The notes under the pieces were generated by a model that saw only the letters and a program-made list of their open reading frames with translations, searched no databases and was not told where the DNA came from. The translations under genes were made by a program, and so were the position numbers. DNA of 49,437 nt from a virus: positions 1 to 49,437 of the IMG/VR virus record IMGVR_UViG_3300043411_000601; one strand, 5' to 3'. Shown here one piece after another: positions 1-49,437 of this stretch. The first letter of the stretch is position 1; every line of letters begins with the position of its first letter.

Positions 1-2
1 AC

Positions 3-566
3 CTTGAGGACGCGGTGAAGCGTCGCCCCGCCCCGGGCGATCAGCAGCGCCAGCAGCCTTCCCAGCAGCGCCAGCAGCCTCCTGCGGACCCCATCGAGCG
101 GTTTACGCAGGGGATGTCAGCCCGCAGTGCGGCCTTCATCAAGAAAAACCCCCAGACCGTCACCGACCCCAAGATGCACGCCCGTATGCTTGCGGCGCAC
201 AATCTGGCGCTGGCCGAGGACGTCGAGGTCGACAGCGACGAATACTTCCGCCGCATCGAGGACGGCATCAAGCCGGCGCAGCAGCAGCAGCAGCGCCCGA
301 CCCCATCAGGGGATGGTAGGCGGCCGAGTTCGGCGGCGGCCCCGGCAAGCGGCGGCAGCGGCGGCCTCAATGGCGGCGGCGTCGAGGTGCGCCTCACCAA
401 GCGCGAGGCTGCCTCGGCGACCGATGGCACGCTGATTTTTAACTACGATGATCCAACCGGCCAAAATCGATGGAAGAAGGGTGACCCAATCGGGTTGGCT
501 GAAATGGCGAGGCGGAAGCACGAAGGCATGAAAAATGGCCTCTACGACAAATCCGTTTCGGAGTGA
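3..566 (+). CDS. Partial Gln/Pro-rich phage protein (C-terminal part)
   Basis: The reading frame is open from base 3 at the left edge, so the true start lies outside the window; a GTG at 15 is probably internal. The visible part has a Gln/Arg/Pro-rich segment encoded by an imperfect 21-bp periodic repeat (bases 42-59 and 63-80 are identical), an acidic stretch, a second poly-Gln run and an Ala/Gly/Ser-rich linker. It ends in a compact C-terminal region (WKKGDPIGLAEMARRKHEG). It lies just before the capsid module, so a scaffold-like or minor head protein is possible by position, but I do not recognise the family. The TGA stop is directly followed by an inserted HNH gene. Confidence 0.7.
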   Translation, partial: LEDAVKRRPAPGDQQRQQPSQQRQQPPADPIERFTQGMSARSAAFIKKNPQTVTDPKMHARMLAAHNLALAEDVEVDSDEYFRRIEDGIKPAQQQQQRPTPSGDGRRPSSAAAPASGGSGGLNGGGVEVRLTKREAASATDGTLIFNYDDPTGQNRWKKGDPIGLAEMARRKHEGMKNGLYDKSVSE

Positions 567-1118
567 TTGGTGAAAGAGTTCCCGTACATCCTCCACAAGG
601 AGGATGCAGTCGAACTGGGTATCAAGTTCTTCTATTCCGGTAGGCCATGCCGGAATGGACATGCGAGCCCGCGCTACACCAAGACCCATATGTGCCTAGC
701 GTGCAGGCGGATGCACGAAACGAGGAGGATTAAGGCGGCCCCCGGCGCGCATCGCGAGAAGTCTAGGTTGTGGCACGCCAATAACCGGGAAAAGGGTAGG
801 GCGATGTGTGTGGCATATCGAGCTAAGTTTCCGGAGAGGCAGCGCCAGCGGGACAGCATCCGTCGCACAAGACAGTACGGGGGAGAGGGTGGGCACACCG
901 AGGCCGATATCCTAGAAATCCACAAAATGCAGCGCGGTAAGTGCGCGTACTGTAGGGTTGTTTTGGGTCGAAAATTCCATGCGGACCACATCGTCGCTTT
1001 ATCGAAGAAGGGATCGAACGTGAGATCGAATATTCAGCTTTTGTGCGCCCCATGCAACCAATCCAAGGGCGCTCGCGATCCCGTGGTGTTTGCCCAGAGT
1101 CTAGGGATGTTGCTGTGA
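567..1118 (+). CDS. HNH homing endonuclease (free-standing)
   Basis: 183 residues from TTG 567, or GTG 570, which directly follow the stop of the upstream gene. The C-terminal half carries a classic HNH/zinc arrangement: GKCAYC, then HADHIVALSKKGSN, then NIQLLCAPCNQSKG. The N-terminal part has a second cysteine set (CRNGH...CLACRR) that could form another zinc knuckle. This is a DNA-cleaving homing-type enzyme of the phage HNH class, presumably spreading its own gene. The TGA stop (1116-1118) overlaps the GTG of the next gene (1115), so the insertion keeps a translational-coupling junction. Base composition is visibly lower in GC than the neighbours, which fits independent mobility. Confidence 0.9.
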   Translation: MVKEFPYILHKEDAVELGIKFFYSGRPCRNGHASPRYTKTHMCLACRRMHETRRIKAAPGAHREKSRLWHANNREKGRAMCVAYRAKFPERQRQRDSIRRTRQYGGEGGHTEADILEIHKMQRGKCAYCRVVLGRKFHADHIVALSKKGSNVRSNIQLLCAPCNQSKGARDPVVFAQSLGMLL

Positions 1119-1837
1119 AGCCGGTCCGGGAAGTCGTCAGTCGCGAGATCATCGACGACCTGTGGGGCGCGGGATACACGATCCTGCCTCGCAAGCGGCA
1201 TCCCGACCCGTTCTTCGTCCCGCCGGAGATCGTGCCGGCGACGCGGTCCTACCAGTGGTGGTACCTCGTCCACGACAAGGCGCTCTTCGAGCATACCGGC
1301 TGGGCGGCGGTGCCGGCATCGCGGCATGATGGCTACTTCATGCCAGCAGGGTTCGTCGGCAACATCGAGGTCGAGGGCCTTGGCCTCTTCGAGAAGCCAA
1401 AGTTCGAGGTCGATGCCGAGCGCGCCGCCCGTCACACCAAGGCCCACCAGAACGTCACGGACTGGGTCAAGGAACAGGGCGCGGCCGGATTCTCTGGCGA
1501 GTTCAGGGTCGGCCCCCAGTTCACCGAAGTCGGCAAGGTCGAGCGTCACGACACCAAGACCATTGAGACCACCGTGCAGCTGCCACCGGACATGCTGCCG
1601 CATATGGCGGAGGTGTTCGCCGAGCGGGATCGGCTGTACACCGATCTGCAGGTGGCGGCCAATGTCGGCACGACGTCTGATCGGCAAACGGACATTCTCC
1701 AGCAGTACCACGAGGCGCTGAAGGATGACCCTATCATCCTGAAGGGCCCGACGTTCAATGCACTGCTGCTGCCGTGGGCCATCGAGAACGTCCGCAAGCA
1801 GCTTGCCAGCGACAATGAAGCGAGGAAAAAGTCATGA
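1115..1837 (+). CDS. Phage protein, first of a tandem paralogous pair
   Basis: The GTG at 1115 is chosen because it overlaps the HNH stop (GTGA); the frame is open further upstream but that part is HNH shadow. The product is 240 residues. Its central region (SYQWWYLVHDK...WAAVPASRH...GFVGNIEVEGLGLFEKP) matches the same region of the next gene (TYQWNTVTVLNQ...WRPVPASRH...GYEGSIIIEGLRLEERP), so the two are paralogues. The C-terminal part is helical and charged. No enzymatic motif is seen. By position before the capsid genes it is probably a minor head or head-associated protein, but this is inference. Confidence 0.75.
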   Translation: MKPVREVVSREIIDDLWGAGYTILPRKRHPDPFFVPPEIVPATRSYQWWYLVHDKALFEHTGWAAVPASRHDGYFMPAGFVGNIEVEGLGLFEKPKFEVDAERAARHTKAHQNVTDWVKEQGAAGFSGEFRVGPQFTEVGKVERHDTKTIETTVQLPPDMLPHMAEVFAERDRLYTDLQVAANVGTTSDRQTDILQQYHEALKDDPIILKGPTFNALLLPWAIENVRKQLASDNEARKKS

Positions 1838-2583
1838 ATGATCCCATGGGCGACAACGCCACCATCGAGCGCGCGAAGCCGAAGGGCGGCATGACGCCCG
1901 CCAAGCGCCGCGCTGCCACCGAGAAGCTGAAGGCCACGCTGGCCGCCAAGAAGGCTGCAGCCGAGCGCCCCGTCGCGCGCGCGGAGGCCCCGGTCCGCCG
2001 GCAGTCGCCGCGCCCGGCACCGCCGCGAGCCGAGAGTAATCGAGACCTCGCCCGGGAGACCCCGCGCCGTGGCGCTGCGGTGGCGCTGGGGCACGGCGGC
2101 GAGCGCCTGACGCGCCGGCGCACCACCGTCGGCGACCAGTTCGCGGTGCCGCTGAACGAAATCCCGCAGGGCTGGACCTACCAGTGGAACACGGTGACGG
2201 TCCTGAACCAGAACGCCAAGGAGATCGAGCGCGGCGACCTCCTGATGCACGAGAACGGCTGGCGGCCGGTGCCGGCGTCGCGCCACCCGGGGCGCTGGGC
2301 CCCGGTCGGCTACGAGGGGTCGATCATCATCGAGGGGCTACGGCTGGAAGAGCGGCCGGCGTCGTTGACGCAGGAGGCTGCCGAAGAGGATACGATGCGC
2401 GCGAAAGCGCAGGTGCGCGACCGCACCGACGCCCTCCGCCTCACCCAGAAGCAGCTGCCGGGTGCCGGGCAGGCGCAGGCGAGCCGCGCTGGCCCGCAGA
2501 TGGGTATGCGGATGTCTATCGATCCCGGTTTGGATATACCAAAAGCATCATACGAGCTTGAAGAAGGGTCGTTTGAGGAGTGA
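1834..2583 (+). CDS. Phage protein, second of a tandem paralogous pair
   Basis: Starts at ATG 1834 in an ATGA overlap with the previous stop, preceded by an AGGAAAAA ribosome-binding stretch. The 249-residue product begins with about 85 residues rich in Ala, Lys, Arg and Pro (low complexity, probably disordered). A folded core with the YQW...VPASRH...GSIIIEGL signature shared with the upstream paralogue follows, then a charged helical tail. Function unknown. Context suggests a structural or scaffold-associated role. The stop overlaps the GTG of a second HNH gene. Confidence 0.75.
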   Translation: MNDPMGDNATIERAKPKGGMTPAKRRAATEKLKATLAAKKAAAERPVARAEAPVRRQSPRPAPPRAESNRDLARETPRRGAAVALGHGGERLTRRRTTVGDQFAVPLNEIPQGWTYQWNTVTVLNQNAKEIERGDLLMHENGWRPVPASRHPGRWAPVGYEGSIIIEGLRLEERPASLTQEAAEEDTMRAKAQVRDRTDALRLTQKQLPGAGQAQASRAGPQMGMRMSIDPGLDIPKASYELEEGSFEE

Positions 2584-3209
2584 AAAAAGCGTCGCGCAAC
2601 CTTGAAGCAAAGCGCGCGCGGCGCATTTGGCGCAGGTGCAATGGGCCTATCCCGGTAGATGAAAGGGGAATCACCTTCGACATTCATCATCGGGATGGGG
2701 ACTGGCACAACAATAATCCGGACAACCTGCAGGCGCTGTCGGTTTTGGATCATTATCGCGTCCATCTCGCCCAAGGTGATTGGGCGGCTGCGTGGTATAT
2801 CTCTAAGCGGCTAGAATTATCTCCAACCGAGTACGCGGAGATTCGCGGTAGGATATCTGAGGCCCTTAAGGGTCGGGTGATGTCGCCGGAGTGGCGCGCT
2901 AGAATATCAAAAGCGCTCACTGGCCGGAAGGCCGATCCATCTGTCGTGGAAAAGCAGAGAATAGCCAATATCGGCCGAAGGCATCCACCAGAGTTCGGTG
3001 CGGCCATCACCAAGCGGCAGCTTGGTACCAAGGCCACGGAAGAGGCGCGAAGAAATATGTCCGCTGCACATCGGGGAAAGAGGCCGTCGATGGAGATGAG
3101 GATGAAGATGTCAGCGACCCGAAAAGGTCAGTACCGAGACCCGGAATCAACTCGACGTATGGTTGAGACCCGAAGGGCCAACGGATCGTATGGGAAGAAA
3201 AAGTCATGA
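2580..3209 (+). CDS. HNH homing endonuclease with NUMOD3-like repeats
   Basis: 209 residues from GTG 2580 (GTGA overlap). The N-terminal region has an HNH-like core (FDIHHRDGDWHNNNPDNLQALS...H). It is followed by repeated short basic modules of the form S-EAL-KGR, SKALTGRK, SAAHRGKRPS and SATRKGQ, the pattern of NUMOD3 DNA-binding repeats in phage homing endonucleases. The C-terminal tail GSYGKKKS is encoded by bases that also supply an A-rich ribosome-binding site and the ATGA overlap for the glycosyltransferase gene, so the insertion rebuilds the junction it occupies. Lower GC than its neighbours. Confidence 0.88.
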   Translation: MKKASRNLEAKRARRIWRRCNGPIPVDERGITFDIHHRDGDWHNNNPDNLQALSVLDHYRVHLAQGDWAAAWYISKRLELSPTEYAEIRGRISEALKGRVMSPEWRARISKALTGRKADPSVVEKQRIANIGRRHPPEFGAAITKRQLGTKATEEARRNMSAAHRGKRPSMEMRMKMSATRKGQYRDPESTRRMVETRRANGSYGKKKS

Positions 3210-3922
3210 AGGCGCAGGTGCTAGTGTTCGTCCCAGCCTTCCGGGGCAACCTCAGTGCGACGGTGTTCGAGACCTCGCATTCCCTGATGTCGGCGTTCAT
3301 GCGCGCGGGCATCGGGGCCTCGATCTCGACCTACTCGTGGCCCGACATCGCCGAGCTGCGCAACATGGTGCTCTCGGTCTGGTACGACGTCATGAAGTCG
3401 TCGACCCACATCCTGTTCGTCGATGACGACATGGGGTTCGCGCCGCAGCTGATCCTCGATATGATCGAGTTCGATGAGCCGGTGGTGGGCGCGATCTATC
3501 CGATGCGGACCACGCCACGGAAGTGGGTCGGCTCCGGCATCGAATCACCCGAGTATCGGCAGGGCTTCATCAACGTTGAGGGTGTCGGTGCCGGCTGCCT
3601 GCTGGTGCGCCGTGATGCGGTCGACCGATTGATCGAGCACTTCCCGGACCTGATCGGCGACTACATGGTGCTCGAAGACATGAAGGCGGCCGGCGGCTAC
3701 CGCACGTTGCAGTTCTTCGACCAAATCCGCACCGACAAGGGCAAGGTGTCCGAGGACATCAGCTTCTGCCGGCGCTGGCGTCAGACCGGCGGCGATGTGT
3801 GGGCCGCGACCGGGCACGCGATCCAGCATGTGGGCCCGTGGATATTCTCCGGCTGCTTTGCCAAGGAGCGCGACGAGGAAGCAAAGCTGAAGGAGAGTGG
3901 TGATGGCCAAAGCGCCGCCTGA
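3206..3922 (+). CDS. GT-A-fold glycosyltransferase-like protein
   Basis: 238 residues. The N-terminal strand (QVLVFVPAFRGNLS) is followed by SSTHILFVDDDMGFAP, a DxD-type metal/nucleotide-sugar motif. The later KVSEDISFCRRWR block resembles the acidic catalytic motif (ED...R.W) of GT2-like enzymes, and GHAIQHVG may supply a metal-binding His. These features point to a nucleotide-sugar-dependent transferase. Sitting between pre-capsid and capsid genes, it may glycosylate a virion protein or alter host surface sugars; the target is unknown. It starts at ATG 3206 (ATGA overlap with the HNH gene). Confidence 0.8.
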   Translation: MKAQVLVFVPAFRGNLSATVFETSHSLMSAFMRAGIGASISTYSWPDIAELRNMVLSVWYDVMKSSTHILFVDDDMGFAPQLILDMIEFDEPVVGAIYPMRTTPRKWVGSGIESPEYRQGFINVEGVGAGCLLVRRDAVDRLIEHFPDLIGDYMVLEDMKAAGGYRTLQFFDQIRTDKGKVSEDISFCRRWRQTGGDVWAATGHAIQHVGPWIFSGCFAKERDEEAKLKESGDGQSAA

Positions 3923-4130
3923 TTCGCCGGCCGGAAATATCGGTGAGCGTGTGTGCTTGCGAGGCCACCTCGAATGTACAGGCACCGTTGCCGAGGTGAC
4001 GCCGCGCGAGTGGATCGCGGTGACGTGGGACCCGAACTGTTCGGCACCCAAGTTGTGCCACCGCTTCGAGTTGATCGTACTACCTATTGACGGTTCCCAA
4101 AAAAGGACGTATGGGAAAAGTCATCGCTGA
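3903..4130 (+). CDS. Small phage protein, SH3-like candidate
   Basis: 75 residues from ATG 3903, with AAGGAG at 3890-3895. Two in-frame GTG codons at 3897 and 3900 are less well spaced. It overlaps the end of the glycosyltransferase gene in another frame. The sequence (IGERVCLRGHLECTGTVAEVTPREWIAVTWD) alternates short beta strands like a small barrel or KOW/SH3-type fold. Function unknown. The last codons overlap a possible promoter for the capsid genes. Confidence 0.6.
   Translation: MAKAPPDSPAGNIGERVCLRGHLECTGTVAEVTPREWIAVTWDPNCSAPKLCHRFELIVLPIDGSQKRTYGKSHR
4087..4115 (+). promoter_or_regulatory. Candidate sigma70-like promoter upstream of capsid genes
   Basis: TTGACG (4087-4092), a 17-bp spacer, then TATGGG (4110-4115). 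The -35 match is good and the -10 is weak. It precedes the only sizeable gap in this part of the late region, so it could boost capsid expression. Low confidence without transcript data. Confidence 0.25.
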
Positions 4131-4285
4131 TTACTCAGCACCCCACAGGCCGCGCCTGCCACAGTGGAAGGCAGTCAGAACGCTCTGACGAAACCTACCG
4201 ATAGCGCGCAGCATCGGCACCAAATCCCAAGGCGATACTTCCGGCCAAGCGAGCTAGGAAAAGCCCCGAGACCGGAGCATTTTCT
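4131..4285 (+). other. Intergenic leader with two hairpins before the capsid genes
   Basis: No open frame. Two perfect short hairpins are visible: CAGGC/GCCTG with a 3-nt loop (4146-4158), and GTCAGA/TCTGAC with a 4-nt loop (4174-4189). Neither has a T-tract, so they are not obvious terminators. They could stabilise or regulate the capsid mRNA. A GGAG (4274-4277) serves the downstream GTG at 4286. Confidence 0.35.
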
Positions 4286-4882
4286 GTGGCGAACACACAA
4301 GCAGCGTTTGGTTTCCGTCACATCGGATACCTCGGTGGCGGCAGCCCCGACTACCAGCTTTCGACCGGGTTGATCCTGTCGTCGAACACCACCAAGATTT
4401 TCCGTGGCGACCCCGTGGTCCGCACGGTATCGACCGGGAAGATTGCGCAGGCCTCGAACAACATCGAGACCATCGTCGGCATCTTCGACGGCTGCATGTA
4501 TACGCCGACCGGCGGTATCCCGCAGTGGTCGCCGTACTGGCCCGGCGCGGCATCAGTCGACGCCACCGCCTACTTCATCGACGCCCCGAACGCCCTCTTC
4601 ATGGCGGCGGCGCTCAACACCAGCATCGTCACGGCGAACATCGGCGAGAACGTCGGCTACGCCATCGGCACCGGCAACACCACGAACGGTTTTTCGGGTG
4701 CCACCATCGATCAGTCGACGCTCAACACCACCAATACGCTGCCGTTCCGCGTCGTTGCCCCGGTCACGACCTCGGGCAACTTCGGCCAGATCGGCAACGG
4801 CTCCGATCCGTCGACCGCCTACGGCTGGGCCGTCGTCGCCTTCAACAGCCAGAACTTCAAGCAGCTGACGGGCTTGGCGTAA
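4286..4882 (+). CDS. Capsid decoration-like virion protein
   Basis: 198 residues from GTG 4286, with GGAG eight bases upstream. The N-terminus (ANTQAAFGFRHIGYLGGG...KIFRGDPVV) matches the general pattern of small phage proteins encoded next to the major capsid gene (AFGF..., IF.GDPV). It is followed by beta-rich, Thr/Asn/Gly-rich sequence without charged catalytic motifs. Placed immediately before the major capsid gene it is best read as a head decoration or cement protein. The fold is inferred, not demonstrated. Confidence 0.65.
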   Translation: MANTQAAFGFRHIGYLGGGSPDYQLSTGLILSSNTTKIFRGDPVVRTVSTGKIAQASNNIETIVGIFDGCMYTPTGGIPQWSPYWPGAASVDATAYFIDAPNALFMAAALNTSIVTANIGENVGYAIGTGNTTNGFSGATIDQSTLNTTNTLPFRVVAPVTTSGNFGQIGNGSDPSTAYGWAVVAFNSQNFKQLTGLA

Positions 4883-4936
4883 GCCTAGCCTTTTAGCACC
4901 ATCGGAACCGGCTTCGGCGTAACAGGGACCTGACAG

Positions 4937-5851
4937 ATGCCAATTTCACTCGCGAGCATCCGCTCGGAACTTCTCCCGGGACTGTTCGACGTCCGGGGCT
5001 CCTACGAGATGATCCCGCGCCAGTGGGACAAGGTCTTCAAGACCCACAAGTCGGCGATGGCGGTCGAGCGTTCGACCCAGATGGCCTTCGTGGCGCTGCC
5101 GTTCCTGAAGGATGAAGGTGCGGCCACCCAGTTCGATAACAATGCCGGCGAGCGCTTCACTTGGGCGTTCGTGCATATCGAGGTCGCGTTGGGCTACGCC
5201 ATCACCCGCAAGGCCATCGACGACAATCTCTACAAGGCGCAGTTCAACCCGACGAACCTGAAGCTGCAGGAAGCCTTCGCGCAGTTCAAGGAAATCCAAG
5301 GCGCGAACGTGCTGAACCTCGGCAACGTCTACAACAGCGTCCAGATCGGCGACGGCAAGGCCCTCTTCGCCACCGACCACCCGTGGGATGCCGGTACGTG
5401 GGCGAACACCTCGGCGACGCCGAAGTCGCTGAACGAGTCGTCGCTGCTCGCCAACATGGCGAACGTCCGCTCCAACTTCGTCAACGAGCGCGGCCTGAAG
5501 ATTCTGGCCCGTGCGCGCCGGCTGATCGTGCCGGTGGCGCTGGAGCCGACCGCGATCCGCCTGATGAAGACCGAGCTGCGGCCCGGCACCGCCAACAACG
5601 ACGTGAACGCCATCCTGTCGACCTCCGGCGGTCTCCCGGAAGGCCACCTCGTGATGGACTTCCTCACCTCGAACTTCGCGTGGTTCCTGACCACCAACAT
5701 CGAGGGTCTGATCCACATGCTCCGTATTCCGTACGAGAGCGATATGTGGGTCGACAACATCACCGACAACCTGCTGGTCAAGGCCTACGAGCGCTACTCG
5801 TTCGGCTACAACGACCCGCGTGCGGCATGGGGTGAGTTCCCGACCTCGTAA
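4937..5851 (+). CDS. Major capsid protein (Mu gpT-like, HK97 fold)
   Basis: 304 residues, a usual length for this family. Recognisable parts are the early E...IPRQWDKVFKTHKS region, the AITRKAIDDNLY helix, the IGDGKALFATDHPWDAG block typical of gpT-type head subunits, and the C-terminal VDNITDNLLVKAYERYSFGYNDPRAAWG segment. It forms the icosahedral shell. No cleaved N-terminal scaffold domain is evident, so any scaffold would be a separate gene such as those upstream. High GC and regular codon use fit a highly expressed late gene. Confidence 0.88.
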   Translation: MPISLASIRSELLPGLFDVRGSYEMIPRQWDKVFKTHKSAMAVERSTQMAFVALPFLKDEGAATQFDNNAGERFTWAFVHIEVALGYAITRKAIDDNLYKAQFNPTNLKLQEAFAQFKEIQGANVLNLGNVYNSVQIGDGKALFATDHPWDAGTWANTSATPKSLNESSLLANMANVRSNFVNERGLKILARARRLIVPVALEPTAIRLMKTELRPGTANNDVNAILSTSGGLPEGHLVMDFLTSNFAWFLTTNIEGLIHMLRIPYESDMWVDNITDNLLVKAYERYSFGYNDPRAAWGEFPTS

Positions 5852-5895
5852 GGGGCCGGGACACTCCGCACAGCAAACAGCAGCGAGGGGTCGAG

Positions 5896-6591
5896 ATGAC
5901 GACGACGAATTACCCGGACGGCGTTACCAACGCCAGCTACGACGGCGCGAACGGCCAGATGCCGTTCCCGGACCCGACGCTGTGGCACACCTACTTCAAC
6001 GACTTCGACACCTATGTCGCGGGCGACTGGGTCGTCACGCTGATCGGCAATGCTGGTACGGCGGCTCTGACGGCCGGCAACGGCGGCCTGCTCCTGATCA
6101 CCAGCGACGCGCTGGATAACGATGGCGTCGTTCTTCAGAAGACCCCGGCGGGCTTCGCGTTCTCTGCGACCAAGAAGTGCTTCTTCGCCGTCAAGTTCGC
6201 GGCGAGCAAGGCGACCGAGAGCGACATCCAGTTCGGCCTCGTCATCGTCGACGGCACGCCGTTCGATGCGACCGACGGCATCTTCTTCATGAAGGATGAC
6301 GGCGACGCCAACATCGACGTCTACGTCCGCAAGGATGCGACCACCGGGTCGAACAGCAAGACGGCCATCGCGACGCTGGCGGCGGCGACGCAGACCATCC
6401 TCTCGTTCTACTACGATGGTGCCGGCACCCTGTTCTACGGCGTCAACGGGTCGATGGTTGGTTCGATGAGCGCCTCCTCGACCTATCTCCCGGACGCCAC
6501 CAACCTGACCGTCTCGATGGCGCTCAGGAACGGTGAGGCCGGGGCCCAGACCTTGACGGTTGACTACATACTGGCCGCGATGGAGCGGTAA
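5896..6591 (+). CDS. Beta-rich virion protein (lectin-like fold candidate)
   Basis: 231 residues from ATG 5896 with a GAGGGG ribosome-binding site. The sequence reads as alternating strands (FFAVKFAASKATESDIQFGL, DGIFFMKDDGDANIDVYV, TILSFYYDGAGTLFYGVNG), like concanavalin/jelly-roll domains of phage head or tail-associated proteins. No catalytic motif is apparent. Directly after the capsid gene, it is probably a virion surface protein. Confidence 0.65.
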   Translation: MTTTNYPDGVTNASYDGANGQMPFPDPTLWHTYFNDFDTYVAGDWVVTLIGNAGTAALTAGNGGLLLITSDALDNDGVVLQKTPAGFAFSATKKCFFAVKFAASKATESDIQFGLVIVDGTPFDATDGIFFMKDDGDANIDVYVRKDATTGSNSKTAIATLAAATQTILSFYYDGAGTLFYGVNGSMVGSMSASSTYLPDATNLTVSMALRNGEAGAQTLTVDYILAAMER

Positions 6592-6602
6592 GGGAGCGAG
6601 AC

Positions 6603-6803
6603 ATGGCCAAGACACTGGTAGCCGGCGGCAACCCGAACGTGATCGCCGAGGCGCGCGCCAAGCGCAAGCGTGGTGGCGGCGTGTGCGCGCCAGACGGCGG
6701 CGTCGCCAAGGGTCGCATGGACAAGCCGCGCCGTGCCAGCGGCGGTGGCGTCGGATCGAACAAGCACCCGTTCTCGTCGGCCCACAAGGCCATCAGGGGC
6801 TGA
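6603..6803 (+). CDS. Small basic protein with R-A-x-G-G motifs
   Basis: 66 residues, strongly basic, from ATG 6603 with GGGAG upstream. It contains KRKRGGGV (residues 20-27) and RRASGGGV (43-50). Related R-A-x-G-G-x-V elements recur in the giant virion proteins downstream. No folded domain is visible. It could be a small packaged or DNA-binding virion protein. It was kept because of its clean spacing between structural genes and its motif content. Confidence 0.6.
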   Translation: MAKTLVAGGNPNVIAEARAKRKRGGGVCAPDGGVAKGRMDKPRRASGGGVGSNKHPFSSAHKAIRG

Positions 6804-6873
6804 CATCAGTCACACGCCGCAGGTTCCCAAGCATCGGCGAAGGCACTGACGCGGTCGATTAGAGGATCGCGAA

Positions 6874-7512
6874 ATGCAGCCTGCATACGTCAGCAAGACG
6901 CTCGCCGCAGCCGACGTCAACATCATCGCGGAGTCGCAGACGCCGGCTGGTGCCGAGGACTTGACGCTGGATGGTGATGCGGTATCGGGCGGTGTCGCCA
7001 TTCTCGATACCCAGCGGCAGGTCCTGATCACGCAGGCCGCCGACGAGACCGGCCATACCTTCACGGTCTACGGCACCACCCAGAGCGGCGCGCCGATCAG
7101 CGAAGAGGTTGCTGGCGACGCCAATGCCTCTGTTGCAACGGTCCAGAGTTTCAAGACCGTCACCCGCGTCACCATCGACGCTGCGGCCACCGGCGCTCTG
7201 CAGGTCGGCACCAATGGTGTCGGTGCGACACAGTGGCGCAACCTCAATCTCGGTGTATCGCCGGCCGCGTGCGGTATCGCCGTCATTGTCGAAGGCACCA
7301 TCAACTACACTGTCAACTACACGCTGGAAGATATCGACAACCCAGTCCTGTCGAGCGGCCCGACGCCCATCGCCATCTCGGCGTTGACCACGCAGACGGG
7401 CACCGTCGCGACCGTCATGAGCACGCCGATCTCGGGTCTGCAGCTGGTCGTCAACTCCGGCGATGGCACCGCCACCATGGTGATTGATCAGGCCGGCATC
7501 GCGGGCCCGTAA
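6874..7512 (+). CDS. Virion structural protein (beta-rich, unknown)
   Basis: 212 residues, beginning MQPAYVSKTLAAADVN after a GAGGA site. Mostly Thr, Val, Ala, Gly and Ser in alternating-strand patterns. There is no charged active site and no transmembrane segment. Its position between capsid and adaptor genes suggests a minor head protein. I do not recognise a specific family. Confidence 0.6.
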   Translation: MQPAYVSKTLAAADVNIIAESQTPAGAEDLTLDGDAVSGGVAILDTQRQVLITQAADETGHTFTVYGTTQSGAPISEEVAGDANASVATVQSFKTVTRVTIDAAATGALQVGTNGVGATQWRNLNLGVSPAACGIAVIVEGTINYTVNYTLEDIDNPVLSSGPTPIAISALTTQTGTVATVMSTPISGLQLVVNSGDGTATMVIDQAGIAGP

Positions 7513-7523
7513 GAGAGGGCCTG

Positions 7524-8135
7524 ATGGCATCAAGCGGCACCGTGAAAATCAAGCCTCTGATTTATCAGATCATCAATCTGGTGAATGGTCGGTTCTATAT
7601 TGGGGTGACGAAGCTGGGGCTACCGCTGCGCCAGCAGCAGCACCTGCGCGAAGCCAAGCGCGGCAAATTGAAATTTCCGATTTACCGGGCTATTCGGAAG
7701 TATGGCGACGAGGCGTTTGCTTTTGTGGTCCTGTGTGAGTTCGAAACTTACGAGGAGGCGATGGCAAGGGAGGTGGAGCTGATCTCCATTATGAAGCCGG
7801 CCTACAATGCTGCCAAGGGTGGTCAGGGCCTATCTTATTGGACTGGAAAGAAGCGGGACGCGGCTACCAACGCTAAGATTTCAAAGACCAAGACAGGTGT
7901 CTCGCGCGGCCCTACTCCTGCTCACGCCTTGGAAGTGTTCAAAGAGAATATGAGGCGGGCCGCTAGGGCCCGTCGCAAGCCCGTGAGATGTGTGAGAGAT
8001 GGAAGGGTTTTCGAATCGTGCGCATCTGCATCGGCTCATTATGGTCTTCACCCAACATCTGTCGCTAAGGTGGCTGGTAGGGATAACCGAGCGGTGCGTG
8101 GTATGAGATTCGAGTTTGTCGGAGTCCCGAAATGA
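7524..8135 (+). CDS. GIY-YIG homing endonuclease with NUMOD1-like tail
   Basis: 203 residues. The GIY-YIG core is visible as YQIINLVNGRFYIGVTK, followed by a basic helix (LRQQQHLREAKRG) and the EVELISIMKPAYN segment that carries the conserved glutamate and asparagine. The C-terminus (VRCVRDGRVFESCASASAHYGLHPTSVAKVAG) resembles a NUMOD1-type helix-turn-helix. Its first residues (MASSGT) resemble those of the next gene (MSSSGT). The stop forms an ATGA overlap with the adaptor gene at 8132. Lower GC than its neighbours. Confidence 0.9.
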   Translation: MASSGTVKIKPLIYQIINLVNGRFYIGVTKLGLPLRQQQHLREAKRGKLKFPIYRAIRKYGDEAFAFVVLCEFETYEEAMAREVELISIMKPAYNAAKGGQGLSYWTGKKRDAATNAKISKTKTGVSRGPTPAHALEVFKENMRRAARARRKPVRCVRDGRVFESCASASAHYGLHPTSVAKVAGRDNRAVRGMRFEFVGVPK

Positions 8136-8824
8136 GTTCCAGTGGGACGTACGACTTTTCCGTCTCCAATGGAGAGGTGGTGCTAGCTGCGTTCGAGCGG
8201 CTGAAGGTGTTCGCGCCGTCGATCCGCACCGAGCACATGCAGACGGCGCGCCGCGAGCTGAACTTCCTGCTGGCCGAGGCCGCCAACAAGCAAGTCAATC
8301 TCTGGAAGGTCGATCAGGTCGACGTCCCGTTGACGGCGGAGGTGGCGACCTATGCGGTGCAGTCACGCACCGTGATGATCCTCGATGCGTGGATCACGCA
8401 AAGTTCAGGATCGTCCCAGATCAACACCTACATCACACCGGTGAGCCGCACCGAGTACGCTTCGTTTTCCAATCGGGAGACGCCCGGTCGGCCGACCTGC
8501 TACTGGTTCGACCGCTTGATGTCGCCGGAGATCACGTTGTGGCCGGTGCCGCCCAGCAGCGGCTACACCCTGAGCTACTACCGCTGCATCCAGATGGAGG
8601 ATGCGAACCTCGCGGGCGGCGAGACGCCAGACATCCCGTACCTGTGGCTGGACTGGTTCGTCGCCGGCCTCGCGCATCGCCTGTCGCGTCCGTACGCCAC
8701 CATCGAGATGGAGAAGTTGCGCAAGGCTGACGCGATGGAGGCGTGGGCGGTGGCGGCGACGCAGAACGTGGAGAACGCGCCGACCACAATGGCCCCGACA
8801 ATTTCGTCGTACTATCGCAGATAG
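8132..8824 (+). CDS. P22 gp4-like head-tail adaptor
   Basis: 230 residues. The pattern matches podovirus tail-accessory/adaptor proteins: an N-terminal helix with ERLKVFAPSIRTEHMQTARRELN, a central region ending in ITLWPVPPSSGYTLSYYRCIQ (strand plus hydrophobic YY motif), then WLDWFVAGLAHRLSRPY and a helical C-terminus. These proteins form the ring between portal and tail nozzle. A second, diverged adaptor-like gene lies at 12360. The start is set by the ATGA overlap with the GIY-YIG gene. Confidence 0.7.
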   Translation: MSSSGTYDFSVSNGEVVLAAFERLKVFAPSIRTEHMQTARRELNFLLAEAANKQVNLWKVDQVDVPLTAEVATYAVQSRTVMILDAWITQSSGSSQINTYITPVSRTEYASFSNRETPGRPTCYWFDRLMSPEITLWPVPPSSGYTLSYYRCIQMEDANLAGGETPDIPYLWLDWFVAGLAHRLSRPYATIEMEKLRKADAMEAWAVAATQNVENAPTTMAPTISSYYRR

Positions 8825-8846
8825 GTCTCAGGTGGTATGACGTCGC

Positions 8847-9206
8847 ATGGCAAATCGACCGCATCCGAGGGGCGCACGTACAAATCCACGCTCACCGCGT
8901 GGATGGGGCACCTGCATGCGTTGCGGGTTCGTGGTGAACCTCTACAAGCTGGAGAATCAGGCGCAGTGGCGCGGGCTCAAGCTGATGCCGACCAATATCA
9001 TGGTCTGCGATACGTGCGAGGACATCCCGCAGCGCCAGCTCGGCACCATCATCCTGTCGCCCGATCCGCCGGGCCTGCCGGGCGCATTGCCGGAGCCGTA
9101 TGCGGTGGACGAATACTGGCCGCGCCTGCTGCAGGGCGGACAGCCGCGCTACCTGCAGGGCATGCTGCCGCGCTACCTGCAGATCAGCAAATACTACGAC
9201 GAGTGA
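8847..9206 (+). CDS. Small zinc-ribbon-like phage protein
   Basis: 119 residues from ATG 8847 (AGGTGG upstream). The N-terminus is Arg/Pro-rich (RPHPRGARTNPRSPRGWG). It is followed by two CxxC knuckles, CMRC and CDTC, about 30 residues apart, which would bind one zinc. The C-terminus is Pro/Tyr/Leu-rich (GGQPRYLQGMLPRYLQ). Encoded between adaptor and tail genes, it is probably a small virion or assembly protein. Confidence 0.7.
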   Translation: MANRPHPRGARTNPRSPRGWGTCMRCGFVVNLYKLENQAQWRGLKLMPTNIMVCDTCEDIPQRQLGTIILSPDPPGLPGALPEPYAVDEYWPRLLQGGQPRYLQGMLPRYLQISKYYDE

Positions 9207-9217
9207 GGGGGTGATCC

Positions 9218-9715
9218 ATGGTCGTTCCTTCAGCAGCACAGCTTCAGGCCTTTGCCGGCGGTCAAATGACCGACCTGCCGGAGTTCTCTGCCGCGTATGA
9301 TGCCACCGCCCTAATCGAACTGGTTTCCCCGGGCGACCCAGATGATGGGATCAATTACAGCATCACGCTGGCGCTGCTGGCGTCGTTCATCAATACGCTT
9401 CCGGTCACGCCGACGATCATCACCTCCGGTGCGACGCTGATGTCGCCGTACGAGGCTCTCGTCACCGACACCCGAATCCTACTGAACAAGACGGTCGGGG
9501 CCGCCAGCTGCATCGATATCGGCGGCGGCGCGGATCGCGACTTCATCCCGGTGATGGTACGGGACCTGAAGGGTGATGCCAATGTCAACAACATCTCCGT
9601 CTCGTTCACCGGAACCTGCGATGGTCTGGCGAGCCCCATCGTGATAAGTAGTCCGTATGGGGGGTGGGTCTTCAACCCGCTCGACGACGGTAACTGGTAT
9701 TTGACAAACACATGA
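9218..9715 (+). CDS. Tail-associated protein upstream of the spike
   Basis: 165 residues. The N-terminus ([23 protein letters not shown]) and the C-terminal beta-rich part ([19 protein letters not shown]...[13 protein letters not shown]) resemble base or attachment domains of phage fibres. Its stop overlaps the ATG of the spike gene (ATGA at 9712), so the two are probably co-translated. A head-binding or adaptor role for the spike is inferred from position. Confidence 0.55.
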
Positions 9716-11766
9716 GCCTGATCATGAAGCTCCGTTCTATAGCGCTAGGCCTCCTGCTGACCTTGGCAGCGCCGCTGGCTGCTTTTGCGCAGTGCTCCGG
9801 CCAAGCACCGGCCACCACCTACTGCGGCAACCCCACGGGCTCTATAGCTCTCCCGGGGTGGAAGGCGCTTTCGGGTATCCCGTTCCCGAGTATTGCTGGT
9901 GGCACAGTGGTCGGTAATCGTGGCACGTCGCCGGCGACGGCCTCTGCTCTTACCAACCCCATTCTCGGCATCCCCGGGACGTCGAGCGGGCAGCTTGGGT
10001 TCGCTGGAGCGACTTCCGGCACGGTGACGATATCCCCGCAGGCTGTGGCCGGAACGGTCTCCCTGACCCTTCCTAGTGCCTCTGGCACGGTGGCGGTTAG
10101 TGCGTCATCACCTTTGGTGTTGAATGCTACTACCGGAGACTTGACCTGCCCGACCTGTTTTGTTGGAGGATCAGCGCTATCCAAGACGGATGACACTAAT
10201 GTCACACTTACCCTAGGAGGATCGGCGTCCACAGCGCTGGTAAATCCAGCGTCGTTAACTCTTGGCTGGACAGGGCAACTTTCGGCCACGCGAGGAGGCA
10301 CTGAGCAGTCTACTTACGCGCAAGGAGACCTTCTGTACGCTAGTGCTGCAAACACCCTTTCGAAGCTGGCTAAAGATTCCAATTCGACGCGGTACTTGTC
10401 AAATACTGGTGCTTCAAACGGTCCGGCGTGGGCTCAGGTTAATCTAGCGAACGGCGTCACAGGCAACCTGCCTGTTGCTAATTTGAACAGCGGAACGTCA
10501 GCTTCGTCTTCGACCTATTGGAGGGGTGATGGCACGTGGAGCGCAGCACAGTTAGCAGCTATTGCGTCAAACTACTATGTGAATGCTGACACCGGAAGCG
10601 ATAGCAACGATTGCCTGACCATTGGCACCGCATGCCTTACCATCCAAAGAGCCATCAATTTTGCTCTTGTTGGGAACTATTCGAGTACGTCACTGACAAC
10701 TATAAATCTTGCAGCGGCGACGGCTGCTTATGAAGGGTTTCTTGCCTCCGGCATCCCGACCGGATGGGCGAGAGGAGGTGGCGTACCGCCTCGCATTGAA
10801 ATCGTTGGAGCCGGCTCTGCGTCGACCACGATCAACCCGGCAGCTAACTGTTCTGGCAGTAATCAGCAAGGCGCTTATCTTTCAAATTTGGTCCGCGTCG
10901 GATTCGGTAGCCTGACGTTCAAGGTCACAACCTGCACTGGGTCAAATATCTATGTCGAGCAGGGCGCTGTCGGGTATCTTGTTGACAATGATGTCGTTCT
11001 GGACAACGCCCCAAACTCCCTGATCGCCATCTTAAACGCTACGTTCGACTGCAATTTTGTCGGTGCCAAAAAGCTGAATGTTAAGGGTAGTGCTGCATAC
11101 GGGTTTTGGATTTCGGTCGGCGGAAAATTGATGACTGGCGTCGGCGTAACCAATGAGATCATTGGAGCGCCAGCATTCAGCACGGCATTTTTGTCGCTGG
11201 GGGCTTCGTCTACTTACATTCAGGGAATATCCTCAACTTGGAATAATGCGGCCAGCGCAACTGGCGTCCGATACCAAGCCTACGGCAACAGCTACATCAA
11301 CACCGAACAGAACACGTCCAATCTCCCGGGATCGACCTTGGGGAACTTGCAGGACGCCTCTCGATTTTACGATAACAGGAACAAGGCTTGCGTCGGGGAT
11401 GGCTCGACCTGTCTTAATGCCTCTGGCGCTGCCGCCGCAGCCCCAACAGGGCAGGGGACTGGTGGTACAGTTACTGTTGTTTCCGGGTCCGGTGATCACT
11501 CTGGGGCAGTTGCCATTACAGCGGGGTCATCAGCCGCCGCTACCGGCACCTTGGCTGTCGTGCTGAACAGCAGAATGACAGGAGATTGGGGCGGTGGTGG
11601 GTTTTGCAATTCAGCTTTGAACAATAACGCGTCAGCATGGGCAACGGCTGCGAACGTCCAGAGCTACTACGATTCCTCAACTGGTGTTTTGACTATGAAG
11701 TGGACAAATAATGCGACGGCTCTAAATAACACTTCAGTTTATCGCCTGACCTATATATGCAACTGA
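9712..11766 (+). CDS. Tail spike/fibre with N-terminal Sec signal peptide
   Basis: 684 residues from ATG 9712, or ATG 9724 which gives a cleaner signal peptide. Residues 5-26 are a typical signal (basic MKLR, hydrophobic [15 protein letters not shown], then QC). A long low-charge beta-rich stalk follows, then near residue 288 a [15 protein letters not shown]...TIQRAIN block that opens many right-handed beta-helix spikes. The C-terminus is Gly/Ser/Thr-rich, ending YRLTYICN. It is likely the receptor-binding spike. Base composition is markedly more AT-rich than the capsid genes, which suggests horizontal exchange. A secretion signal on a virion protein is unexpected. Confidence 0.75.
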
Positions 11767-11805
11767 CGTGTGTCGTGTGAATTCCATTGTGCAATGAGGG
11801 CTTCA

Positions 11806-12363
11806 ATGGTCGGACCCTTTGTCCAGATAAATCGCGCCATCACGCAACTGAAGGTTACGGTTGAGGGGCAGGAGGATATATGGCGCGACATCTACCGCGT
11901 GCAGAACCTCCCGGCCATCGTTGCTGGTTCGGTCATCAGGGTGACGCTGGCAAAGCAGATCGAGAACCAGCCGTACCTGCCGGACGGTACGCCGTTTGAC
12001 AAATCAGTGGCCTTTCTTCGCCACTTCTACATCGGCGAGCCGGACGGATCGGAAGTGCAGATCAGCCTCGGTAATCGAACTGATGTCGTTCATGACCTCG
12101 GCCTGAACATCACCCGCGCCGGTCATTATGAATCAGGCACCGAGGGATGCGTTTACATCGTTCCGGCGGATATCCCGACAGGCAGTAAGATTGCGTATCG
12201 CGCCCGCGCAAAAACGTCTACCGTGCAGGGGGCATATCTGAAAATTTGGGACAAGGGCTGCCTGACGGTCGAGATCACCGAGCCTTGCGCACTGCAGGCC
12301 CAAATCGATGACCTGAAAGCAATAGTTGCCGGGCTGGTAGCCCGGTATGAAAGCGGGTCATGA
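11806..12363 (+). CDS. Phage protein of unknown function (tail region)
   Basis: Start set at ATG 11806 because GAGGG lies five bases upstream; ATG 11794 and GTG 11770 are in frame but lack a good site. The 185-residue protein has beta-rich sequence (TQLKVTVEGQEDIWRDIYRV, SEVQISLGNRTDVVHDLGLNI, IAYRARAKTSTVQGAYLKIWD) and ends in a short coiled segment (LQAQIDDLKAIVAGLVARY). The C-terminal coil could trimerise it. It may be a fibre accessory or assembly factor. The stop overlaps the next ATG. Confidence 0.6.
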   Translation: MVGPFVQINRAITQLKVTVEGQEDIWRDIYRVQNLPAIVAGSVIRVTLAKQIENQPYLPDGTPFDKSVAFLRHFYIGEPDGSEVQISLGNRTDVVHDLGLNITRAGHYESGTEGCVYIVPADIPTGSKIAYRARAKTSTVQGAYLKIWDKGCLTVEITEPCALQAQIDDLKAIVAGLVARYESGS

Positions 12364-13073
12364 GCCTCACCTACGCTACATTCGTCACTTCCTTGGCTAA
12401 TATGATTGTCGTCGATCCCGGCGATCCTAATTTTGTCATCGCCTTGCCGAACATCATAGACGATGCGGAGCAGCGCCTGTACCGCGAGTTGGACCTGCTG
12501 TCGACGGTGACGCGCGATACCGGAGCCTTCACGGCCAACAATCGGAATTTCACACTCCCGACCGCGAGTGGTGTGTTCGTCGTCGTCGAGCAGATGAACG
12601 TCATCACGCCTTCCTCCGTCACCGATCCCGATCTCGGCACCCGCGTGCCGATGTTGCCGACGTCGCGGGAGTATCTTGATATCGTCTATCCGAGTGTGGC
12701 CGGGGCCGGGGTGCCTTCGCTGTTTGCTCCCATCAATCAGGAGGATTGGATTGTCGGAGCATGGCCGGATGAGGCCTACACCGTGGAGGTTGTCGGCACG
12801 ATCAGGCCAGCCCCGCTGTCGTCAGAAAACCAGACCACATTTCTGAGTGAGTACCTCCCTGATGTTTTCCTCGCTGCCGCATTGGTGATGTCGGCCGGTT
12901 ATCAGAAAAACTTCACCTCAATGGGCGACGACCCCAAGTCTGCGGTCTCGTGGGAGAGCCACGTCGCTATCCTGCTGGAATCTGCTAAGGTGGAGGAGAT
13001 CAGGAAGAAATTCGGCTCTCAGGGGTGGTCCTCGAAGTCGCCTGATCCGATTGCAACCCCGCCAAGGACGTAG
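12360..13073 (+). CDS. Adaptor/tail-tube-like protein
   Basis: 237 residues, ATGA overlap with the preceding gene. Begins with TYATFVTSLANMIVVDPGDPNFVIALPNIIDDAEQRLYRELD, the helix pair typical of podovirus gp4/gp11-type adaptor proteins. Strand-rich sequence and a C-terminal helical part (EYLPDVFLAAALVMSAGYQKNF) follow. A role at the head-tail joint or nozzle is inferred. It is a second adaptor-like gene, after the one at 8132. Confidence 0.65.
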   Translation: MSLTYATFVTSLANMIVVDPGDPNFVIALPNIIDDAEQRLYRELDLLSTVTRDTGAFTANNRNFTLPTASGVFVVVEQMNVITPSSVTDPDLGTRVPMLPTSREYLDIVYPSVAGAGVPSLFAPINQEDWIVGAWPDEAYTVEVVGTIRPAPLSSENQTTFLSEYLPDVFLAAALVMSAGYQKNFTSMGDDPKSAVSWESHVAILLESAKVEEIRKKFGSQGWSSKSPDPIATPPRT

Positions 13074-13075
13074 CC

Positions 13076-14056
13076 GTGGTCAATCCAGTAACAGTCAACA
13101 CCGCCCTGATCGTGCCGCTGACCGGTGCCGATGTCGATACGTGGGGCGAGGACGACGTCAACCCGAACATGGTTGCTATCGACGGCATGTTCGCTGGCGC
13201 GCAGACCATCAGCGTGTCCAGTTCCAACGTGACGCTTACCGCTCCTGCTGGCTTCACGCCAACTCCGGGCGCTGGTCCGACGCAATCCCAGAACAGGCTG
13301 CTCCGGTTTACTGGAGCGAAGACGGCGAACGTCACGGTTACGCTCCCGATCCCGGGCGCGTATCTTATCGACAATCAGACCACCGGAGATTTTGTGCTTT
13401 CTTTTCGTGGGGTGACGGCAACCGAGGTTGTCGGCACGCCAAACGGCGAGATGGTTGAAATCTTCAATGACGGCGCGCGAGTGCGATTTGCGAATCTTGG
13501 CTTCATTGGAAAGATGGAGTTGTGGGCTGGAATAACGTCGATGCCTGCGTGGGTCGCGGCCTGCACCAAGGTGCCGTATCTGATCTGCAATGGCTCCACG
13601 TTCAGCTTCTCCACTTACCCCTATCTGAGGGATATTCTTGGGGGGAATTTCGGAGGCAATGGCAGCACCACCGGCGCAACCCCCGACATGCGAGGTCGCG
13701 TCCCTCTGGCGTACGACAGCTCCGGCGTTCGGATCACGGCGGCCGGATGCGGAATAACAGGCAACGCGATAGGGAGTGCTGGAGGCCTTCAGGACACTGA
13801 ACTCACCGTGACGCAGCTGCCTGCCAACATCCCCTACACCGACCCCGGCCACGCGCATGCTGAGCGTGGCGACGGAGGCGGAGGCGTCGGAAACCGGGTT
13901 GTTCTCGCTCTCGGAAATAGTTCCAATTCCCCCTCCACCGGAAACACCACCACCGCCGCCACGACCGGCATCACCATCAACCCCGGCGGTGGGGGCAAGC
14001 ACAACAACGTGCAGCCCTCCATCGTAACTGGCATCTGGGTTATCAGGGCAGGATAG
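13076..14056 (+). CDS. Tail fibre with tail-collar domain
   Basis: 326 residues from GTG 13076 with AAGGA upstream. The C-terminal half shows the phage tail-collar pattern: PDMRGRVPLAYD, GGLQDTELTVTQLPANIPYTDPGHAHA, then a His/Asn-containing end (GGKHNNVQPSIVTGIWVIRAG). The N-terminal half is beta-rich and probably attaches the fibre to the tail. The gene is likely a short receptor-binding fibre. Confidence 0.8.
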   Translation: MVNPVTVNTALIVPLTGADVDTWGEDDVNPNMVAIDGMFAGAQTISVSSSNVTLTAPAGFTPTPGAGPTQSQNRLLRFTGAKTANVTVTLPIPGAYLIDNQTTGDFVLSFRGVTATEVVGTPNGEMVEIFNDGARVRFANLGFIGKMELWAGITSMPAWVAACTKVPYLICNGSTFSFSTYPYLRDILGGNFGGNGSTTGATPDMRGRVPLAYDSSGVRITAAGCGITGNAIGSAGGLQDTELTVTQLPANIPYTDPGHAHAERGDGGGGVGNRVVLALGNSSNSPSTGNTTTAATTGITINPGGGGKHNNVQPSIVTGIWVIRAG

Positions 14057-14057
14057 T

Positions 14058-16106
14058 ATGCCGTTCGGCGGAGTGAAGCTTGTACCCGGCGTCAACGTGG
14101 AGCGGACCCCGATCCTCAATGAGGCGGGGTACTCGGCAAGCCAGTTGATTCGCTGGCGCGATGGCCTCGCGCAGAAGTATGGCGGCTGGGAAAAGTTTTA
14201 CCCGCTTTCGCTGTCGGGCGTGCCGCGCGATCTACACGCATGGCAGGACCTGAACCAGACCAGCCGCCTGTCGGTCGGCACCACCGTGCAGCTGGCTGTC
14301 ATTGGGGATCAGGTTACGGATATCACGCCGCGCACATTCCTGTCGGATTTTGCCCCGGACTTCACAACGACCAATGGGTCGCCGGTGGTGGAGATCGACG
14401 ACCCGAACCTGACCGCTGTCGTCACCACCAACGTGTCGGTCTATTTCAACACTCCGATTTCGGTCGGCGGCATCATCCTGTCTGGACTATACTCCATCGA
14501 GACGGTCACGGGGGCCACGACCTACACCGTGCGTGCGGCGATGAATGCCACCGCCAGCGTCGCTGGTGGCGGCGCGGTGCCGGAGTTCACAACGGTCAAC
14601 AACAACGCCAACGTGACGGTCGACTTCGAGGACCATGGGCTGTCGGTGACAGCACCGGAAAATACCATCGTTTTCCCCATCCCCACTACGGGGAACGGGA
14701 TTACTGTCGACGGCCTCTACAACGCGACCTCGGTCACCAGCGCAGATGCATTCATCATCCAGACCAATGCGCAGGCCACCGCTGGTGGCTCCTTCGATAT
14801 GAATGGCGGCGACGCGCAGCTGCTGTATCTGATCTCCCTCGGCCCCCCAGCTGGTGGCGTCGGCTACGGCCTCGGTGGCTACGGCCTCGGTGGCTACGGC
14901 ACTGGAATCGCTCCGACCGTGCTGACGGGTTCGTCGATCTCGGCCGAGGACTGGACGCAGGATAATTGGGGGCAAATCCTGCTGTCGTGCCCCAAGGATG
15001 GCGGCATCTATTTCTGGGACCCTACCGGCGGATATCTGAATGCCACGCTGGTGTCGTCGGGCCCAGTGTTTAATACCGGCATATTCGTGTCCACGACGGC
15101 GCAGATTCTGGTTGCCTACGGATCGACCATTACCGAGCAGATCGGGGTGCTGCAGGACCCGATGCTGGTGCAGTGGTGCGACAGCGGAAATTTCTTCGAC
15201 TGGACACCATCCGACACCAATCTCGCTCGCAACTTTCGCATCCCTATCGGGTCGCGCATCGTCACCGGCATGGCCGTGTCGAACCAGAATTTGATCTGGA
15301 CCGACCTCGACCTATGGGTCATGAACTTCATCGGCTTCCCGAACGTCTACGGCTTCAACAAGATCGGTGCGGGCGCTGGCGCATGCAGTCTGCATGCGGT
15401 GCAGCAGCTGCGTGGCGGCGTCCACTGGATGGGGCCATCGAACTTCTACCGATACGCAGGCAATGGCGTCGAGGTGGTTCCGTGCCCGGTCTGGGATGTG
15501 ATCTTCCAGAACCTGAACACTGATTTCATCGACAACGTCCGCGCGATGCCGAACACGCCATTCAACGAGGTGGGGTACCTATACCCGTCGACGGCCAGCC
15601 TTGATGGCGAGAACGACAGCTACGTGAAGTACAATATCTCGGAGCCGGGGCAGCCGTGGGATTATGGTCTACTGCCGCGCTCGGCGTGGATCGACCAGAA
15701 CGTCTTCGGTCCGCCGATCTCGGCGGTCTCAAGCGGCATCATCTACAGTCAGGAGACCGGCTTCGATGCCGACGCGCAGCCTATGGAGTGGTCGTTCTCC
15801 ACTGGCTACTTCCGGCTCGCCGAGGGTGAGGACTATGTGTTCGTTGATCAGGTGCGGCCGGATTTCAAATATGGCCCGTTCGGGCAGTCCGCTGGCGCTC
15901 AAATCCAGATGACGTTCAATATGGTCGACTACCCGGGCGACACGCCACGGGTCTATGGCCCCTACACGGTCACGCAGGCGACGCAATTTATCACGACGCG
16001 CATGCAGGGTGGCCTCATGAGCATCGACATCTCCGGAAGCGACCTTGGTAGTTTCGCCAGATTGGGGTATGTCAGGTTCAGGTATTCCCCACAGGGACGA
16101 CGCTGA
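14058..16106 (+). CDS. Large tail nozzle-like protein
   Basis: 682 residues. The N-terminus (VPGVNVERTPILNEAGYSASQLIRWRDGLAQKYGGWEKF) is the characteristic opening of podovirus tail nozzle/stabilisation proteins (P22 gp10-type), and the rest is beta-propeller-like with many WD/WT and YG motifs. A Gly/Tyr-rich stretch (YGLGGYGLGGYGTG) is encoded by a 15-bp tandem repeat. It would extend the tail tube below the adaptor. The stop overlaps the next start as TGATG. Confidence 0.75.
   Translation: MPFGGVKLVPGVNVERTPILNEAGYSASQLIRWRDGLAQKYGGWEKFYPLSLSGVPRDLHAWQDLNQTSRLSVGTTVQLAVIGDQVTDITPRTFLSDFAPDFTTTNGSPVVEIDDPNLTAVVTTNVSVYFNTPISVGGIILSGLYSIETVTGATTYTVRAAMNATASVAGGGAVPEFTTVNNNANVTVDFEDHGLSVTAPENTIVFPIPTTGNGITVDGLYNATSVTSADAFIIQTNAQATAGGSFDMNGGDAQLLYLISLGPPAGGVGYGLGGYGLGGYGTGIAPTVLTGSSISAEDWTQDNWGQILLSCPKDGGIYFWDPTGGYLNATLVSSGPVFNTGIFVSTTAQILVAYGSTITEQIGVLQDPMLVQWCDSGNFFDWTPSDTNLARNFRIPIGSRIVTGMAVSNQNLIWTDLDLWVMNFIGFPNVYGFNKIGAGAGACSLHAVQQLRGGVHWMGPSNFYRYAGNGVEVVPCPVWDVIFQNLNTDFIDNVRAMPNTPFNEVGYLYPSTASLDGENDSYVKYNISEPGQPWDYGLLPRSAWIDQNVFGPPISAVSSGIIYSQETGFDADAQPMEWSFSTGYFRLAEGEDYVFVDQVRPDFKYGPFGQSAGAQIQMTFNMVDYPGDTPRVYGPYTVTQATQFITTRMQGGLMSIDISGSDLGSFARLGYVRFRYSPQGRR
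14862..14900 (+). repeat. 15-bp tandem repeat encoding Gly/Tyr/Leu repeat
   Basis: Unit GGCTACGGCCTCGGT occurs at 14862-14876 and 14877-14891, followed by a partial copy at 14892-14900. It is in frame and gives the GYGLG repeat of the nozzle-like protein. Such in-frame repeats may vary in copy number by slippage. Confidence 0.9.
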
Positions 16107-16330
16107 TGGCTTCCGCCGATCTCGACACCATCAACTCCACGCAGGCGCAGGGTGTTCAGTATCTCGGCCTGATCTATCAGGCCCTGAAGAACGGGATCGT
16201 CAACTGGCAGCCGGTGCCAGCGACCGCTGCATCTACCGGAACTGCTGGGATGGTTGCCTACCAGAGCGGATTTCTATACATCTGCGTAGCAACCAACACA
16301 TGGCAGAGGGTCGCCATCGCGACCTTCTAG
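16106..16330 (+). CDS. Small tail-associated protein
   Basis: 74 residues, TGATG overlap with the nozzle gene. N-terminal helix (DLDTINSTQAQGVQYLGLIYQALKNG), then a beta hairpin end (GTAGMVAYQSGFLYICVATNTWQRVAI). That motif is common at the end of phage fibre modules. It probably attaches to the fibre or nozzle. Confidence 0.65.
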   Translation: MASADLDTINSTQAQGVQYLGLIYQALKNGIVNWQPVPATAASTGTAGMVAYQSGFLYICVATNTWQRVAIATF

Positions 16331-16338
16331 GGGTAACG

Positions 16339-19300
16339 ATGCCGATCAACTCCTCCAGCATCCCGGCCCTGCGCGCAGCTCGCGCCGCCAAGCGCCGCCG
16401 GCGCGCCGAGGGCGGCTCGGTCTTCCCGGAAGACATCAAGCGCGTCCATATCCGCTCTGACGCACCGGCCGGCGCTGACGAATCAGCGATGGCTGGGCGC
16501 TCGGACAATCCGATGTGGGGCAACGTCGGCGAGGCCATGCCGGAGAGCATCGGCTCGGGCCGTATCCTCGACCCCATCTTCAATGTCGCGAAGTCGATGT
16601 TCTGGGACCTTCCGAAGAGGGCCATCGATCAGTCGGTGCAGAACCCGCAGCCGGGCCTTCGCCGCGAAGACTTCACCGACATCCCGCCGGACACCTCGCC
16701 GGACCCGAAGAGCGCCTTCGGCGGCATCGGCGTGGACGTGCCGAGGGTCGGATGGCAGCCGGTGGACCCGATGGTCGGCTCCTCGCTGGAGGCGGCTGGT
16801 AATATGGCCGGCGTAAGTGCTCCGTTCATTCAGAAAAATGCACTGGGTATTTTCGGTGGCCGTCTAGCCCAGACCGCAGATCATGCGGCGCTGGCCCGCG
16901 CTGAGAAAATGTCACTGGAGGGTGTCGCCCCGGAGGTGATCTGGAAAGATACTGGCTGGTTCAAGGGTGCCGACGACAAGTGGCGCTTCGAGATCGATGA
17001 CAGCGCCAGTGGCTACAAGCGCATCTACGGCAAGGGCACCATCGACAACTATCCAATCAGCACGCCGCACACGGTGGAGACTGGCGCTGCCTACCAGCAC
17101 CCCGATCTCTATGCCGCCTACCCCGATCTCGAAAAGGTGCCGCTGCAGTTTCGTGATCTTGATGGCGCGCGAGGGCAATACTCGCACAACCCGTCATCGC
17201 CGGGCGACTTAATCCCTCCGCACGAAGCGATCTCGCTTCAGACGCCGGTAGATCGCTACGGCGCGAACATGAAGCAGGCCCGATCCACCACGCTGCATGA
17301 GCTGCAGCACGCGGTGCAGACCCGCGAGGGCTTTGTGCCCGGCGGCAGTCCTGCCGAGATGCAGGAGTTGGTCCGGGCCACATCCGATGCGCGTGTGCTG
17401 CGCGGGCAGATGGAGCTAGGCTCCTCGGTCGAGGAGGCTGCCGCAGCCTTTGCAAAGGCTGCCGGACGCCCGCCACACCCGGCCGCAACCAAGATCGCTC
17501 AGGAGCTGCCCCCCGAAGACTTGTCTCGGATCGCTGATAACCCTCACGAGGCTTACCGCCGCCTCTCTGGCGAGGTGGAAGCGCGCAACGTGCAGACGCG
17601 CCAAGACCTACCGGATGTTGCTCGGGCGAACATCTTCCCGAGGTCGACCGAGGACGTCTTGCCGGACTTGCAGACGCTGGGGCGGGGCCGCCCGGGCCGC
17701 GCCACGGATATGTCGGAAATAGATGGCTTACTCGGAGCCGAGAGAAAACTCGCAGGAGTATCAGATGGCCGACCGCCGACCGCCGCCGCAGGACCAGCCG
17801 CAGCCCCAGACCCCGCCGCAATGGGACCCGGTGGAGGAGGGACGGCTGGAGTCCGAAGCCTACCAGAAGCACAGGCAGCGGCAGCGCGGTGGGCCGGTGA
17901 GCGAGCCCCGCTAGAGGGTCTGCCGGGCCCGCTCAAGATCGGCGAGGATTTTTTCGTCCCGGGTCCCATCGGGAAGATACACGACGTCGCCGAAGACTTC
18001 ATGCGGACGGTCCACCCGGACCGGCCCTACACGCCTCCGACGAAGTATCACCCCATCGATCCGGAGCACTCGCAGGCCATCGCTAAGGCCTACGAGGAGA
18101 TGAAGCACACCCCGAGTGATCCGGCGACGAAGGCGTCCTACGACGCGCTGATCGACGAGACCGCCAAGCAGTACGATGCGATCAAGAAGACCGGCCTGAA
18201 GATTGAGCCGGTCCCAGCCGGGTCCCCAGACCCGTACGCCGCGAACCCGCGCCTCGCTGCGGTTGATGTGGCTGAAAATAATCATCTGTGGTTCTTCCCG
18301 ACCGAGAGTGGCTTTGGCACGGTGAACAAGATCACCGACAATCCGATGCTGCGCAAGACCGGCGAGAAAATCGGCGATCACGAGATGCTCGCCAACGACA
18401 TGTTTCGCGTGGTCCACGACTACTTCGGCCACCTGAAGCAGGGCCACGGCTTCCGCGCCGCCGGGGAGGACAACGCATGGCGCACGCACGCGCAGATGTA
18501 TTCGGACCTCGCTCGCCCGGCAATGACAACGGAGACCCGTGGTCAGAACTCGTGGGTGAACTATGGACCCCATGGCGAAAAAAACCGCACCGCGTCTGGA
18601 GCCGATACGATCTACGCCGACCAGAAGGTCGGCCTGATGCCGGAGTGGACGATGCGGGATCGCGGCTCACTGCCGCCGATCATGGTCTACCACGGCTCGC
18701 CGCACTACTTCCGCCGCGCTAACATCAGCAAGATCGGTACCGGCGAGGGGAATCAGGCCTACGGACACGGTCTCTACTTCGCTGGCCATGAGCCTGTCAG
18801 CGAGTGGTACCGCTGGCAGCTCGCGACGCGGCAGGACCCACTGCTGAGGAAGTACAAGATCGAGGACGTCGGGCACGTCATCGGGGCGCACCTGTCGGAT
18901 GCCGGCGGCGACGCGGCTAAACTCGCTCACGAGTATGCGCTTCTGCGCGACCGGCTGATTGCCGGCGGCGAGACCGACAAAGCCACCAAGAACATGATCA
19001 AGGACTACGACCAGCGCATCCGATACCTGAACGATCCGGAGCGTGCGACCGGCTATATGTACCAGTTCGGCATGGATGTCCCGCCGGAGAAATTGCTCGA
19101 CTACGACCTGCCGTTCTCAAGCCAGAGCCAGCATGTGCAGGGCCGTGTCGGGCCTGAGTTGGAGGAGGGCGTAAAGCACCAGATCGAATCCATCCGCAAG
19201 ACGCTGGATAAGGATGGCCGAGGTGATCCCGCATCCAAGTATTTTAGACGGACGTTGCCGGGGGAGCGCGCTAACCTTGAGGGCCGCCTTCTGATGTTGG

Positions 19301-21579
19301 AGCAAACTGGAGCGACATCGTTCCCGGGCAAGGAAATCTACAAGCGGATGGGTCTACCTGCCAAGGACGAACGCGAAGGCGCGGTGAAGGCATCTAAGCG
19401 CCTACTGGAGATGGATGTCCCCGGCCTGCGCTACGCCGATGCCGGCTCTCGCGCGCCGGGCCAAAAGGGCTCCCACAACTATGTGATGTTCGGTGACAAT
19501 ATGCTTCGCCTGCTGCGGCAGTATGGCGTGGTCGGCATCCCTGCAGCTGGAGTGCTTGGTGTGGATGGAGAAGAGCGCCGCGCGCGCGGCGGCCGGGTGG
19601 CCAAGCGTCTTGCGCGCAAGAACCGCGCCGGCGGTGGTGCCGCGTTCGGCGTATTGTCGCCGGCCGAGGAGACTGAACTCGATGAGCCGGCACCGATCAA
19701 GATCACCCGCGCGCTGGCGCATGGTCTCGGTGATGTCGCCAAGCGTTCGTTCGAGAGTTCAGAGTCGATGCGCCGTGGCGAGGGCTACGATCCGAAGCCG
19801 GTGCTCGAAGCCGCGACGCTACCGATGGGTACCGGTGCCATTGCCGGAGCGCCGGTGAAGGGCGCGGAGATGCTGCTGGGCTCCGGCCCGGTGCGCCGTA
19901 TGGCTGACGACACCGGCGCAGCGATGACGGTGGCTCGTAAGGCCAAGGCGGATCGGATGTATGCCGAGCCCGAGTACACGTCAGGCGGCCACCTGATCAC
20001 CAACAAGGGTGTCGACAATCCACCGAACCCGATGATCCAGACCGTCGCCGATCCATATCGGCTGATGTACCCGGGCGTCTACCGCAACCCACGCATCCTC
20101 GCCGAAGAGGCGGCGGCGCGCGTCGGCCCGGAAGACGAGGCGATGAAGCGCCTGTTCGGCGTCACACGCGGCGACCTGCGTGAGATGTCGAGGGGACGTG
20201 TCGGCAACGAGGAGCCGAACCTGCGGTTGGCCAAGAACCCGAAGGGGTCGCTGGCGGCGCAAAACATCCAGACCCCGCAGAACACCCAACGACTGGTCGA
20301 TATCCTCGGCGAGGCCGGCAAGCACGAGGGCCTGCGCACCGCCGACGCTTGGTACAATATGGACCCGGTGTTCAAGCGCATGGTTGAGCTGTTCGGGCCG
20401 GACGAGGCCGTGAAGCGGTACCAGAAGTTCAACACCACGACCGCGATGGCGTCGCCGGGTTCGGATGTCATGACGGAAATCCAGCGCGGCACCGCCGCCC
20501 ACTGGCTGCAGAACCAAGGACGCTTCGACGACTTCAAGAAGTTCGCCGGTGTGCCGGAGGAGTTTCGTTCGCGCACCGCGCACTTCCCGAGCGACATGCG
20601 CTACATCGGTGGCCATCCGTATCACCGGACATCACAGTCCGACCCGATGCAGAAGTATTTCGACGCCGGCTCGATCCAGAGCAAGGAACCGAAGGTGCCG
20701 CTCTATGCACACGCTTCAGGAACTCCTGAAACGGGCTTCCAGACGACTGGGCCTGTTGGAGACGCGCATTTCAGCCGTGGCGTTGGACTATCTGACACTC
20801 GAAAGGGTCCGACAGATGTTCAGGGCTCATTCTCGCGAGCGGAGTACCAGACGCTGCAGCCGTGGTGGCAGCACGATGTCGCCGGCAAGGTGGGGCTGGA
20901 GAGCGTTCCGGGGCAGGCGCGACTGTGGACCGCGCTAGGACCGCAGACGGGCGTCGACAGCGCGCTCGGTGCTCCGAAGCTGGAGTTGCTGGCGCAGCAG
21001 ATCATGGTCGCAGCGAAGCGGCTGCGCATCTCTCCGGAGCGCGCGCGCGATCTGATCCTATCGGGAGAGGCTGGTGCCGGTATGCTCGGCGGCGCTATTG
21101 CCGCGCCGGTGGTTTCCGGGGCGATGCGCGACCGAGAGCGCGCGGCCGGCGGCGGCGTTGATGCGGCGATGGAGATCGCCCGCAGCATCAAGCGCGCCAA
21201 GGGCGGCCGGGTCCATGTTGGGCCCATCGTTGGCGACACCGGGGGGCGCGCCGACAAGCGCCCGATGGAGGTGCCGGACGGTTCCTACGTGCTCACGGCA
21301 GACCATGTCAGCGGGCTCGGCGAGGGCAACACCGAGGCCGGCATGAAGAAGTTGGGCCCGATGTTCCCGAACAGCAAGCCATCGAAGCTGCGCGGCCTGA
21401 AGGGTAAGGCTGTGCCGATCTATGCCGCCGACGGCGAGTTCGTCATCCACCCCGACGACATCATTGATCGTTTCGGCGAATTGGACTATGGCCATCGGTC
21501 ACTGGATGCTTGGCAGACCGCCGAGCGCAAGCAGCTCATCAAGACCCTGAAGAACTTGGCCCCTCCCGCACAGGACTGA
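16339..21579 (+). CDS. Giant polyvalent virion protein with HExxH and ADP-ribosyltransferase domains
   Basis: 1,746 residues; ATG 16339 is chosen because AGGGG precedes it and upstream sequence in frame only overlaps the neighbour. In order it shows: a basic RRRRAEGG element (residues 19-26); an HELQH (HExxH) zincin-type motif at 320-324; a Pro/Ala linker near 480-520; a domain with HDYFGH near 693, ENAWRTHAQMY and TTETRGQNSWVNYGPHG; then YHGSPH (784-789) with GTGEGNQAYGHGLYF near 800-814, the signature of the ART domain of phage polyvalent proteins, closing near SHNYVMFGDN. RRARGG follows, then a conserved domain with SPGSDVMTEIQRG and VGDAHFSRGVGL, and a C-terminal KRAKGG plus VPDGSYVLTADHVSGLGEGNT. 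It is probably ejected with DNA and could ADP-ribosylate host targets; the substrate is unknown. Confidence 0.8.
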   Translation: MPINSSSIPALRAARAAKRRRRAEGGSVFPEDIKRVHIRSDAPAGADESAMAGRSDNPMWGNVGEAMPESIGSGRILDPIFNVAKSMFWDLPKRAIDQSVQNPQPGLRREDFTDIPPDTSPDPKSAFGGIGVDVPRVGWQPVDPMVGSSLEAAGNMAGVSAPFIQKNALGIFGGRLAQTADHAALARAEKMSLEGVAPEVIWKDTGWFKGADDKWRFEIDDSASGYKRIYGKGTIDNYPISTPHTVETGAAYQHPDLYAAYPDLEKVPLQFRDLDGARGQYSHNPSSPGDLIPPHEAISLQTPVDRYGANMKQARSTTLHELQHAVQTREGFVPGGSPAEMQELVRATSDARVLRGQMELGSSVEEAAAAFAKAAGRPPHPAATKIAQELPPEDLSRIADNPHEAYRRLSGEVEARNVQTRQDLPDVARANIFPRSTEDVLPDLQTLGRGRPGRATDMSEIDGLLGAERKLAGVSDGRPPTAAAGPAAAPDPAAMGPGGGGTAGVRSLPEAQAAAARWAGERAPLEGLPGPLKIGEDFFVPGPIGKIHDVAEDFMRTVHPDRPYTPPTKYHPIDPEHSQAIAKAYEEMKHTPSDPATKASYDALIDETAKQYDAIKKTGLKIEPVPAGSPDPYAANPRLAAVDVAENNHLWFFPTESGFGTVNKITDNPMLRKTGEKIGDHEMLANDMFRVVHDYFGHLKQGHGFRAAGEDNAWRTHAQMYSDLARPAMTTETRGQNSWVNYGPHGEKNRTASGADTIYADQKVGLMPEWTMRDRGSLPPIMVYHGSPHYFRRANISKIGTGEGNQAYGHGLYFAGHEPVSEWYRWQLATRQDPLLRKYKIEDVGHVIGAHLSDAGGDAAKLAHEYALLRDRLIAGGETDKATKNMIKDYDQRIRYLNDPERATGYMYQFGMDVPPEKLLDYDLPFSSQSQHVQGRVGPELEEGVKHQIESIRKTLDKDGRGDPASKYFRRTLPGERANLEGRLLMLEQTGATSFPGKEIYKRMGLPAKDEREGAVKASKRLLEMDVPGLRYADAGSRAPGQKGSHNYVMFGDNMLRLLRQYGVVGIPAAGVLGVDGEERRARGGRVAKRLARKNRAGGGAAFGVLSPAEETELDEPAPIKITRALAHGLGDVAKRSFESSESMRRGEGYDPKPVLEAATLPMGTGAIAGAPVKGAEMLLGSGPVRRMADDTGAAMTVARKAKADRMYAEPEYTSGGHLITNKGVDNPPNPMIQTVADPYRLMYPGVYRNPRILAEEAAARVGPEDEAMKRLFGVTRGDLREMSRGRVGNEEPNLRLAKNPKGSLAAQNIQTPQNTQRLVDILGEAGKHEGLRTADAWYNMDPVFKRMVELFGPDEAVKRYQKFNTTTAMASPGSDVMTEIQRGTAAHWLQNQGRFDDFKKFAGVPEEFRSRTAHFPSDMRYIGGHPYHRTSQSDPMQKYFDAGSIQSKEPKVPLYAHASGTPETGFQTTGPVGDAHFSRGVGLSDTRKGPTDVQGSFSRAEYQTLQPWWQHDVAGKVGLESVPGQARLWTALGPQTGVDSALGAPKLELLAQQIMVAAKRLRISPERARDLILSGEAGAGMLGGAIAAPVVSGAMRDRERAAGGGVDAAMEIARSIKRAKGGRVHVGPIVGDTGGRADKRPMEVPDGSYVLTADHVSGLGEGNTEAGMKKLGPMFPNSKPSKLRGLKGKAVPIYAADGEFVIHPDDIIDRFGELDYGHRSLDAWQTAERKQLIKTLKNLAPPAQD
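17765..17914 (+). CDS. Possible nested small gene within the polyvalent gene
   Basis: ATG 17765 is preceded by a perfect AGGAG (17754-17758) six bases away and opens a 49-codon frame shifted relative to the large gene. The product (ADRRPPPQDQPQPQTPPQ...YQKHRQRQRGG) is Gln/Pro/Arg-rich and hydrophilic. It lies exactly in the low-complexity linker of the host gene, where overlapping frames are least constrained. It could be a true overprinted gene, a relic of a once separate gene, or chance. Confidence 0.35.
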   Translation: MADRRPPPQDQPQPQTPPQWDPVEEGRLESEAYQKHRQRQRGGPVSEPR

Positions 21580-21582
21580 TCG

Positions 21583-21837
21583 ATGATTGACCAGAAGAGC
21601 CTTCCGGTCCCGACCTTTGTCAATACGCTCTCGGTGAGCGGCTTCTTGAATGGCAACGTCAACATGCTGCTGACGGTCACGAGGTGGTACCCGACGGCGG
21701 ACGCCGATGGGTTGAAGGTGGCCATCGACGAGGTCGCGCAGGTCGACCTTCGGTTCGATATACTCTGCGCGCAGCAGATGCGCGACGCGCTCGACCGCAT
21801 CATCGAAGAGAACAGCAAGCCGGCGGTGACCAACTGA
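21583..21837 (+). CDS. Small phage protein of unknown function
   Basis: 84 residues, three bases after the giant gene. Beta-rich start (NTLSVSGFLNGNVNMLLTVTRWYP) and a helical end (IDEVAQVDLRFDILCAQQMRDALDRIIEEN). Stop and the next ATG overlap as TGATG. Probably an accessory virion or assembly protein. Confidence 0.6.
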   Translation: MIDQKSLPVPTFVNTLSVSGFLNGNVNMLLTVTRWYPTADADGLKVAIDEVAQVDLRFDILCAQQMRDALDRIIEENSKPAVTN

Positions 21838-22322
21838 TGCTGACGACCATCCCAGTCCGCAAGGCGGTGCCGGCGCAGCGTGATGCGATCCTTCGCATCT
21901 GCGAGCAGAACCACGAAGAGAACGGCCAGTTCGGTCTCTCCATGCGCAAGGTCGAGTGGATGGTCGACAAGGCCTTCAACAACGAGGGTGCCATCATCGG
22001 CGTCGTCGGCCGCGATCAGGTCGAGGGCATCATCATGCTCCTGATCAGCCAGTTCTGGTACACGGAGGACTGGTGCCTCGAAGAGATCATGAACTACGTG
22101 CTGCCGGCGTACCGACGCTCGACGCACGCCAAGGACATGATCAAGTTCGGCCTGCGGTGCTCGGACGAGATCGGCATCCCGCTGGTGATCGGCGTCGTTT
22201 CCAACGAGCGAACCAAGGCCAAGATCGAACTCTATCGAAGGCAGATTGGTGATCCTGTTGGAGGATACTTTATTTATCCATCGAACCGTGATACCCACGG
22301 GGATGCAGCCAAGAGACCTTAA
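21837..22322 (+). CDS. GNAT-family acetyltransferase-like protein
   Basis: 161 residues from ATG 21837. N-terminal VRKAVPAQRDAILRICEQNHEENG, the strand GAIIGVVGRDQVEGIIMLLIS, the LPAYRRSTHAKDMIKFGLRCSDEIGIPLVIGV segment (the R/G acetyl-CoA loop region followed by helix), and ELYRRQIGDPVGGYF fit a small GNAT fold. It may modify a virion or host protein; the acceptor is unknown. The last 20 bases overlap an inserted HNH gene, so the C-terminal RDTHGDAAKRP may be a post-insertion tail. Confidence 0.7.
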   Translation: MLTTIPVRKAVPAQRDAILRICEQNHEENGQFGLSMRKVEWMVDKAFNNEGAIIGVVGRDQVEGIIMLLISQFWYTEDWCLEEIMNYVLPAYRRSTHAKDMIKFGLRCSDEIGIPLVIGVVSNERTKAKIELYRRQIGDPVGGYFIYPSNRDTHGDAAKRP

Positions 22323-22821
22323 TTCCGGACTGACGCAGGAGTACCTGCGGAGCATCCTTCGATACGATCCAGAGACCGGACTTCTCTACTGGGTCAAGCC
22401 AAACCCATTATGGCGCAAGGGTAAGCCCGGTCAGATCGCTGGGTGCTTGCATAAATCCAGCGGATACTGGGTTCTTAAGATTGATGGTGTCGATTACCGG
22501 GCTCACCGCATCATTTGGGTGATGTGGTACGGAGTGTGGCCTGAGCGAGAGGTTGATCACGAGGATGGTGATCGGATCAATAATCGCATCAAGAACCTAC
22601 GCTCGGCGACGCATCTGCAGAACACGGCAAATAAGAAAAGACGACGCAAGCGCCGCTATCCGAAGGGCGTCGACCGGCTTCCGGGGGGTCGTTTCCGGGC
22701 AAAAATTTGCGTTCAATACAAGCAGATCAGCCTCGGCGTCTTCGATACCCCGGAAGAGGCGCATGCCGTGTATCTGGAGCGAGCGAAGAAATACTTTGGA
22801 AATTTTTCGAGTCCGGGGTAA
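22303..22821 (+). CDS. HNH homing endonuclease with AP2-like tail
   Basis: ATG 22303 is preferred over TTG 22246 and GTG 22249, which lie deep in the GNAT gene. The 172-residue protein starts with LTQEYLRSILRYDPETGLLYW, a usual opening of HNH_3-type enzymes. It continues with YRAHRIIWVMWYGVWPEREVDHEDGDRINNRIKNLRSATHLQN (HNH core) and ends with an AP2-like DNA-binding strand set (RFRAKICVQYKQISLGVFDTPEEAHAVYLERAKK). Lower GC than its surroundings. It separates the GNAT gene from the next large virion gene. Confidence 0.9.
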   Translation: MQPRDLNSGLTQEYLRSILRYDPETGLLYWVKPNPLWRKGKPGQIAGCLHKSSGYWVLKIDGVDYRAHRIIWVMWYGVWPEREVDHEDGDRINNRIKNLRSATHLQNTANKKRRRKRRYPKGVDRLPGGRFRAKICVQYKQISLGVFDTPEEAHAVYLERAKKYFGNFSSPG

Positions 22822-22826
22822 TAGGT

Positions 22827-22842
22827 AGGGCGTAAACGCCCT
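22827..22842 (+). other. Short perfect hairpin after the HNH gene
   Basis: AGGGCG/CGCCCT with a TAAA loop, six bases after the HNH stop. There is no T-tract, so it is probably not an intrinsic terminator. It may protect the mRNA end or mark the edge of the inserted element. Confidence 0.4.
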
Positions 22843-22896
22843 GCGCGCCGCCGGGTCTTATTAAGCCAATCGGGCCGATTGGTGGAAAGAGACCCA

Positions 22897-25896
22897 GTGG
22901 GAAAAGGCTCCAACACCCAGACGACATCCTCGTCGAACTTTTCATCGGCTGATCCGCAGGCCGCGCAGCTTTACCGCGACATCCTGCAGCGCGCTCAGGG
23001 CGTGGCTGCGACGCCGTATCAGGCCTACACCGGGCAACTGAGCGCTCCGACCAATGCGCAGCAGAACCTTGGTGTCGCTGGCGTCAACTCCGCCTCGGGC
23101 TACGCCGATCCATATCTGCAGCAGGCTTCGCAGCAGGCGGGGGCATCCAGCGCCCCGATCACCGCGCAGACCATCCAGCAGTACCAGAACCCCTACACCC
23201 AGCAGGTAGTCGACGCGACCACCGCGCAGATGCGCAACGAGTTCGGCCAGCAGCATGCGGGCCTGACCAGCAACGCCATCTCGCAGGGCGCGCTCGGCGG
23301 CAATGCGGTGGGCGTCGGTCGCGGTATCCTGTCCGGCCAGCAGGGGCGCACGATGGCGTCCACGGTCGCCGGGCTCTACGACAACAGCTACAAGCAGGCG
23401 CTGGCCGCCGCGCAGGCGCAGCAACAGACCGGCCTACAGGGGGCGAACGCGCAGGCCAACTACGGCATCTCCGGACAGAACGCGGCGCTCCAGACTGGTG
23501 TCGCTCAGTACGGCGTCGGTCAGCAGCAGCAGACGGCCGAGCAGGCCGCGCTGGACCGCCAGTATCAGCAGTATGCGCAGGCGCAGGCGTTCCCGTATCA
23601 GCAGACCCAGTGGCTGGCGGGCCTCGGCACCGGCGTCGGATCGAACCTCGGCGGCTACAGCAGCAGCAGCGGCACCCAGACTGGACCGCAGCCGAATCAG
23701 ACGGCGCAGTGGCTCGGCCTCGGACTGTCGGCCGCCGGCATGCTGTCGGACCGCAATGCCAAGGAAGACATCGAGCGCGTCGGAGCACTGAACGACGGCA
23801 CGCCGATCTACCGTTTCCGCTACAAGGGCGACGACCAGTGGCACATCGGGCCGATGGCGCAGGACGTCGAGAAACGAAACCCGGACGCGGTGTCGCGCGG
23901 TGTCGACGGCATGCGCTATGTCGACATGCACGAGGCGGCGGAGGGCTCGGTCGAGCGCGCCAGCGGCGGCGGCGTGGTGGCCCCATGGTCCGACATCGGT
24001 CAGGGCTGGATACCGAGCATCGGGATCGCGGCCGGCTCCGGAGCGCCCCGTGGCGGCTCAGGCAGCGGCGGTGGCGGTGGTGGCGACCGCCAGCCGGCCT
24101 TCGACCCCCAGAAGCTGGCGGGCGGCCTGCAGGGTGCTGTGAAGGGCGTGCAGGGGCTATTCGCCAGCCCCGCAGACTACGGCCAGCACTCGAACATCGA
24201 TGTCGGCGGCTACTCGATGCCGCAGTTCGGCAACACGATTGGCGTCGGCAATTACCAGATGCCGACCATCGGCTTCGCCGCCGGCGGCGGCGTCTCCGGT
24301 ATTCAGGACTGGCTGTCGCCGCAGGGCATGTTCGGCGAGGGCGAGGAGCAGCTGGGGTCGGATGCGTCCTTTGAGGATCGCGCGGCCCCGGTGCAGCAGG
24401 CGCTGTCCGATGGAACCTTCGATGCCCAGAACCTGAACGGTATGGACCCGAAGGGTGGCCCCCTTGATTTCCGGGGAACCCCCGGGATGGTCGCGTCCAA
24501 CACCGGCGTGGTGCCAACTCCGATGGAGCGCCCGGAGGCCGCAGGGGCCCCTGTGATGGCTCAGGACGATGAGGTTGCCCCAGCACCCACCGGCGTGGCT
24601 GGGCGCTCTGGCGGGGCTCCTATGGGTGGCGTGGCGGCATTTGCGCCGGAGGGCGCGGGTTCTTACGGGGAACTGCCGGACGCAATCCGCCGGCCGGCGG
24701 ACGAGCGCGCTGGCCTTGGCTTCCTGCCGATTTCGAAGAACGCCGGCACCGGCCTGCTGGCGGCCGGCCTCGGCATGATGGCGTCGCGTTCGCCGTTCCT
24801 CGGCACCGCTGTCGGCGAGGGTGGCCTGACCGGTGTGGCGGCATATGGCGCGGGCGAGGAGCGGGACCGGAAGATCGCATCCGAGGCGGCGAAACTGTCG
24901 CAGGAGGCCCGCAAGACGGCGTTTGATCAGACGCACCGGACGAACACGCTGGCCGAGACATCCCGCCATAACCGCGAGACCGAAAAGAAGGTCGCGGGCG
25001 ACCGTGCTCCGATGGGTATGCGCTTCAACGCCAAGGGTGAGTTGGAAGACATCCCGGGCTGGCTGCCGACGTTGGAGAAGGCCGCCAAGGCCCGCAAGGG
25101 ACCTCCGGGCGAGGGGATGGATGAGGACACCGTCGACTTCATGGCCGACCGTATTCTGGCCGGTGACAGCAAGGTGCTGGTCGGCCTCGGTCGCGGCGCG
25201 CAGGGTGCGGAGAACATCGCAAAAATCCAGCAGAGGGTAGCACAGAAGGCTGCTGCCGGCGCGCCGGTCAGTGCGGCCGCGCGCGAAATCCTGCAGAATG
25301 CCGCGCAGTTCGAGGGCCTCAAGGCCGCCGAGCGCACGCAGGCCGGTATTATGGCGAAGCTGTCGGTCTATGGCCGCACCGCCTTCAACGCGACGCAGAT
25401 CGCGCTCGATCTTTCGAAGGAGGTGCCGCGCACCGACTTCCAGCCGATCAACAAGGTGCTCAACGCCGCGCGCACCAAGACCGGCGATCCGAAGATCGTC
25501 GCCCTCGGTCAGGCCCTCATGACGCTGACCAACGAGTATGCGCGCGCCATCGGCGGCGGCCACGGAACCGTCCACGACAAGGAGGCGGCCGAGAAGCGGC
25601 TTTCCGAGGCGCAGAGCCACGATCAACTCGAAGCGGTCATCAGCGTCATGCGTCGCGAAATCCTCGCCGAAGAGGCGGCGATGCCGGACGCGCGCAAGCA
25701 CATCCGCCACATCTACAATCCGAAGCCGGGGGAGACCGGGAAGTCCATCGCCAGCGAGCACGGCGCGCCGCCGCCGCGTGGGCCAGTCCCCGGGGCGAGT
25801 GGCTTCCAGCCGCCGCCGGGGGCTATCGCGCGCCAGTTCAACGGCAAGACCTACTACTATCACCCTGAAACCAAGCAGCCGTATCCGGGGCAGTGA
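22897..25896 (+). CDS. Large internal virion protein with S74-like segment
   Basis: 999 residues from GTG 22897 (GGAAAGAG upstream); TTG 22879 and GTG 22882 are alternatives. The N-terminal 250 residues are Gln/Ala-rich and helical (QQQQTAEQAALDRQYQQYAQ). Near residues 290-340 is SDRNAKEDIERVGALNDGTP...YRFRYKGD...HIGPMAQDVEK, the pattern of the peptidase S74 intramolecular chaperone domain, normally at the C-terminus of fibres. RASGGGV and AAGGGV elements, a Gly-rich linker and a long helical C-terminus follow. It is probably a DNA-ejection protein. The stop overlaps the next ATG. Confidence 0.75.
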   Translation: MGKGSNTQTTSSSNFSSADPQAAQLYRDILQRAQGVAATPYQAYTGQLSAPTNAQQNLGVAGVNSASGYADPYLQQASQQAGASSAPITAQTIQQYQNPYTQQVVDATTAQMRNEFGQQHAGLTSNAISQGALGGNAVGVGRGILSGQQGRTMASTVAGLYDNSYKQALAAAQAQQQTGLQGANAQANYGISGQNAALQTGVAQYGVGQQQQTAEQAALDRQYQQYAQAQAFPYQQTQWLAGLGTGVGSNLGGYSSSSGTQTGPQPNQTAQWLGLGLSAAGMLSDRNAKEDIERVGALNDGTPIYRFRYKGDDQWHIGPMAQDVEKRNPDAVSRGVDGMRYVDMHEAAEGSVERASGGGVVAPWSDIGQGWIPSIGIAAGSGAPRGGSGSGGGGGGDRQPAFDPQKLAGGLQGAVKGVQGLFASPADYGQHSNIDVGGYSMPQFGNTIGVGNYQMPTIGFAAGGGVSGIQDWLSPQGMFGEGEEQLGSDASFEDRAAPVQQALSDGTFDAQNLNGMDPKGGPLDFRGTPGMVASNTGVVPTPMERPEAAGAPVMAQDDEVAPAPTGVAGRSGGAPMGGVAAFAPEGAGSYGELPDAIRRPADERAGLGFLPISKNAGTGLLAAGLGMMASRSPFLGTAVGEGGLTGVAAYGAGEERDRKIASEAAKLSQEARKTAFDQTHRTNTLAETSRHNRETEKKVAGDRAPMGMRFNAKGELEDIPGWLPTLEKAAKARKGPPGEGMDEDTVDFMADRILAGDSKVLVGLGRGAQGAENIAKIQQRVAQKAAAGAPVSAAAREILQNAAQFEGLKAAERTQAGIMAKLSVYGRTAFNATQIALDLSKEVPRTDFQPINKVLNAARTKTGDPKIVALGQALMTLTNEYARAIGGGHGTVHDKEAAEKRLSEAQSHDQLEAVISVMRREILAEEAAMPDARKHIRHIYNPKPGETGKSIASEHGAPPPRGPVPGASGFQPPPGAIARQFNGKTYYYHPETKQPYPGQ

Positions 25897-28604
25897 TGAA
25901 CCTCGCAACGCACATCGGCGAGCAGACCAAGCGCGTCAACCTTCAGCCGACCGAGGGGCAGAGGCGCGCCGGCAATTATCAGAAGGGCCACATCAAGGTC
26001 CATGGTCTCGATATCGCCATCGAGAACCCGAAGGGGTCGATGCGCAGCGGCGCGCTGCCTGACGGCAAGAAGTGGACGTCGCAGCTGCCGCACCACTACG
26101 GGTATTTCAAGCGCTCCGAGGGTGGTGATGGCGACCATGTCGACGTCTATGTCGGCCCGCACCTGAAGAGCCCGAAGGTGTTCGTGATCGACCAGCACGA
26201 GCTGGGCAGCAAGTTGTGGGATGAGCACAAGGTGCTGATCGGCTTCGGCAGCAAGCAGCAGGCGCTGGCGGCCTACATCAAGGCGTTCTCGGACGGCAAG
26301 GGGCGCGACCGTATCGGTCACATCGAGACCATGACCATTGACGGCTTTAAGCGATGGCTGCGCGACGGCGAGACCACCAAGCCGATCAAGCGCGCGGCGG
26401 GCGGGCGCGTCGGATATGCCGAAGGCGGTGCGCCGGCGTTCGACCAGACCGAGGAGATTCCGCCGTTCGATCAGACTGAGCCGACCGAGCCCGACGCCGG
26501 TAAACTAGATGCTGCCATGCGCGGAATTACGCAGGGCGCGTCGATGAACTACTTCGACGAATTGAAGGGCGCGCGCGCCGCCGCGCCGAAAATCCCCGGT
26601 ACCGACTGGAATATACCTGAGTTCGTCGGCCCCATCCCAGCGCGGACGCTCGCTGGTGCTGCGCGCACCGGCCTCGGGTACATGACCGGAGCCGACCCGG
26701 AGGGTGTCAAGCAGTACGAGCAGGCTCGCGACGCCGAGCGCCGCGCCGTCACCTCCGCCAAGAAGCAGCACCCGTGGGTCTACGCGGGATCGGAGATGGC
26801 CGGGGCTATCCCGGCCATGGCGGCGCTGCCGGAATTGGGCGCGGCAAAGATGCTGGCACCGGCCGCCAGCGGCATCAAGAAGTTCGGCGCGAGGGTGCTG
26901 GATGCTGCCGCCCTCGGCGGACAGTATGGAGCGGCGGCCGGCGCTGGCAGCGGAGAAAATCTGGCCGAGCGCGCGGTGAATGCCGCCACCGGCCTCGTGA
27001 GTGGCATCGTTGGCGGTGCAGGCGGGCAGGCGGGTGGTGAAGCCGTCGGCGCTGTCGCCAACAAGTTCGGCGCTCCGGTAGTGCAGACCGTGCGCGGCTG
27101 GATGAACCCGGACGGCGAGGCCGCGCGCCGCGTCGCCACCGCACTTCGTGCCGACAATGAACTGATCATGGCCGGCAAGGCGCAGGGCATGACGCCACAG
27201 CAGTGGGCCGCCGCGCGCCAGAACGGCGAGCCTGTGACGCTCGCCGACCTCGGCTCCGCCCACACGCAGTCACTGCTGCGCTCGGCCGCCAACACGTCAC
27301 CGCAGGCGCGCGCGCAACTGGAGAAGGTTATTCAGGAGCGCTTCCTGAGCCAGACCGAGCGCGTCGGCGATACCGTGCGCAAGGCGATCCCGGGCGCGTC
27401 GGGCAATGCTCGCAAGACCGCCGATCAGATCGTCGCCGAATACGACGCCGGCCGCGTGCCTCTCTATCGGCAGGCCTACCAGCAGGGCGACAAGCCGCTG
27501 ATGAGCCCGGCGATGGAGCGCCTGATGGGCAGCGACACGTTCGTCGGAGCGATGAAGCGCGCCATCTCCAGCGGTAAGGACCGGGACGTCACCGAGGGCC
27601 TCGGCGGCTTCAATCCAATGGTAAACGTCACGCCGGATGGGCGTATCGTGTTCAACAAGGGTGCGCAGGGCGTGCCGACTTACCCGAACCTGCAATACTG
27701 GGATCAGGTGAAGCGCGAGCTGGATGATGTCGCGACCAAGGCTTTCCGCTCCGGAGCAAAGGGGGAGGGCGACGTCGCCGGGAAGATGGCGCTGATCCTG
27801 CGTAATGAACTCGACAAGCAGGTCCCGAGCTATGCGAACGCGCGCGGCGTCGCCGCCGACTACTTCGGTGAAAGCAATGCGCTCGCCGCCGGCCGCGCGC
27901 TGGCCGGCAAGAAGCCGGTGGCCGAAGAGGTCAAGGCGATCATGCGCAAGATGAAGCCCGACGAGCGCGCCCTGTTTCAGGAAGGCTACGCCTCGGACCT
28001 CGTCGAGAAGGTCATCAACCGCATGAAGGATACGCAGGACGTCACCAAGGCGATGTTCAATTCGCCGAACGAGCGCCAGCTGGCGGCGGCGATCTTCGGC
28101 CCCGGCGGCATGGCGATGCTGAAGGCACGCATGACGCTGGAGACCATCATGGATGGCGCACGGCAGGCGATGGGAAATTCAACGACCGCACGCCAGTTGA
28201 TAGAGGCCGGCCTCGCCGGCGGTGCCGTCAGTGGGCTCGCCACCGGCTGGGACCCCGGTTCGATGATGGCCGGGGCTACTGGCCTCGCCGGCGCTCGCTA
28301 CGGCAAGAGCGCCCACGCCGGCCTCAGTCAGGTCGCTACCGGTGCAAAGCACATGATCGGCAAGGTCGACGCCAAGACCGCCGCGCGCGTCGCTGAGTTG
28401 CTGACGTCCAACGATCCACGGTTGCTGATGCAGGGCTACCAGATGGCGGCAAAAAGCGAGGCCATCATGCAGGGGCTGCGCAACATCGCCAACCGCGTCG
28501 CCCTCGCCGGGCAGTCCGGCGCGCGCCAGCCGGTCACGGAAGGTGTGCGGACTCTGACGGGACCAGTGGGCGCACGCGCCGAAGAGGAAAAGAAGAACCC
28601 CTAA
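25896..28604 (+). CDS. Internal virion protein with N-terminal inorganic-pyrophosphatase-like domain
   Basis: 902 residues from ATG 25896 (TGATG overlap). Residues 1-160 match the pyrophosphatase-like domain of phage polyvalent proteins: GNYQKGHIKVHGLDIAIENPKG, PHHYGYFKRSEGGDGDHVDVYVG (pyrophosphatase D-x-D-x-x-D signature) and DEHKVLIGFGSKQQALAAYIKAFSDGKG. A KRAAGG/YAEGG element follows. The rest is Ala/Gly-rich with amphipathic and hydrophobic helices (GIVGGAGGQAGGEAVGAVA) like membrane-crossing ejection proteins. It could act on pyrophosphate or nucleotide products during entry, but activity is unproven. Confidence 0.78.
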   Translation: MNLATHIGEQTKRVNLQPTEGQRRAGNYQKGHIKVHGLDIAIENPKGSMRSGALPDGKKWTSQLPHHYGYFKRSEGGDGDHVDVYVGPHLKSPKVFVIDQHELGSKLWDEHKVLIGFGSKQQALAAYIKAFSDGKGRDRIGHIETMTIDGFKRWLRDGETTKPIKRAAGGRVGYAEGGAPAFDQTEEIPPFDQTEPTEPDAGKLDAAMRGITQGASMNYFDELKGARAAAPKIPGTDWNIPEFVGPIPARTLAGAARTGLGYMTGADPEGVKQYEQARDAERRAVTSAKKQHPWVYAGSEMAGAIPAMAALPELGAAKMLAPAASGIKKFGARVLDAAALGGQYGAAAGAGSGENLAERAVNAATGLVSGIVGGAGGQAGGEAVGAVANKFGAPVVQTVRGWMNPDGEAARRVATALRADNELIMAGKAQGMTPQQWAAARQNGEPVTLADLGSAHTQSLLRSAANTSPQARAQLEKVIQERFLSQTERVGDTVRKAIPGASGNARKTADQIVAEYDAGRVPLYRQAYQQGDKPLMSPAMERLMGSDTFVGAMKRAISSGKDRDVTEGLGGFNPMVNVTPDGRIVFNKGAQGVPTYPNLQYWDQVKRELDDVATKAFRSGAKGEGDVAGKMALILRNELDKQVPSYANARGVAADYFGESNALAAGRALAGKKPVAEEVKAIMRKMKPDERALFQEGYASDLVEKVINRMKDTQDVTKAMFNSPNERQLAAAIFGPGGMAMLKARMTLETIMDGARQAMGNSTTARQLIEAGLAGGAVSGLATGWDPGSMMAGATGLAGARYGKSAHAGLSQVATGAKHMIGKVDAKTAARVAELLTSNDPRLLMQGYQMAAKSEAIMQGLRNIANRVALAGQSGARQPVTEGVRTLTGPVGARAEEEKKNP

Positions 28605-28626
28605 CGGGAACGGGATCAGCAGCCAG

Positions 28627-29478
28627 ATGGCTGCCAAAATCACAGGTGTTACGATGGCGGCTATACCGTATGTAGGCAAGTGCTTTCCGACCGCAGCTTT
28701 ATTCTTGGAATATCTCGACGGTATCAAGTTCGGAGCGTGGCGTCCGAAGTTTGTGACGATGCACCACACCGGTGCCCCCAACCTCAAGACGTGGCAGGGT
28801 TACGGCAACCGTCCGGTGCCGATCACCGACGAAAAGTGGATGAAGAATCTCGCGGGCTACTATGGCAACGAACTCGGGTGGAGTTCCGGGCCGCAATTCT
28901 TTTTCACGCCAAAGAACTTCTGCGTCCTGTCGTTGCCTGACCGGCGTGGTGTGCATGCGGTGTCGTTCAACGCCATGTCGTGGGGCGTCGAGTGCGTCGG
29001 CAACTTCGATCTGGATATCTTCTCGCCGGAACTGGCGAACTGGTATGCCGAGGGCATGGCCTGCCTCCACATCGCTGCCGGCCTCGATCCGGACAACTAC
29101 AAATTCAAGGAGCGTGGTCTCCACTTCCACCGCGACGACCCGAGGACGAGTAAGACCTGTCCGGGCAAGAAGGTCGACAAGGGGGCTATGGTAAGGCTGA
29201 TCGAGATGCGGATCGCGGCGATGACGGGCGGTTCCCACGAGGATGACGTTCAGCCGCCACCGGTCGCCACATCGAACCGCACCGGCGTCGTCAATGTCGC
29301 CCTGAGTGATTTTCTCAATGTGCGCGATCAGCCGACCGGTAAGTCGCCGGTGGTGCGGGTGCTGCATCGCGGCGACCTCGTCACAATCACCGGAGAAGCC
29401 AAGAACGGCGACACGCTCTGGTATGAGGTCTCGGGAGGGGACTTTGTCGCGGCGCGGTACGTGACGCTGACGTCGTAA
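28627..29478 (+). CDS. Endolysin: N-acetylmuramoyl-L-alanine amidase with SH3 domain
   Basis: 283 residues from ATG 28627 (ATG 28654 is an alternative). The amidase_2-type core is visible: VTMHHTGAPNL (zinc His), WSSGPQFFFT, SWGVECVGNFDLD, and LHFHRDDPRTSKTCPGKKVDK (zinc His/Cys region). After a Pro linker (DVQPPPVATSN) an SH3b domain follows (VVNVALSDFLNVRDQPTGKSPVVRVLHRGDLVTITGEAKNG). It cleaves the cell-wall peptide bond for lysis. No signal peptide is seen, so it needs a holin. Confidence 0.88.
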   Translation: MAAKITGVTMAAIPYVGKCFPTAALFLEYLDGIKFGAWRPKFVTMHHTGAPNLKTWQGYGNRPVPITDEKWMKNLAGYYGNELGWSSGPQFFFTPKNFCVLSLPDRRGVHAVSFNAMSWGVECVGNFDLDIFSPELANWYAEGMACLHIAAGLDPDNYKFKERGLHFHRDDPRTSKTCPGKKVDKGAMVRLIEMRIAAMTGGSHEDDVQPPPVATSNRTGVVNVALSDFLNVRDQPTGKSPVVRVLHRGDLVTITGEAKNGDTLWYEVSGGDFVAARYVTLTS

Positions 29479-29555
29479 GGGTAGCGTCAGCATACTACCT
29501 GTGGTACGCAGCGACGGAAGGGTGTCGTCGAACGAGGCGTGAAGGGATCGGGAAA

Positions 29556-29909
29556 ATGCAACTCAACGCGAAGCAAGTCATTGTTATTATCCTCGCGATG
29601 ATCGGTTTCACAGCCACCGGCATCCAGCAGTTGGAGCCGGTACTCGGTGTCACGATGGTGAAGGCTATCGCATCCATCTGCACGTTTGTCGGCGGCCTGA
29701 TGGCTGCGGCGATGGCCCCATTTCTCAGCAACGCGAGCCTCGTCAAGGATGCCAGCAACGTGACTGGCGTCGAACCGATCCGGATCAATCCGCAGGCCAA
29801 TCAGGCGCTCGCAGCTCTCGCGGTCGATCCGTCGTTCAGCAATATCGGTCCATCCGAACACGAGTACGAAGCCGTCGAGGCCAAGGCATCAGGAGCAACC
29901 GCATCATGA
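29556..29909 (+). CDS. Holin candidate (two transmembrane segments)
   Basis: 117 residues. Two hydrophobic segments at about residues 6-24 (KQVIVIILAMIGFTATGIQ) and 33-56 (TMVKAIASICTFVGGLMAAAMAPF) are followed by a soluble acidic tail. Placement directly after the endolysin supports a holin that opens the inner membrane. The ATGA overlap with the lipoprotein gene places it in a lysis cassette. Confidence 0.7.
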   Translation: MQLNAKQVIVIILAMIGFTATGIQQLEPVLGVTMVKAIASICTFVGGLMAAAMAPFLSNASLVKDASNVTGVEPIRINPQANQALAALAVDPSFSNIGPSEHEYEAVEAKASGATAS

Positions 29910-30325
29910 GGATGATTAGAATCATCGGAGCGATACTCGTCGCCGGCCTGTCGCTTGCCGGATGCGCCCGCTTCGAGAAGACGCTGGAGATCGCCAGCGG
30001 CGTCTACAAGGTCGCCACCGAAACGACGGTGCCGGCCGAGGTGGTGATACCCACAGCCAACGCCTTCAACATCCTGAAGGCCGGCGCGACCAATTACGGG
30101 CGCTACTGCATCCAGCAGCAGATGGTGCCATCGATCTGCAGCGCCACCACGCGCCGCTACGTGATCAGGGCCGTGCGCGCCGGCACCCGGGCACGCGACC
30201 AGATGACAGCGAGCGTGGAGCGCGGCGAGCCGGCACTGTCGTCCATCTACAACGTGCTGGTGGCGGCGGTGAACGACCTGAAGGTCTCGCCGGCATCCAA
30301 TGCCCAGTTCGGAGTCGCGCCATGA
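29906..30325 (+). CDS. Lipoprotein of the lysis cassette
   Basis: 139 residues with a clear lipoprotein signal: basic start MRMIR, hydrophobic run, lipobox L-A-G-C with the cysteine at residue 20. The mature part is helical with two cysteines (RYCIQQQMVPSICS). It would be anchored to the outer membrane. Beside holin and endolysin genes an outer-membrane spanin-like role is possible, but the mature part is longer than a typical Rz1. Confidence 0.7.
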   Translation: MRMIRIIGAILVAGLSLAGCARFEKTLEIASGVYKVATETTVPAEVVIPTANAFNILKAGATNYGRYCIQQQMVPSICSATTRRYVIRAVRAGTRARDQMTASVERGEPALSSIYNVLVAAVNDLKVSPASNAQFGVAP

Positions 30326-30636
30326 ATGCCGCAATGATCGTCACCACCGTCGGCAACGTCCTCGGCCTGATCACCCAGATACTTCCGCTCGTCGGGGTGA
30401 AGAACACCGAGGCCATCGGCGGGATCGTCAAGACCATCACCGATATGGCTCCTCTGGTCACCGACCAGATCAGCGCAACCTACACCGGCGTGAAGAACAT
30501 CATCGCGTCAGTCGGATCGCATCCGGCTACCACCGAGGAGCAGCTTGCGGCGCTGATGGCGTTCAACAAGCAGGTCGATGATGCGTGGGATGCTATCGAA
30601 CGGCAACTCGATCCCGACACCCCATCGAACACCTAA
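30322..30636 (+). CDS. Small hydrophobic phage protein
   Basis: 104 residues, ATGA overlap with the lipoprotein gene. The N-terminal half is hydrophobic (MIVTTVGNVLGLITQILPLVGV) with a helical, more polar C-terminus. It may be a membrane-associated lysis accessory. Function unknown. Confidence 0.6.
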   Translation: MNAAMIVTTVGNVLGLITQILPLVGVKNTEAIGGIVKTITDMAPLVTDQISATYTGVKNIIASVGSHPATTEEQLAALMAFNKQVDDAWDAIERQLDPDTPSNT

Positions 30637-30651
30637 GTCGATGGTGGTGGA

Positions 30652-30837
30652 ATGCCGGAGTGGGTTGAGAAGGTAATAACCGCCAGTCCGGCCGCGATCT
30701 TTGCCGTCATGTGGTGGCTGGAGCGGACAGAGCGCGTTGCAATTATGGAGCGGGCACTGGCCGCGATGATTGAAACTAAATCGACGCTTCAGGCGTTGGC
30801 CTCTATCTTGAAGTCAACCGGAAGGCCGGATTCATGA
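30652..30837 (+). CDS. Small single-pass membrane protein
   Basis: 61 residues. A short hydrophobic stretch (SPAAIFAVMWWL) is followed by a helical segment (RALAAMIETKSTLQALASIL) that could be a coiled coil. This layout fits an inner-membrane spanin-like or holin-accessory protein, though it is short. The stop overlaps the next ATG. Confidence 0.6.
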   Translation: MPEWVEKVITASPAAIFAVMWWLERTERVAIMERALAAMIETKSTLQALASILKSTGRPDS

Positions 30838-31070
30838 GCAGCGTGGCTCTTAAAACTTGGGCATGGCCGTTCTGGCGCAGCGGATTGTGCAGCCGGTACA
30901 TGCAAGCCGCCGACGATCTGATCAAGGTGGCCAAGGACCTGCGGTCTGATCTGGAGGCCTTCGAGAAGGCCCCGGACCCGTTCGCGGCTCTCGTCTCCAC
31001 CGTCCACAACAATAAAGAGTTCGAAAGATTTCTCGAACATCCTGTTGACAGGCCGGTAAACCGGGTGTAG
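30834..31070 (+). CDS. Small phage protein ending the late operon
   Basis: 78 residues, ATGA overlap. Basic/aromatic N-terminus (LKTWAWPFWRSGLCSRY), then a charged helix (ADDLIKVAKDLRSDLEAFEKA). No known domain. It is the last protein gene before the tRNA array, and a hairpin (31084-31100) follows its stop. Confidence 0.6.
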   Translation: MSSVALKTWAWPFWRSGLCSRYMQAADDLIKVAKDLRSDLEAFEKAPDPFAALVSTVHNNKEFERFLEHPVDRPVNRV

Positions 31071-31423
31071 ACGCTCGGCCCCATCGGACAAGCCGTCCGA
31101 ACAACATCGAGACTTCGCCGTGCAACATCGCCGCACATATACGCCAGCCACCTCGCCGCTAAATCAGCGGACGTGGTCGTTTGCGTGCGTGATGGAATCC
31201 GGTTTGATCGATAGCCCCAAGGGGCGCAAAGACTAAACGGCAGCGGGCCCGCCCTCTGCCTCCCCGGCAGAGAAAGACCCGCACAAAATCCCCCCGTGCG
31301 ATCCTGCCAGAAGAATACCGACGACCGTCGCCGCTTACGAGCGTCCCGGCGTCTAGACCCGGGCGTGTACGGGCGGCCAGTTTGCTGTTCGTGGTTTCAC
31401 AGGGTCGAAAAACTGTTCTTCGT
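31071..31423 (+). other. Structured non-coding leader before the tRNA array
   Basis: 353 bases without a credible gene. Hairpins seen: TCGGAC/GTCCGA (31084-31100); CCGCT/AGCGG (31156-31170); and a nested element, outer GCGGG/CCCGC (31243-31247, 31278-31282) enclosing a 7-bp CTCTGCC/GGCAGAG stem with a 5-nt loop (31254-31272). It could hold an ncRNA, a processing leader for the tRNA transcript, or worn tRNA remnants. No clear promoter was found. Confidence 0.4.
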
Positions 31424-31498
31424 GCTGCTGTAGTTCAGTGGCAGAACGCCTGCCTTGTAAGCAGGATGTCCGGCGTCCGATTCGTCGCGGCAGCACCA
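31424..31498 (+). tRNA. tRNA-Thr(TGT)
   Basis: Acceptor GCTGCTG/CGGCAGC, D-stem GTTC/GAAC, anticodon stem CCTGC/GCAGG with loop CTTGTAA, T-stem CGGCG/CGTCG with loop TCCGATT, encoded CCA. First tRNA of the array. Confidence 0.9.
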
Positions 31499-31508
31499 AG
31501 CACAGATT

Positions 31509-31582
31509 GCCCCTGAAGCATTGTGACGATGCACGGCCCTCGTAGCGCCGTGAGCGGTGTTTGATTCACCGCAGGGGCTCCA
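31509..31582 (+). tRNA. tRNA-Thr(CGT)
   Basis: Acceptor GCCCCTG/CAGGGGC, D-stem GCAT/ATGC, anticodon loop CTCGTAG with a C-C mismatch closing the stem (31-39), T-stem CGGTG/CACCG with loop TTTGATT, discriminator T, encoded CCA. Confidence 0.82.
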
Positions 31583-31684
31583 AGTAGGGAGGGGCATGGG
31601 TTCAAATCCCATCATGAGCATCCCGGTGCATGTCACCGGTCCAGCCCGTGTAGCTCAGTCCGGTAGAGCGCTCCCGCTTTCTTC
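31583..31684 (+). other. Candidate circularly permuted tRNA (3' half before 5' half)
   Basis: Upstream is a tRNA 3' half: GGGAG (31587-31591), variable GGGC, T-arm ATGGG-TTCAAAT-CCCAT (31596-31612), acceptor strand CATGAGC (31613-31619) and A. Then comes a spacer with a CCGGT/ACCGG hairpin. Downstream is a 5' half: GCCCGTG (31644-31650), TA, D-arm GCTC-AGTCCGGTA-GAGC, G, CTCCC (31671-31675). CTCCC pairs fully with GGGAG, and GCCCGTG pairs with CATGAGC at six of seven positions (one C-A mismatch, one G-U). The halves abut complete tRNA-Thr genes on both sides. Alternatives are two unrelated fragments left by deletions. The anticodon is not determinable. Confidence 0.5.
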
Positions 31685-31758
31685 GCCCGCTTATTTCAAT
31701 GGCAGAATGGCTCTTTGGTAAGGAGTTGACGCTGGATCGTAACCAGCAGTGGGCACCA
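31685..31758 (+). tRNA. tRNA-Thr(GGT)
   Basis: Acceptor GCCCGCT/AGTGGGC, anticodon stem GCTCT/GGAGT with loop TTGGTAA, T-stem GCTGG/CCAGC with unusual loop ATCGTAA (no T54), encoded CCA. Its 5' end directly follows the orphan 5' tRNA half. Confidence 0.85.
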
Positions 31759-31763
31759 TCAAT

Positions 31764-31848
31764 GCGAGGCTGGCGGAACTGGCAGACGCGCTGCACTCAG
31801 ACTGCAGTGAAGAAATTCGTGGGAGTTCGACCCTCCCGTCTCGCACCA
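31764..31848 (+). tRNA. tRNA-Leu(CAG)
   Basis: Acceptor GCGAGGC/GTCTCGC, long variable arm typical of class II, anticodon stem CTGCA/TGCAG with loop CTCAGAC, T-loop TTCGACC, encoded CCA. Confidence 0.92.
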
Positions 31849-31853
31849 AATTA

Positions 31854-31942
31854 GCCGGGTTGGCGGAATGGTAGACGCCGACGCCTCAAAAGCGCTCCGA
31901 TCAGTGATGATCATGCGAGTTCGAATCTCGCACCCGGTACCA
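31854..31942 (+). tRNA. tRNA-Leu(CAA)
   Basis: Acceptor GCCGGGT/ACCCGGT, class II variable arm (GATCAGTGATGATC), anticodon loop CTCAAAA with a partly mismatched stem, T-loop TTCGAAT, encoded CCA. An HNH gene starts two bases after the CCA. Confidence 0.9.
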
Positions 31943-31944
31943 TC

Positions 31945-32337
31945 ATGAGCGAAAAGAAAAGATCACTGCTTGGTATGCCGATAGGCACCGCAGCTCACCG
32001 CCTTCGACAGGCTGTGCTATTTGCACTGGTGGTTAAAGCCGGAAAGAATTTTTGCCATCGGTGTGGTGGCGAGATCGTCTCGGCCGAGGAGATGTCTCTC
32101 GATCATGTCGAGTCATGGGAGGGAGCTGCTGATCCGATTGCAGCATTCTTTGATGTCGACAATGTCGGCTTCTCGCATCGGCCCTGCAACTACGGCGCGG
32201 CCTTAAGGCCAAACAAAATCTACGCCTCAAAGTTAGAGGCGGATCGAGCTAGTGATCGCAGACGCACCCCGCAGAGGGTCGCCACCAAGAGAGCGCGCCG
32301 AGCCCGGCTGCGCGAGGCTGGTCTGCCGTATCACTGA
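31945..32337 (+). CDS. HNH endonuclease inside the tRNA array
   Basis: 130 residues from ATG 31945. HNH/zinc signature: NFCHRCGGEIVSAEEMSLDHVESW, then DNVGFSHRPCNYGAALRPNK; the C-terminus is strongly basic (RRTPQRVATKRARRARLRE). It sits between tRNA-Leu(CAA) and tRNA-Val(TAC) on the same strand. It is probably a homing-type enzyme using the conserved tRNA region as a safe site, and would be co-transcribed with the tRNAs. Confidence 0.85.
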   Translation: MSEKKRSLLGMPIGTAAHRLRQAVLFALVVKAGKNFCHRCGGEIVSAEEMSLDHVESWEGAADPIAAFFDVDNVGFSHRPCNYGAALRPNKIYASKLEADRASDRRRTPQRVATKRARRARLREAGLPYH

Positions 32338-32347
32338 TCAAATTCAC

Positions 32348-32422
32348 GCCCCCTGAGCCAGATGGGAAGGCACCGGTTTTACACGCCGGCAAGACGCGGC
32401 TCGATCCCGCGAGGGGGTACCA
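32348..32422 (+). tRNA. tRNA-Val(TAC)
   Basis: Acceptor GCCCCCT/AGGGGGT, D-stem GCC/GGC, anticodon stem CCGGT/GCCGG with loop TTTACAC, T-stem CGCGG/CCGCG with loop CTCGATC, encoded CCA. Confidence 0.88.
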
Positions 32423-32427
32423 ACAAC

Positions 32428-32502
32428 GCGCGCTTAGATCATCAGCGGATCGCCTGCGTGACATGCAGGAGGCGGCAGGGGCAGCACCTGCAGCGCGCAC
32501 CA
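32428..32502 (+). tRNA. tRNA-Val(GAC)
   Basis: Acceptor GCGCGCT/AGCGCGC, D-stem GATC/GATC, anticodon stem CCTGC/GCAGG with loop GTGACAT, T-stem GCAGG/CCTGC with non-canonical loop GGCAGCA, encoded CCA. Confidence 0.82.
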
Positions 32503-32507
32503 TCAAC

Positions 32508-32581
32508 GGTCCCTTCGTCTAATAGTAGGGCACGCGGCCGATAACCGTGGAGCGGCGGGGCAGAACCGTCAGGGACTACCA
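32508..32581 (+). tRNA. tRNA-Ile(GAT)
   Basis: Acceptor GGTCCCT/AGGGACT, anticodon stem CGCGG/CCGTG with loop CCGATAA, so position 33 is C instead of the near-universal U. T-stem GGCGG/CCGTC with non-canonical loop GGCAGAA, encoded CCA. Confidence 0.78.
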
Positions 32582-32594
32582 ACAGGAGCACACC

Positions 32595-32717
32595 ATGTGC
32601 GTTCATTGCGACACCGGCGACAAGCCGACGAAGCTGAAGCGTCAGTGGGTGCATCACACGCCGGCCACCGGCCGCATCGTGGTCTGCACCGCGCACGATC
32701 TGAAACCCGGGTCCTGA
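32595..32717 (+). CDS. 40-residue CxxC protein between tRNAs
   Basis: ATG 32595 with AGGAG (32584-32588) six bases upstream. The 40-residue product has CVHC near the N-terminus, WVHH in the middle and VVCTAH near the end, a Cys/His set that could bind one zinc. It lies between tRNA-Ile and tRNA-Lys. No homology is claimed. The strong ribosome-binding site and compact Cys/His pattern argue for a real small protein. Confidence 0.6.
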   Translation: MCVHCDTGDKPTKLKRQWVHHTPATGRIVVCTAHDLKPGS

Positions 32718-32719
32718 TT

Positions 32720-32794
32720 GGACCCGGAGTAGGAAAGTAGCACGCTGGCCTTTTAACCCATGCGAACTCGGGGCAGTACCGAGCGGGTTCACCA
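32720..32794 (+). tRNA. tRNA-Lys(TTT)
   Basis: Acceptor GGACCCG/CGGGTTC, anticodon loop CTTTTAA with only three firm pairs in its stem (CTGGC/CCCAT), T-stem CTCGG/CCGAG with non-canonical loop GGCAGTA, encoded CCA. Confidence 0.78.
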
Positions 32795-32800
32795 ATTCGA

Positions 32801-32875
32801 GGGCTCCTAGCATAAAGGCAATGCGCTGGCCTCTTAACCCATGAGAACACGGATCGTTACCGTGGGAGCCCACCA
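32801..32875 (+). tRNA. tRNA-Lys(CTT)
   Basis: Acceptor GGGCTCC/GGAGCCC, D-stem GCAT/ATGC, anticodon loop CTCTTAA with the same weak CTGGC/CCCAT stem as tRNA-Lys(TTT), T-stem CACGG/CCGTG with loop ATCGTTA, encoded CCA. Confidence 0.8.
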
Positions 32876-32880
32876 ACAAC

Positions 32881-32967
32881 GTGCATGTGTCGGAACTGGT
32901 AGACGAGCAGCCCTGAGAAGGCTGTGGCCGCAAGGTCGTCGGTGTTCGAGTCACCGTATGCACACCA
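32881..32967 (+). tRNA. tRNA-Leu(GAG)
   Basis: Acceptor GTGCATG/TATGCAC, class II variable arm (GGCCGCAAGGTC), anticodon stem CAGCC/GGCTG with loop CTGAGAA, T-loop TTCGAGT, encoded CCA. Confidence 0.9.
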
Positions 32968-32971
32968 TCAT

Positions 32972-33046
32972 GGCCCTATAGCTCAACGGTAGAGCACCCG
33001 CCTGTCGAGCGGAAGGTCCGGGGGTCAGCACCCCGTAGGGTCGCCA
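32972..33046 (+). tRNA. tRNA-Asp(GTC)
   Basis: Acceptor GGCCCTA/TAGGGTC, D-stem GCTC/GAGC, anticodon loop CTGTCGA, discriminator G as expected for Asp, T-stem CGGGG/CCCCG with non-canonical loop GTCAGCA, encoded CCA. Confidence 0.85.
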
Positions 33047-33051
33047 TTTAT

Positions 33052-33125
33052 CTCTGCAAAGCTCGTGAGAAGAGCGCCGCCCTTGGAAGGCGGAGGACGG
33101 AAGGCGGAACTCCGTGCGGAGACCA
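33052..33125 (+). tRNA. tRNA-Pro(TGG)
   Basis: Acceptor CTCTGCA/TGCGGAG, D-stem GCTC/GAGC, anticodon stem CCGCC/GGCGG with loop CTTGGAA, T-stem CGGAA/CTCCG (last pair A-C) with non-canonical loop GGCGGAA, encoded CCA. Confidence 0.8.
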
Positions 33126-33130
33126 GTTTC

Positions 33131-33206
33131 GGGCGTTGAGCCAGATGGGAAGGCCTGCTGCTCATAACAGTAAGAGGACGGGGTTCGATCCCCCGAGCGC
33201 CCACCA
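33131..33206 (+). tRNA. tRNA-Met(CAT), first copy
   Basis: Acceptor GGGCGTT/AGCGCCC, D-stem GCC/GGC, anticodon stem TGCTG/CAGTA with loop CTCATAA, T-loop TTCGATC, encoded CCA. It could be elongator Met or an Ile2-type CAT tRNA. Its final A is the first base of the next ATG. Confidence 0.85.
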
Positions 33207-33622
33207 TGAAGATCATCGCCAAGTACATCCCGCAGCTGGAGCCGCCGCAGCTGGTGCTCTACATCCACGACGCGCCGCACCGCCGGATGCACATCAAGGT
33301 GATCCAGCAGTACCGGGTGTTCCTGCACGAGGCGATCCTCAAGACCGGCATCAGCCTGCCGATCAAGCACGACATCGAGCTGGATGTTCTGTTCGTCAAC
33401 CCGGCCACTCCTGACCTTGGCAACGCCTATCTGGCGTTGGAGCAGGCCCTCGACGACAAGACGTTGACGAAGCCCGGCATCGTGGTGGACGACAGCCTGA
33501 TCCAGAAGGTGACCATGGCGAAGTGGTTCAATGGTCGCGCGAAAGAAATAACGTCACGTAGCTCAACTGGAAAGAGCGCGGGTTTCCGAAGCCCGAGGCC
33601 GGATGTTCGAGTCATCCCGTGA
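33206..33622 (+). CDS. RusA-like Holliday junction resolvase reading into a tRNA
   Basis: 138 residues; ATG 33206 shares its A with the CCA of the preceding tRNA. The core fits the RusA family: a strand/helix region (RRMHIKVIQQYRVFLHEAI, PIKHDIELDVLFVNP), an acidic motif TPDLGNAYLALEQALDD and a VVDDSLIQKV motif. It would cleave four-way junctions as a dimer. There is no stop before tRNA-Arg(CCG), so the last 23 residues (from about TSRSSTGKSAG) are encoded by that tRNA gene and translation ends inside its acceptor stem. Confidence 0.75.
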   Translation: MKIIAKYIPQLEPPQLVLYIHDAPHRRMHIKVIQQYRVFLHEAILKTGISLPIKHDIELDVLFVNPATPDLGNAYLALEQALDDKTLTKPGIVVDDSLIQKVTMAKWFNGRAKEITSRSSTGKSAGFRSPRPDVRVIP

Positions 33623-33628
33623 CGACCA
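33552..33628 (+). tRNA. tRNA-Arg(CCG)
   Basis: Acceptor CGTCACG/CGTGACG, D-stem GCTC/GAGC, anticodon stem CGGGT/GCCCG with loop TTCCGAA, T-stem GGATG/CATCC with loop TTCGAGT, encoded CCA. Almost the whole gene also serves as the 3' coding end of the RusA-like gene. Confidence 0.9.
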
Positions 33629-33632
33629 TTAC

Positions 33633-33724
33633 GGAGGAGAGAACCGGGAGGGCGTACCGGCGCGGTCTTGAAAACCGAGGGTGGCCGCAGGGCCATGGAG
33701 TTCAAATCTACCCCTCCTCCGCCA
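33633..33724 (+). tRNA. tRNA-Ser(TGA)
   Basis: Acceptor GGAGGAG/CTCCTCC, discriminator G, anticodon loop CTTGAAA, long class II variable arm (GTGGCCGCAGGGCCA), T-loop TTCAAAT, encoded CCA. Confidence 0.9.
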
Positions 33725-33729
33725 ATTCT

Positions 33730-33780
33730 GTGCAGCCCGGATGTAAGGCGCGCACGCGACCGAGTTCAAGCGGCGCACCA
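33730..33780 (+). other. tRNA-like remnant
   Basis: About 51 bases ending in GCGCACCA. GTGC at the 5' side can pair with GCAC at the 3' end, and a T-arm-like CCG-AGTTCAAG-CGG is present. There is too little sequence for a full tRNA, and no convincing D plus anticodon arm pair is seen. It is probably a degraded or deletion-derived tRNA gene. Confidence 0.45.
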
Positions 33781-33783
33781 TTT

Positions 33784-33858
33784 TGCAGGTAACGGTCTGG
33801 TGACCCGTTTGGTCTCATAAGCCACTACAGCCCGGTTCGATTCTGGGGCCTGCAACCA
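33784..33858 (+). tRNA. tRNA-Met(CAT), second copy
   Basis: Acceptor TGCAGGT/GCCTGCA, anticodon loop CTCATAA with stem TTGGT/GCCAC (one mismatch), T-stem CCCGG/CTGGG with loop TTCGATT, encoded CCA. The Met or Ile2 role is unresolved. Confidence 0.82.
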
Positions 33859-33863
33859 GTTAT

Positions 33864-33949
33864 GCCTGTGTATCCCGCTAAGGACGCGGAGCCGTCTGTA
33901 AAACGGAGGCCTTCGGGCTGGGCAGGCTCGATACCTGCAACAGGCACCA
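33864..33949 (+). tRNA. tRNA-Tyr(GTA)
   Basis: Acceptor GCCTGT/ACAGGC, anticodon stem GCCGT/ACGGA region with loop CTGTAAA, class II variable arm (GGCCTTCGGGCT), T-stem GCAGG/CCTGC with loop CTCGATA, encoded CCA. Confidence 0.88.
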
Positions 33950-33950
33950 C

Positions 33951-34024
33951 GCGGACGAATGATTACGGCAGTCGCTGTCGTTGCCAACGATAGAGCCCGA
34001 GTTCGACTCTCGGCGTCCGCGCCA
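33951..34024 (+). tRNA. tRNA-Gly(GCC)
   Basis: Acceptor GCGGACG/CGTCCGC, anticodon stem TGTCG/CGATA with loop TTGCCAA, T-stem CCGAG/CTCGG with loop TTCGACT, discriminator G, encoded CCA. Confidence 0.9.
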
Positions 34025-34029
34025 ATCAC

Positions 34030-34105
34030 GCCCAGATAGCTCAGTCGGTAGAGCGGAGGTTTGAAAAGCCTTGCGTCGGGGGTTCGATCCCTCCTTTGGG
34101 CACCA
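34030..34105 (+). tRNA. tRNA-Phe(GAA)
   Basis: Acceptor GCCCAGA/TTTGGGC, D-stem GCTC/GAGC, anticodon stem GAGGT/GCCTT with loop TTGAAAA, T-stem GGGGG/CCTCC with loop TTCGATC, encoded CCA. An antisense HNH gene ends inside it. Confidence 0.93.
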
Positions 34106-34679
34106 CTTTGGCTCTGTAGTGGCCGAACTGCTTCGCGGTCCTGCGTCGATGGCAGTTGGCACAAACGATGTCGCACTTCTCGATCTCGGTCTTGATGCGA
34201 GACATGGAGATGCCGCCGCTGATGGCCTCAGCTAAATTGAACTTTTTGGTTTTTTGATCGCGGTGATCGAAGTCCAAAACTATGATGTCGTCCTCCCCGC
34301 AATCCATGCACGAGGACCTCTGTAGTAACTCTATAAAAAACTCCCGGGTGCGCTCTCGAACCCCCTTGCGGCTCTCCTTGGTGCGCTCGCGTATTGTGGG
34401 GTCCGCTCTATACTTTTTGGTGTTGTGGCCATTGAGGCAGGCCTTACACCAAGAGTTGGGCCTCTTCCTCCCCGCTGTCGCTGAAGAGCTGAACTCGGTG
34501 AGTGGCTTTAAGGTGCGGCACTTCGTGCATGTCTTTCCATCGTCATATCTAGATGGATCGGCAAACCTACCGGTTGATTTGCAGGATCGGGAGCAGAACC
34601 TACCATTGCCTCGGTTGACGTATTTACGCTCCACCATAAAGGTGATGGAACACGTCTCGCATACTTTTTGTATTTTCAT
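34041..34679 (-). CDS. HNH endonuclease, antisense in the tRNA array
   Basis: 212 residues on the minus strand. Two N-terminal cysteine pairs (VCETC...FCSRSC, and TCTKCRTLKPLTEF...CKAC) are followed by a basic helix and a C-terminal HNH-type zinc core (SCMDCGEDDIIVLDFDHRD...KCDIVCANCHRRRTAKQF). The frame has no stop before tRNA-Phe, so the last about 21 residues (PKGGIEPPTQGFSNLRSTD) are the antisense of that tRNA, ending in its D-arm. Lower GC than the array. Confidence 0.85.
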   Translation of the reverse strand: MKIQKVCETCSITFMVERKYVNRGNGRFCSRSCKSTGRFADPSRYDDGKTCTKCRTLKPLTEFSSSATAGRKRPNSWCKACLNGHNTKKYRADPTIRERTKESRKGVRERTREFFIELLQRSSCMDCGEDDIIVLDFDHRDQKTKKFNLAEAISGGISMSRIKTEIEKCDIVCANCHRRRTAKQFGHYRAKVVPKGGIEPPTQGFSNLRSTD

Positions 34680-34702
34680 GATTTAAAACTACCCCAATCA
34701 CC

Positions 34703-34774
34703 GGGGAAAGCACAAGGGTGCAGTCGATCCTTGCAAGATTGACGCGCCGGGGGCGGTACCCGGTTTCTCCACCA
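34703..34774 (+). tRNA. tRNA-Ala(TGC), minimal D-arm
   Basis: Acceptor GGGGAAA/TTTCTCC with G3-U70, the alanine identity pair. The D-region is shortened to GCAC-AAGG-GTGC directly after the acceptor. Anticodon stem CGATC/GATTG with loop CTTGCAA; T-stem CCGGG/CCCGG with non-canonical loop GGCGGTA; encoded CCA. Confidence 0.75.
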
Positions 34775-34782
34775 TCTTTTAT

Positions 34783-34859
34783 TCCGGTCGGTCCATCTTG
34801 GTGATGGAGGACGGCTGTTAACCGTCATGCGGCAGGTTCGAAACCTGCGACCGGAGCCA
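34783..34859 (+). tRNA. tRNA-Asn(GTT)
   Basis: Acceptor TCCGGTC/GACCGGA, D-arm TCCAT/ATGGA, anticodon stem GACGG/CCGTC with loop CTGTTAA, T-stem GCAGG/CCTGC with loop TTCGAAA, discriminator G, encoded CCA. Confidence 0.92.
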
Positions 34860-34860
34860 T

Positions 34861-34934
34861 GCTGCCATCGTCTATTGGAAGGACACCGCTCTCTCAAAGC
34901 GGAAAGGCGGGGTCAGTACCCGCTGGCAGTGCCA
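34861..34934 (+). tRNA. tRNA-Glu(CTC)
   Basis: Acceptor GCTGCCA/TGGCAGT (G1-U72), anticodon stem CCGCT/AGCGG with loop CTCTCAA, T-stem GCGGG/CCCGC with non-canonical loop GTCAGTA, discriminator G, encoded CCA. Confidence 0.84.
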
Positions 34935-34937
34935 CTT

Positions 34938-35019
34938 GCTGACGTAACCCTCCGTGCTACGAACGCGGACAAAGGTAACTGGATGGAAGATGCGGGTTCG
35001 ACTCCTGCCGTCAGCGCCA
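34938..35019 (+). tRNA. Atypical tRNA-Arg(ACG)-like, displaced D-region
   Basis: Acceptor GCTGACG/CGTCAGC, T-stem GCGGG/CCTGC with loop TTCGACT, discriminator G and CCA are normal. The only good anticodon arm (CCGTG-CTACGAA-CGCGG) comes just seven bases after the acceptor, with no D-arm between. A D-loop-like AACTGGATGGA lies after it instead. Length 82. It could be a rearranged or defective tRNA. Confidence 0.5.
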
Positions 35020-35024
35020 ACCAT

Positions 35025-35101
35025 CTGCGCGTGGGAAAGTCTGGTAATCCGCCTCCCTCGGACGGAGGAGACCGCAGGATCGAAGCCTGCCGCGCAGACC
35101 A
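35025..35101 (+). tRNA. tRNA-Pro(CGG)
   Basis: Acceptor CTGCGCG/CGCGCAG, D-stem GGA/TCC, anticodon stem CCTCC/GGAGG with loop CTCGGAC, T-stem GCAGG/CCTGC with loop ATCGAAG, encoded CCA. Confidence 0.87.
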
Positions 35102-35108
35102 AATTTGA

Positions 35109-35182
35109 TGCTCCATAGCTCAACGGTAGAGCGCCCGGCTCTGACCCGGGAGACCTCAGATCGACACTGAGTGGAGCTGCCA
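35109..35182 (+). tRNA. tRNA-Gln(CTG)
   Basis: Acceptor GCTCCA/TGGAGC with a T1-T72 mismatch, compatible with the weak first pair of tRNA-Gln. D-stem GCTC/GAGC, anticodon loop CTCTGAC, T-stem CTCAG/CTGAG with loop ATCGACA, discriminator G, encoded CCA. Confidence 0.85.
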
Positions 35183-35186
35183 ACAT

Positions 35187-35261
35187 GAGAACGTGGCGGA
35201 GTGGCTACGCGGCAGATTGCAACCCTGTCCCACGGGAGTTCGATTCTCCCCGTTCTCTCCA
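35187..35261 (+). tRNA. tRNA-Cys(GCA)
   Basis: Acceptor GAGAACG/CGTTCTC, discriminator T as usual for Cys, anticodon loop TTGCAAC with stem GCAGA/CCTGT (one mismatch), T-stem GGGAG/CTCCC with loop TTCGATT, encoded CCA. Confidence 0.85.
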
Positions 35262-35262
35262 T

Positions 35263-35344
35263 GTCCCGGTAGCCCGGCCGATCTTCTAAATCGGTACCGG
35301 TAGCGGAGCTGAAATCGGGTGTTCGAATCACCCCCGGGACACCA
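35263..35344 (+). tRNA. Atypical tRNA-Arg(TCT)-like, displaced D-region
   Basis: Acceptor GTCCCGG/CCGGGAC, T-stem GGGTG/CACCC with loop TTCGAAT and CCA are normal. The anticodon arm CCGAT-CTTCTAA-ATCGG follows after only eight bases (TAGCCCGG), and a 22-base stretch containing GGTAGCGGAGC sits between it and the T-arm. Same 82-base layout as the Arg(ACG)-like gene at 34938. Confidence 0.55.
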
Positions 35345-35346
35345 AT

Positions 35347-35423
35347 GTCGACGTCGCCCGACTGGAACGGGTCTCCGCCTCCTAAGCGGATGGTTCGAGG
35401 TTCGAGTCCTCGCGTCGACACCA
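35347..35423 (+). tRNA. tRNA-Arg(CCT)
   Basis: Acceptor GTCGACG/CGTCGAC, D-stem GCCC/GGGT, anticodon stem TCCGC/GCGGA with loop CTCCTAA, T-stem CGAGG/CCTCG with loop TTCGAGT, encoded CCA. Confidence 0.92.
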
Positions 35424-35429
35424 ATTCAT

Positions 35430-35517
35430 GGAAGGCTAACCAGCGAGGCGCTGGCGGCCCCTGCTAAGGGCATGGCACTGGCAACGGTGTGGTGATCGTG
35501 TCTCCAGCCTTCCGCCA
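35430..35517 (+). tRNA. tRNA-Ser(GCT)
   Basis: Acceptor GGAAGGC/GCCTTCC, discriminator G, anticodon loop CTGCTAA between GCCC and GGGC, long variable arm, T-stem TGGTG/CTCCA (one mismatch) with loop ATCGTGT, encoded CCA. Confidence 0.85.
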
Positions 35518-35529
35518 ATTCGATGACAT

Positions 35530-35603
35530 GCGGACGTGGCGTAACAGCAACGCATCTGGCTTCCAACCAGAGGTCCCGGGGGCGGCACCCGGCGTCCGCG
35601 CCA
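35530..35603 (+). tRNA. tRNA-Gly(TCC)
   Basis: Acceptor GCGGACG/CGTCCGC (same as Gly(GCC)), D-stem GCG/CGC, anticodon stem TCTGG/CCAGA with loop CTTCCAA, T-stem CCGGG/CCCGG with non-canonical loop GGCGGCA, encoded CCA. Confidence 0.86.
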
Positions 35604-35609
35604 TTTCAT

Positions 35610-35685
35610 GGACCATTGGTGCAAAGGCATAGCATCCCGGGCCTTCACCCCGGAGACGACGGGTCAGTACCGTCATGGTCTGCCA
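35610..35685 (+). tRNA. tRNA-Glu(TTC)
   Basis: Acceptor GGACCAT/ATGGTCT (G1-U72, as in Glu(CTC)), anticodon stem CCGGG/CCCGG with loop CCTTCAC, so position 33 is C. T-stem GACGG/CCGTC with non-canonical loop GTCAGTA, discriminator G, encoded CCA. Confidence 0.78.
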
Positions 35686-35691
35686 TTTCGA

Positions 35692-35763
35692 TGCGGCACC
35701 ACCGGCGTGGAGGCGGGCCTTTGAAGCCTGCTGAGGTCGGATCGACACCGATTGCCGCTGCCA
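35692..35763 (+). tRNA. tRNA-Gln(TTG), minimal D-arm
   Basis: Acceptor GCGGCA/TGCCGC with T1-T72 mismatch as in Gln(CTG). D-arm shortened to CCAC-CGGC-GTGG directly after the acceptor. Anticodon stem CGGGC/GCCTG with loop CTTTGAA, T-loop ATCGACA, discriminator G, encoded CCA. Confidence 0.78.
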
Positions 35764-35764
35764 T

Positions 35765-35835
35765 CCCGATGCCTCCGGCGAGGAAGCGGCTTTCATACGG
35801 CTGTCAGGGCGGGTCGGCACCGCCCTTCGGGACCA
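35765..35835 (+). tRNA. tRNA-Met(CAT)-like, third copy, minimal D-arm
   Basis: Acceptor CCCGATG/CTTCGGG (one T-T mismatch). D-arm CCTC-CGGC-GAGG follows at once. Anticodon stem CGGCT/GGCTG with loop TTCATAC, T-stem GGCGG/CCGCC with non-canonical loop GTCGGCA, encoded CCA. With 71 bases it is the shortest in the array. Initiator, elongator or Ile2 role is unresolved. Confidence 0.65.
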
Positions 35836-35839
35836 TCAT

Positions 35840-35913
35840 GCTGGGTTAGTCTAACGGTAAGACGCTGGGTTGTGGACCCGGAGTCACAGGATCGACACCT
35901 GTACCCAGTACCA
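35840..35913 (+). tRNA. tRNA-His(GTG)
   Basis: Acceptor GCTGGGT/ACCCAGT (G1-U72), D-stem GTCT/AGAC, anticodon stem CTGGG/CCCGG with loop TTGTGGA, T-stem ACAGG/CCTGT with loop ATCGACA, encoded CCA. No clear extra G-1 is seen. An antisense HNH gene ends inside it. Confidence 0.85.
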
Positions 35914-36439
35914 ATTTTGTACGCCACGAGTTGCATTCGATTGCCGTCTTTCTGCGATGGCAGTTGGCGCACCTGACGTCGCACTTTTTGAGTTCAGCTT
36001 CGAGGCGCTTCACGTTGGCCCCTCGTGGGCTGCATAGGTGAGATATGGCGTATTCTTTATCGCCGCGATCTCGGTGGTCGAACTCTAGGACAAGCGGATC
36101 GGCCTCTCCGCAGGAGATGCATCCGCCGGCAAAACGCTCAAGTATCAGCGCCCTGCATGCCTCGGCTCTAAGGACGGAATTGGTCCTTGCCTTCGCCCTG
36201 TAGCGCGCCTTGTTTTTCCGGTAGTGGTTCCGGCAATACTCGCTGTTCTGCTCCTTGGTCTTTACCTTTCGTGGCCGGCGCTTCGGCCTGATCCGCGATC
36301 TCGGTGGCAGTTTCCCGGTGGCTATGGCCTTTTGAATGCCGGAGTGTGAGCATCCATATTTCTCACCCAGATCATCCCACGACATGCCGTCGAGGTAGGA
36401 AATGGTGATCGCCGCCCAATCATAAATTTTCTTTCCCAT
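35846..36439 (-). CDS. HNH endonuclease, antisense in the tRNA array (second)
   Basis: 197 residues on the minus strand. N-terminal helix-turn-helix-like part (YLDGMSWDDLGEKYGCSHSGIQKAI), a very basic middle, and a C-terminal core related to the other antisense HNH gene (GCISCGEADPLVLEFDHRDRGDK...KCDVRCANCHRRKTAIECNSW). The last about 22 residues (GTGVDPVTPGPQPSVLPLD) are the antisense of tRNA-His. An 11-bp direct repeat CAGTACCAATT (35906-35916 and 36473-36483) flanks the insertion. Low GC. Confidence 0.85.
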   Translation of the reverse strand: MGKKIYDWAAITISYLDGMSWDDLGEKYGCSHSGIQKAIATGKLPPRSRIRPKRRPRKVKTKEQNSEYCRNHYRKNKARYRAKARTNSVLRAEACRALILERFAGGCISCGEADPLVLEFDHRDRGDKEYAISHLCSPRGANVKRLEAELKKCDVRCANCHRRKTAIECNSWRTKLVLGTGVDPVTPGPQPSVLPLD

Positions 36440-36483
36440 GGCGGTGTTTTATACATTCACAGCACTCGGTACCAGTACCAATT

Positions 36484-36558
36484 ACGGGTTAGGTGTTTCG
36501 GTAGCACGCCGGTCTCCAAAACCGTGCAGGGCAGGTTCGACTCCTGCAACCCGTGCCA
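36484..36558 (+). tRNA. tRNA-Trp(CCA)
   Basis: Acceptor ACGGGTT/AACCCGT, D-stem GTG/CAC, anticodon stem CCGGT/ACCGT with loop CTCCAAA, T-stem GCAGG/CCTGC with loop TTCGACT, discriminator G, encoded CCA. Last tRNA of the array. Confidence 0.92.
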
Positions 36559-36564
36559 GTTATG

Positions 36565-36600
36565 AGCCCGTCACCTCACCGGTGGCGGGCTTTTTGCGTT
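36565..36600 (+). terminator. Rho-independent terminator of the tRNA array
   Basis: An 11-bp stem (36565-36575 with 36581-36591: AGCCCGTCACC pairs GGTGGCGGGCT, one G-U) with a TCACC loop, followed by TTTTT and more T-rich sequence. It terminates + strand transcription and separates the array from the convergent minus-strand operon. Confidence 0.92.
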
Positions 36601-37146
36601 TTAGTTCCTCGGTAGCGGTTGGCGCGACCAGTCGACGCTCGGGATGGTGGCTCCACGGACCTGTAGAGGCTCAGGATGCGTCCGGCGCTCTGCCGGTGGT
36701 TCTGGAGCCCGGACCGGCTGGACGCGCTGGAGGATGTCCTGAGCGTCTGCACCGGCCTGTTCCAGCTCATCCTCGGCCTTGGCGGTGTGGACGGCATCAA
36801 TCCCGTCCTTGATCGAGGCCCGGACCGCCCCGCCGATGGCGTCGTTGATCGCCAGCAGCCGCCCCAGCAGGGTCGAGGAGATCGCCTGCAGCCTGATGCG
36901 GTCACCGTCGGCACGTTCGTATGCCTCCCGCAGCATACTGACCTCGGACACGAGGTTCATGTTCTGAACGAGGAGTTGCTGGTTCTTCTCGGCGGTGGCG
37001 CGCAGTTCCGCCTCCATGCGATGGTAGTCGTCGAAGGCTCGCTGGAGGGGGCTCGGTTCCTGATTCGCCTGTGGGTCGAATTGAGGCGCGCGCTGCCTGC
37101 GCCCTAATGCGCCCAAAAACGCCTGATGTCCTACTGGCTGGCTCAT
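36601..37146 (-). CDS. Coiled-coil phage protein
   Basis: 181 residues, last gene of the minus-strand operon; ATGA overlap with the gene before it. The centre is a long charged helix (AFDDYHRMEAELRATAEKNQQLLVQNMNLVSEVSMLREAYERADGD) likely to form a coiled coil, with Pro/Arg/Gln-rich ends. No enzymatic motif. Its place in the early/replication operon suggests a DNA-metabolism accessory role. Confidence 0.65.
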   Translation of the reverse strand: MSQPVGHQAFLGALGRRQRAPQFDPQANQEPSPLQRAFDDYHRMEAELRATAEKNQQLLVQNMNLVSEVSMLREAYERADGDRIRLQAISSTLLGRLLAINDAIGGAVRASIKDGIDAVHTAKAEDELEQAGADAQDILQRVQPVRAPEPPAERRTHPEPLQVRGATIPSVDWSRQPLPRN

Positions 37147-37541
37147 ACTCTTTCCTCGTATAGGGGTTGCCGGCGGACCGGCTTGTAGTCGAACTTGTCG
37201 ACCCCGGCATATGGGATCAAATAGTAGACGCGGCGTTTAGGTTTTGGTGGCGGCGGTGCCACCCACAGCGTCTTGATCTTCGGCTTGCGCCACTTCTCGG
37301 GTGACGGTTTCTTTTTGAGGCGACCGAGGTAGTAGAGGATCATCGTGTGGTCGCAGCCGAGCATGCGGCCAATCTGGGGGGAGGTGTATTTCCGCTCCGC
37401 TAGACGCTTGGCCGCCTCGATGCGGGCGCGGAACAGCTTCTGCTTGCGGCCGGCGCGTGTGATCGCCTCGGGCGTCACGCCGCGCTCCCGGGCAACCTCG
37501 GCGATGATGGCGCGGGCTTGTGGTGGCATAGGGCGGTGCAT
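37143..37541 (-). CDS. DnaA domain IV-like DNA-binding protein
   Basis: 132 residues if started at ATG 37541, which overlaps the preceding stop (TGATG). ATG 37580 or 37625 would lengthen it. Residues 5-70 resemble the C-terminal DNA-binding domain of DnaA: RAIIAEVARERGVTPEAITRAGRKQKLFRARIEAAKRLAERKYTSPQIGRMLGCDHTMILYYLGR, with the DHT turn that reads DnaA boxes. There is no AAA+ part. A basic Pro-rich tail follows. It might bind the phage or host origin, or regulate early genes. Confidence 0.7.
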   Translation of the reverse strand: MHRPMPPQARAIIAEVARERGVTPEAITRAGRKQKLFRARIEAAKRLAERKYTSPQIGRMLGCDHTMILYYLGRLKKKPSPEKWRKPKIKTLWVAPPPPKPKRRVYYLIPYAGVDKFDYKPVRRQPLYEERV

Positions 37542-37699
37542 CAGTTGGCGATCTTCCACCGGAAGGTTGTCTCTACGCATACTGCAGTCTTCCCCTTGAA
37601 AATGACCTGCTTCACCATCTGGCACCGCTCCTCGGTGTCAAACGGTCCCACGAAGGTGACGTGTGTGGCCAGCGCCACCATGATCATCCACTCAGGCAC
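37541..37699 (-). CDS. Small phage protein in the early operon
   Basis: 52 residues from GTG 37699, which directly follows the stop of the DnaQ-like gene; the stop overlaps the ATG of the DnaA-like gene as TGATG. It begins with a hydrophobic stretch (MPEWMIMVALATHVTFVGPF), then a polar part with two cysteines (TEERCQMVKQVIF, TAVCVETTFRW). Function unknown. The perfect fit between neighbours is the main support. Confidence 0.65.
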   Translation of the reverse strand: MPEWMIMVALATHVTFVGPFDTEERCQMVKQVIFKGKTAVCVETTFRWKIAN

Positions 37700-38446
37700 T
37701 TATTTCCCATCCTCGCTGGCACCGCGCAGGAAGTCTGGCTGAGACGTCAGGGCCTGCTCGTCGAGCACCATCTGCTCATACTCCCGGCCCTGCGGACGGG
37801 CTTTCTTGTCGAGGTGAGCCCGGTGGGCCTTCTTCGGGCCCGAGGTTTTGTCGTAGGGGTCGACGAACTCCGGCACCGCCCCGGCGTCGCGTAGCCGTAG
37901 CAGTATCTCGTAGGCGCTCTCGGCGTCACCAAGGCCGGTGTGCGCGCCAGCACCCTGATCGATGCCGAAATGGGCGCAGGCCTCCTCCAGCCTCGGAGCT
38001 TTCTTCTGACCGTTGACGCCGCGCGCATCGACGATCTGCCGGCAGCCTTGCATGGTGCAAATGTGTCTCGTCTGTAGGTATCGATCTGGGTATCCACAGA
38101 AGCGTAGCTCGGCCCGCATCAGCTTCAAATCGAACGCCACGTTGAATCCTACGATGATGCGGCGCTCATCAATAGCGTCACCGTAGATGCGAGCCACTTC
38201 CCTCATGTCCACACCCTCGGCTTCAGCTCTCTCCTGAGTGATGCCGTGGACCTTGGTGGCCTCGCTGTTGGGATCGATGACCCAGCCGTTCGGCTTGATG
38301 ATGAACGCCTGTTTTTTCTCGACGTCAAAATTGCCATCGAGATGGATCAGGCCGACCCCGCACACTCGGGGTTGACCGGGAGCATCGGCTGGCTTTTTGA
38401 AGTCAGGTAAACCAGTCGTTTCTACGTCTAGTATTAGATATTGCAT
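37700..38446 (-). CDS. DnaQ-like 3'-5' exonuclease (DEDDh)
   Basis: 248 residues. Exonuclease motifs are clear: ExoI YLILDVETTGLP, ExoII IVGFNVAFDLKLMRAEL, ExoIII HTGLGDAESAYEIL with the catalytic His. A charged C-terminal extension follows (GPKKAHRAHLDKKARPQ). It would degrade or proofread 3' ends during phage replication. The ATG overlaps the end of the upstream GIY-YIG gene by 13 bases. Confidence 0.9.
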   Translation of the reverse strand: MQYLILDVETTGLPDFKKPADAPGQPRVCGVGLIHLDGNFDVEKKQAFIIKPNGWVIDPNSEATKVHGITQERAEAEGVDMREVARIYGDAIDERRIIVGFNVAFDLKLMRAELRFCGYPDRYLQTRHICTMQGCRQIVDARGVNGQKKAPRLEEACAHFGIDQGAGAHTGLGDAESAYEILLRLRDAGAVPEFVDPYDKTSGPKKAHRAHLDKKARPQGREYEQMVLDEQALTSQPDFLRGASEDGK

Positions 38447-39177
38447 AGTTGCATCTCCAAAACATCGAACCAGTCAGGGTGGATAAAGGCGCGGCTTTCG
38501 CGTTTCGGTGCGGGCACCATTCTCCCGTCCATTGCGAGATTGATATCGGCCCGGGCGTTGCGGTAGATGGCTCGCACCTTTTGCGACTGCATCCCCATAT
38601 TGGTGGCCGTGACACCGAATGAGTGAGTTTTTGCGAGGTCTTCGAGCACGGGAATTATTTCCGCGAACGATCTTCTCCATGGGTTAGGAATGACGCCGTC
38701 GGCGACGTCATCGATAAACCTCCTGAGAGGGGCTCGATCCGGGGGTGGTCTTGGTCGTTCGGCCCGGGACTTAATCTGCATGGCTGACAAATGGTCACGC
38801 TGCTCCCGTGTCAGCTTTGCGCCCCTCCGGAAGGTATTTCCGATCCATGCCCTGCGCTTGCGTTCGATCTCCTTGGGGGTGTCCTTGCGGCCCAGACGAG
38901 ACCCGGCCAGCAGAGAACCGTTGTATAGCGAGCCCTTGTTTGCGTCGATCAGCCTCTGCTCCTCCACAATCAACATGGAGGGCTCAACGTCATCCAGCAG
39001 GATGGTGGATATAATATTTTCAACGCCGTGCTTATTAGCGGCGCGCTGCAGGAATCTGCAGTGGTGAACTCCGCGCCGAAGTGCGCTCAGATGGGAGTGT
39101 AGGCGACGCCGGAAATTGATCGCCGATCCGATGTATCGACGTTTTCCTCCGAAGTGCAGGGCGTAAATTACTCCCAC
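38434..39177 (-). CDS. GIY-YIG homing endonuclease in the early operon
   Basis: Start set at GTG 39177, whose G is the last base of the TAG stop of the preceding gene, with GGGAGGG upstream. The frame is open much further upstream but only as a shadow. The 247-residue protein begins with the core GVIYALHFGGKRRYIGSAINFRRRLHSHLSALRRG, continues with VEEQRLIDANKGSLYN, and ends in a basic, helical region (FGVTATNMGMQSQKVRAIYRNA) that may be a DNA-recognition helix-turn-helix. Lower GC than its neighbours. Confidence 0.88.
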   Translation of the reverse strand: MGVIYALHFGGKRRYIGSAINFRRRLHSHLSALRRGVHHCRFLQRAANKHGVENIISTILLDDVEPSMLIVEEQRLIDANKGSLYNGSLLAGSRLGRKDTPKEIERKRRAWIGNTFRRGAKLTREQRDHLSAMQIKSRAERPRPPPDRAPLRRFIDDVADGVIPNPWRRSFAEIIPVLEDLAKTHSFGVTATNMGMQSQKVRAIYRNARADINLAMDGRMVPAPKRESRAFIHPDWFDVLEMQLCNI

Positions 39178-39692
39178 TATGCAGCCCTCCCTGCGTTGGC
39201 TTCCAGCCTCTTGCGCTTCACCGCGATCAACTCGGCGACGGTGTCGAGTACGAGGTCCTTCGACTTCTGGAACTCGTCCTTGCCCATAGCGGCGACGGAC
39301 TGCGACATCGCGGTGTACTTCACCACCACGTTCTCGCGCACCACGATGATGACGCCCTCGGCGTTGCCGGTGAACGCGGCGACCACCGCAGCCTGCTCCG
39401 GGGTGTCGAGCACCACCTCGGTCTTGGTGCAGAAGCCGCTCTTGATGAGGGCCCATTTCCGTAAGGCGTCGGCCGTCGGGAAGCGCTCGTCGCTCTCGGG
39501 CAGGTTCTCCCATGCGGTCTGCACACTCGCAAAAAAATGGTTGTGCGAAGCGACCGACCGCTCCTCGTGGCGTTCGAAGGTGACGACCTCGCCCTCGCCG
39601 AACGTCTCCGAGCAGTAGTTGACGATACGGTTTTCGGGCACGAATACGCCGTCGCGCCACATGAAGCGGAAGCGTCGTGGCGGCTGGGTCAT
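39177..39692 (-). CDS. Phage protein, DUF1367-like
   Basis: 171 residues. The pattern RFMWRDGVFVPENRIVNYCSETFGEGEVVTFERHEERSVASHNHFFASVQTAWENLPE...FPTADALRKWALIKSGF resembles the DUF1367-type proteins of phage recombination/replication regions. The rest is helical. Exact function unknown. ATGA overlap with the small gene before it; stop shared with the GIY-YIG start. Confidence 0.7.
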   Translation of the reverse strand: MTQPPRRFRFMWRDGVFVPENRIVNYCSETFGEGEVVTFERHEERSVASHNHFFASVQTAWENLPESDERFPTADALRKWALIKSGFCTKTEVVLDTPEQAAVVAAFTGNAEGVIIVVRENVVVKYTAMSQSVAAMGKDEFQKSKDLVLDTVAELIAVKRKRLEANAGRAA

Positions 39693-39883
39693 TTGCGCTC
39701 CTTCAACATTGCATCAGCCACCTGATAGGCAAAGAAGGCGGCCTGCTCCGGGTTCTGAGCCCCGCCCATCATAGCCACCAACGCCTGCCCAGCGAACCAG
39801 TCGCGCAGCTTCATGCCTGAAAACTGTGATGGCACCTCCGGCCCGCTTGGGAATGCAAAGCCACCAGTGTCTTTGTCGCTCAC
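39689..39883 (-). CDS. Small phage protein in the recombination cluster
   Basis: 64 residues from GTG 39883, with a perfect AGGAGG (39894-39889) five bases upstream; the GTG overlaps the exonuclease stop. Contains SGMKLRDWFAGQALVAMMGG and FFAYQVADAMLKER, a small helical protein. Function unknown; it lies between recombination genes. Confidence 0.7.
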   Translation of the reverse strand: MSDKDTGGFAFPSGPEVPSQFSGMKLRDWFAGQALVAMMGGAQNPEQAAFFAYQVADAMLKERK

Positions 39884-40500
39884 GACAACCTCCTGATCTT
39901 CTCCACCATCTCGCGCAGCTCGATGTTGAAGTCGGCGACCGCGCCGGCGATCCGGCGGATGTAGGTCTCGTCGCGGTGCAGGCGCTGACAAAATAGCGGT
40001 AGCTTGTTCGAGACCGACCCGATCACCAGATCGGTCCACGCACGCTCCGCCACCCACAGCTCGCCGTGGCATTGCGGGAGGTGCTTTTTGGGCACCTCAC
40101 CGGACATCAGGATTTCGATCATGACGTGCGGCGCGGCCGACTTGATCTGCACCATACCGTCCTTGCCGATGAGACCGTCGGGGGAGCATCCCTTGTTGCC
40201 GTTCTTGATGAAGCCTACCTGCTCCACCTCGACGTCGGCCTCGAAGGCGTAGCGGGCGCGCAACTCCGGCTCGATGGCGTTGCCGCGATCCATGTCGTCG
40301 TTGGTGTAGCTTTCCATCGGAGTCTCGGTGATCACCTCGCCGGCCAGCTTGCGCATGTAGGAGGCCCGGCCAATGCTCTCGCCGCCGCTCTTGCCCTGCG
40401 CCATGACGGTGCCGAACATCGATGCCGTCGGGATGCCCATGCGGGCGCGGTACCAGTCGTCGGTTCTTTGCTCACATGAAATAACTTCCAGTTTGCTCAC
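39880..40500 (-). CDS. YqaJ/lambda-type 5'-3' exonuclease
   Basis: 206 residues from GTG 40500 (GTGA overlap with the HNH gene). Motifs of the lambda exonuclease/YqaJ family: QRTDDWYRARMGIPTASMFG, DDMDRGNAIEPELRARYAF, GCSPDGLIGKDGMVQIKSAAP (catalytic D...K region), HLPQCHGELWVAERAWTDLV. It resects double-stranded ends to give 3' tails for the annealing protein encoded just upstream. Confidence 0.88.
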   Translation of the reverse strand: MSKLEVISCEQRTDDWYRARMGIPTASMFGTVMAQGKSGGESIGRASYMRKLAGEVITETPMESYTNDDMDRGNAIEPELRARYAFEADVEVEQVGFIKNGNKGCSPDGLIGKDGMVQIKSAAPHVMIEILMSGEVPKKHLPQCHGELWVAERAWTDLVIGSVSNKLPLFCQRLHRDETYIRRIAGAVADFNIELREMVEKIRRLS

Positions 40501-41048
40501 GAATCCATTCCTTTTTGACGAGCAAAGACCTCGGCGTCTTTGGCTCCCTTTGCAAGGTTGCAGGGCTGACATAGCCACTGAAGGTTCGATGGCCAATTTG
40601 AGCCACCACGCGACAGTGGGGTAATGTGATCGAGATGGCCGCCACCGTTAAGGTTGGTGGGGCAATAGACGCATATGTCGAGCTGCCTGTTTCGGATATT
40701 CCTTGCGTCCTGCGCAGTGAAAAACCCCTCCGCTCCACGCTTTCTTGCTCGTCTGTTGCGATGGATAGCTGCGGCCTTCTCTGGATTTTTTCTAGCCCAA
40801 GCGGCGGTCCGCTCCGCTAATTTCTGGCGGTCGCGATCTCGGTAAGCGACATTGATGGCGTTCCTCTGGTGGGGGTTTCTCTTCGCCCAGTCCACCGATG
40901 CCGCTACACGCTTCTCACGGTTTAGCCCATGATATTTTGACTGTATCTCCTTGACGCGATCAGGGTTGGCCTTAGCCCAAGCCAAAGACCGCGCACGGCG
41001 CACGGCCTTCTGCTCGTCGCTATAGACCTGAACCCTCTTGGCCATCAT
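40497..41048 (-). CDS. HNH homing endonuclease between recombinase genes
   Basis: 183 residues, start ATG 41048 (or 41045), overlapping the ERF stop; its own stop overlaps the exonuclease GTG. N-terminal half is basic and helical. The C-terminal HNH core is DICVYCPTNLNGGGHLDHITPLSRGGSNWPSNLQWLCQPCNLAKGAKD. It resembles the HNH gene at 567 in layout. It splits the exonuclease/annealing pair without breaking either. Confidence 0.9.
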   Translation of the reverse strand: MMAKRVQVYSDEQKAVRRARSLAWAKANPDRVKEIQSKYHGLNREKRVAASVDWAKRNPHQRNAINVAYRDRDRQKLAERTAAWARKNPEKAAAIHRNRRARKRGAEGFFTAQDARNIRNRQLDICVYCPTNLNGGGHLDHITPLSRGGSNWPSNLQWLCQPCNLAKGAKDAEVFARQKGMDS

Positions 41049-41926
41049 CGATCTCCCGGGAAGTCAGACGCTGCGGCCTTCTTCGCTTTAGCGTTCAGCT
41101 TACGCTGCAGCTGCGTCTTCGCTTCCCCGAAGCGGGACGCCGGGATGTCGGCCATGCTATCGACCTTCATCACCTCGCAGAATTTGGCCTTGTCGGCTCC
41201 GGCATCGTCGGCCATCTGGATCAGCACCTTCAACTGTGCCGGAGTGACATTCTCACCCGGCCCCGGGAAGCCGTCGTTGTCGGCATCCTCCTTGGCCTCG
41301 GTAACGATGTTGAGCAGCGCGATCATGTTGTAGCGCATGCCGTACTGTTGCGAGGAGCCCCAGCCCTGCTGGTTGTTCTTGGCCCCGGTGGTGTCGGCCG
41401 TCAGGCGGAAGTGCGTGCGCCGGGAATCACCCTCGACATGCGACAATGTCGAGATCGCAATCATCGGCCCGCTCGGGTCCGGCTCCATCGAGGTGGAGAA
41501 GGTGAAGCCGTGTTTCTTAAGCAGCGGGCCAACCACCCGGTTCAGGTTCGGGTAGGTGGCAAAGCGCGTCTTCAGCTTCGTGTTGCCGCGCGCGGTGGTG
41601 CCCTCGCCGTGGTCGATCTTGCCGTCCTTGTTGATGATCGGTAGTTCCGCCTGCAGCGCATTGAAGGCGCGGGTGAACGCCTTCTTCGCGTCGCGATCCT
41701 CGATGTCGCGCTGCATATCGAGCAGGGCGCGCATCTTCTCGACGTCGCAGCGCGGGTCGGCCACAGCGGTGGCAATCACCTGTAGCATGTTGGACGGAGG
41801 TGGTGCGGCCGGCGGCTGCGCCACCACGGTCGATACCGCGCGCGACTGCGGCTTCTTCGCCGCAACCTTCTTGCGCTTCTTCGGGGCCGGCTTCGCGACG
41901 GTCTGGGTCTGGGTCTGGGGTTCCAT
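41045..41926 (-). CDS. erf: ERF-family single-strand annealing protein
   Basis: 293 residues from ATG 41926 (AAAGAGAGA upstream); upstream in-frame codons are excluded. A basic Lys/Pro-rich start (KPAPKKRKKVAAKK) is followed by the ERF core: FNALQAELPIINKDGKIDHG, KTRFATYPNLNRVVGPLLKKHGF, ISTLSHVEGDSRRTHFRL, WGSSQQYGMRYNMIALLNIVTEAKEDADNDG. It anneals complementary single strands in a Red-like pathway with the neighbouring exonuclease. Confidence 0.9.
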   Translation of the reverse strand: MEPQTQTQTVAKPAPKKRKKVAAKKPQSRAVSTVVAQPPAAPPPSNMLQVIATAVADPRCDVEKMRALLDMQRDIEDRDAKKAFTRAFNALQAELPIINKDGKIDHGEGTTARGNTKLKTRFATYPNLNRVVGPLLKKHGFTFSTSMEPDPSGPMIAISTLSHVEGDSRRTHFRLTADTTGAKNNQQGWGSSQQYGMRYNMIALLNIVTEAKEDADNDGFPGPGENVTPAQLKVLIQMADDAGADKAKFCEVMKVDSMADIPASRFGEAKTQLQRKLNAKAKKAAASDFPGDR

Positions 41927-41942
41927 GGTCTCTCTTTCTGGT

Positions 41943-42275
41943 TTAGCCCTCTCCCGGATACACACCGGTCGAGCGCCAGATTCTGATCTTGACGAGCCGG
42001 AGCTGATTGCGCCGGATGCCTTCGCGCCACAGGTTTGTGACGTATTCGATGGTGCATAGTTCGGGCCGCTTGAGCCGGGCCCGATTCTCCATGATCCGAC
42101 GCAGCGCATTACCCCGATCTATGGCGATGGTCTGCCTCATCGACAGGCTATCGCGCCAGCGATTGTACTCGGCCATCTCGCGGTCGAGTACAGCATCCTG
42201 CTGCGCGTCCGTCATCGACATCCACTCCTCCATGGCGTCGTCGTCATCGAGCATATCGTCGGCTTCGGTCCCCAT
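41943..42275 (-). CDS. Acidic/helical phage protein
   Basis: 110 residues. Acidic start (TEADDMLDDDDAMEEWM), then basic helices (LRRIMENRARLKRPELCTIEYVTNLWREGIRRNQLRLVKIRIW). No known domain. It lies between the ERF gene and a larger unknown gene in the same operon. Confidence 0.6.
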   Translation of the reverse strand: MGTEADDMLDDDDAMEEWMSMTDAQQDAVLDREMAEYNRWRDSLSMRQTIAIDRGNALRRIMENRARLKRPELCTIEYVTNLWREGIRRNQLRLVKIRIWRSTGVYPGEG

Positions 42276-42278
42276 GGA

Positions 42279-43472
42279 CTACCTTTCGACCTTGTAGGTC
42301 TTTGTTATTTTGCCGAGGCGTTCATCGCCTCGCTCGTGGGGCTTGATCGGGATGCGCCATTTGATGGAGCCGTCTGCGTTGTACTTCGTGCGGAAGTGGC
42401 CACGCACCTCGTGCCAGCGGTGCTTCACGCCGGTGATCGCCTTGGCTGCGACCTTCTCCACCGTCGTGCGCTTCGACAGCTTAATCGTCAGCACCTTGTG
42501 CTCCAAGGGAAGAACTGGCTTCCCCTTGGCAACGGGGTGCGGACCCGCCGGCGCGGCCTGCGGCTTGGTCACCGTCTCGGCACCCAGCTGGCCAGCGCCG
42601 AGCGCCAGCAGCAACCCCCAGATGTTGCGCAGCTCGCCGGATATTTCCAACATCAATTCGCGAACCTCGGACGTGTGCTTCTTCACATCCTGATAGTGAA
42701 GATGGAACGACGCGCAGGACGGGAAGGCGTCGATCTTGTTGATGCCGGAATTATCCAAACCGAAGCAGACGCGCTGTAGGTCGGAGTCGCTGGCATAACG
42801 GGGCTCATCGAACGGGCTGGGTGGCCCGACGTGCCAGAAGCAAGACAGCGGCGCGACCATCACGCCCTGCGCGATGATGGTGCAGTAGGTGGCGTAGTAG
42901 CCCTCGCTGTGCAGGTCGTTCGCCGGATGGATGAGCCAGCCAACCCGGGAGCAGACGTCGAGGCGCTGTGCGGTCTCGGTCAACTTCAGGCCACGCTCCG
43001 TGGCGCGCTTCAGCCGCGCTAGATTATCGACCTCGAACCACGTCACCGGGAACGGTGGGATGGCGATGTGGCGCACCGCCTCGAGGTCCCGCGCTATCGC
43101 GATCCCGAAGTCGGTGGTCATGGCAGAGGTCTCAGCATCAAGTCTGAAGCAGTGCGCCTTGCGCAGCAGGCTGCGCAGGCTGTATTTGTCGCCAACATAC
43201 TGCATCGAGACGCTGTCGCCGAAGGTCGCCTCCTGTAGCAGATCGATCAGCGGGCGCGATTCGTCGAGTTGCACGGTCTCAATTTTGTCGAGACCAAGCA
43301 GGCTGTGGGCGATGCCGCGAGGGTGCGTCCGGATCGAGCGACTATGCGTCACGTTCGGATCGAAGCCCGGCACGATCCCGCCATAAGCGAAGCCCTCGGC
43401 GGTGGACTTCCCGGTGAAGCCAGCCGCCTTCAGGTCTTCGTCCTGATGCACCTTCTCGGCATCCTTGGACAT
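42279..43472 (-). CDS. Conserved phage protein of unknown function
   Basis: 397 residues from ATG 43472 (TGATG overlap); a further-upstream start would only add overlap. The middle has His/Cys-rich strands (ARDLEAVRHIAIPPFPVTWFEVDNLARL). The C-terminal HRWHEVRGHFRTKYNADGSIKWRIPIKPHERGDERLGKITKTYKVE is a short module seen at the end of several phage proteins (VRGH...W...H.RGD). I cannot assign a function. Confidence 0.6.
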   Translation of the reverse strand: MSKDAEKVHQDEDLKAAGFTGKSTAEGFAYGGIVPGFDPNVTHSRSIRTHPRGIAHSLLGLDKIETVQLDESRPLIDLLQEATFGDSVSMQYVGDKYSLRSLLRKAHCFRLDAETSAMTTDFGIAIARDLEAVRHIAIPPFPVTWFEVDNLARLKRATERGLKLTETAQRLDVCSRVGWLIHPANDLHSEGYYATYCTIIAQGVMVAPLSCFWHVGPPSPFDEPRYASDSDLQRVCFGLDNSGINKIDAFPSCASFHLHYQDVKKHTSEVRELMLEISGELRNIWGLLLALGAGQLGAETVTKPQAAPAGPHPVAKGKPVLPLEHKVLTIKLSKRTTVEKVAAKAITGVKHRWHEVRGHFRTKYNADGSIKWRIPIKPHERGDERLGKITKTYKVER

Positions 43473-44257
43473 CACCGCACCACGCTCTCTTCGCGCTCGC
43501 CGCACTTCACGCCGGGCAGGGTGCCGGCATAATCGTTGACGACCGCCCAGCGCTTCACCGCCGCCTCGATGTCGGCCGGCTTCAGGTAGGGACGCAGCTC
43601 ATCCAGCGGGATCGCCTTGATGTCGACGATCTCGACGTACTTGATCGTCTTCATGGTCACCAGCGGACCGTCGGCGAAGCGCTCACGTACCATCCCGGCG
43701 GGGGTGGCCTGCGCGGCCTCTGCAGCCTCGTCAGCGCGTCGTTCGGCGACGGCGGCCTGAACCTCGGCCGCCGCTTTGGTCTCCTCCTTGCGGGCGCGCT
43801 CGGCCTTCAGGCGCGCCTCCTCGGCGATCCGGGCGGTCTCGATCTCCGCCTTGCGGCGGGCCTCACGCTCGGCCGCCAGCTGGGCCTGCTGATAGTCGTT
43901 GACGCGGCGACCCAGTATGAGGCCGGCCTTGTTGAGGGGATCGATCAGCTCGGCCTTGAAGAAGGCGTCGACCGCGAGGCCGCCGCGCCAGTAGGGGCTC
44001 TTCTCGGCTTCGCGGGTGCCTTCGGCCGTCTTGGCCAGCTCGCGCATGCTGATGATCACCCGGGATGCGTTACCGAGTTCATCCTTGCTGGTGATCTTCT
44101 CGGGAAGCGCGCGTGCGCTGGCCAGCAGGTCGGCCTTGGAGGCCTTCATGTCGGCAAAGCGGCCCTCCATCTCGAAGGTGATCTGCTCCGGCGTCGGGAT
44201 CAGGCTGTTGTGGCCGATTTCGCCCGGCGCGGGCGTAGCGGCTGATTTCATATTCAT
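43472..44257 (-). CDS. Coiled-coil phage protein upstream of recombination genes
   Basis: 261 residues, ATGA overlap. The N-terminus has a GEIGHNS motif. The middle is a long highly charged coiled coil (AAEREARRKAEIETARIAEEARLKAERARKEETKAAAEVQ). The C-terminus is folded and acidic (YVEIVDIKAIPLDELRPYLKPADIEAAVKRWA). Similar layouts occur in phage genes next to annealing proteins; function unknown. Confidence 0.65.
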   Translation of the reverse strand: MNMKSAATPAPGEIGHNSLIPTPEQITFEMEGRFADMKASKADLLASARALPEKITSKDELGNASRVIISMRELAKTAEGTREAEKSPYWRGGLAVDAFFKAELIDPLNKAGLILGRRVNDYQQAQLAAEREARRKAEIETARIAEEARLKAERARKEETKAAAEVQAAVAERRADEAAEAAQATPAGMVRERFADGPLVTMKTIKYVEIVDIKAIPLDELRPYLKPADIEAAVKRWAVVNDYAGTLPGVKCGEREESVVR

Positions 44258-44730
44258 CGGAATGGCCTCTGCTGTTTCGGGAAGCCTCGGCCCTGCAGCT
44301 TGCGGGTACCGCCGAATCCCTTCGGTTTGATGGTGGTGCGGGCTTTCCGCTCCAGTTTAGCGAACTTGGTCTTGAGCCCGATGTCGGACCCTTTTGTCGT
44401 GATGGTGCGTTCGGCCCCGGGCTTGCGGCCGGTGGTCTTCTGCAGGTGATTCGGCTTGTCCATGTACTTCAGGAAAGCCGGATCGTTGGCGTCCGGGGTG
44501 TACTTCCCGGTGCGCTCGTCGAACCGACGCAAGATCAGCGCTGGGTCGTGGTCGAGTTGGGCCCCTTCCGGGAGGTGACCGAGTAGGATCGACAGCCGCT
44601 TGCGCAGTGTCATCCGGCCGGCCCTCACGGCGCTGCAGTAGAGCGGCCACCACAGCTGACTGTGATCGACCTCGCGCTCAGCGACCTCGACGCGGACCTT
44701 CAGCGGAATATACGGCCTCGGGCGCTTCAC
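44254..44730 (-). CDS. HNH-like small protein
   Basis: 158 residues from GTG 44730 (GTGA overlap). A central LDHDPALILRRFDERTGKYTPDANDPAFLKYMDKPNHLQKTTGRKPG resembles the DHxPAL...NDP...H pattern of phage HNH-type proteins. The rest is basic. The nuclease assignment is tentative because only part of the HNH set is visible. Confidence 0.55.
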   Translation of the reverse strand: MKRPRPYIPLKVRVEVAEREVDHSQLWWPLYCSAVRAGRMTLRKRLSILLGHLPEGAQLDHDPALILRRFDERTGKYTPDANDPAFLKYMDKPNHLQKTTGRKPGAERTITTKGSDIGLKTKFAKLERKARTTIKPKGFGGTRKLQGRGFPKQQRPFR

Positions 44731-44876
44731 TTCTTCGCCTTCCGTGGTTTGCCGCGTTTCAGGGATGCGACCGCGACCGCCTTCTTCAGCGTCGCAATCG
44801 GTGTCTTGTTGCGGGCCTGCTTGGCCTCGCGCATTTCGCGCAGGGCTCGCTCGCGGGGGCCGATTTCCTTGCTCAT
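44727..44876 (-). CDS. Small basic phage protein
   Basis: 49 residues from ATG 44876, in an ATGA overlap with the gene before it. Very basic and helical (RERALREMREAKQARNKTPIATLKK...SLKRGKPRKAKK). It may bind nucleic acid. Its stop overlaps the GTG of the following gene. Confidence 0.6.
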   Translation of the reverse strand: MSKEIGPRERALREMREAKQARNKTPIATLKKAVAVASLKRGKPRKAKK

Positions 44877-45091
44877 GGGATCACCGTCATCCTCGGCCTG
44901 AGTTTTTCGCCGGCTTCCTTGATCGCTGCCTTCTGGTCGCCCGTAACGCTGAGCATGACCCAATAGGCCCACTTTCCATCGGGGACGAATTGGATCACGT
45001 CGCGACCCAACATATGGCTGTCGACGAACGCGGCAGCCTCATTGATCCCCGGGCACCACACACCAATGAGGTAGGGTCCTTGCCGGCTCAT
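44873..45091 (-). CDS. Small phage protein of unknown function
   Basis: 72 residues from ATG 45091, whose ATGA overlaps the preceding stop. Strand-helix pattern (GPYLIGVWCPGINEAAAFVDSHML, WAYWVMLSVTGDQKAAIKEAGEKLR). No known domain. Confidence 0.6.
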   Translation of the reverse strand: MSRQGPYLIGVWCPGINEAAAFVDSHMLGRDVIQFVPDGKWAYWVMLSVTGDQKAAIKEAGEKLRPRMTVIP

Positions 45092-45207
45092 GGCGTCATC
45101 ACCCATGCCGCCAGCGGACTGACGAGGATGATCAGGTAGCTGACGGCGAGCACCGCGTTGACCGCGAGGTGCTTGAGCGCGTCGCCGAGGGTGGGTTCGA
45201 TTTCCAT
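45088..45207 (-). CDS. 39-residue single-pass membrane protein, first gene of early operon
   Basis: ATG 45207 with AGGAG six bases upstream. The 39-residue product has one hydrophobic helix (LAVNAVLAVSYLIILVSPLAAWVM). It is the promoter-proximal gene of the minus-strand operon and ends in an ATGA overlap. Small membrane proteins in this position can act early on the host envelope, but this is inference. Confidence 0.65.
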   Translation of the reverse strand: MEIEPTLGDALKHLAVNAVLAVSYLIILVSPLAAWVMTP

Positions 45208-45308
45208 GTGATACTCCTGTGAGCCCCTATGGCTCGGTGGATGGATAGTAAGCCCCGTGTAGACCAAATTGACAATTTCGTCAACATCTGATTTACCGTG
45301 GCCCCACC
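45208..45308. promoter_or_regulatory. Divergent promoter/operator region
   Basis: Between the minus-strand operon and the Cro-like gene. The palindrome TTGACAATTTCGTCAA (45269-45284) and an overlapping AAATTG-A-CAATTT (45266-45278) are the likely repressor sites. Plus strand: TTGACA (45269-45274), 17 bases, TTTACC. Minus strand: TTGACG (45284-45279), 17 bases, TACACG. The palindrome covers both -35 boxes, so one repressor could control both directions. Confidence 0.55.
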
Positions 45309-45515
45309 ATGAGCAAAAAACCCAAGACCGACCCCGATGAGACTGGCCTCGCGCTGGTGCTCACCAAAGCCACCCGGGCCCAGATCGCGGCCCATCTCGG
45401 CATCAAGAAGCAGAACCTGACGCGATGGAAGCGGGTTCCGTCCCACCATGTCGCCAAGGTGGCCGAGCTGACCGGGATACCCCGGGAGAAAATCCTCCCC
45501 TCACTTTTCGCGTGA
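45309..45515 (+). CDS. Cro/YdaS-like helix-turn-helix regulator
   Basis: 68 residues. A small HTH: LVLTKATRAQIAAHLGIKKQNLTRWKRVPSHHVAKVAELTGIPREKILPSLF, with the usual helix-turn-recognition helix around AAHLGIKKQNLTRW. It probably binds the palindrome just upstream and controls its own gene and the divergent early operon. Confidence 0.85.
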   Translation: MSKKPKTDPDETGLALVLTKATRAQIAAHLGIKKQNLTRWKRVPSHHVAKVAELTGIPREKILPSLFA

Positions 45516-45542
45516 TCCGGCCGCCCTTCGGGGCTACCGTTT

Positions 45543-45580
45543 GATGCCGGGTGGACCTGTACCGCGTCCTGCCCGGCATC
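45543..45580 (+). other. Stable hairpin in the leader of the RMF-like gene
   Basis: GATGCCGGG (45543-45551) pairs perfectly with CCCGGCATC (45572-45580) across a 20-base loop. It lies between the Cro-like gene and the gene at 45612. There is no long T-tract, so it could be an attenuator-like or mRNA-stabilising hairpin. Confidence 0.45.
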
Positions 45581-45611
45581 GTTTACTTCAACCCCCAGAC
45601 AGGAGCGCCGT

Positions 45612-46352
45612 ATGGCCCCCCGCAAGAAAGTAGACCCAAAGGCTGCTGCCGACGCCGCCGAGGCTCGGTCGAAGTCCAAGAAAAACACCAAGGCCAGCAC
45701 CGTCGCTGCGCCGAAGACATCCCCGGCGGTCGCTGCCGCCGCCAAGAGCCCCGACACCGACAAGGAAGCGAAGGCCCTGTTCCTGCAGGCGCTGCCGAAG
45801 ATCGCCGACTTGAAGGCGAAGCTGAACACCGCCACCGCCAATCTGCGCAACGCCTACAAGACAGCGAAGTCGGACGGCTTCCTGAAGAGCGACTTCGACG
45901 AGGCGTTCGAAATTCAGGGTGCCGAAGGCGAGAAGAAAAAGAAGGCCGCCATCGCCCGCTCACTGACCATCGCGAAGTGGCTGGGCTGCGATCTCGGCTC
46001 CCAGCTCGACCTGTTCGTGCAGGACGCCCGGGTGCCGGCCGCCGACCGTGCCTACGAGGAGGGGCAGGCCGCCTCGATGAAGGGCGAGAGCCTGAAGTGC
46101 GAATATCACCCCGCCACGGAGCAATACCGCCAGTTTGCCAAGGGGTATCACGACGACCAAGAGACCCGGATCAAGAAGGGGATCACCAAGTTGCCGGTCG
46201 CGGTAGCTGAAGACCAGAAGGAGGCTGGCGCGAAGGTCGAGGCCAACGGCAAACAGCGCGCTGCTGACGCCAAGGAGTTTGATGCGCCGGCATCAGGCAC
46301 ACCCATGACCCGCGAGCAGTACAAGCGCCAGCAGGAAGCGTTGGCGAATTAA
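45612..46352 (+). CDS. Basic phage protein with RMF-like segment
   Basis: 246 residues. The N-terminal 60 residues are Lys/Ala-rich and probably disordered. A helical middle follows. The segment DRAYEEGQAASMKGESLKCEYHPATEQYRQFAKGYHDDQE resembles ribosome modulation factor (YxxGxxA...G.....C.Y.......R..W..G). It might hibernate or retune host ribosomes, which is speculative. The C-terminus is polar. Confidence 0.6.
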   Translation: MAPRKKVDPKAAADAAEARSKSKKNTKASTVAAPKTSPAVAAAAKSPDTDKEAKALFLQALPKIADLKAKLNTATANLRNAYKTAKSDGFLKSDFDEAFEIQGAEGEKKKKAAIARSLTIAKWLGCDLGSQLDLFVQDARVPAADRAYEEGQAASMKGESLKCEYHPATEQYRQFAKGYHDDQETRIKKGITKLPVAVAEDQKEAGAKVEANGKQRAADAKEFDAPASGTPMTREQYKRQQEALAN

Positions 46353-46357
46353 GATCG

Positions 46358-46987
46358 ATGCCCCAGCACAAGCGCAAAGACCTAACGGGGTTACGTGTCG
46401 GTCGATGGCTTGTGCTGGGTTTTTCTCACCGAGACCACCGCTGGGGTCGATACCTTGCGATGTGGAATTGTCGATGTAGTTGCGGTGCAGAACGCGCTGT
46501 TTTAGCCATGCACCTTTCCACCGGGAAGACGACGTCCTGCGGCTGCGCGGCCGGCACTCACCGTATGACAAAGTCGGACGTCTATATCATCTGGGTGCAG
46601 ATGATTGGGCGGTGCCATCGTCCAAAGACCTTCCGTTATAGGGATTATGGGGGTCGAGGAATTATTGTTTGTGACCGTTGGCGACGCAGCTTTAGTGATT
46701 TTTACGCCGATATCGGCCCGCGCCCAACGAAGCAGCACACGATTGATAGGTTGAATGTTGACGGCAATTATGAGCCCGGCAATGTTCGCTGGGCCACCGC
46801 TGCCGAGCAAAACCAAAATCAGCGAAGAACGAAGCTGAACCCAGAGAAGGTTTTGGCGATTCGAGCTGTGGCTACCCCGCACAACAGGCTGTCTCTGGCC
46901 GCCCAGTATGGCGTGACCCCGCGCATGATCGACCTTGTATCAAAGGGGCTGGCTTGGAAAAACATCGGTGGGCAGCTCAGGTCATGA
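46358..46987 (+). CDS. HNH endonuclease (YxDYGGRG type)
   Basis: 209 residues. Features of the long HNH family: GRWLVLGF at the start, zinc pairs CRCSCG and SCGC, then YRDYGGRGIIVCDRW, HTIDRLNVDGNYEPGNVRWATAAEQNQNQ, and a C-terminal helix-turn-helix-like LAAQYGVTPRMIDLVSKG. Low GC. The stop overlaps the ATG of the RuvC-like gene (ATGA), so it sits at a gene junction like the other homing genes here. Confidence 0.88.
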   Translation: MPQHKRKDLTGLRVGRWLVLGFSHRDHRWGRYLAMWNCRCSCGAERAVLAMHLSTGKTTSCGCAAGTHRMTKSDVYIIWVQMIGRCHRPKTFRYRDYGGRGIIVCDRWRRSFSDFYADIGPRPTKQHTIDRLNVDGNYEPGNVRWATAAEQNQNQRRTKLNPEKVLAIRAVATPHNRLSLAAQYGVTPRMIDLVSKGLAWKNIGGQLRS

Positions 46988-47511
46988 TCATCATCGGCAT
47001 AGACCCCGGCCTCAATGGCGCGGTGGCGGCGCTGCAGCCGGCCGACCATGAGGGCGACGAATACATCCTCGACGCCATCGACCTACCGACTATGCCGGAC
47101 GGCACCAAGCGCCAGATCGACGAGATGGAGTTGGCGCGCTGGCTGCGTCTGGTGACGCTGGGGAAGCCCGCCCGTGCGATAATCGAGAACGTGAGGGCGA
47201 TGCCATCGATCCCCGGCGCAGGCGGCGAGCGGCGCTCTATGGGCTCTGCATCGTCGTTCCGGTTCGGCCTCGCCGCCGGCCAGCTGCGCTCGACCATCCG
47301 GATGGCCGGCATCCCCCTCGAATTTGTGGAGTCAGCCTCGTGGAAGAAGTGGTTCGGGTTGCGGGGCGGCAACAAGGAGGAGAGCCGGCAGCGGGCGCTG
47401 GAGCTGTGGCCGTTCTCGGCCTACCTGCTGAAGCGCAAGATGGATCACCAGCGGGCCGAGGCGATGCTGATCGCCAAGTATGGTAATCGACCCCTCATAG
47501 GAAGGAATTGA
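46984..47511 (+). CDS. RuvC-like Holliday junction resolvase
   Basis: 175 residues from ATG 46984 (ATGA overlap). RNase H-fold motifs: IIGIDPGLNGAVAAL (first catalytic Asp), AIIENVRAMPS (acidic second motif), and a C-terminal KMDHQRAEAMLIAKYG (DxxD/E-type helix). It would resolve branched recombination intermediates before packaging. The phage also carries a RusA-like enzyme in the tRNA array. Confidence 0.85.
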   Translation: MIIIGIDPGLNGAVAALQPADHEGDEYILDAIDLPTMPDGTKRQIDEMELARWLRLVTLGKPARAIIENVRAMPSIPGAGGERRSMGSASSFRFGLAAGQLRSTIRMAGIPLEFVESASWKKWFGLRGGNKEESRQRALELWPFSAYLLKRKMDHQRAEAMLIAKYGNRPLIGRN

Positions 47512-47513
47512 GC

Positions 47514-48251
47514 ATGCTGTCCGATACCTCGCAGCGACGCTTCCAAAAACACTCCAAGGCCGGCAAACCGATGGTGCTGGCCGAGACGCACCCGGCGGTG
47601 GTCGAGGGGCGATCCCTGTTCACCAAATCAGCGAACGCTGGGCGCGGCACCGGCCGTGTTCTAATTTCCGGTCACAACCAGCGCAAGCTGGGCCGGCGGG
47701 TGGCGAAGGGACGCTGGACCGGGTTCGAGATTTACACTCTGACGCTGGAGGAGCGCAAAACCTGCCCCCGCACCTGCACCGAGTGGCAGTCCTGCTACGG
47801 CAACAGGATGCCGTGGTCGATCCGTCATCCCTCCGGTGAGGAGTTGGAGCGCAAAATCGGTGAAGAGCTGATTGAACTGCAGGCCAAACATCCGAGTGGC
47901 TTCGTCGTCCGACTGCACATTCTCGGCGATTTCTACTCGGCGGACTATGTCCGTAAATGGGGCGACTGGCTCGATCAATTCCCGGCCCTCCATGTCTTCG
48001 GCTACACCGCGCGACAGGGTGACGACATCGCCGCCGCGCTCGCCGAGCTGATTACCACAAGATGGGACCGGTTCGCTATTCGCTCTTCCGGAGCCGTCCT
48101 CGAAAATATTCCTGCGTCGGTCGTTCTGGACACAAAAGAGCAGGCTACCCACGAGATCGTGTGTCCGGTACAGACCGAGCAGACTGCATGTTGCGCGACG
48201 TGCGCGCTGTGCTGGTCGACCACGAAGGCCATCGCCTTCCTGCGCCATTGA
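47514..48251 (+). CDS. Gp88-like cysteine-rich phage protein
   Basis: 245 residues from ATG 47514 (GGAAGGA upstream). Matches the phage Gp88 pattern: SGHNQRKLGRRVAKGRWTGFEIYTLTLEERKTCPRTCTEWQSCYGNRMPW, then VRLHILGDFYSADYVRKWGDWL, and a C-terminal Cys cluster (IVCPVQTEQTACCATCALCW). The cysteines could hold a metal or iron-sulphur centre. Function unknown. Confidence 0.72.
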   Translation: MLSDTSQRRFQKHSKAGKPMVLAETHPAVVEGRSLFTKSANAGRGTGRVLISGHNQRKLGRRVAKGRWTGFEIYTLTLEERKTCPRTCTEWQSCYGNRMPWSIRHPSGEELERKIGEELIELQAKHPSGFVVRLHILGDFYSADYVRKWGDWLDQFPALHVFGYTARQGDDIAAALAELITTRWDRFAIRSSGAVLENIPASVVLDTKEQATHEIVCPVQTEQTACCATCALCWSTTKAIAFLRH

Positions 48252-48409
48252 CGAAGCGCGCGAATCGTTCGAAAAAGAAAAGGCCCCCAGAGGCGGTGAA
48301 CCTCCGAGGGCCGAAAACCAATCGATTGCACCGATTGGGGCGTCACGGGTAAAATAGGGGTAGACCCCGATCCCGTCAACCGTCCCGATCCAAATTTGGA
48401 AGGACGGTT
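48252..48409 (+). promoter_or_regulatory. Promoter, operator-like repeat and start-site hairpin upstream of helicase gene
   Basis: Candidate promoter TTGCAC (48326-48331), 18 bases, TAAAAT (48350-48355). A perfect inverted repeat CCAATCG/CGATTGG (48318-48324, 48332-48338) overlaps the -35. Just before the ATG an 8-bp stem AACCGTCC/GGACGGTT (48378-48385, 48402-48409) encloses the palindrome CCAAATTTGG and traps the AAGGA ribosome-binding site. Upstream is a GGCCC/GGGCC hairpin without a T-tract. Confidence 0.5.
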
Positions 48410-49437
48410 ATGGCTAAACTCCCTGAATGGTCTCCCTTCGACGTCGGAATTGAACAGGCGCTCCTTGGCGCTGTCCTCATGAACAACGACGCGCACGGGC
48501 TGGTTTCACGCCTCGTGACGGTCGATGACTTCTACGAGGGCATCCACCAGAAAATATGGGAGGTCGCCACCCAGCTGATCGAGGCCGGCAAGCCGGCGTC
48601 GCCGCTGACGATCCGGGTGTTCCTGCAGGAGTTCGAACTGCTGGAGGGCATCACCACCAGCCAGTACCTCGCCAAGCTGGCCGCCGGTGCTGTCACGGTC
48701 GTGAACGCCCCAGATTTTGCCAAGATCATCCGGGAACTCGCCGACCGCCGCCGGCTCGCCGACATCGGCCGCCAGTTGGTACCTACGGAGGCCACAGGAG
48801 CCGCCCAGATGGCCGCAGAGGCCATCGAGGCACTGGACGCCATCGTCACCGCCAGCGCGCCCACGGGGGCCCCTGCGGTCGATATGAGGCAGGCTATGGC
48901 GCGCGCGGTCGAGGCATCAGCTCAGGCCTACCAGAACGACGGCCACATCGTCGGCATCCCCACCACCCTCCGGGACCTCGACGCCAAGACCGGCGGCATG
49001 TCGCGGGGCGACCTCGTGATCCTCGCTGGCCGCCCCGGCATGGGCAAGTCGGCCGCGATGCTGACCATGCTGCGCCGGCAGGCCGAGCAGGGCTTCAGCT
49101 CGATGCTGGTCTCGCTGGAGATGTCGGACGTTCCGATGTCGCACCGCATGATATCGGACGCGATCTTCGACCTCCCGGGCGACAACATCCCCTACACCTT
49201 CCTGCGCTCCGGGCGGTTTCACGAGAAGCTATTCGAGGTGATTCGCGAAACCGCCGCCGCGCTGGCGGAGTTGCCGATCCGCATCGAGCAGCAGCCGGGC
49301 CTGACGGTGTCCCAGATCGCCGCGCGCGCCCGCCAGCTGAAGCGGAAGCGGGGGCTGGACATTCTGGCGGTCGACCACCTCGACCTCGTGAAGGCCTCCG
49401 GGCGCTACGCCGGCAACAAGGTCTACGAGCTGGGCGA
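48410..49437 (+). CDS. DnaB-type replicative helicase (truncated by window edge)
   Basis: 342 codons visible, open at the right edge. N-terminal helical domain (EQALLGAVLMNNDAHGLVSRLVTVDDFYEGIHQKIWEVA) and a linker. Then the RecA-like ATPase: Walker A AGRPGMGKSA (residues 207-214 region), SMLVSLEMSDVPM, and Walker B LDILAVDHLDLV. It unwinds DNA at the phage fork. Full-length DnaB is about 450 residues, so roughly the last quarter is missing here. Translation is probably controlled by the hairpin over its start. Confidence 0.9.
   Translation, partial: MAKLPEWSPFDVGIEQALLGAVLMNNDAHGLVSRLVTVDDFYEGIHQKIWEVATQLIEAGKPASPLTIRVFLQEFELLEGITTSQYLAKLAAGAVTVVNAPDFAKIIRELADRRRLADIGRQLVPTEATGAAQMAAEAIEALDAIVTASAPTGAPAVDMRQAMARAVEASAQAYQNDGHIVGIPTTLRDLDAKTGGMSRGDLVILAGRPGMGKSAAMLTMLRRQAEQGFSSMLVSLEMSDVPMSHRMISDAIFDLPGDNIPYTFLRSGRFHEKLFEVIRETAAALAELPIRIEQQPGLTVSQIAARARQLKRKRGLDILAVDHLDLVKASGRYAGNKVYELG

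Follow-up and report, generated by a model that had tools for sequence, protein, structure and literature searches.

A putative compensated alternative elbow in the tRNA array of a phage and in other arrays

The IMG/VR virus record IMGVR_UViG_3300043411_000601, analysed here over a stretch of 49,437 nucleotides (the window), carries a tRNA array with odd T-loops, and these loops are real features of the phage. Judged from the letters of this and related arrays, the elbow of these tRNAs very probably represents an alternative set of bases in which one change is compensated by another. The explanation that best fits the observations overall, and that is favoured with some reserve, is that such compensated elbows belong to mobile backup tRNAs that are free of, or hidden from, elbow-reading enzymes. 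That independence from these enzymes, or escape from them, was the driving force is put forward more tentatively.

Array content and T-arm integrity

The array comprises about 36 tRNA genes for 20 amino acids, interspersed with HNH-type ORFs and followed directly by a strong terminator-like hairpin (Table 1). An earlier note had described the feature between positions 32428 and 35835; the array extends further, whereas the G54 tRNAs lie where that note placed them. Its density, its near-complete amino-acid set and its location on a phage contig are those of mobile long tRNA arrays (L-array type). Searches of the window with Pfam and PHROGs for a gene that might explain the T-loops returned only HNH/homing nucleases, an RNase_T-type exonuclease, Erf and structural genes.

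Table 1. Positions of the array, the downstream hairpin and tRNA genes with departing T-loops in the window
Feature	Position	Strand	T-loop	D-loop and other features
tRNA array	31424..36558	+		about 36 tRNA genes, 20 amino acids
tRNA-Thr(CGT)	31509..31582	+	TTTGATT (U56)	TGTGACG (A19); 19-56 A-U pair
tRNA-Thr(GGT)	31685..31758	+	ATCGTAA (A54, T58)	
tRNA-Val(GAC)	32428..32502	+	GGCAGCA (32480-32486)	ATCAGCG, A18 G19 (32441-32447)
tRNA-Ile(GAT)	32508..32581	+	GGCAGAA	AATAGTA, A18; C33
tRNA-Lys(TTT)	32720..32794	+	GGCAGTA	GGAAAGTAG, A18 G19
tRNA-Lys(CTT)	32801..32875	+	ATCGTTA	
tRNA-Asp(GTC)	32972..33046	+	GTCAGCA (G54, T55)	AACGGTA (G18 G19)
tRNA-Pro(TGG)	33052..33125	+	GGCGGAA	GTGAGAA, A18
tRNA-Ala(TGC)	34703..34774	+	GGCGGTA	minimal D-arm (4 bp, loop AAGG); G3-U70 retained
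tRNA-Glu(CTC)	34861..34934	+	GTCAGTA	ATTGGAA, G18
tRNA-Pro(CGG)	35025..35101	+	ATCGAAG	
tRNA-Gln(CTG)	35109..35182	+	ATCGACA	
tRNA-Ser(GCT)	35430..35517	+	ATCGTGT	
tRNA-Gly(TCC)	35530..35603	+	GGCGGCA	AACAGCA, A18
tRNA-Glu(TTC)	35610..35685	+	GTCAGTA	AAAGGCATA, G18; C33
tRNA-Gln(TTG)	35692..35763	+	ATCGACA	minimal D-arm CCAC-CGGC-GTGG
Third tRNA-Met(CAT)	35765..35835	+	GTCGGCA	minimal D-arm CCTC-CGGC-GAGG
tRNA-His(GTG)	35840..35913	+	ATCGACA	A73, without G-1
Terminator-like hairpin (strong)	36564-36592			directly downstream of the array

A cloverleaf parser recovered all ten T-loops with G54 and all seven ATCG loops that had been reported from inspection of the letters. The accompanying claim that the remaining tRNAs carry a canonical TTCRA loop is inexact in view of Thr TGT (TCCGA), Thr CGT (TTTGA), and Val TAC and Tyr (both CTCGA); TTCRA is retained in about half of the tRNAs in the window. 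The T-stems pair well, as had been noted, with 0.03 T-arm mismatches per tRNA in the G54/G58 class vs 0.10 in canonical tRNAs, so that the arms of this class are paired no worse than canonical ones, and G53-C61 is kept in nearly all T-arms of the window. A pattern combining a GGCRG T-arm with CCA matches four times in the window, compared with 0.00 expected in shuffled sequences. Restoration of TTCRA by re-folding was considered and ruled out, as the T-stems are paired in the register described and shifting them never yields a canonical loop.

Decay into pseudo-tRNAs would account for odd letters at invariant positions, for minimal D-arms and for the genes missed by ARAGORN. It is nevertheless highly improbable, since pairing equals that of canonical neighbours, tertiary pairs change together, the identity element G3-U70 is retained in all Ala tRNAs (6/6) and CCA is encoded in 196 of the 199 tRNAs of seven related arrays; covariation and paired arms led to its rejection. 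The genes have the cloverleaf, the paired arms and the encoded or added CCA of RF00005-type tRNAs, and those of the window are real and probably charged and used.

Covariation between the D- and T-loops

The tRNA residues 18, 19, 54, 55, 56 and 58 are conventionally presented as near-invariant. The canonical elbow is formed by G18-Psi55, G19-C56 and T54-A58 (PMC4810234, PMC7912444). Covariation was assessed in the 199 tRNAs of the seven related phage arrays, with statistics for positions 18 and 19 confined to 7-nt D-loops, in which length alone fixes these positions; an automatic, T-loop-blind assignment for all loop lengths was dropped because it forced G at 19. TTC.A is absent from 105 of the 199 tRNAs, which thus depart from the canonical bacterial elbow (T54 T55 C56 R57 A58 with G18 G19). 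In the fixed-length D-loops, the 18-55 combination is G-T in 53, A-G in 11 and G-C in one, with no other combination, and 19-56 is Watson-Crick in 64 of 65 (G-C 56, A-T 5, T-A 2, C-G 1, mismatch 1). Across all 199 tRNAs, 54-58 is T-A in 103, G-G in 33, A-T in 32, A-A in 26, C-A in four and G-A in one. The pairs 54-58, 8-14, 54-60, 18-55, 16-59 and 19-56 have the highest mutual information, and the tertiary contacts 18-55, 19-56, 54-58 and 8-14 are all recovered by covariation.

Twelve isoacceptors are represented by G55 as well as T55 tRNAs; in 12/12, G55 occurs with A18 and T55 with G18. The replacement of the near-invariant G18 by A18 in G55 tRNAs is a D-loop partner change that the earlier note had overlooked. 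At 19-56, A56 of the GGAGG-loop Val TAC and Phe tRNAs is matched by U19, and a Lys CTT tRNA bearing G56 has C19 opposite. In the wide set, two C18 and one G18 among 27 fixed-length G55 loops deviate from the A18 rule; a Calothrix Ile tRNA with G55 but without A18 also breaks it. Because G55 is accompanied by a matching D-loop change in nearly all cases, the L-shape is apparently held by alternative contacts. The earlier suggestion that a loop recurring in this manner speaks for selection or common descent is strengthened, as compensation is seen at 54/58, 18/55 and 19/56.

At the level of covariation and conservation, A18 with G55 takes the place of G18-Psi55 and G54 with G58, together with A60, that of the T54-A58 pair; 19-56 keeps Watson-Crick pairing in several forms, and 8-14 flips as well. 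The geometries of A18-G55, G54-G58 and the other pairs are deduced from these letters. Given these bases and the established target sites of the enzymes, the G55/A18 class cannot carry Psi55 or Gm18, and the G54/G58 class cannot carry m5U54 or m1A58. Such tRNAs most likely represent a mobile backup set carried by phages, plasmids and islands, which would sustain translation during damage to, or shortage of, the cell's own tRNAs; the altered elbow may permit folding without host elbow modification, evasion of an elbow-reading enzyme, or both.

A plausible though somewhat doubtful alternative is compensated neutral drift, in which mobile tRNAs freed from cellular constraints (modification enzymes, lifetime heavy use) tolerate any combination that keeps the fold, without advantage. 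It is consistent with the coexistence of TTCRA, ATCG, GTCRG, GGCRG, GGAGG, AGCGT and TGCAA loops side by side in one array, with mixed states within related arrays and with variation in further invariants (8-14, U33 to C33, minimal D-arms). Since the phage group of the window mixes canonical and alternative elbows, a strict demand for the alternative is not visible there, and since many swaps keep T54/A58 (the TGCRA class), no single escaped modification covers all classes. Drift is, however, difficult to reconcile with the repeated attainment of the GGCAGNA solution and with the arrays described below.

Recurrence in other arrays

Pattern searches found GGCAG-type T-loops with A18 in bacterial contigs, plasmids and, among the matches listed, unrelated IMG/VR phage contigs; these unrelated arrays were retrieved through the GGCAG T-loop itself and are therefore not a random sample. 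In Verrucomicrobia contigs, the A18/G55 elbow is found in 20/20, 8/8 and 13/14 tRNAs of the arrays L398, L399 and L400, respectively. These arrays include class II Ser and Leu tRNAs and therefore are not copies of a single founder. That three arrays are nearly all G55, unrelated class II tRNAs included, speaks against drift, as does the absence of G55 from 127 tRNAs of the sampled named phages (0/127), which carry mobile tRNAs too. The A18/G55 elbow is absent from all 147 tRNAs of ten named phages and one plasmid array. A small number of A18/G55 tRNAs occur in plasmid arrays of Nostocales, among them an Ile GAT tRNA in which GGCAGTA with AAAAGTGA is conserved despite compensatory stem changes.

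RNA-repair genes accompany two of the three recoded bacterial arrays: RtcB lies inside L398, whose genome has a second, fragmentary RtcB match at the end of a contig, and RlaP adjoins L400 as the sole RlaP match of its genome. Neither gene was found in the window or the phage relatives, which lack this linked-repair-gene trait, one that is not strictly defining. In Anabaena, expression of the trn array rises under translational stress, and TrcR co-represses the array and rtcB (PMC10272220).

The repair genes, the coverage of all 20 amino acids by the phage set and the directional pressure suggested by whole-array recoding would also fit evasion of one particular nuclease, of host or phage origin, that recognises the canonical elbow, with the phage set outliving destroyed host tRNAs. 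This account is unlikely: about half of the window tRNAs still carry TTCRA, this analysis identified no such nuclease, and known tRNA-cutting defences act mostly elsewhere, at the anticodon loop or the 3' end. Anticodon cleavage has been described (PMC7824862, PMC7790460).

Two further proposals carry little weight. Avoidance of integrases or homologous recombination aimed at tRNA genes through their conserved 3' half draws on the use of tRNA-gene T-loops as integration sites (PMC1762012); it is very improbable, as it does not predict the recurrence of one particular loop and canonical T-arms abound in the same array. Even less credible is a non-ribosomal function (for example as peptide-synthesis donors), in which a changed elbow keeps the tRNAs off the ribosome. 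Work listed by PMC4810234 has linked the 18-55 pair to translocation, so an altered pair could affect ribosome use; a special role, however, would be expected for one or two amino acids, whereas 12 or more isoacceptors, with normal anticodons, are involved.

Relation to known elbows and significance

The compensated elbow shares with the canonical one a seven-base T-loop, the G53-C61 closing pair, mostly C56-G19 and the same covarying positions, whereas the tRNAs described here commonly have A18-G55 (also C18-G55 and U18-G55), G54-G58 or A54-T58, and U-A, A-U or C-G at 19-56. The purine-purine 54-58 combination, often with a purine at 60, resembles that of eukaryotic initiator tRNA and some eukaryotic tRNA-Ala; unusual 54-58 pairs of the A54-A58 type have been reported absent from bacterial tRNAs (PMC7566577), whereas here A54-A58 occurs in phage arrays, together with G54-G58 and the 18-55 switch. 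Like long bacterial tRNA arrays such as the Anabaena trn operon (PMC10272220), the arrays are mobile, supernumerary and large; the open-licence papers examined do not describe elbow recoding in such arrays, and no description of A18-G55 tRNAs was found among them.

Such genes may have gone unannotated partly because tRNA finders miss them: in the window, ARAGORN found none of the six G55 tRNAs and Rfam at its gathering threshold missed five of six, so that a common tRNA finder overlooks a class of phage tRNAs. Rfam scores for tRNAs of the G55-recoded arrays L398 and L400 are 32-67 bits. The Steinberg group, selecting suppressor tRNAs from randomised D/T loops, reportedly showed that non-natural D/T combinations can function; those were laboratory selections, whereas the present arrays are natural.

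It is tentatively suggested that A18-G55, with or without G54-G58, constitutes a second natural elbow solution that works without modification and has repeatedly arisen or spread in mobile backup arrays of phages, plasmids and bacteria, providing independence from, or invisibility to, host enzymes that recognise the standard elbow. A large natural compensated set separates the elbow contacts that are physically required from letters that may be kept only for enzymes. The same tRNAs, devoid of the usual modification sites, offer ready material for studying the roles of TruB, TrmA, TrmI and TrmH and for probing the 18-55 pair in translocation.

Composition of the array and elbow pairs in the window

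The window, a viral contig of 49.4 kb with tail, capsid and amidase genes, carries a tRNA array in which a structural parser recognizes 32 cloverleafs. Four further tRNAs (Met, Ser TGA, Arg ACG and Arg TCT), seen variously by ARAGORN, the covariance model R1, an earlier parser pass or by eye, bring the total to ~36, representing all 20 amino acids. The ten G54 and seven A54 T-loops listed in the earlier note are all present in the parsed structures, and its description of the rest as canonical holds for most, with the exception of a few off-consensus loops (TCCGA, TTTGA and CTCGA). T-loops with G55 are paired with A18 in the D-loop, and Asp, Glu CTC, Glu TTC and the third Met retain T55 together with a D-loop GG.

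Features of the window and of other tRNA loci
Feature	Locus	Position	Strand	D-loop	T-loop
tRNA array	window	31424-36558	+
Strong terminator-like hairpin, 3' of array	window	36564-36592
HNH endonuclease ORFs between tRNA genes	window	31945-32337, 34041-34679, 35846-36439
tRNA-Met (further tRNA)	window	33131-33206
Minimal D-arm tRNAs	window	34703-34774, 35692-35763, 35765-35835
C33 tRNAs	window	32508-32581, 35610-35685
tRNA-His	window	35840-35913
Val	window			ATCAGCG	GGCRGNA
Ile	window			AATAGTA	GGCRGNA
Lys	window			GGAAAGTAG	GGCRGNA
Pro	window			GTGAGAA	GGCRGNA
Gly	window			AACAGCA	GGCRGNA
Ala	window			AAGG	GGCRGNA
TGT, long arm or 83 nt	L398	8467-8552	minus
TGT, long arm or 83 nt	L404	15674-15759
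TGT, long arm or 83 nt	L371	1003-1085
TAT, ~92 nt	L398	5941-6032	minus
TAT, ~92 nt	L401	3858-3949	minus

Covariation among related phage arrays

A search of IMG/VR by major capsid protein found 185 relatives, of which 80 were kept; large tRNA arrays occur in 6 of the 31 related contigs searched. Other relatives have capsids 92-95% identical to that of the window yet no array, which indicates that the array comes and goes. G004 and G005, two relatives whose capsids match that of the window at 96% and 95% identity, show 26 versus 0 tRNA matches, implying gain and loss as a block.

The window and six related arrays together comprise 199 tRNAs. When only those with a 7-nt D-loop, a length that fixes positions 18 and 19, are counted (n=65), the 18-55 pair is G-T in 53, A-G in 11 and G-C in one, and 19-56 is G-C in 56, A-T in five, T-A in two, C-G in one and an A-C mismatch in one. 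Across all 199, 54-58 is T-A (103), G-G (33), A-T (32), A-A (26), C-A (4) or G-A (1). The highest mutual information falls on 54-58, 8-14, 54-60, 18-55, 16-59 and 19-56, all known or neighbouring tertiary contacts. The lack of exceptions at 18-55 has a chance of ~1e-12 under free shuffling, a figure that ignores kinship among the tRNAs. More telling is that, on inspection of the related arrays, both states occur within each of 12 isoacceptors (Ala TGC, Glu TTC, Phe, Gly TCC, His, Ile, Lys TTT, Met, Pro TGG, Val GAC, Val TAC and Trp), and in all of them 18 and 55 switch together. The co-switch persists in minimal D-arm tRNAs, as in Ala, where even a four-base D-loop reads CGGG with T55 and AAGG with G55.

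As judged from gene sequences, this covariation shows the predicted elbow contacts to be preserved while the elbow letters are rewritten. Psi55 cannot be formed at G55, nor Gm18 at A18, and m5U54 and m1A58 are likewise impossible at G54 and G58.

A pseudogene reading is disfavoured, because arms of the G54/G58 class pair as well as those of canonical neighbours, 196/199 related-array tRNAs encode CCA, and Ala retains G3-U70 (6/6).

Several other positions are unusual. Minimal D-arm tRNAs have a stem of ~4 bp, a loop of 4-5 nt and apparently no spacer positions 8-9; D-loops of at most 5 nt occur in 26/199 parsed tRNAs of the related arrays. C33 replaces the near-invariant anticodon-loop U33 in two window tRNAs, in 16/199 related-array tRNAs and in 31/242 of a wide set including unrelated contigs. 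Among fixed-length loops of the related arrays, T8-A14 (45) is flipped to A8-T14 in 17, as in Lys CTT, GCAT(TAAGGTG), of four arrays (L122, L124, L126 and L127), which makes thiolated U8 impossible in the flipped tRNAs. tRNA-His has A73 without G-1, with A73 in 6/7 arrays. This trait is known from alphaproteobacteria and hints at the phage host.

Recoded elbows beyond the phage group

The pattern GGGGCAGNACC-N10-ACCA was scanned across IMG/VR and species genomes. Among the matches listed, a wide sample gathered by the G55-type T-loop motif itself, at least ~20 are real tRNAs on unrelated contigs, and their D-loops carry A18-G19, or the AG/AAGG equivalent in minimal D-arms. G55 is absent from 127 tRNAs of ten named phage regions, and A54 is found in five. 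Cyanobacterial plasmid arrays, which we infer to be related to the Anabaena trn operon, keep an Ile(GAT) that combines GGCAGTA with AAAAGTGA, conserved across Nostocales, as well as a Glu(CTC) with TGCAACT and TAGA. A lone Glu(CTC) on a 153 kb bacterial contig (L379; G033 contig 94) has TGCGATT with ATCAGTTA, apparently A18/G55 outside any array.

Arrays on three Verrucomicrobia MAG contigs (L398 among them) have G55 in 20/20, 8/8 and 13/14 tRNAs, mostly in TGCRA loops partnered by A18, occasionally C18 or U18; of the cellular tRNAs tested from these MAGs, 19/20 are canonical. RtcB lies inside one of these recoded arrays and RlaP adjoins another. The main rival explanation, compensated drift, may apply to the mixed arrays of the window's phage group; arrays recoded throughout speak for directional pressure.

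At L398, L404 and L371, tRNAs with the Thr anticodon TGT that either have a long class II variable arm or measure 83 nt are possibly Ser-type, and the ~92-nt tRNAs with anticodon TAT at L398 and L401, apparently also long-armed, are labelled Ile by ARAGORN.

The most likely reason for the rewriting is that tRNAs with a recoded elbow would not depend on, or would be invisible to, enzymes recognizing the standard one. Context for a backup role comes from the Anabaena array, whose expression is induced by stress and regulated together with that of rtcB (PMC10272220), and from the view that phage tRNA arrays replace cleaved host tRNAs (PMC7824862). tRNA sets with a rewritten elbow would serve once normal tRNAs fail.
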